DNA of 20,507 nucleotides. Origin: a virus. The notes beneath the pieces were generated by a model. That model was not told the origin of the DNA. It worked only from the letters and a program-made list of their open reading frames with translations, and did no database searches. The position numbers and the translations under genes are program-made. The stretch covers positions 1-20,507 of IMG/VR virus record IMGVR_UViG_3300020159_002017. One strand, written 5' to 3'. Positions 1 through 20,507 of the stretch are shown in pieces; within the stretch, counting starts at the first letter, position 1; every line of letters starts with the position of its first letter.

Positions 1-525
1 AGACATCATGATTAAAAAGTGACTGAATAAACTTACGTGCTCAATGAATAATGAAAATAAAAGTACTGACTTCGTGTACATCTTATCGTCTTTACTTCGA
101 GTTCCATCTAAATATTTAGATAAATAAGCAATTCTGTCTTTAATTGCTGGAATTTCAATTACATGTTGAAACTCATCTTCTAATCCTAAAATACGCAAAA
201 GACGTGCATATGCATCTTTATGTCGAACTTCAGACTCAGCAAATGTCATTCCTACATCGCCAACTTCTGTAATAGGCATTCTTTTATACATATCTGCCCA
301 AAATGTCTTAACGTTAACTTCAATTTGAGCGATAGCTAACATTGATCGTTTGATTACTTCGCGTTCTTCTTCAGTGACTTTTGTCTTAAAGTCGTCAATA
401 TCTGTAGTAAAATTAAACTCAGTGTCAATCCAATAGGAATGACGTATAGCATCTTTATACGCTAATAACGAAGGATATTCGTATGGCAGTATATTGACTC
501 TAGGTTTGAAAATATTATTATTCAT
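1..525 (-). CDS. nrdB: Ribonucleotide reductase class I beta subunit (NrdB), N-terminal 175 residues; cut by window edge
   Basis: This is the small subunit of aerobic ribonucleotide reductase, which houses the di-iron/tyrosyl radical cofactor used by the alpha subunit to make dNTPs. The frame is open from an ATG at 525 to the window edge. It reads MNNNIFKPRVNILPYEYPSL, then FTTDIDDF, a helix with E69 (AIAQIEVNV), and AESEVRHKDAYARLL. In the last, E99-x-x-H102-x-x-x-Y106 matches the E115/H118/Y122 ligand-plus-radical pattern of E. coli NrdB, so the radical tyrosine is kept. A later helix, LFSLFIEHVSLFSHF, fits the second carboxylate-bearing helix. The C-terminal half lies outside the window. 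It is the last gene of the leftward replication cluster, 51 bases after the helicase. Phage-encoded RNR beside replication genes is usual for T4-like phages. The family call is secure; metal content is not testable here. Confidence 0.93.
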   Translation of the reverse strand, partial: MNNNIFKPRVNILPYEYPSLLAYKDAIRHSYWIDTEFNFTTDIDDFKTKVTEEEREVIKRSMLAIAQIEVNVKTFWADMYKRMPITEVGDVGMTFAESEVRHKDAYARLLRILGLEDEFQHVIEIPAIKDRIAYLSKYLDGTRSKDDKMYTKSVLLFSLFIEHVSLFSHFLIMMS

Positions 526-576
526 GATTGTGTAATTAGTTAGTTAGCTTCTTCCCTTTGGTTATATAACTATTCA

Positions 577-1944
577 TTAACCTAAAGAATCACCTGATAC
601 TTCTTTATATTTTTGTAATAAACTTTTCCTTAAAAGATCTTCTCCTGATTGCATTTGTTTATTAGTATCTTTTCCTTGAACTGAAGTTTCTTCATAAATA
701 TGAATTTGACCATTTGACATATTCATTTTAGCTGGAAGTGTTAATCCGTCAGGTCCAAAACGATTCTTAATAATATGCCACCTACCAGTGCCAGCTATTT
801 TATCTGTTACTTTTCTAGACAATGATAATACAAAGTCTGCAATCATTACCTTTGAATAAGACTCTGAAATTTTGTCTGCTTCAATAACATCTTGCTCTAA
901 TGCACTTCTATTTGCCTGTGATGCAGTAAACATTGGAACTTCATACTCACCCGCTATACCACGTAAATCTTCATAAATAGATTCTAACTCATGTCGCATT
1001 TCTTTTCTAGCTACAGCTCCTCGCAACAAATCAGCATAATCAACAATTACTAAATCTGGTTTTTTACCTAGCATAATCATCTTTTCAATATGTGCTCTGA
1101 TAGTTGAACATGAAGCTGTTTTAGTAGGATAATATTTAATAGTTAAATTTCCTTTTAATTTGGATACTGCGTTTGCTACTTCATCTAAATTATATTTTAA
1201 ATTCTGATTTGCAATACCTGTTAATACAGCGTCATAACGTTGACCTACATAACCTTCATTTAACTCTAATGTATAATGAATTACATTTAATCCTTGTTTA
1301 ACTGCGTGAGCTCCGACATTAATAAGACCCCAAGATTTACCAATACCTGCAGGAGCTACGAATACTACTAACTCTCCTTTACCAAATCCACCATCTGCTA
1401 AATCATTAATAACAGGCCATGGAGTAGGAACAGTACTTCTAACATTCTCAGAATATCGAGCTTCGACATTTGCAGCTGTGTTATATTCATGACCAACTTC
1501 TTTATCAGCACCAGCTTTCATTGCAGTGTCAATAGTAGCTTTAATCTCTTCGTAACGTCCTTTATTTAATAAATCTACAGAGTCTAAAATTGCTCTTTTA
1601 ATACATTGATTTTTACAAAAATCTACAGTCTCTGTCTTAACAAATTCTAAATCTTCTGCCTCAATATACTTAAATGCATCCTTTAAACATTCTATAATAG
1701 ACGCCTTTAAAACATCTCGATCAATTTCTTGAACTTTAATTTTAAATACATCTAATGTTGGCGGGACTTTATATTCCCTAAAATACTTATTGATTGTTTC
1801 TACAATCCATTGGTTAGCATCTGATTCAAAAAAGTCTGGTAATAAAATGTCTGTAACTTGTTGCAAAAATGCTTTATCAGTTAGTAACGATGATACTACC
1901 TTTATCTGAAATCCATAACCAAAATTCGTTAATTTGTCTGACAT
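577..1944 (-). CDS. Replicative DNA helicase, DnaB/T4 gp41 family
   Basis: This hexameric 5'-3' helicase unwinds the fork and works with primase. At 455 residues it is close to T4 gp41 (475). An N-terminal helical region (about 1-150) precedes the RecA-fold motor. Walker A is APAGIGKS (197-204), Walker B is DLVIVDYADLL (297-307), the sensor motif is MFTASQANR (338-346), and KNRFGPDG near 393-400 fits the C-terminal arginine-finger/DNA-binding region of DnaB-type helicases. It starts at ATG 1944, with an AT-rich leader and no Shine-Dalgarno. It follows the 5' nuclease by 37 bases and precedes nrdB. No primase (gp61) is seen in the window and the protein has no recognisable primase domain, so priming must be encoded elsewhere. 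The call is secure from motifs. Confidence 0.93.
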   Translation of the reverse strand: MSDKLTNFGYGFQIKVVSSLLTDKAFLQQVTDILLPDFFESDANQWIVETINKYFREYKVPPTLDVFKIKVQEIDRDVLKASIIECLKDAFKYIEAEDLEFVKTETVDFCKNQCIKRAILDSVDLLNKGRYEEIKATIDTAMKAGADKEVGHEYNTAANVEARYSENVRSTVPTPWPVINDLADGGFGKGELVVFVAPAGIGKSWGLINVGAHAVKQGLNVIHYTLELNEGYVGQRYDAVLTGIANQNLKYNLDEVANAVSKLKGNLTIKYYPTKTASCSTIRAHIEKMIMLGKKPDLVIVDYADLLRGAVARKEMRHELESIYEDLRGIAGEYEVPMFTASQANRSALEQDVIEADKISESYSKVMIADFVLSLSRKVTDKIAGTGRWHIIKNRFGPDGLTLPAKMNMSNGQIHIYEETSVQGKDTNKQMQSGEDLLRKSLLQKYKEVSGDSLG

Positions 1945-1948
1945 AAAC

Positions 1949-1980
1949 TAAATATATAATTTTCTTTTCAATGTTCCTAA
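1949..1980 (-). promoter_or_regulatory. Weak candidate promoter before the helicase gene (TTAG-N20-TATATTTA)
   Basis: On the minus strand TATATTTA lies 4 bases before the helicase ATG, and TTAG occurs exactly 20 bases upstream of it. This is the spacing seen in the three better copies upstream of gp32, the 127-residue gene and the polymerase. The -33 box is a poor match and the site lies inside a gene cluster, so it may be only an AT-rich leader. Confidence 0.3.
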
Positions 1981-1981
1981 T

Positions 1982-3034
1982 TTATTGACTAAATGCAGCC
2001 AAAGAGTTAAAGCTATTTGCTAACCAAGTATCGACATTTGGTATTGCAGTGTAAGCCTTATCTAACATGAACATCTTTTTGAAATTATATGTATCTAGTT
2101 TTGGAATATCTCTCCCTGCCATATCAGTTATCATCAACTTGAAATTAGATGAAATGTCTAAATCTTCCAATGACATTAATGACCAATTAAGACGTATAGA
2201 TGCTTCATTCTCTAATACAGTCTTATATATTTTATGTTCGTCTTTCCTAGTATTACAATATTCAAGCATTTCATCTAAAGTAATGTGTTTATCTTCTAAC
2301 AATATTGGAAATCTAGATTGCATTGTTTTAATTCCAATACCATTGATTCCTTTAATGTTATCTGACGCATCACCCATGAATACTTTATAATGTATAAAGT
2401 TATGTGACGGAATACCAAATCGCTCATGAACTTCTTTAGGAGTGTAATATTTCTTTTCTACAGGTCTCCATATTGAAGTCTTTTCATCAACTAATTGGAT
2501 GAAATCTTTATCGTCTGACATAATGATTATTTCACTTCCTTTTGGCCTGAATACATCAGTAGCCAAATAAGCAATTGTATCATCTGCTTCGATATTATCA
2601 ATAGAAATAAGTGTGATTGGAAGACATTCTAAGTACTCAGATAATTTACTCATCTGAAGTCGCATAGAAGCTATTTCTTCTTCCGGTGTAAGCTCTCCAG
2701 CATCACCTCTTCTATTAAATCTTGTAGACATTGTTCTACCTTCTTTATAACCAGAGTGCATCTTTTTTCTTCGTGCAGAACCTCCTTTACCATCAAAGGT
2801 AATAATTACTCGAGTAGGTTTAAATTGTCTAATTACAGCGGCAATAGATCTTAAAAATCCCATATAGCCACCAATGTGTTCCCCGTCATCATTGACTAAA
2901 GGAACTGCGCTAAAAACCCGAATAAACGAGTTCAGACCGTCGACAATTAAGACTTTATCGTCTTTGCCTAGGCCTGAACTACGCTTTTCGTGGTCTTCGC
3001 GAATTTGTTTTAATAATTCAGCGTAACCTTTCAT
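1982..3034 (-). CDS. 5'-3' exonuclease / RNase H of the FEN (PIN-like) family, T4 Rnh type
   Basis: This nuclease removes RNA primers and flaps from lagging-strand fragments. At 350 residues it is slightly longer than T4 RNase H (305). The acidic metal-binding residues of the FEN family are visible in order: IVDGLNSF (D32), ITFDGKG (D81), IEADDTIAYLA (E149, D151, D152), IIMSDDKDF (D174, D175, D177) and MGDASDNI (D222, D225). A helix-three-turn-helix segment, GINGIGIKT (229-237), follows. The N-terminal 25 residues, before VLIVDG, are charged and precede the catalytic fold. It starts at ATG 3034 in an A-rich leader, 10 bases after the recombinase stop, and probably shares its transcript. Phage polA relatives often lack their own 5' nuclease domain, and this gene would supply it in trans. 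Confidence 0.92.
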   Translation of the reverse strand: MKGYAELLKQIREDHEKRSSGLGKDDKVLIVDGLNSFIRVFSAVPLVNDDGEHIGGYMGFLRSIAAVIRQFKPTRVIITFDGKGGSARRKKMHSGYKEGRTMSTRFNRRGDAGELTPEEEIASMRLQMSKLSEYLECLPITLISIDNIEADDTIAYLATDVFRPKGSEIIIMSDDKDFIQLVDEKTSIWRPVEKKYYTPKEVHERFGIPSHNFIHYKVFMGDASDNIKGINGIGIKTMQSRFPILLEDKHITLDEMLEYCNTRKDEHKIYKTVLENEASIRLNWSLMSLEDLDISSNFKLMITDMAGRDIPKLDTYNFKKMFMLDKAYTAIPNVDTWLANSFNSLAAFSQ

Positions 3035-3044
3035 TTATTTTTTT

Positions 3045-4208
3045 TTAAGATTCTTCACCTTCGAACTCAGTCTCGATTTCAATATCATCGATACCAAAGT
3101 CATCGCCGGCTCTATAATTAACAATATACTTTTCGCAAATTGTTTTATAAACTTGCTCTTTCATTTTCGGATCGTCAATTAACTTAGACTTAAAGTCTTT
3201 TGATTGGAATTTAACAATCTCTCCAGACTCAGTGTTAGTATATGTATACCAAGCACCTGCCTGAGAAACTAAGTTATAATTCTTCATCATTGTTAACCAA
3301 CTACCATAATCATCAATTCCTGAATCAAAATAAATGTCATAATCTACAGAACGTAAAGGCGGACCCATACGATTTTTAACTACTTGAGCTCGAGTTGTAA
3401 TACCTACAACTGCCTCTGGTTTATCTGCAGATTTTGCTAATTTAATCTGACCAACTGATTTAAGTCGTAGACGAACTGAAGAGTGGAATGCAATTGCTTT
3501 ACCACCTGAAGTTGTCCATTGGTCGCCGAACGTAACCCCTAATCGAGTACGTAACTGATTTGTAAATATAAGACAAATACGCTCTCTACCAACAAAGTTA
3601 GTAATTTTACGCATTGCCTTTGATAAGATAATTGCTTTTGAAGTTGCCCAACCATCTTTATCATAGTCAGCTGCCATTTCTTGTTTAGTGGAAGCGCCGG
3701 CAACAGAGTCTACTACTATAGTAACTATTCTTGACTTTGAAGACTTTCTTACGGACTCAACAACACTATCCATAGCGTCAAAGATGTCTTCGATAGTCTC
3801 TAAAGGGACATATAACATATCCTTAAGATTAACTCCTATAGCTTCTAAAAATTCACGAGAGATTGCATTCTCAGTGTCAATATACACTGCCAATCCGCCT
3901 TTTTTCTGAGTGTCAGCTAATGCATGAGCTGCTAATAATGATTTACCTGAAGCTTCTAAACCGGTAATCTCAATAATTCTTCCTACTGGAAGTCCTCCAT
4001 TGGGACGATTGCTAATCGCTAAATCGAGCATTGTCGAGCCGGTTGAAATCCATTCAGATACTTCAGATGGGGCGTCTGTGTCTCCTTCTAAAAAATAAGC
4101 TACTTTATAATTTGAGCTTTTAAATTTCTTATTGAGATTGTCTGCTAACACCGAAGCTAAATCATCTTGCACTTCTCCGTCATTAACTGCTGTTTTACTT
4201 TTTGCCAT
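3045..4208 (-). CDS. RecA/UvsX-type strand-exchange recombinase
   Basis: This ATP-dependent recombinase forms filaments on single-stranded DNA for repair and recombination-dependent replication. At 387 residues it is close to T4 UvsX (391). Walker A is GLEASGKS (83-90), Walker B lies in VTIVVDSVAG (162-171), and the L2-type segment runs NQLRTRLGVTFGDQWTTSGG followed by KAIAFHSSVRLRL. These read more like bacterial RecA (NQIRMKIGVMFG, then TTGGNALKFYASVRLDI) than like T4 UvsX. The C-terminus is acidic (FEGEES). It starts at ATG 4208. Unlike most genes here it has an SD-like AGGA about 6 bases upstream, and a perfect 18-bp palindrome lies just before that. It follows gp32 by 35 bases. T4 UvsX, gp32 and UvsY act together; no UvsY-like gene is visible. 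Confidence 0.93.
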   Translation of the reverse strand: MAKSKTAVNDGEVQDDLASVLADNLNKKFKSSNYKVAYFLEGDTDAPSEVSEWISTGSTMLDLAISNRPNGGLPVGRIIEITGLEASGKSLLAAHALADTQKKGGLAVYIDTENAISREFLEAIGVNLKDMLYVPLETIEDIFDAMDSVVESVRKSSKSRIVTIVVDSVAGASTKQEMAADYDKDGWATSKAIILSKAMRKITNFVGRERICLIFTNQLRTRLGVTFGDQWTTSGGKAIAFHSSVRLRLKSVGQIKLAKSADKPEAVVGITTRAQVVKNRMGPPLRSVDYDIYFDSGIDDYGSWLTMMKNYNLVSQAGAWYTYTNTESGEIVKFQSKDFKSKLIDDPKMKEQVYKTICEKYIVNYRAGDDFGIDDIEIETEFEGEES

Positions 4209-4220
4209 AGTTTTCCTGTC

Positions 4221-4245
4221 GTAACCATATATGGTTACTTTTTTT
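4221..4245. promoter_or_regulatory. Perfect 18-bp palindrome with a T7 run, between gp32 and the recombinase gene
   Basis: GTAACCATATATGGTTAC (4221-4238) is its own reverse complement. On the plus strand seven T's follow, giving terminator-like geometry against antisense transcription. On the minus strand the hairpin lies 12 bases before the recombinase ATG and just upstream of its SD-like AGGA. It may set 3' ends or stability of gp32 mRNA, modulate recombinase translation, or be a protein-binding operator. The sequence does not decide between these. Confidence 0.5.
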
Positions 4246-5044
4246 AGTTATTAAACAATGAATCAAATGCTGATGCTACGTCATCTACGCTAGCAACAGG
4301 AGCAGTCTGCTCTAATCCAGCTTTATTTGAATTAGATGGCTTTTCTGCTTTAGGAGCTGATGTGCTTTTTTCAGCTTCAGCGCCTTGAGCATTTTCAGGA
4401 TCTAACCAATTATGCAACATTGTTGTCATTTCCTCATATGAGTACTCTTTAAACAAATCACTGATTTTTGGTTGATTACCTAATTTTTCTAATACTGCTT
4501 TGTTGTCAGTTACTGGAGTTTGATTCGGTTTAACGCGAATTGAAGTTTCTGGGAATGATTTACCTGTTTGATCAGCTGCTTTGAATTCAACTGAAATGTC
4601 GCGACCTGACATTGGATCTGTGATATCTCCATAATCAGGGTCTGCAATAAATCCTAATAACTCTTGATAAACTGATTTACCAAAGCCCCAGAATTTAACG
4701 CCTTCTGCTTCTTTTCCACGAATAAGAACCGGAACATAACAACGCATTGTTGGTTCTAATTTCTTACCCATTTTCCAATCATCAGAGTTACCTGTTGATT
4801 TTAATTTTTCGCCGAATTCTAAGATTGGGTCAGGACGACCAAATGACATTGGAGAAAGCACAGACTTGCCACCAAAGTTATAGTGGAAATAAAGTTCGAT
4901 AAACGGATTTTCTCGATTGTGCTGAAAAGGTACTATACGTACTACTTGAGTGCCAGGATCTGGCTTCCAAAGATTGTTTTGTTTAGTTGTTACTGTTTGT
5001 AACGAATTGAGTTTTTGCTTGATAGCATCTAAATTAATAGCCAT
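4244..5044 (-). CDS. Single-stranded DNA-binding protein, T4 gp32-like
   Basis: This protein coats single-stranded DNA at the fork and during recombination. At 266 residues it is shorter than T4 gp32 (301). The N-terminal segment runs from MAINLDAIKQKLNSLQ. The OB-like core includes LWKPDPGTQVVRIVPFQ, YFHYNFGGKSVLSPMSFG, RCYVPVLIRG and VKFWGFGKSVYQELL, a pattern I recognise from gp32 homologues of marine T4-like phages. A linker rich in A, S, E and K leads to a short acidic-hydrophobic tail (SVDDVASAFDSLFNN), the kind used to recruit replication partners. There is only one cysteine (in MRCYVP), so the zinc-binding Cys/His set of T4 gp32 is absent. It starts at ATG 5044 after an A-rich leader, and its long AT-rich upstream region suggests autoregulation. 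Confidence 0.88.
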   Translation of the reverse strand: MAINLDAIKQKLNSLQTVTTKQNNLWKPDPGTQVVRIVPFQHNRENPFIELYFHYNFGGKSVLSPMSFGRPDPILEFGEKLKSTGNSDDWKMGKKLEPTMRCYVPVLIRGKEAEGVKFWGFGKSVYQELLGFIADPDYGDITDPMSGRDISVEFKAADQTGKSFPETSIRVKPNQTPVTDNKAVLEKLGNQPKISDLFKEYSYEEMTTMLHNWLDPENAQGAEAEKSTSAPKAEKPSNSNKAGLEQTAPVASVDDVASAFDSLFNN

Positions 5045-5109
5045 TTTTTTTGTTTTTATTTGTTAATGAATAATTGATAATTAGTAATTGACAATGTGTC
5101 TTCGGGTGT

Positions 5110-5145
5110 CTAGAATACCGCGTCTACATTCTCAACTGCTAACAT
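5110..5145 (-). CDS. Possible 11-codon leader ORF (MLAVENVDAVF) upstream of gp32
   Basis: An ATG at 5145 opens 11 codons and stops at TAG (5110-5112), 65 bases before the gp32 ATG. Its context, TATATTTAGTTATG, nearly repeats the helicase gene's context, TATATTTAGTTTATG. It could be a leader peptide, the start of a decayed gene, or chance. The evidence is weak. Confidence 0.2.
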   Translation of the reverse strand: MLAVENVDAVF

Positions 5146-5148
5146 AAC

Positions 5149-5180
5149 TAAATATAAGATAACCTTTCGCAGGTACCAAA
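5149..5180 (-). promoter_or_regulatory. Promoter candidate for the gp32-recombinase-nuclease-helicase-nrdB cluster
   Basis: The minus strand shows TTTGGTA (TTTG complement at 5177-5180), then a 20-base spacer, then TATATTTA (complement at 5149-5156). The same TTTGGTA, spacer length and CTTATATTTA recur upstream of the polymerase gene. It resembles the Bacteroidota consensus TTTG / TAnnTTTG apart from the last base. Confidence 0.6.
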
Positions 5181-5189
5181 TACTTTTTT

Positions 5190-6128
5190 TTATTTTATTG
5201 TTTGTTTTTTTATTTTTGAATCGATAACTGTAGCTACTAACATGTTCGGAGAAAATGTCATCGGCGATTTTAAAATAATTTCTTCTTCTCCTTCATATGC
5301 AATGTCAGATTCAATTCCCATCTCGTCTTCATAATCAAGTAAATCATTAATCATACTGTCTATGTCTAATAATACTTTTGAAGATTCGATATTGGTTCGA
5401 AATATTAATCCAGCTGCAACACCATCCATTTCCATTGTATTTTCTATATAAGCTTTAATTCCGTTAATACTTTTTGCACACGATATGCCAAATGAAGTAC
5501 TTGTAGATTTGATTGCCTTTGGAGAGCTTAAATAACTTTGCAATGATTTATTGTCTTTTAACGATACTAGTCGATAAACAGTACCTGAATAAGTTAAATA
5601 TTTTTTTGGTATTTTGTTACTTTTTAACAAAGCATCAAGTTTTTTATAAGCGTTGTATTGATTGATGTGCTGTGCTAATGCAGATTCAACTTGTTTACTG
5701 AAAGGTCTTGGTGTATCTGGTTCAGCATTTGTCGTACTTATATAACCTATAATATTTGCGAATTCTTTATTAGAAAGAAATGCTACTGGATGTATCATTA
5801 ACTTTCTTTTAATAGCTCCTTTTTTATCAAATGGATATTCAATAACAAAATTAGGGGATTCGTACTCGAGAGTTAATGAATACTTTTCTTTAGCTTTGTC
5901 AAATGCATTTTTATCAAATATACCTGATATCCAATAAGTATCATGAGGTCCTTTTGATTTTCTAGCATTTTTAATAAAAGATTTTACGATAGGCTCTAAT
6001 TTAGCATTTCTTGCTTTAGCTGTATTGTAAAAAGGCCCAATATTAATCTTTGCACTGTTTGCATCAGCTTCATTAACCATTTTTCTAACTTCTTCTCTGA
6101 TAAGAGCTCTAAATTGAGATGCTTTCAT
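5190..6128 (-). CDS. R-S-E class ADP-ribosyltransferase with a possible capsid-targeting N-terminus
   Basis: This is a likely mono-ADP-ribosyltransferase, moving ADP-ribose from NAD+ to host proteins. In T4, Alt and ModA modify RNA polymerase and other targets. The three R-S-E landmarks are in order: R186 in GTVYRLV; the S-T-S core in IKSTSTSFGI (about 207-214); and the E-x-E motif in YEGEEEIIL (E281, E283). The length (312) exceeds ModA (about 200) and is below Alt (682). The N-terminus, MKASQFRALIREEVRKMVNE followed by ADANS, is an amphipathic helix ending in VNE-A. It resembles T4 capsid-targeting sequences cut by the gp21 protease, and similar N-termini occur on three other proteins here. 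It may therefore be packaged and injected, but this is inference. Its start (6128) follows two AAACAACAAA repeats. Targets are unknown. Confidence 0.75.
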   Translation of the reverse strand: MKASQFRALIREEVRKMVNEADANSAKINIGPFYNTAKARNAKLEPIVKSFIKNARKSKGPHDTYWISGIFDKNAFDKAKEKYSLTLEYESPNFVIEYPFDKKGAIKRKLMIHPVAFLSNKEFANIIGYISTTNAEPDTPRPFSKQVESALAQHINQYNAYKKLDALLKSNKIPKKYLTYSGTVYRLVSLKDNKSLQSYLSSPKAIKSTSTSFGISCAKSINGIKAYIENTMEMDGVAAGLIFRTNIESSKVLLDIDSMINDLLDYEDEMGIESDIAYEGEEEIILKSPMTFSPNMLVATVIDSKIKKQTIK

Positions 6129-6148
6129 TTTTGTTGTTTATTTGTTGT

Positions 6149-6532
6149 TTATAAGTTGATGATTTGATATACTTTCGTATTAAGCACTTTCAAATCGTTA
6201 TTTGAAGTTACTAACAGACTATTTGCATACTTTGACCAATCAACGCTATAAGTAGAATCGACAATTCCGTTATTTTCTTTTTTAATCAATGCGTTTAAAG
6301 AGTTTATAGTATACATCGTATTAGTTTCTTTTTTACGATGTACTAACATTGCTCCTGGTAATTGTTTTTTGTGATTGCCTTTTTCAACATTAAAACTACA
6401 AATATACTCTTCAGACCCGATAATTGATAATACAAATACTCTTTTATAAACAACTTCATACGTTCTCGTGATCATACTTACCGTGTGATCGATATCCGGT
6501 TCTATTGTAAATAAACAAATTAATTGTACCAA
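6149..6532 (-). CDS. Small conserved-looking phage protein of unknown function
   Basis: I do not recognise a named family. The reading frame, 127 residues at most, is mixed hydrophilic with a beta-rich start (YEVVYKRVFVLSIIGSEEYI), a central LVHRKKETNTMYTINSLNAL, and a C-terminus like WSKYANSLLVTSNNDLKVL. It has no signal peptide or membrane segment. Its start is uncertain. An in-frame TAG lies just upstream of the TTG at 6532, so the choices are that TTG or the ATG at 6475 (residue 20, MITRTYEVVYKR). The ATG seems more natural and would give 108 residues. It lies between the polymerase and the ART, with its own promoter candidate at 6567-6598. Confidence 0.65.
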   Translation of the reverse strand: MVQLICLFTIEPDIDHTVSMITRTYEVVYKRVFVLSIIGSEEYICSFNVEKGNHKKQLPGAMLVHRKKETNTMYTINSLNALIKKENNGIVDSTYSVDWSKYANSLLVTSNNDLKVLNTKVYQIINL

Positions 6533-6566
6533 AGCCTATATTGTTATTGTATTCTCTTTTCATATA

Positions 6567-6598
6567 TAAATATATTAAACGTTTCTTTTTACTTCAAT
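6567..6598 (-). promoter_or_regulatory. Promoter candidate (ATTG-N20-TATATTTA) before the 127-residue gene
   Basis: The minus strand reads ATTG (complement at 6595-6598), a 20-base spacer, and TATATTTA (complement at 6567-6574). The TTG core and spacer length match the copies upstream of gp32 and the polymerase. The upstream box lies inside the end of the polymerase gene, and the stop codon abuts the -7 box. Confidence 0.5.
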
Positions 6599-7924
6599 CA
6601 TATTTGAATAATCCGGGCCTATTTCCAATTTCACAGGATACTTACCATTTTGTTCTAACTCATCTTTAATCAATTTGATTAGCATAGCTCCGTCTCGTTT
6701 GTCAAAATCCCAAAGAAAAGCATCGTATGTATAAAGTATTAGTTTACTTGAATAAGGCTTTGTACGTAGAAGTATGTTATGAATAACCGCTATATTTCGC
6801 TCGGTCTCGAATGCTTGCAATAAATAGTTTAAAAGCTTTGCTGCATTCATTTCACTGAAAAATGATTTGAATAGTTTCCTGCCAAACATTGGAGTTTCTA
6901 TAAAACCATCTTGTTTATATTGAGCCCATAAAAGCTGAGTATATTCATGTACTTTAGCAAAGAATGGTATCGTTAAATACTCTTGGCCAATACCGCCATA
7001 CAACTGTTTAAATGATATTGACTTAGATTCTGAATATTCAGCGTCAGTTAAAGTTTCTTTTTGAAAGTAATACTTACCTAAATGTTCATGAACTGAACCT
7101 TCTATAAACTGATAGTCTACTAACTCTGCTAACAGTCTTAAGTGATACGCATCATAGTCAAATGACAGCATAAATCCATTCTCTCCAAATCTAGATACAA
7201 ATGGAGTTCTTTGACCATTGTCTTTATTTAACGCTGCATAATTAATTCCCCCAAACCTATTGCTAGGACGTCCGGTGGTAGTATATACATTATATTCTGT
7301 ATAAGCAAAGTGATCGTATAACGAAGCTTCATTGAATTTCTTTTTAAATTGATCATAGCATGTAAATAATCCATTTTTTTCTATTTGAAATAAGCTATCT
7401 AATATTAATTCATTGTAATTGTTAAATGCAACATTGTCATTAAATGAATCGTATACATCTAAAAATCTTTGCGTGATTGCCTGGGCTTTTTCAATATGCT
7501 TTACAATTGGAATTATTGCATTTAAGTTATTGAAATTTCCAAAAGTTCTTGTAAAAAATTCATGAGCTGGCGTTTCAAAGTCATCTTCAATAGGTTGGTT
7601 TCTATAAAAGTACTCAACCATATTAATGTCAATGATATTTGCACGATCTAAAAACTGTTTAAATCGTTTTTTACCATATACAAATAATTTATTATCTTTT
7701 GGAAATTCTTGTAATAAAGATTCAGGTAATGACAATCCTTCTGTATGATTGAACACTATCATAACTTCTTCATCTAAATTAATTAGATATACATACACTA
7801 CTGAAACCGAGTCAGTAAAGACTGGACGTTCCCCATTACAATATGTAGGAATAACAATCCAATTGAAGTCTTTACCTTTGTTTAGAAAGTCTTCAAACTC
7901 TGTCTTCGTTTCAATAATTTTCAT
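6575..7924 (-). CDS. Divergent family A DNA polymerase, short form without an active-looking proofreading domain
   Basis: This is the probable replicative polymerase. Family A landmarks appear in order. A TTTGRPSNRFGGINYAAL segment (215-232) matches the TGRxSS..PNLQN region. Motif A is SFDYDAYHLRLLA (D256, equivalent to E. coli D705). Motif B is KSISFKQLYGG (K301, F305 and Y309, equivalent to K758, F762 and Y766). Motif C is LYTYDAFLWDF (D401, equivalent to D882). Other usually conserved positions differ: motif A Glu is His, motif C His-Asp-Glu is Tyr-Asp-Ala, and the motif B Arg is Tyr. At 449 residues it is very short. The first 150 residues lack the FDxE signature of the 3'-5' exonuclease. 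RM378 encodes its polymerase and exonuclease as separate proteins, which may be the closest precedent. It starts at ATG 7924, with a promoter candidate directly upstream. Confidence 0.82.
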   Translation of the reverse strand: MKIIETKTEFEDFLNKGKDFNWIVIPTYCNGERPVFTDSVSVVYVYLINLDEEVMIVFNHTEGLSLPESLLQEFPKDNKLFVYGKKRFKQFLDRANIIDINMVEYFYRNQPIEDDFETPAHEFFTRTFGNFNNLNAIIPIVKHIEKAQAITQRFLDVYDSFNDNVAFNNYNELILDSLFQIEKNGLFTCYDQFKKKFNEASLYDHFAYTEYNVYTTTGRPSNRFGGINYAALNKDNGQRTPFVSRFGENGFMLSFDYDAYHLRLLAELVDYQFIEGSVHEHLGKYYFQKETLTDAEYSESKSISFKQLYGGIGQEYLTIPFFAKVHEYTQLLWAQYKQDGFIETPMFGRKLFKSFFSEMNAAKLLNYLLQAFETERNIAVIHNILLRTKPYSSKLILYTYDAFLWDFDKRDGAMLIKLIKDELEQNGKYPVKLEIGPDYSNMIEVKRNV

Positions 7925-7932
7925 AACTTACT

Positions 7933-7964
7933 TAAATATAAGTAAATTATTTTACATTACCAAA
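7933..7964 (-). promoter_or_regulatory. Promoter candidate for the DNA polymerase gene
   Basis: The minus strand reads TTTGGTA (TTTG complement at 7961-7964), a 20-base spacer, then TATATTTA (complement at 7933-7940), 8 bases before the ATG. It shares TTTGGTA, spacing and CTTATATTTA with the gp32 copy. The upstream box lies within the last codons of the 215-residue gene. An early or middle promoter here would separate polymerase expression from the baseplate genes. Confidence 0.6.
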
Positions 7965-8594
7965 TTGTTTTTTAATATTTTGCGAAATAAGCGGAGAGTA
8001 AATTGACAATTCAATATAGTCAGTTAAATAATCTTTTAGCCCAGTAAATACATTGTCTTTTAACATAACCATACGTTGATTGGTATTATATACTCCAGGT
8101 ATTGTATTCATTTCCTGCACGATGTCATTTAATGGACCTGTAAGTTTCCAATCTAATTCAATTACATCATATAAAGCACCATCAATTCCTCCTGATTTAG
8201 ATTTCCAAAGTTTATATTGAGCTTTATCAATTTCAAATATATCTTCAAATGTAGAATAATTTCTTCTTCTAATAAAATATCTAGTAATCTTACCTACTTC
8301 AAAATCTTCTATGACAGGAATTGTATACTTAATCATTGGAGATGTCGACTTAATTGGTTTTTTAATTGAATTGTATACACGATTATCAGGCTGAATTACT
8401 TTATCAACAAATGGAATTAATTTTTTAGACTCTGATCTATTAAATACAGCTCCTGTTTTTACATTTCCATCAATGTATTTATGATAGTAACCCATAAATT
8501 CAGTTCCGTCTTCAAACATCCATTCTTTTCCTATCGTAAATAAGTTATTTACGATATGCGATTTAGGATAATATAATTTATTTGGTGTTGCCAT
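7947..8594 (-). CDS. Conserved phage protein of unknown function next to the hub gene (probable structural)
   Basis: The 215-residue soluble protein begins MATPNKLYYPKSHIVNNLFT. It continues with a Gly/Tyr-rich stretch (DGTEFMGYYHKYIDGNVKTG), FEVGKITRYFIRRRN, and ELDWKLTGPLNDI followed by PGVYNTNQR. I recall proteins of this pattern in uncultured marine and far-T4-like phages beside baseplate genes, but know no function. There is no signal peptide, membrane helix or catalytic motif. It starts 8 bases after the 671-residue hub-like gene and ends the structural block, followed by a polymerase promoter candidate. A role in the baseplate is inferred from position only. Confidence 0.75.
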   Translation of the reverse strand: MATPNKLYYPKSHIVNNLFTIGKEWMFEDGTEFMGYYHKYIDGNVKTGAVFNRSESKKLIPFVDKVIQPDNRVYNSIKKPIKSTSPMIKYTIPVIEDFEVGKITRYFIRRRNYSTFEDIFEIDKAQYKLWKSKSGGIDGALYDVIELDWKLTGPLNDIVQEMNTIPGVYNTNQRMVMLKDNVFTGLKDYLTDYIELSIYSPLISQNIKKQFGNVK

Positions 8595-8602
8595 AATTAA
8601 AA

Positions 8603-10618
8603 TTACTTTGTTTCAGCGGCTGTAGCTGTATATACAACGGGTGTAGCAGCTGCAGGTGTAGCAGCTGAGCTATTTTGTGTATCTGTAGTGCTTGATGACT
8701 CTTTAAACGTCGTTGGTAATAATCTACATACTGTTGATAAAGTTGTTGTCCAATCATTGCCGGCAATGTTATGCTCAACTTTAGTAACAGTAAATGCTAT
8801 TTTTTGTTCTTGTTGATATACTATCGGTAAATAATTACAAGTAATTACATTTCCAAATATAAATCCTTCTATTCCATCTAATGTGCAAGAAAAATCAATT
8901 GGAAAAAGAATAGCTTCGTTTTCAGGTTGTGTTCCTCCTGAATTAGATCCTCCTACATACAATCTTTTAATTGCAGCTTGCATTGCAGTTATGTTATCTG
9001 ATGTCAGTCTATCACTAACGTCCATATTCTTTTTAGCCGTTTCAAATTGTTGTTGTGGAGTATCATCAGTGTTTGGAATTATAGATCCAGCAGTATTAAC
9101 AGTATCAGTAGTAGCAGCAGGAGCAGTAGTAGCAGTGGTGCTAGTAGTAGTGCCGGCAGTAGTAGTGCTATTGATACCTGCTATAACAGCGCCCATTGGA
9201 GCATAAGTATTTGCATTAGCAACAAACGCTGCTGCTGCCATTTCTGAAGGGACTTTTGCAGTTAACGATAATGACCTGCATATACTATCATCAGTAACTG
9301 CAGTGATTTTGTATGGCTTAACTTTCTTTTCTACGTAATTTGAATCTGTAATGAAAACTTCCGTTTCGTCTTTTGGGTTTGATACTAGAGTCAATTTAAA
9401 TCTAGTACCGCTATTAATATGAATTTCATCTAATATATTTTGTAAAAACTTGCCAACGCTTTTATTTGGAGATTTTTGTGCGTCAACAGTTAATATACCC
9501 ATATTTTTCAATAGGTCTTTTAACCAATTTACATTAATCATTGTCTTACTCAAATCTCCTGCTTGAAATTCTGTAGAAAAATCTGTTGAAAAGAAATTAA
9601 GTGTGCCGTAATTTCCAAAGCCAGGAAATAATACTTTTAAAGGATTTCCAGATACTAATTTATCTGTCGTTGGTACATGGCATTTAGTAATATCTTTATT
9701 ACATTTAATAACTAACTTATTGAATTTAGGACCACCTGCAGCGCGTAATACTTTATTATTAACAAGTTCTACAATCTTTTCTAAAGAAATATAATATGCC
9801 GGCTTATCTTCTTCTTTTACAACATCAGCATCTTTTTCTTCTAAGCTACCCCATGAAGAAGGCAATTTTACAGCACCTATAGCATCTGCATTAATTGCAT
9901 TATCTGCTAATCCAATTGCGTTAGCAACCATTACATCGATCTCTCCTATTATCGTACCAGCTGGTACTTCATTTCCAGACGCGTCGGTTGTCTTTTTACC
10001 TGCAGAATCTGAACCTGCTTTTATATCACCTCCCAATGTATTAATTCCAGCTGACATTCCATATGATATACAATCAAATCCTCCTTCAGAATTTACTGAA
10101 TATGTAAAATTGTATATTATTCCTTCAAACTTTCCTTCTGGACCTCCAGCTCCTCCAGCATCATTCCATCCATACTTTATTGATAATCTTGCCCCTAGAT
10201 CGAAAAATGGCTGACACAAATCTAAGTCAGTTATACTATGTACAGTAAATGAAACTTCTGCTTTTTTCAATGAACCAAAATCGCCTTCATTAGAAATTTT
10301 AACGGAATTAATATGAGGTTTTGGATAAAATCTTCCAGATATTGAATATGCACTCTTAGGTAAAGCGGCATTTTTATACATACCACCTTTTGATTTTCCG
10401 TCTGATAGCTTTCCTAAACCGCCACCTGTTGGTGGTGACAATACTTTCAACTTTCCAGACGCTTCATTTGAAGCAGCGGCAGATGCATAAGCCATTTTTT
10501 GAAATAACCATTTATGAGCGCCTGAGCTTCTGTCATCAGACTTATTGAATGTTTTTCTTTGTTCTAATTTAATTGTTACCTTTTCGTCGACTGCTGTATA
10601 AAATATTGTTTCTGCCAT
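8603..10618 (-). CDS. Baseplate hub-like structural protein (gp27/XkdQ position)
   Basis: This is a 671-residue structural protein. Residues about 100-190 (VKISNEGDFGSLKKAEVSFT onward, then LGARLSIKYGWN) resemble a segment I know from tail/baseplate hub proteins of distant T4-like phages: a beta-rich domain with a GWN turn. A Gly-rich region (about 60-80) and a low-complexity Thr/Ala/Ser linker (about 482-508) separate domains, and the last 30 residues are also Ser/Thr/Ala-rich. Position supports the role. The order tape measure, LysM protein, then a large hub protein matches Bacillus XkdO-XkdP-XkdQ and the T4 gp29/gp53/gp27 functions. It starts 2 bases after the LysM gene stop, so the two are likely translationally coupled. 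The exact counterpart in T4 is uncertain. Confidence 0.6.
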   Translation of the reverse strand: MAETIFYTAVDEKVTIKLEQRKTFNKSDDRSSGAHKWLFQKMAYASAAASNEASGKLKVLSPPTGGGLGKLSDGKSKGGMYKNAALPKSAYSISGRFYPKPHINSVKISNEGDFGSLKKAEVSFTVHSITDLDLCQPFFDLGARLSIKYGWNDAGGAGGPEGKFEGIIYNFTYSVNSEGGFDCISYGMSAGINTLGGDIKAGSDSAGKKTTDASGNEVPAGTIIGEIDVMVANAIGLADNAINADAIGAVKLPSSWGSLEEKDADVVKEEDKPAYYISLEKIVELVNNKVLRAAGGPKFNKLVIKCNKDITKCHVPTTDKLVSGNPLKVLFPGFGNYGTLNFFSTDFSTEFQAGDLSKTMINVNWLKDLLKNMGILTVDAQKSPNKSVGKFLQNILDEIHINSGTRFKLTLVSNPKDETEVFITDSNYVEKKVKPYKITAVTDDSICRSLSLTAKVPSEMAAAAFVANANTYAPMGAVIAGINSTTTAGTTTSTTATTAPAATTDTVNTAGSIIPNTDDTPQQQFETAKKNMDVSDRLTSDNITAMQAAIKRLYVGGSNSGGTQPENEAILFPIDFSCTLDGIEGFIFGNVITCNYLPIVYQQEQKIAFTVTKVEHNIAGNDWTTTLSTVCRLLPTTFKESSSTTDTQNSSAATPAAATPVVYTATAAETK
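9097..9175 (-). repeat. Trinucleotide-repeat tract encoding a Thr/Ala/Ser-rich linker
   Basis: On the plus strand the tract is made largely of AGT, AGC and GTA triplets (for example AGTAGTAGTGC and GTAGCAGCAGG). On the coding strand these become ACT, GCT and ACA codons. The encoded linker (residues about 482-508 of the hub-like protein) has no expected fold. The tract probably varies in length between strains through slippage in steps of three. Confidence 0.6.
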
Positions 10619-10620
10619 TA

Positions 10621-10941
10621 TTAACGTAAACTATTTTGTTCTTGAAATGTTGTTAATGCTTTTTGATAGTCTCTAGGAATTCGTATTTGCGTCCCTGGTT
10701 CTAAATATAAGGAATCCTTTTGTAATTCTGGGTTTGCTGCTGAAATTATCCACCATAATTCTGCATCTCCATAATATTCCCAAGCTAAAAGATCGTATCT
10801 ATCTCCGATCGTAGTAATTACATAAATGTCAGTAGCGTCTTTTTCAATTGTAGGATCTAATAACGATTGATAGTATCGTTTTTTAGTATTTGAGTCTATA
10901 GACTCTTTTTGTGTAAATAAGTAATTGTCGTATCGAGCCAT
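10621..10941 (-). CDS. LysM-domain baseplate protein (T4 gp53 / tail protein X-like)
   Basis: The 106-residue protein carries a LysM-type fold at about residues 39-91: IYVITTIGDRYDLLAWEYYG, then DAELWWIISAANPEL, ending in LEPGTQIRIP. In T4 gp53 and in the XkdP/tail protein X families, such a domain sits between tube and baseplate and helps tie the wedges to the hub. The preceding 38 residues (QKESIDSNTKKRYYQSLLDP) are a typical N-terminal arm. It starts at ATG 10941, 7 bases after the 1086-residue gene, with an AAATAAT leader and no Shine-Dalgarno. The domain call is good; which baseplate ring position it takes is inferred. Confidence 0.8.
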   Translation of the reverse strand: MARYDNYLFTQKESIDSNTKKRYYQSLLDPTIEKDATDIYVITTIGDRYDLLAWEYYGDAELWWIISAANPELQKDSLYLEPGTQIRIPRDYQKALTTFQEQNSLR

Positions 10942-10948
10942 ATTATTT

Positions 10949-13900
10949 TTATTTTCCTATTGATGCATCTCCTAACCATTGACCAGCCGCGTTTTTATTT
11001 CTTGTTCCTTTTGGAGATAAACTATAAACTCTACCATGCATTTGAGGTCGGTAATCGCCAACTATTGTAAATGATATTGAAGCTTCAACTACCATTGGTA
11101 ATTGCTTAGCGTCCGCATTATTATCTACATCTTCTGCAATATCCCAAGTTGCGTCGTCAGGAATTGTATATGAAAGTGATGTAATAAATCCAGGAGTTTG
11201 ATAAAACAAATCTCCTATTGTAATTCGCATAAATGGACCTGATGGTTTTGCGAGATCGCTAAAGTCAGGCATTGTATATGAAGCTAGATAATTTAACTTT
11301 CTCCACATTGGAATCATTTCTGAACGAGACATTGCAGCTACTGTAAAATTAAATGATACATTTCGTTCAAATGAATTATACAAATATGCTCCATCTGGAC
11401 GACCCATAATATCTATTCTATCCCAACCTGGCGAAAATGAATCTGTAAATCCTGTCATTGTAGCTCGGAATGCCATTACAGCATAGTTGCCGACGACGCT
11501 ACCTTTGGCTAGTGCACCATCTTGGAAATAAAACTTAATTAAATCTTTTGTTCCATCATATATTTTATCTGTAGTAATTCCGCTTAAATTAACATCTAAC
11601 GCATTAACTTTATCTCCTCTAAAATCTGATTTCTTTTCTACGATAATCGTACGGTTACCGTTACCAAAATCAGATCCTGTAGCTGCAAATTCATTTGGTT
11701 TTGATCTGTCGGCACCTACCTGACCTAAATTACCAAACCCATAATAACCTTCTAAACGTCTGCTTCTATAATAATACGGGTCGGTTTGACCGATAAATGA
11801 TAGTGATGAAGCAGAAGCATCTATTCCATTTCGAAAATCTCCATTTAATTTATATCTATCACTTGAATTTTTAGGAATTTTTCCATATGCCATTGTAGCG
11901 TAATTTCTAATATTTCCAATATTTGGGCCGTTATAATCTAGCCTATCAATTGTAGTCTCTGTCGGGGCGCCACGAGGAATATCAGGTAATCTGTTAAATG
12001 GATTAGGCTGGTCTTTAGTAGACTTATCACTTAATACAATGGTTCTAGTATTAAAAGTACTAGCACTGCTAGATTCATATTGTTTTTTAATACTATCGTT
12101 AAACTCGTTGTCTAACTTTTCAATTGTTTTTAAGCCGTTGACATCGTCATTTTTAGTAGCATTTGGTTTAGAAAACTTTACTAATCCTGAAGCATATTGT
12201 TTTTTTATTGAAAATGGACGTTTATTATTTTTCTTTTGTTCTGATCGTTTTTTTTCTGATAGTAGGGTGTATAAACTGTCTCTAGTTTCAGGATCTGCGC
12301 TACTCTGCGCATCAATATTAGCTGCCGTATTGTTATTAGTATCTTTATTAGGATCAAAATCATGCTTAGTTTTTGCTCTTAAATTCCCTGCATATTGTTT
12401 AGTACTATATTGTTTACGATCTGCTAGATCTTTAGATTCTTTATCAACTACATTTGGGTTATATGGATTAGCATTATAATCTTTAGCAACTGTGTTTTGA
12501 CCATTAATTATAGTAATTAGATTAAATAAATTATTTGAAATAGTTTCTAAATCAGGTCTGAAATAATTTATTTCTCTTTTATATCCGTCAATTCCAAATG
12601 CAATTGCAGAGTTTTGACCAGCTTTATTACCAGCATAATTTCTTGAAATAGTAAATGGATTAATTTGTATACGTTCTAATATTGATGCTGGGTCTCCTTT
12701 TATAGATTTTGAACCTCGTGATATATCAGTAAATCCAATACCGTATATCGAATTTGGTCCGCTTATACCTGATAATGACGGAATTGACTGTCCTTCAACT
12801 ATTAAAGATGGTTTTTTTCTTTTATTTATATTTAATACTAAATCATTTCTTAAATCTATTAATCTATTACTTCTACTTGGCGATATATCAAACTTAAGTT
12901 TCTTAATTTTTTGTACATTTTCATAACTAGCAAAATTATTTGCAAATGGAATACCATGACGAGTAAAATGCAATCCAAACGGAGATCCTGCTACAGATAA
13001 CAATGAAGCTATTCCGGTATGTATTCTAGTTAGTCTAGGTACTAGCAATCCAGCAGTTTCTACTTTAGGATTGGAACGTCCTAATCCTACTTGTTTAACT
13101 ATCCATAAATGACCTTTAGGAGACGTTATCCATGACTTAATACGATCGAAATCTGCTTTAACTCGATCTACTACTGTTACAAATCCACCTCTTATCAATC
13201 CATCATCAAACTGAGTTCCTGTTCCCCAACGTTGAGGTTCATGTTTTTCTTTACGTTGAATACCTCTTAATATGTAAGGTTGTTTGATGTAAGTTGGATT
13301 AAATGCTTCGTCACGTAAATTAAATTTTGCGTATTGTTCGTCAATAGCCGATGGAGAATTCTTTTCCGTAGCTCTTGTAAACATCAAAGATTTATTAGAT
13401 TGACCTTTTATTGATTTAACATTGTCTCCATACTTTCTTGACTCAGAATAACCTTGAGTTGAAAACTTTTTAGATGTAATTACTCCTTCTTTTGTATAGC
13501 GAAATACCGAACCTTCAGGTAATTGGTTTGCTAATGTAGCTGTTCCTAAATTTGGAAATTTAGAATTGGTTAATGGTCTAGAAACTAATCTATTTCCTAA
13601 TCCTAATAAATTAGGATATGTATAAGATGTTTTAGTCGCTCCTGTAAATTTAGTTTGACTTACGTCTGTAAATTTAGTACTAAATCCTTTTGCTCCACTT
13701 TTATCGTCTGCAAAGAAATTTACAGCCGGTGGTATTAATCCTTTCCATCTCGCAGAAGTTTTCGGTACTTTTGCATCTGGATAAAAGTTTGTAGGAGTAT
13801 ATTTTGTAGATATACTGAATTTACTAGGTAATGTATCTATATTAAATTTAGATTTATTAATTGCATTTTTTGTAAATCCTGTCTTTCCAATATATTTTAA

Positions 13901-14209
13901 AATGAATGCATCTGCTCTTTCAAATAGTGAAGAGTCAATAAATGATTTAGTAAAATTAGTTTTACCGCTATATGAAACTGGAACAGTATCTATATTGAAT
14001 TTAGATGTATTTATTATTTTTTTAGTAAATCCAGTTTTTCCAATATATGAAGTTGGATTAAAATCTATATCTAAATTGCTATCAGAAGCTTTATTGATAT
14101 GAGTTCCTGTAGGTTGTACTAAATTTGTTACAGTTTGGGACGCAACACTAGGTGTCGTAAATGTCGAGCGAAAGTTCGCTAAATTAGATTTTAAGTCTAC
14201 TAGTGCCAT
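10949..14209 (-). CDS. Large baseplate/tail-tube-initiator-like protein with internal repeats
   Basis: This 1086-residue virion protein is built in pieces. Residues 54-128 hold three copies of a roughly 25-residue repeat around YIGKTGFTK. A middle part holds SWITSPKGHLWIVKQVGLG, then SVAGSPFGLHFTRHGIP. A charged, Asn/Lys-rich stretch carries four KQY motifs (coding 12068-12420). The C-terminal 200 residues (GWDRIDIMGRPDGAYLYNSF and SLSYTIPDDATWDI onward) look like the folded domain of baseplate proteins that initiate or cap the tail tube. T4 gp48/gp54 do this job and are far shorter. It follows the tape measure by 13 bases and precedes the LysM gene, which supports a baseplate-tube junction role. 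I cannot assign a single T4 homologue. Confidence 0.6.
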   Translation of the reverse strand: MALVDLKSNLANFRSTFTTPSVASQTVTNLVQPTGTHINKASDSNLDIDFNPTSYIGKTGFTKKIINTSKFNIDTVPVSYSGKTNFTKSFIDSSLFERADAFILKYIGKTGFTKNAINKSKFNIDTLPSKFSISTKYTPTNFYPDAKVPKTSARWKGLIPPAVNFFADDKSGAKGFSTKFTDVSQTKFTGATKTSYTYPNLLGLGNRLVSRPLTNSKFPNLGTATLANQLPEGSVFRYTKEGVITSKKFSTQGYSESRKYGDNVKSIKGQSNKSLMFTRATEKNSPSAIDEQYAKFNLRDEAFNPTYIKQPYILRGIQRKEKHEPQRWGTGTQFDDGLIRGGFVTVVDRVKADFDRIKSWITSPKGHLWIVKQVGLGRSNPKVETAGLLVPRLTRIHTGIASLLSVAGSPFGLHFTRHGIPFANNFASYENVQKIKKLKFDISPSRSNRLIDLRNDLVLNINKRKKPSLIVEGQSIPSLSGISGPNSIYGIGFTDISRGSKSIKGDPASILERIQINPFTISRNYAGNKAGQNSAIAFGIDGYKREINYFRPDLETISNNLFNLITIINGQNTVAKDYNANPYNPNVVDKESKDLADRKQYSTKQYAGNLRAKTKHDFDPNKDTNNNTAANIDAQSSADPETRDSLYTLLSEKKRSEQKKNNKRPFSIKKQYASGLVKFSKPNATKNDDVNGLKTIEKLDNEFNDSIKKQYESSSASTFNTRTIVLSDKSTKDQPNPFNRLPDIPRGAPTETTIDRLDYNGPNIGNIRNYATMAYGKIPKNSSDRYKLNGDFRNGIDASASSLSFIGQTDPYYYRSRRLEGYYGFGNLGQVGADRSKPNEFAATGSDFGNGNRTIIVEKKSDFRGDKVNALDVNLSGITTDKIYDGTKDLIKFYFQDGALAKGSVVGNYAVMAFRATMTGFTDSFSPGWDRIDIMGRPDGAYLYNSFERNVSFNFTVAAMSRSEMIPMWRKLNYLASYTMPDFSDLAKPSGPFMRITIGDLFYQTPGFITSLSYTIPDDATWDIAEDVDNNADAKQLPMVVEASISFTIVGDYRPQMHGRVYSLSPKGTRNKNAAGQWLGDASIGK
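12068..12420 (-). repeat. Recurring KQY motifs inside the 1086-residue protein
   Basis: Four short motifs, SIKKQYESSSA, SIKKQYASGLVKF, TKQYAGNLRAK and RKQYSTKQYAG, lie in an otherwise polar, probably disordered region. They look like short linear binding motifs repeated along a linker, rather than a folded domain. Confidence 0.45.
13826..14050 (-). repeat. Three tandem 25-residue repeats (YIGKTGFTK type) near the N-terminus of the 1086-residue protein
   Basis: The copies begin SYIGKTGFTKKIINTSKF, SYSGKTNFTKSFIDSSLF and KYIGKTGFTKNAINKSKF, at residues 54, 79 and 105. Copies one and three continue NIDTVP and NIDTLP. Copy two is the most diverged, so this is an old amplification. Confidence 0.75.
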
Positions 14210-14222
14210 ATTATATTAATAA

Positions 14223-16709
14223 TTATCCAAACGTTCCATATCCACTATCTACTTTAGTATTGTATGTTTTTCTTAAAGTAGTTTGTTTTTCAATTTCATC
14301 CATAACTTTACCGTTGATGTTAATCTTAACTGGCTGGTCTATTTTTGCTATTAATTCTTTTAATAAAGATACAACTTCTTTGTTATTGGAATTTCCGATA
14401 CTACTACTTAATGGCTCTGTACTATTTGAAGAAGTGCTAGAACTACTTAAATTAGTTCCAGCTATTACAGTGTCATTTTCATCAAGTTTAAATTTGCCTT
14501 TTGGTCCTGATACTTCCAATCCTCCTGAAGGGTTAATCATAGCGTCATGAACTGCAGTTGCAGTTGCTTTATACTCTTTATCATAATATAAATCTTGAAT
14601 TGCAGCAGCTACAAACCCTCCTACACCGCCAAGTGTATACTTTGATAAATAAGTACTTATCCCAGTATCTGCAGCTGCAGTTGCTTTCTTTGCTAAATCT
14701 TCAGAAATAACACCTTTTTCTTTTTCGGCTTTTTCAGCCTGCTCCAAAGCCTGCTTTTCTTCTTGTGATTGCCCGTAACCAAACATCGCTCCTGTAAGAC
14801 CAACATCCGCAGCACGAGTACCAAAATCAGCTAATACTTTAATAAATGATTGAATACCTGGCATATTAGCTTTAATCGACTGTGAAAGTTGATCTTGAAT
14901 CATTGCCATATCTTGCTGAACTGTCGTTTTCCTTTCTGCATTAATTAACGATTGCGCTTCTTCTTCAGTTAACTTACCAGTATCTACTAATTGTTTTTTT
15001 GTTATCTTTCCAGTTTTAATTTTTTCAGCTAAATCTTCATCTCCTAGTTTATTACGAAGTAACATGTTTTGTATTTCATCTTCTCCTAATCCTAAAGATT
15101 CTGCTAATGCCTTTTTTTGTATTGGCATCATTTTATTAAACTCATCTAAGTTAATATTCTGACTAGATAAAACTTTATTAACTTCCTCAGCTACTTTTGC
15201 TTGATCTCCATATAAAGCAGCTTGACGAACTGCATTTAGATTCATATGCTTTCCTAACAGCACATTAGCTTTCATTTCATTTTCAATCGATGATTCAATA
15301 TCTAAAACATTTTCTGAAATTTTAGCTACTTGGTCAAATTCCAATCCAAAACGTCGAATTGTTTGAACTTGTTTAACTAATGCTTTGTCTGATTTTCCAT
15401 ATAATGCAAGATTTCTCTTATTAATTACACTGATATCTTGCATATTCTGTCTAAACTCAGCTACTAAATCTCCCTGCGTTAATTGTATACCTTGTTGTTC
15501 ATAAAATTCTTTAGTAGTATTTAATGCAGTAGTCTCAAATTCTGAAGCTTTATCTGCAGTTCCAGCAAATGAAGATCCTAATAAAGTTGCCGCAGATACT
15601 ATACCGCCTAATTCTTCATTAGAAAGTTGCATATTAAATTGCAACGCTTGCATTCGCGGCATTACGTCTTTTGCTAATACATGACTAACTCTACCAAAAT
15701 TCTTTGATAATAAATCTGAATATTCAACAATATTTTCAAACAGAACGTCTTGATGAGCTGCTGATTGTTCAATTTCTGCTGCTTCTTTTTTTGATACGTT
15801 TAAATTTTTTGCAATGTCTGTAATATGTTTATCAGCTTCCATTGCAGTATCATAAAATGCTTTGAAAGCTAGCACCAACGCACCAACTAATAATAAAAGA
15901 CCTCCTGTTGCAACTGTTAGTGTAGTTCCAAATCCTAACGCTGCTGTTTCGGCGCTAGCCATGCCAGTTGCAACTTCTCCAGTACCTGATGCTGCTGTTG
16001 GGCCGATGTTGCTTACTATATCAGTTATACTACTAGCGGCTTCTTCAACTCCACTTAATCCATTTATCTGATCGTCATATCCTTTTAACGCAGATTGAGC
16101 TGCGTTTCGTTGCTCAACTGCAGACTTTTTAAATGTATTGGTTAAAGCTCCTCCAAGTTTATTACTCAATTCTTCTTTAACATTATCTAACCCTAAAGAC
16201 TTTGATAGAAAATCTCCTACAATTGGAATATCTTTTATTTTATCGTCAATCTTATCAATAAATCCTAAAGATTGATCAATAGAATTTTTATATTTGTCTT
16301 GAAATTTATTTAACTCTTTTTGAGCAGCTAATAACTTTTTTCTATGTGGAAGTGCTTTAGCTTCTAAATCAGCTATTTCTTCAACCTTTTTAGCTGTTTT
16401 TTGAATCTCTTTAAAATTCTTTTCGCTAGTTAATAATTGACTTTTATCTGTTTGTAATGAAGATAATTGATCTTTTAAAATGTCACGCTGCAATCCTAAT
16501 CGCTTTAATTGAATACCGGATAGTTTTTTGCTAGCATCGAAAAGATCATTTTCAATGTCTAACAACCCTTTAGAAGCATCTGCGATTTCTTTTACAGTGT
16601 CAGCAATTTTCTTTTGAATTTTTTGTTGCTCATTAGCCGCTTCTGTCTGTACTTTACTAGCTTCTTTTGCCTTTGCGTTAATTTTATTTAACTCTTTATC
16701 TTCAGCCAT
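14223..16709 (-). CDS. Tail length tape-measure-like protein
   Basis: The 828-residue protein sits right after the chaperone-type genes, where tape measures are encoded. The first 160 residues are strongly helical and charged (coiled coil), with heptad-like Leu/Ile spacing and many Lys/Glu. A hydrophobic segment, TVATGGLLLLVGALVLAF (about 265-282), is a single membrane-spanning-like helix, a usual tape-measure feature. Further long helical stretches follow. A Ser/Asn-rich region (about 755-775) leads to VSLLKELIAKIDQPVKININ near the C-terminus. T4 gp29 has 590 residues. At the usual 1.5 A per residue, 828 residues would span about 120 nm if fully used. It starts 3 bases after the 138-residue gene's stop. 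The fold gives no family signature, so position and composition carry the call. Confidence 0.7.
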   Translation of the reverse strand: MAEDKELNKINAKAKEASKVQTEAANEQQKIQKKIADTVKEIADASKGLLDIENDLFDASKKLSGIQLKRLGLQRDILKDQLSSLQTDKSQLLTSEKNFKEIQKTAKKVEEIADLEAKALPHRKKLLAAQKELNKFQDKYKNSIDQSLGFIDKIDDKIKDIPIVGDFLSKSLGLDNVKEELSNKLGGALTNTFKKSAVEQRNAAQSALKGYDDQINGLSGVEEAASSITDIVSNIGPTAASGTGEVATGMASAETAALGFGTTLTVATGGLLLLVGALVLAFKAFYDTAMEADKHITDIAKNLNVSKKEAAEIEQSAAHQDVLFENIVEYSDLLSKNFGRVSHVLAKDVMPRMQALQFNMQLSNEELGGIVSAATLLGSSFAGTADKASEFETTALNTTKEFYEQQGIQLTQGDLVAEFRQNMQDISVINKRNLALYGKSDKALVKQVQTIRRFGLEFDQVAKISENVLDIESSIENEMKANVLLGKHMNLNAVRQAALYGDQAKVAEEVNKVLSSQNINLDEFNKMMPIQKKALAESLGLGEDEIQNMLLRNKLGDEDLAEKIKTGKITKKQLVDTGKLTEEEAQSLINAERKTTVQQDMAMIQDQLSQSIKANMPGIQSFIKVLADFGTRAADVGLTGAMFGYGQSQEEKQALEQAEKAEKEKGVISEDLAKKATAAADTGISTYLSKYTLGGVGGFVAAAIQDLYYDKEYKATATAVHDAMINPSGGLEVSGPKGKFKLDENDTVIAGTNLSSSSTSSNSTEPLSSSIGNSNNKEVVSLLKELIAKIDQPVKININGKVMDEIEKQTTLRKTYNTKVDSGYGTFG

Positions 16710-16712
16710 TTA

Positions 16713-17129
16713 TTAATATAGTTTATACTTCCTTAAAATGTCCTTGTGTTTTTGTTTGGTTTTTTGCATAATTTTATCCATGCTATCTCCCATTTTAACA
16801 TCAATTCCATCATTTTGAAGTCCTTTAATTAAAGACTCATACTCATCAATTTTTGTCTTAAGTCTTTTAGTTATTTGCTCAAGCGATTCTGATGATACTT
16901 TAATTTGTTGTACTAACTCTTTATATTCTGGAGAAGTTTTTATTGCTTCAGCTTTTTTACGAGCTTTTGGTTCTAAAAATAACGCCATGACAGAACCTAA
17001 AAGGCTTTCATGTAAATTTGCTTTCTTTGATAAAAAAGAAAATTCATCATTAATAGATTGTTCTATTAATTCTAACTTAACTGAAGCTACTTCTTCTTTG
17101 ATGATTTGTTTTATTTTAGATACTTTCAT
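16713..17129 (-). CDS. Small helical protein with a capsid-targeting-like N-terminus, unknown function
   Basis: The 138-residue protein is predicted mostly helical, very basic in its last third (KIMQKTKQKHKDILRKYKLY), and without cysteines. The N-terminus, MKVSKIKQIIKEEVASVKLE, is an amphipathic helix like that of the ART (MKASQFRALIREEVRKMVNE). A candidate protease site, LHE-S, lies at residues 39-42 (compare LHE-A in the 120-residue protein). The gene is flanked by a terminator and its own late-type promoter upstream, and by the tape measure 3 bases downstream. It could be an internal virion protein, or a tail assembly factor with a coincidental N-terminal helix. No known family is recognised. 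Confidence 0.7.
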   Translation of the reverse strand: MKVSKIKQIIKEEVASVKLELIEQSINDEFSFLSKKANLHESLLGSVMALFLEPKARKKAEAIKTSPEYKELVQQIKVSSESLEQITKRLKTKIDEYESLIKGLQNDGIDVKMGDSMDKIMQKTKQKHKDILRKYKLY

Positions 17130-17142
17130 GTAGTGCAGTATT

Positions 17143-17160
17143 TTATTTATAATAAATATC
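17143..17160 (-). promoter_or_regulatory. Late-type promoter candidate before the 138-residue gene
   Basis: The minus strand reads GATATTTATTATAAATAA, containing an exact TATAAATA as in T4 late promoters, 13 bases before the ATG. It follows the rho-independent terminator at 17189-17218, which fits restart of transcription. Near-identical elements occur at 18294-18311 and 19218-19235. Confidence 0.6.
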
Positions 17161-17167
17161 GTATACC

Positions 17168-17179
17168 CAATTAATTGGT
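17168..17179. repeat. 12-bp perfect palindrome CCAATTAATTGG between a terminator and a late promoter
   Basis: The site lies 9 bases after the terminator T-run and 7 bases before the late-type promoter element. It may be a dimeric repressor or activator site. A perfect 12-mer palindrome with an AATTAATT core can arise by chance in AT-rich DNA. Confidence 0.3.
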
Positions 17180-17188
17180 ATCGATCAC

Positions 17189-17218
17189 AAAAATAGGACC
17201 TATGATTTAGGTCCTATT
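17189..17218 (-). terminator. Rho-independent terminator after the gp26-like/short-ORF pair
   Basis: On the minus strand a 10-bp perfect stem, AATAGGACCT / AGGTCCTATT, with a 7-base loop (AAATCAT), runs into a TTTTT tract. The stem includes the last codons and the TAG stop of the upstream ORF (17200-17382), so terminator and C-terminus share sequence. Confidence 0.85.
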
Positions 17219-17382
17219 GATGGTCTAGCTATTTTAGGTTTGCTAGTCTTTTTTGTCTTTTTTTCCTGACTTTCTTTTTGTTTTATCATCGCATCTTCCA
17301 TTTTCTTATAATAGAATTTGCGTAGCCAAACTGGCATATCATATAACTCGGTCCAAGTAAATCCATGGCCATGATAAACCAT
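17200..17382 (-). CDS. Short tail-assembly protein; probably the frameshift extension of the gp26-like gene
   Basis: From the ATG at 17382 there are 60 residues (MVYHGHGFTWTELYDMPVWL onward), ending in a Lys/Ser/Pro-rich tail. The TWTELYDMPVWLRKFYYKKM pattern recalls short phage proteins encoded just after gp26-like genes. The frame is open further upstream, without a stop, back to 17445, and so overlaps the end of the gp26-like gene. A +1 (or -2) slip at the T7 run 17431-17437 would join them through GLSPKHKPIIHGQLFD to give a fusion of about 359 residues. The ATG has no A-rich or SD leader. In many phages the tail assembly chaperone is made as a short and a frameshifted long form, just upstream of the tape measure. 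Whether the ATG is also used is unknown. Confidence 0.7.
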   Translation of the reverse strand: MVYHGHGFTWTELYDMPVWLRKFYYKKMEDAMIKQKESQEKKTKKTSKPKIARPSIGPKS

Positions 17383-17416
17383 ATCAAATAATTGCCCATG
17401 AATTATAGGCTTATGT

Positions 17417-17445
17417 TTAGGACTTAGGCCAAAAAAAGTTGGTAT
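17417..17445 (-). other. Probable programmed +1 (or -2) ribosomal frameshift window
   Basis: On the minus strand the zero frame reads AAC TTT TTT TGG CCT AAG TCC TAA, while the +1 frame becomes open after a TAG at 17446-17448 and stays open to 17200. The overlap is only 29 bases and contains a T7 run (17431-17437). A P-site Phe tRNA on TTT can slip +1 to TTT and then read GGC, or slip -2 and read TTT GGC. No -1 frame extension is involved. Confidence 0.6.
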
Positions 17446-18280
17446 CTATATTAAACGACAACGCCTCCTTGTCGCCGCCGCACTCTGTGCAAGTAAAGTC
17501 AATTTCAAACTTAGTATCTGGACTTACAGATTTCATATATGTACGAAATGCTCTAGAATCTATTGCAAATAATTCATTATCAACAAAATGAGCGATAGCT
17601 TTTTTATCTGCGTTACCGTCTACTGAAACAATAAGATTTTTAAGACGAGTAGTTAATTCTCGATCGATACCATCTTTATTTGTTTTTCTTAAAGCTTCTA
17701 ATTCTTTAGAAACTTTTTTATCGTCTCCGGTTGATAATAGTCTGAAATGAAGAGTTCTTTTAGATTGAGGAAGTACATATTCAAATATACCTGGAGAAAC
17801 CATTGCAGTGTCTTCTGGAATATTAGATTCAGGCAATTGAGTTAAATCAACTTCAATTTTATTATCAGCTCCACACATAGGACATTCAATAGTAGACTCA
17901 TATGCCTTACCATAACCTAAAATACGTGCAGCAATCATAATTGCATTCTTATCACCAATAACTAAATCATTGAAATTAATAGGAGATACAATCATTGACT
18001 GCATTAGCTTTTCTAATACAATACCTTGTTTAATTAAATTCTGAGAAGTAAGAATATCTTCTTCTCGAGCTGTCATATACTTCATTTCAACCGTTCCACT
18101 TCGCAATAGAGAACTTTCAGGATATACTAATCCTTTAGACGGTAATGAAATAATTTCTGTTGGGAATCCAGAGTTTTTAACCTCATGGCGTTGCATGTTC
18201 TGAATTGCAAGATCTTTTACTTGCTCATCTGACATTTCAAAATTACCTTGCTTAGGGTAATTGTCATTAACTGTTGGCAT
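17417..18280 (-). CDS. Tail/baseplate assembly chaperone, T4 gp26-like, with two CxxC zinc knuckles
   Basis: The 287-residue protein has LPSKGLVYPESSLLRSG followed by VEMKYMTAREEDILTS and LIKQGIVLEKLMQSMI, a pattern found in gp26-type proteins of T4-like phages and in tail assembly chaperones. Two Cys pairs (CPMC, 133-136; CTEC, 264-267) are spaced to form a zinc ribbon. The last residues, TNFFWPKS, are encoded over a T7 run. The +1 frame through that run continues into the next short ORF, so this is likely the upstream partner of a programmed frameshift. It starts at ATG 18280, 13 bases after a late-type promoter element. I call it a chaperone from context and frameshift architecture; T4 gp26 itself is usually listed as a baseplate hub assembly protein. 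Confidence 0.75.
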   Translation of the reverse strand: MPTVNDNYPKQGNFEMSDEQVKDLAIQNMQRHEVKNSGFPTEIISLPSKGLVYPESSLLRSGTVEMKYMTAREEDILTSQNLIKQGIVLEKLMQSMIVSPINFNDLVIGDKNAIMIAARILGYGKAYESTIECPMCGADNKIEVDLTQLPESNIPEDTAMVSPGIFEYVLPQSKRTLHFRLLSTGDDKKVSKELEALRKTNKDGIDRELTTRLKNLIVSVDGNADKKAIAHFVDNELFAIDSRAFRTYMKSVSPDTKFEIDFTCTECGGDKEALSFNIDTNFFWPKS

Positions 18281-18293
18281 AACTAATAGTTTA

Positions 18294-18311
18294 TTATTTA
18301 TTATAAATATG
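18294..18311 (-). promoter_or_regulatory. Late-type promoter candidate before the gp26-like gene
   Basis: The minus strand reads CATATTTATAATAAATAA, 13 bases before the ATG, exactly the spacing of the copy at 17143-17160. It differs from that copy at the first base and the variable pair, so its core is AATAAATA, not TATAAATA. Confidence 0.5.
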
Positions 18312-18317
18312 TAATTG

Positions 18318-18860
18318 TTAAAGATTTCCTGATTTTCCAGTAAAATGAATATCAGCTTTATCTTCTAATCCTGATTTATTTAACCATTTGCCTAATTCAA
18401 TATCCATGTTTGGAACTGGCTGGTTTTCATTTCCTGGTTTAGATAATTGCGGAACAATTACTTGATTAATAAACATAGTTTCTATTTTATCATCTAATAA
18501 AATAGATACTTCCGGAGATAATTTAAGTGCATCCCAAAATGGACCTGTTAAGTTTTTAAACTCTGAAGATTTAGGATTTTTTAGTCCATCGTTAGACACA
18601 GATTTACCTATAGACAAAACAGCTTTGGCTACATCTTTAATATTTGATATATTATCGTAAGTATCTAATACTGTTGTTATTATTGACAATCCTGGTAGAA
18701 GTGAAGCGCCTACTTTGCCGGCTGTTTTTAAAACTTTACCTACTTCTGCTTTGTTTTGTTTTCCTTTAATTGAATTTAACAATTTAGAAACTTCTCCCCA
18801 TGTAATAGTTTCTTCAGCTTCATTAAGTATGTTCTCTGCTATAGACTTAAGCTTGATCAT
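18318..18860 (-). CDS. Unknown protein with a capsid-targeting-like N-terminus and LNE-A site
   Basis: The 180-residue protein begins MIKLKSIAENILNE-AEETI. The short helix ends in L-N-E-A, matching the T4 gp21 protease rule (Leu/Ile-x-Glu, then Ala/Gly/Ser), after E14. A moderately hydrophobic stretch, GASLLPGLSIITTVL (about 51-65), follows, and then a soluble region with SPEVSILLDDKIETMFINQV. It has no recognisable enzyme motif. It overlaps the end of the 120-residue gene by 14 bases, which suggests translational coupling. Like its neighbour, it may be an internal virion protein; that idea rests on the N-terminus only. Confidence 0.7.
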   Translation of the reverse strand: MIKLKSIAENILNEAEETITWGEVSKLLNSIKGKQNKAEVGKVLKTAGKVGASLLPGLSIITTVLDTYDNISNIKDVAKAVLSIGKSVSNDGLKNPKSSEFKNLTGPFWDALKLSPEVSILLDDKIETMFINQVIVPQLSKPGNENQPVPNMDIELGKWLNKSGLEDKADIHFTGKSGNL

Positions 18861-19209
18861 CAGAACTAGTTTTAGTATCTCCTGCTTTTTTAAGCACTCC
18901 TTTAATTTTACTAACTATTTGAGAAAACTCTTCTTCAGATATTCCAAAAGCAATTGCCATAGCTCCTATCAATGCAGTTCTTTGTGCTGGAGACTTCAAT
19001 GACTTTGCAGCGTCTGGGTCTGTAATTAAATCTGTTAATTTAGGACGTAACGAAGAATTTACAGCTTTAACAGCTAAGTTTAAATTTTTAATCGTTTGTA
19101 TATCTTTAATTTGGTTACCGTCCGGCCCCATAGGTATTATATCTGCTTCATGAAGTTGTTGCTCAGGAGCAAACTCTTTCAACAGTCTTTTAAATTCTTT
19201 CGGATCCAT
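18847..19209 (-). CDS. Unknown small protein with a capsid-targeting-like N-terminus and LHE-A site
   Basis: The 120-residue protein begins MDPKEFKRLLKEFAPEQQLH-EAD, an amphipathic helix ending in a gp21-type L-H-E-A site after E21. The rest is a compact helical domain, including RTALIGAMAIAFGISEEEF, with an acidic tail (KTSSDDQA). It has no cysteines. It starts at ATG 19209, 8 bases after a late-type promoter element, and immediately follows the homing endonuclease gene. It overlaps the 180-residue gene. No family is recognised. Confidence 0.7.
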   Translation of the reverse strand: MDPKEFKRLLKEFAPEQQLHEADIIPMGPDGNQIKDIQTIKNLNLAVKAVNSSLRPKLTDLITDPDAAKSLKSPAQRTALIGAMAIAFGISEEEFSQIVSKIKGVLKKAGDTKTSSDDQA

Positions 19210-19217
19210 TGTATATT

Positions 19218-19235
19218 TTATTTACTATAAATATC
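19218..19235 (-). promoter_or_regulatory. Late-type promoter candidate before the 120-residue gene
   Basis: The minus strand reads GATATTTATAGTAAATAA, 8 bases before the ATG and directly after the endonuclease stop. The core is AGTAAATA. Its close match to the 17143 and 18294 copies gives the call its weight. It would let the 120-residue gene be expressed independently of the inserted endonuclease. Confidence 0.5.
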
Positions 19236-20036
19236 TTATTTGCAAATTTCCATTAAATTTGCAATTACTTCAAATCGATTACATGTAATGTCTCGTTCCC
19301 AAAATCGCAGAAGTTGATAGCTTCTATCCGCAGCATGTTTCGTTTTCAATTTATCTAAACCTTTATTCTTTTTCTGCATGTTATTCAATTCAACATACTT
19401 GTCTGGATGTGCATGCCAATAATCTCCATCAACTTCTATCAGAGTATTTTTGCTAGGAATGTAAAAATCATAATTGAATCCTTCCACTTCATACTGATGT
19501 ACAAACTCAATTCCTAAACCTGTTAATATATCAGCAAATGTAAATTCCAATTTTGAAGGATTGCCTTTGAGAATTTCTTTTCTGTTGCGAGCAAGAGTTT
19601 CTAGCATTATTTTTCTATGCGCTTCAGACTTTGGCTTTCCAGTAAGAGCTTTGGAAATTTTTTCACAGCGTACAGGATCTTTGGCTATTCTACGTTTTTC
19701 TTCTAGCTCCTCTCCTTCGTAAATTTTACCTTTATTCCATTGCTCCAATTCTCCTGAAGCAAATCTTTCTTTTCTCGTTTCCAAAGACTTTTGCAATCCT
19801 TCTTTAGAATAAAATCCTTTTGATACTCTTGCTTTGTGACCTTGAAGATATTCTCCAAATTTACCTAATTGAAAATTAACTTCTTGTCCACAACCACATT
19901 TACATTTAGGAATCTCTGTAAGATTATACGATATCATGTATAATTCTATTCCTGATACATTATGCGCTCTCGCAGAATGCTTTGCTAACCCATTAAAAGA
20001 ACCGTATTCTTTTGTACAATAACTACATTTAAACAT
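19236..20036 (-). CDS. Free-standing Vsr-like (EDxHD/PD-(D/E)xK) homing endonuclease with zinc finger and NUMOD
   Basis: This 266-residue mobile DNA endonuclease is selfish and not needed by the virion. An N-terminal C2H2 finger, C4-x2-C7-x12-H20-x4-H25, is followed by a CKCGCG knuckle (45-50). A NUMOD3-like helical DNA-binding segment, KISKALTGKPKSEAHRKIML, lies at about 126-145. The C-terminal Vsr-like nuclease core has KLEFTFADIL (E164), EGFNYDFYIP (D190), LIEVDGDYWHAHPD (E201, D203, H208) and RFWERDI (about 245-251). This order resembles the Vsr-like homing endonuclease family with the EDxHD signature. It is inserted between the tail tube gene and the next structural genes. A hairpin abuts its ATG, and a remnant copy of the tail tube 3' end lies upstream. 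Target site unknown. Confidence 0.82.
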   Translation of the reverse strand: MFKCSYCTKEYGSFNGLAKHSARAHNVSGIELYMISYNLTEIPKCKCGCGQEVNFQLGKFGEYLQGHKARVSKGFYSKEGLQKSLETRKERFASGELEQWNKGKIYEGEELEEKRRIAKDPVRCEKISKALTGKPKSEAHRKIMLETLARNRKEILKGNPSKLEFTFADILTGLGIEFVHQYEVEGFNYDFYIPSKNTLIEVDGDYWHAHPDKYVELNNMQKKNKGLDKLKTKHAADRSYQLLRFWERDITCNRFEVIANLMEICK

Positions 20037-20071
20037 AAAAAAATTCCTTATATAAATAAATATAAGGAATT
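20037..20071 (-). terminator. Hairpin plus T-run abutting the endonuclease start codon
   Basis: A 12-bp perfect inverted repeat (AATTCCTTATAT, 6-base loop, ATATAAGGAATT; 20042-20071) is followed on the minus strand by TTTTT and directly by the endonuclease ATG. It can act as a terminator for the tail tube transcript. It may also sequester the endonuclease start. The stem is AT-rich, so termination may be partial. Confidence 0.55.
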
Positions 20072-20098
20072 CTTTTGAAAATTAAGAATATTTTTGCT

Positions 20099-20112
20099 AT
20101 TTTAATTAAAAT
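20099..20112. repeat. 14-bp perfect palindrome ATTTTAATTAAAAT
   Basis: This AT-only palindrome lies within the tail-tube/endonuclease gap and overlaps the remnant of the tail tube 3' end. It is probably chance in AT-rich DNA, but its position near an insertion junction is noted. Confidence 0.25.
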
Positions 20113-20127
20113 TGCGTAGTCATACTT
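20107..20127 (-). pseudogene. Remnant second copy of the tail tube gene 3' end (encodes KYDYAIL)
   Basis: Directly after the tail tube stop, the minus strand can be read AAG TAT GAC TAC GCA ATT TTA, encoding KYDYAIL. The true gene end (20135-20155) encodes the same seven residues with different codons: AAA TAT GAT TAT GCC ATA CTT. Only TAT is unchanged; the other six codons differ synonymously. An alternative DNA alignment, with an 8-base deletion, also matches CAATTTTAA. Either way the segment looks like a leftover allele end, as expected if an insertion of the endonuclease cassette brought in a new tail tube 3' end. Confidence 0.55.
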
Positions 20128-20507
20128 AAAATTGAAGTATGGCATAATCATATTTCAATGTCAATTGTATATTAATAGCATCCTCAGTCGACCAATCAAA
20201 GTCACCGAAATTAGCGTCTCCGATATAAGCTCCTTTTAAAGTCCATTCTTCTACTTTATCACCTACCGGACCTAGCGCGTTAAAAGTAATGTCTTTCTTA
20301 TAAAAGTCAGAATACCCATCACGACCTGTTACAGACTCGTGAGATAAACGAATCCATTCCATTACTGCTTGAGCAGCTGAAGGAACTACTGGATCGTAAA
20401 GAGTAATAGATACGTCATTCCAACGTCCTTTTCCTTTTAATTTTCTTTCAACGTTGATGTGATCTAATACTACATCGCCAAAGGTAATGCCTGGACGGTT
20501 AGATGCT
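20126..20507 (-). CDS. Tail tube protein, T4 gp19-like; C-terminal 127 residues, cut by window edge
   Basis: This is the repeating subunit of the inner tail tube. The frame is open from the window edge to TAA at 20126. Its sequence FGDVVLDHINVERKLKG, then YKKDITFNALGPVGDKVEEW, and IQLTLKYDYAILQF at the end, is typical of gp19 homologues in T4-like phages. A methionine at 20362 is internal, not the start. The gene's 5' part is outside the window. It would head a late transcript running into the chaperone, tape measure and baseplate genes. The sequence directly after its stop repeats its last residues. Confidence 0.9.
   Translation of the reverse strand, partial: ASNRPGITFGDVVLDHINVERKLKGKGRWNDVSITLYDPVVPSAAQAVMEWIRLSHESVTGRDGYSDFYKKDITFNALGPVGDKVEEWTLKGAYIGDANFGDFDWSTEDAINIQLTLKYDYAILQF

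Follow-up and report, generated by a model that had tools for sequence, protein, structure and literature searches.

The window analysed here is a stretch of 20,507 nucleotides from a virus (IMG/VR record IMGVR_UViG_3300020159_002017), in which the chaperone, tape measure and tail tube genes described below lie on the minus strand. Based on sequence homology to the families PF12322 (T4_baseplate) and phrog_150, a gp26-like gene (17417..18280; 287 aa) was identified as the putative short form of a tail assembly chaperone. An extension (17200..17445) lies in the +1 frame relative to it, and the long form produced by frameshifting would occupy 17200..18280. The ORF list contains an ORF of 138 aa (16713..17129) that separates the extension from the putative tape measure gene, and no convincing family match was found for it in Pfam or PHROG. 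The tape measure protein (14223..16709; 828 aa), two genes downstream of the chaperone, was tentatively assigned by its position and length; profile searches, including Pfam, found no family match for it. Upstream of the chaperone, the gene for a gp19-like tail tube protein (20126..20506; phrog_4542, E = 2.1e-20; PF06841, E = 3.1e-6) is cut by the end of the window. In phages immuto and SP-15 the order is clear, with the chaperone gene coming after that of the tail tube and before that of the tape measure; in immuto, a relative, the gene annotated as tape measure stands directly after the extension. A gene for a DUF559/Vsr-like nuclease with a zinc-finger-like start (19236-20036) is located between that of the tail tube protein and the chaperone region.

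The gp26-like frame ends at 17417, and the +1 frame, which is closed by a TAG at 17446-17448, is open from 17445 to its stop codon at 17200-17202, giving an overlap of 29 bases. Within it lies the site AAC TTT TTT TGG (17429..17440, as read in the zero frame), with the run TTTTTTT at 17431-17437. These positions agree with the original prediction, which had proposed that a programmed +1 (or -2) frameshift joins the gp26-like protein to the short downstream ORF, giving a pair of tail assembly chaperones. Translation with a single four-base step resulted in a fusion of exactly 359 aa, where about 359 residues had been estimated; the two CxxC pairs are retained in it, as had been noted, and are often missing in relatives. 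The window contains a single copy of the sequence CTTTTTTTGGCCT, and none of 100 shuffled versions had one, while TTTTTTTGG alone was unremarkable (2 found against 0.79 expected). Seven T residues followed by GG are therefore not rare by themselves, and conservation must carry the case.

A first set of 80 relatives was retrieved with the gp26-like protein, and later scans gave 276 loci with a gp26-like gene, a few contigs being duplicated. Extension homologs were present in 79 of the first 80, the contig of the remaining one (L050) ending 23 bases past the gp26 stop. Where both parts were found, the extension lay in the +1 frame in 254 of 259 loci (a few contigs counted twice), and the shift site is kept across these 254. 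The non-redundant set comprised 123 loci, of which 122 were linked and one (L129) had its two genes split by an insertion. For 50 codons past the shift site the +1 frame was free of stop codons in all 122 linked loci but not in L129, and each of the other two frames contained a stop within that distance in all 123. Codon-position variability indicated zero-frame coding upstream of the site and +1 coding downstream, the pattern continuing unchanged across the position of the window ATG. By these sequence comparisons, both dual coding and conservation of the shift site were evident, which supports the programmed frameshift originally proposed.

The same arrangement was also seen in the isolate genomes of immuto and Mel-JY01, and a plausible +1 arrangement, judged by eye, was found in SP-15, LIS04, GXN1 and RM378. 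The sole match in a bacterial genome was a 3.2-kb contig in a Sphingobacteriales MAG, which is too short to indicate a host. Homopolymers are prone to indel errors, and a sequencing error or pseudogene might be suspected at such a run; this explanation, of negligible probability, was refuted by the occurrence of the same frame relation in about 250 loci, the two isolates and variants without a long run among them.

Alternatively, the extension could be an ordinary gene in its own right, beginning at 17382 or at a non-standard codon and translated by coupling. An ATG does exist at 17380..17382, where an ORF caller would put the start of the short ORF. That it lacks a Shine-Dalgarno-like leader, as the original prediction pointed out, is true but makes a weak argument, since most genes of this phage also lack one; the stronger case against it is that it lies inside a conserved domain. 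In the first relatives with an extension, except L040, the extension starts in the overlap, upstream of the position of the window ATG, and the +1-frame protein is conserved there. Relatives mostly have I, L or V at the position aligned to this ATG, which together with the codon-position pattern suggests that 17382 begins the codon of an internal Met and that coding of the extension would start at the shift site. In about 15 loci the +1 frame is blocked by a stop one codon ahead of the shift site, and an ATG, GTG or TTG comes no earlier than codon 31-38, inside the conserved domain; with no usable start codon for the extension, frameshifting is required in these loci. The site and the overlap, but neither the downstream ATG nor any independent start, were conserved among relatives; this was the comparison by which the original prediction had asked to be checked.

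Four loci in which the two parts are unlinked provided natural controls. In L040 and L129 the genes are separated by an ORF for a GIY-YIG-like homing endonuclease (about 5711-6440 and about 2223-2870, respectively); the shift site has been lost in both and reads TTC TTC TGG. In L204 and L210 (about 2200-2450) there is no insertion, and the extension forms an ORF of its own that begins with an ATG, the site reading TTC TTG TAT or TTC CTT TGG. The slippery codons were thus lost in all four, while an aromatic-Pro-Asp protein motif was retained, indicating that the codons, and not only the residues, are held in the linked loci. L204 and L210 do provide instances of an extension in a separate ORF, but with shift codons conserved only where the parts are linked, and with many relatives lacking a start codon before mid-domain, a separate gene is very improbable for the window.

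The conserved forms of the site were TTT TTT TGG and TTT CTT TGG. Among the 122 non-redundant linked loci, the second codon was only UUU or CUU, except for a single CUA; where CUA occurs (L085, L217) the slip would have to take place on the first Phe codon. Phe at the second position was encoded by TTT in 101 of 101 cases, compared with 82% TTT (and 18% TTC) among Phe codons of the same genes, with a naive P of 2e-9, P values for codon bias here ignoring the relatedness of the loci; Leu was encoded by CTT in 20 of 21 cases against a background of 22% in the same genes. The following codon was nearly always TGG, and sometimes TTC or TAC. T-runs were of seven residues in most loci and of eight or nine in a few. 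The longest run was three or fewer in 19 loci and four or fewer in another five (24/122), with the arrangement the same.

A backward slip of two bases is known for phage Mu. At the present site it would carry the P-site tRNA back along the T-run into the same frame, with one extra residue in the product (NFFFGL as opposed to NFFGL). TTTTTTT, with TTT TTT present in 97 of the 122 loci, would allow full re-pairing, and TTT CTT TGG is compatible as well, as Leu-tRNA could re-pair on UUC by a G:U pair. It accords poorly with the loci reading TTC TTT TGG (L195, L197 and L200; 14 before removal of redundancy), in which Phe-tRNA would re-pair on UCU with a middle mismatch, or with the 24 loci in which the T-run is just three to four long, and it is considered improbable. 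Slippage of the polymerase on the T-run, by which some mRNAs would be one base shorter or two longer and be translated in the standard manner, is less probable again. Although the runs of seven to nine T residues would suit it, the arrangement persists at the loci with short runs, the constraint falls on the second codon (UUU/CUU) and not on run length, and the efficient bacterial form of such slippage is described on about nine T or A residues (PMC5009743). For a +1 slip it is enough that Phe-tRNA re-pairs on UUU (or UUC), or that Leu-tRNA does so on UUU, as it does in RF2. The broken T-runs therefore favour a ribosomal +1 event over both of these alternatives. Of the two directions originally left open, +1 is now much the more likely, the codon variants and broken runs disfavouring -2.

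The locus is best explained as encoding the putative tail assembly chaperone of a T4-like myovirus. Judged from sequence, a frameshift fusion is almost certainly made there, and +1 ribosomal slippage is very probably the means. Most ribosomes would terminate at 17417 and release the short form. In a minority, whose peptidyl-tRNA is paired to the second of the Phe codons (UUU at 17432-17434; Leu CUU in relatives), the tRNA would slip forward by one base onto UUU before UGG is decoded, skipping the U at 17431, so that the next codon read would be GGC (17428-17430). The slipped ribosomes would then continue in the +1 frame to produce the long form. By analogy to lambda gpG/gpGT, coating of the tape measure protein would be the task of the domain shared by both forms, and the extension would serve to recruit subunits of the tail tube.

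Predicted RNA structure downstream of the site gave no signal beyond the control (mean z of -0.96 at +19 to +79 compared with -0.80 in a control stretch further downstream), and no prfB-like Shine-Dalgarno stretch near the P site was evident in base frequencies. In E. coli, UUU_U is described as a weaker +1 site than CUU_U (PMC5009743); a further stimulator may therefore exist that escaped these searches.

The identity of the proteins was investigated using profile searches and structure prediction, the short form and the extension being modelled apart. The short form matched PF12322 (E = 5.5e-12; 46.3 bits against a gathering cut-off of 24.5) and phrog_150 (E = 3.4e-14). Its AlphaFold2 model had a mean pLDDT of 86.8, and in BFVD it resembled gp26-type baseplate hub proteins, including that of SP-15, down to E = 2e-19. 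No fold match with E < 0.001 and no sequence match was found in the PDB; possibly no structure has been solved for any member of PF12322. The extension was modelled as helical (mean pLDDT 73.6) and alone gave only marginal matches in PHROG and Pfam. Its profile matched gp51-type tails with P = 6.1e-8 and a score of 41.4 (reversed control, 9.1; column-shuffled controls, at most 13.8), a strong match obtained only with gp51 C-termini alone, pooled with cyanophage and large-phage tails; hhalign against full-length gp51 gave a weak match (P = 0.007). T4 gp26 (208 aa) and gp51 (249 aa) both belong to PF12322, and phrog_150 covers gp51 to position 280 and gp26 to 235, so that gp51 is a gp26-type domain plus a tail. 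Based on these profile comparisons, the extension is homologous to the C-terminal tail of T4 gp51. With gp26 and gp51 sharing one family and the extension matching the gp51 tail, the locus is a predicted one-locus equivalent of the T4 pair, which would yield by frameshifting the short and long chaperones that T4 makes from two divergent genes. In the RB43-like phages L100 (1201-2494) and L101 (1201-2495), gp51-like and gp26-like genes are arranged in tandem on the same strand, in contrast to the divergent T4 pair.

Most known tail-chaperone frameshifts go back one base (-1). In cyanophages S-PM2 and P-SSM2, a gp26-type frame likewise overlaps a gp51-tail frame (phrog_150 positions 4-234, then 227-281 in the other frame), but the shift is -1 at T_TTT_TTC; the same sequence was found in the same place in MIJ3, RaK2, Atu_ph07 and L103. 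In P-SSM2 (L111, 2187-2399) and S-PM2 (L112, 2154-2393) the family phrog_634 (baseplate hub assembly catalyst) has its match in the -1-frame tail that follows gp26, so that in cyanophages it probably represents the terminal part of a frameshift product rather than a gene of its own. Lambda gpG/gpGT is similar in having a short and a frameshifted long form adjoining the tape measure gene, but by a -1 shift (PMC5009743). According to the same review, tail chaperone frameshifts are -1, -2 or +1 depending on the phage, +1 is considered very likely in the archaeal myovirus HSTV-2, and the +1 site of RF2 (prfB) is CUU_U, rarely UUU_U (PMC5009743). The two shift codons followed by U are thus the same as in RF2, whereas sense UGG (sometimes UUC or UAC) stands where prfB has UGA. 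All chaperone solutions (+1, -1, two-gene and split-gene) might be orthologous, both slips pivoting on the same Phe-Phe codons; RF2 codons before a sense UGG might then make the output of long form dependent on the host supply of Trp-tRNA, a proposal we regard as doubtful.

The original prediction knew of no earlier report of this kind on gp26-type genes, and this has to be amended. The gp26 and gp51 proteins are reported as T4-like tail assembly chaperones (Vladimirov, Gautam and Davidson 2022, as cited in PMC10885494 and PMC12846349). Citing that work, the PRFect paper states that some T4-like phages have a short chaperone gene plus a longer fused copy (PMC10885494), and the Adele paper mentions that T4-like chaperone genes contain poly-T slippery sequences of the -1 type (PMC12846349). 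A search of openly available papers, which include few of the subscription journals, gave no broad +1 clade with UUU_U/CUU_U sites. Chaperone identity and the principle of frameshifting are thus already known, and what appears to be new is a +1 form that is widespread and uses RF2-like shift codons. While the function is ordinary, the direction and the amount of natural evidence are unusual, hundreds of related phages keeping a probable forward shift of one base. Many phage genomes whose annotation misses the extension, or lists it as a separate hypothetical gene, can be corrected, and the two-gene arrangement of T4 is tied to relatives making both forms by frameshifting. Taken together, the loci form an extensive natural data set: the direction of the programmed frameshift varies across them and the product is kept, making the switch between -1 and +1 by a phage a testable question.

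A near-palindromic sequence, ATTTATNNTAAATA, was found at 17144-17158, 18295-18309 and 19219-19233 of the window, ahead of the genes starting at 17129, 18280 and 19209, respectively. It includes a TATAAATA-like sequence, which we take to be reminiscent of T4 late promoters. Seven matches to ATTTATNNTAAATA were present in the window against 1.6 expected, none of them ahead of the short ORF.
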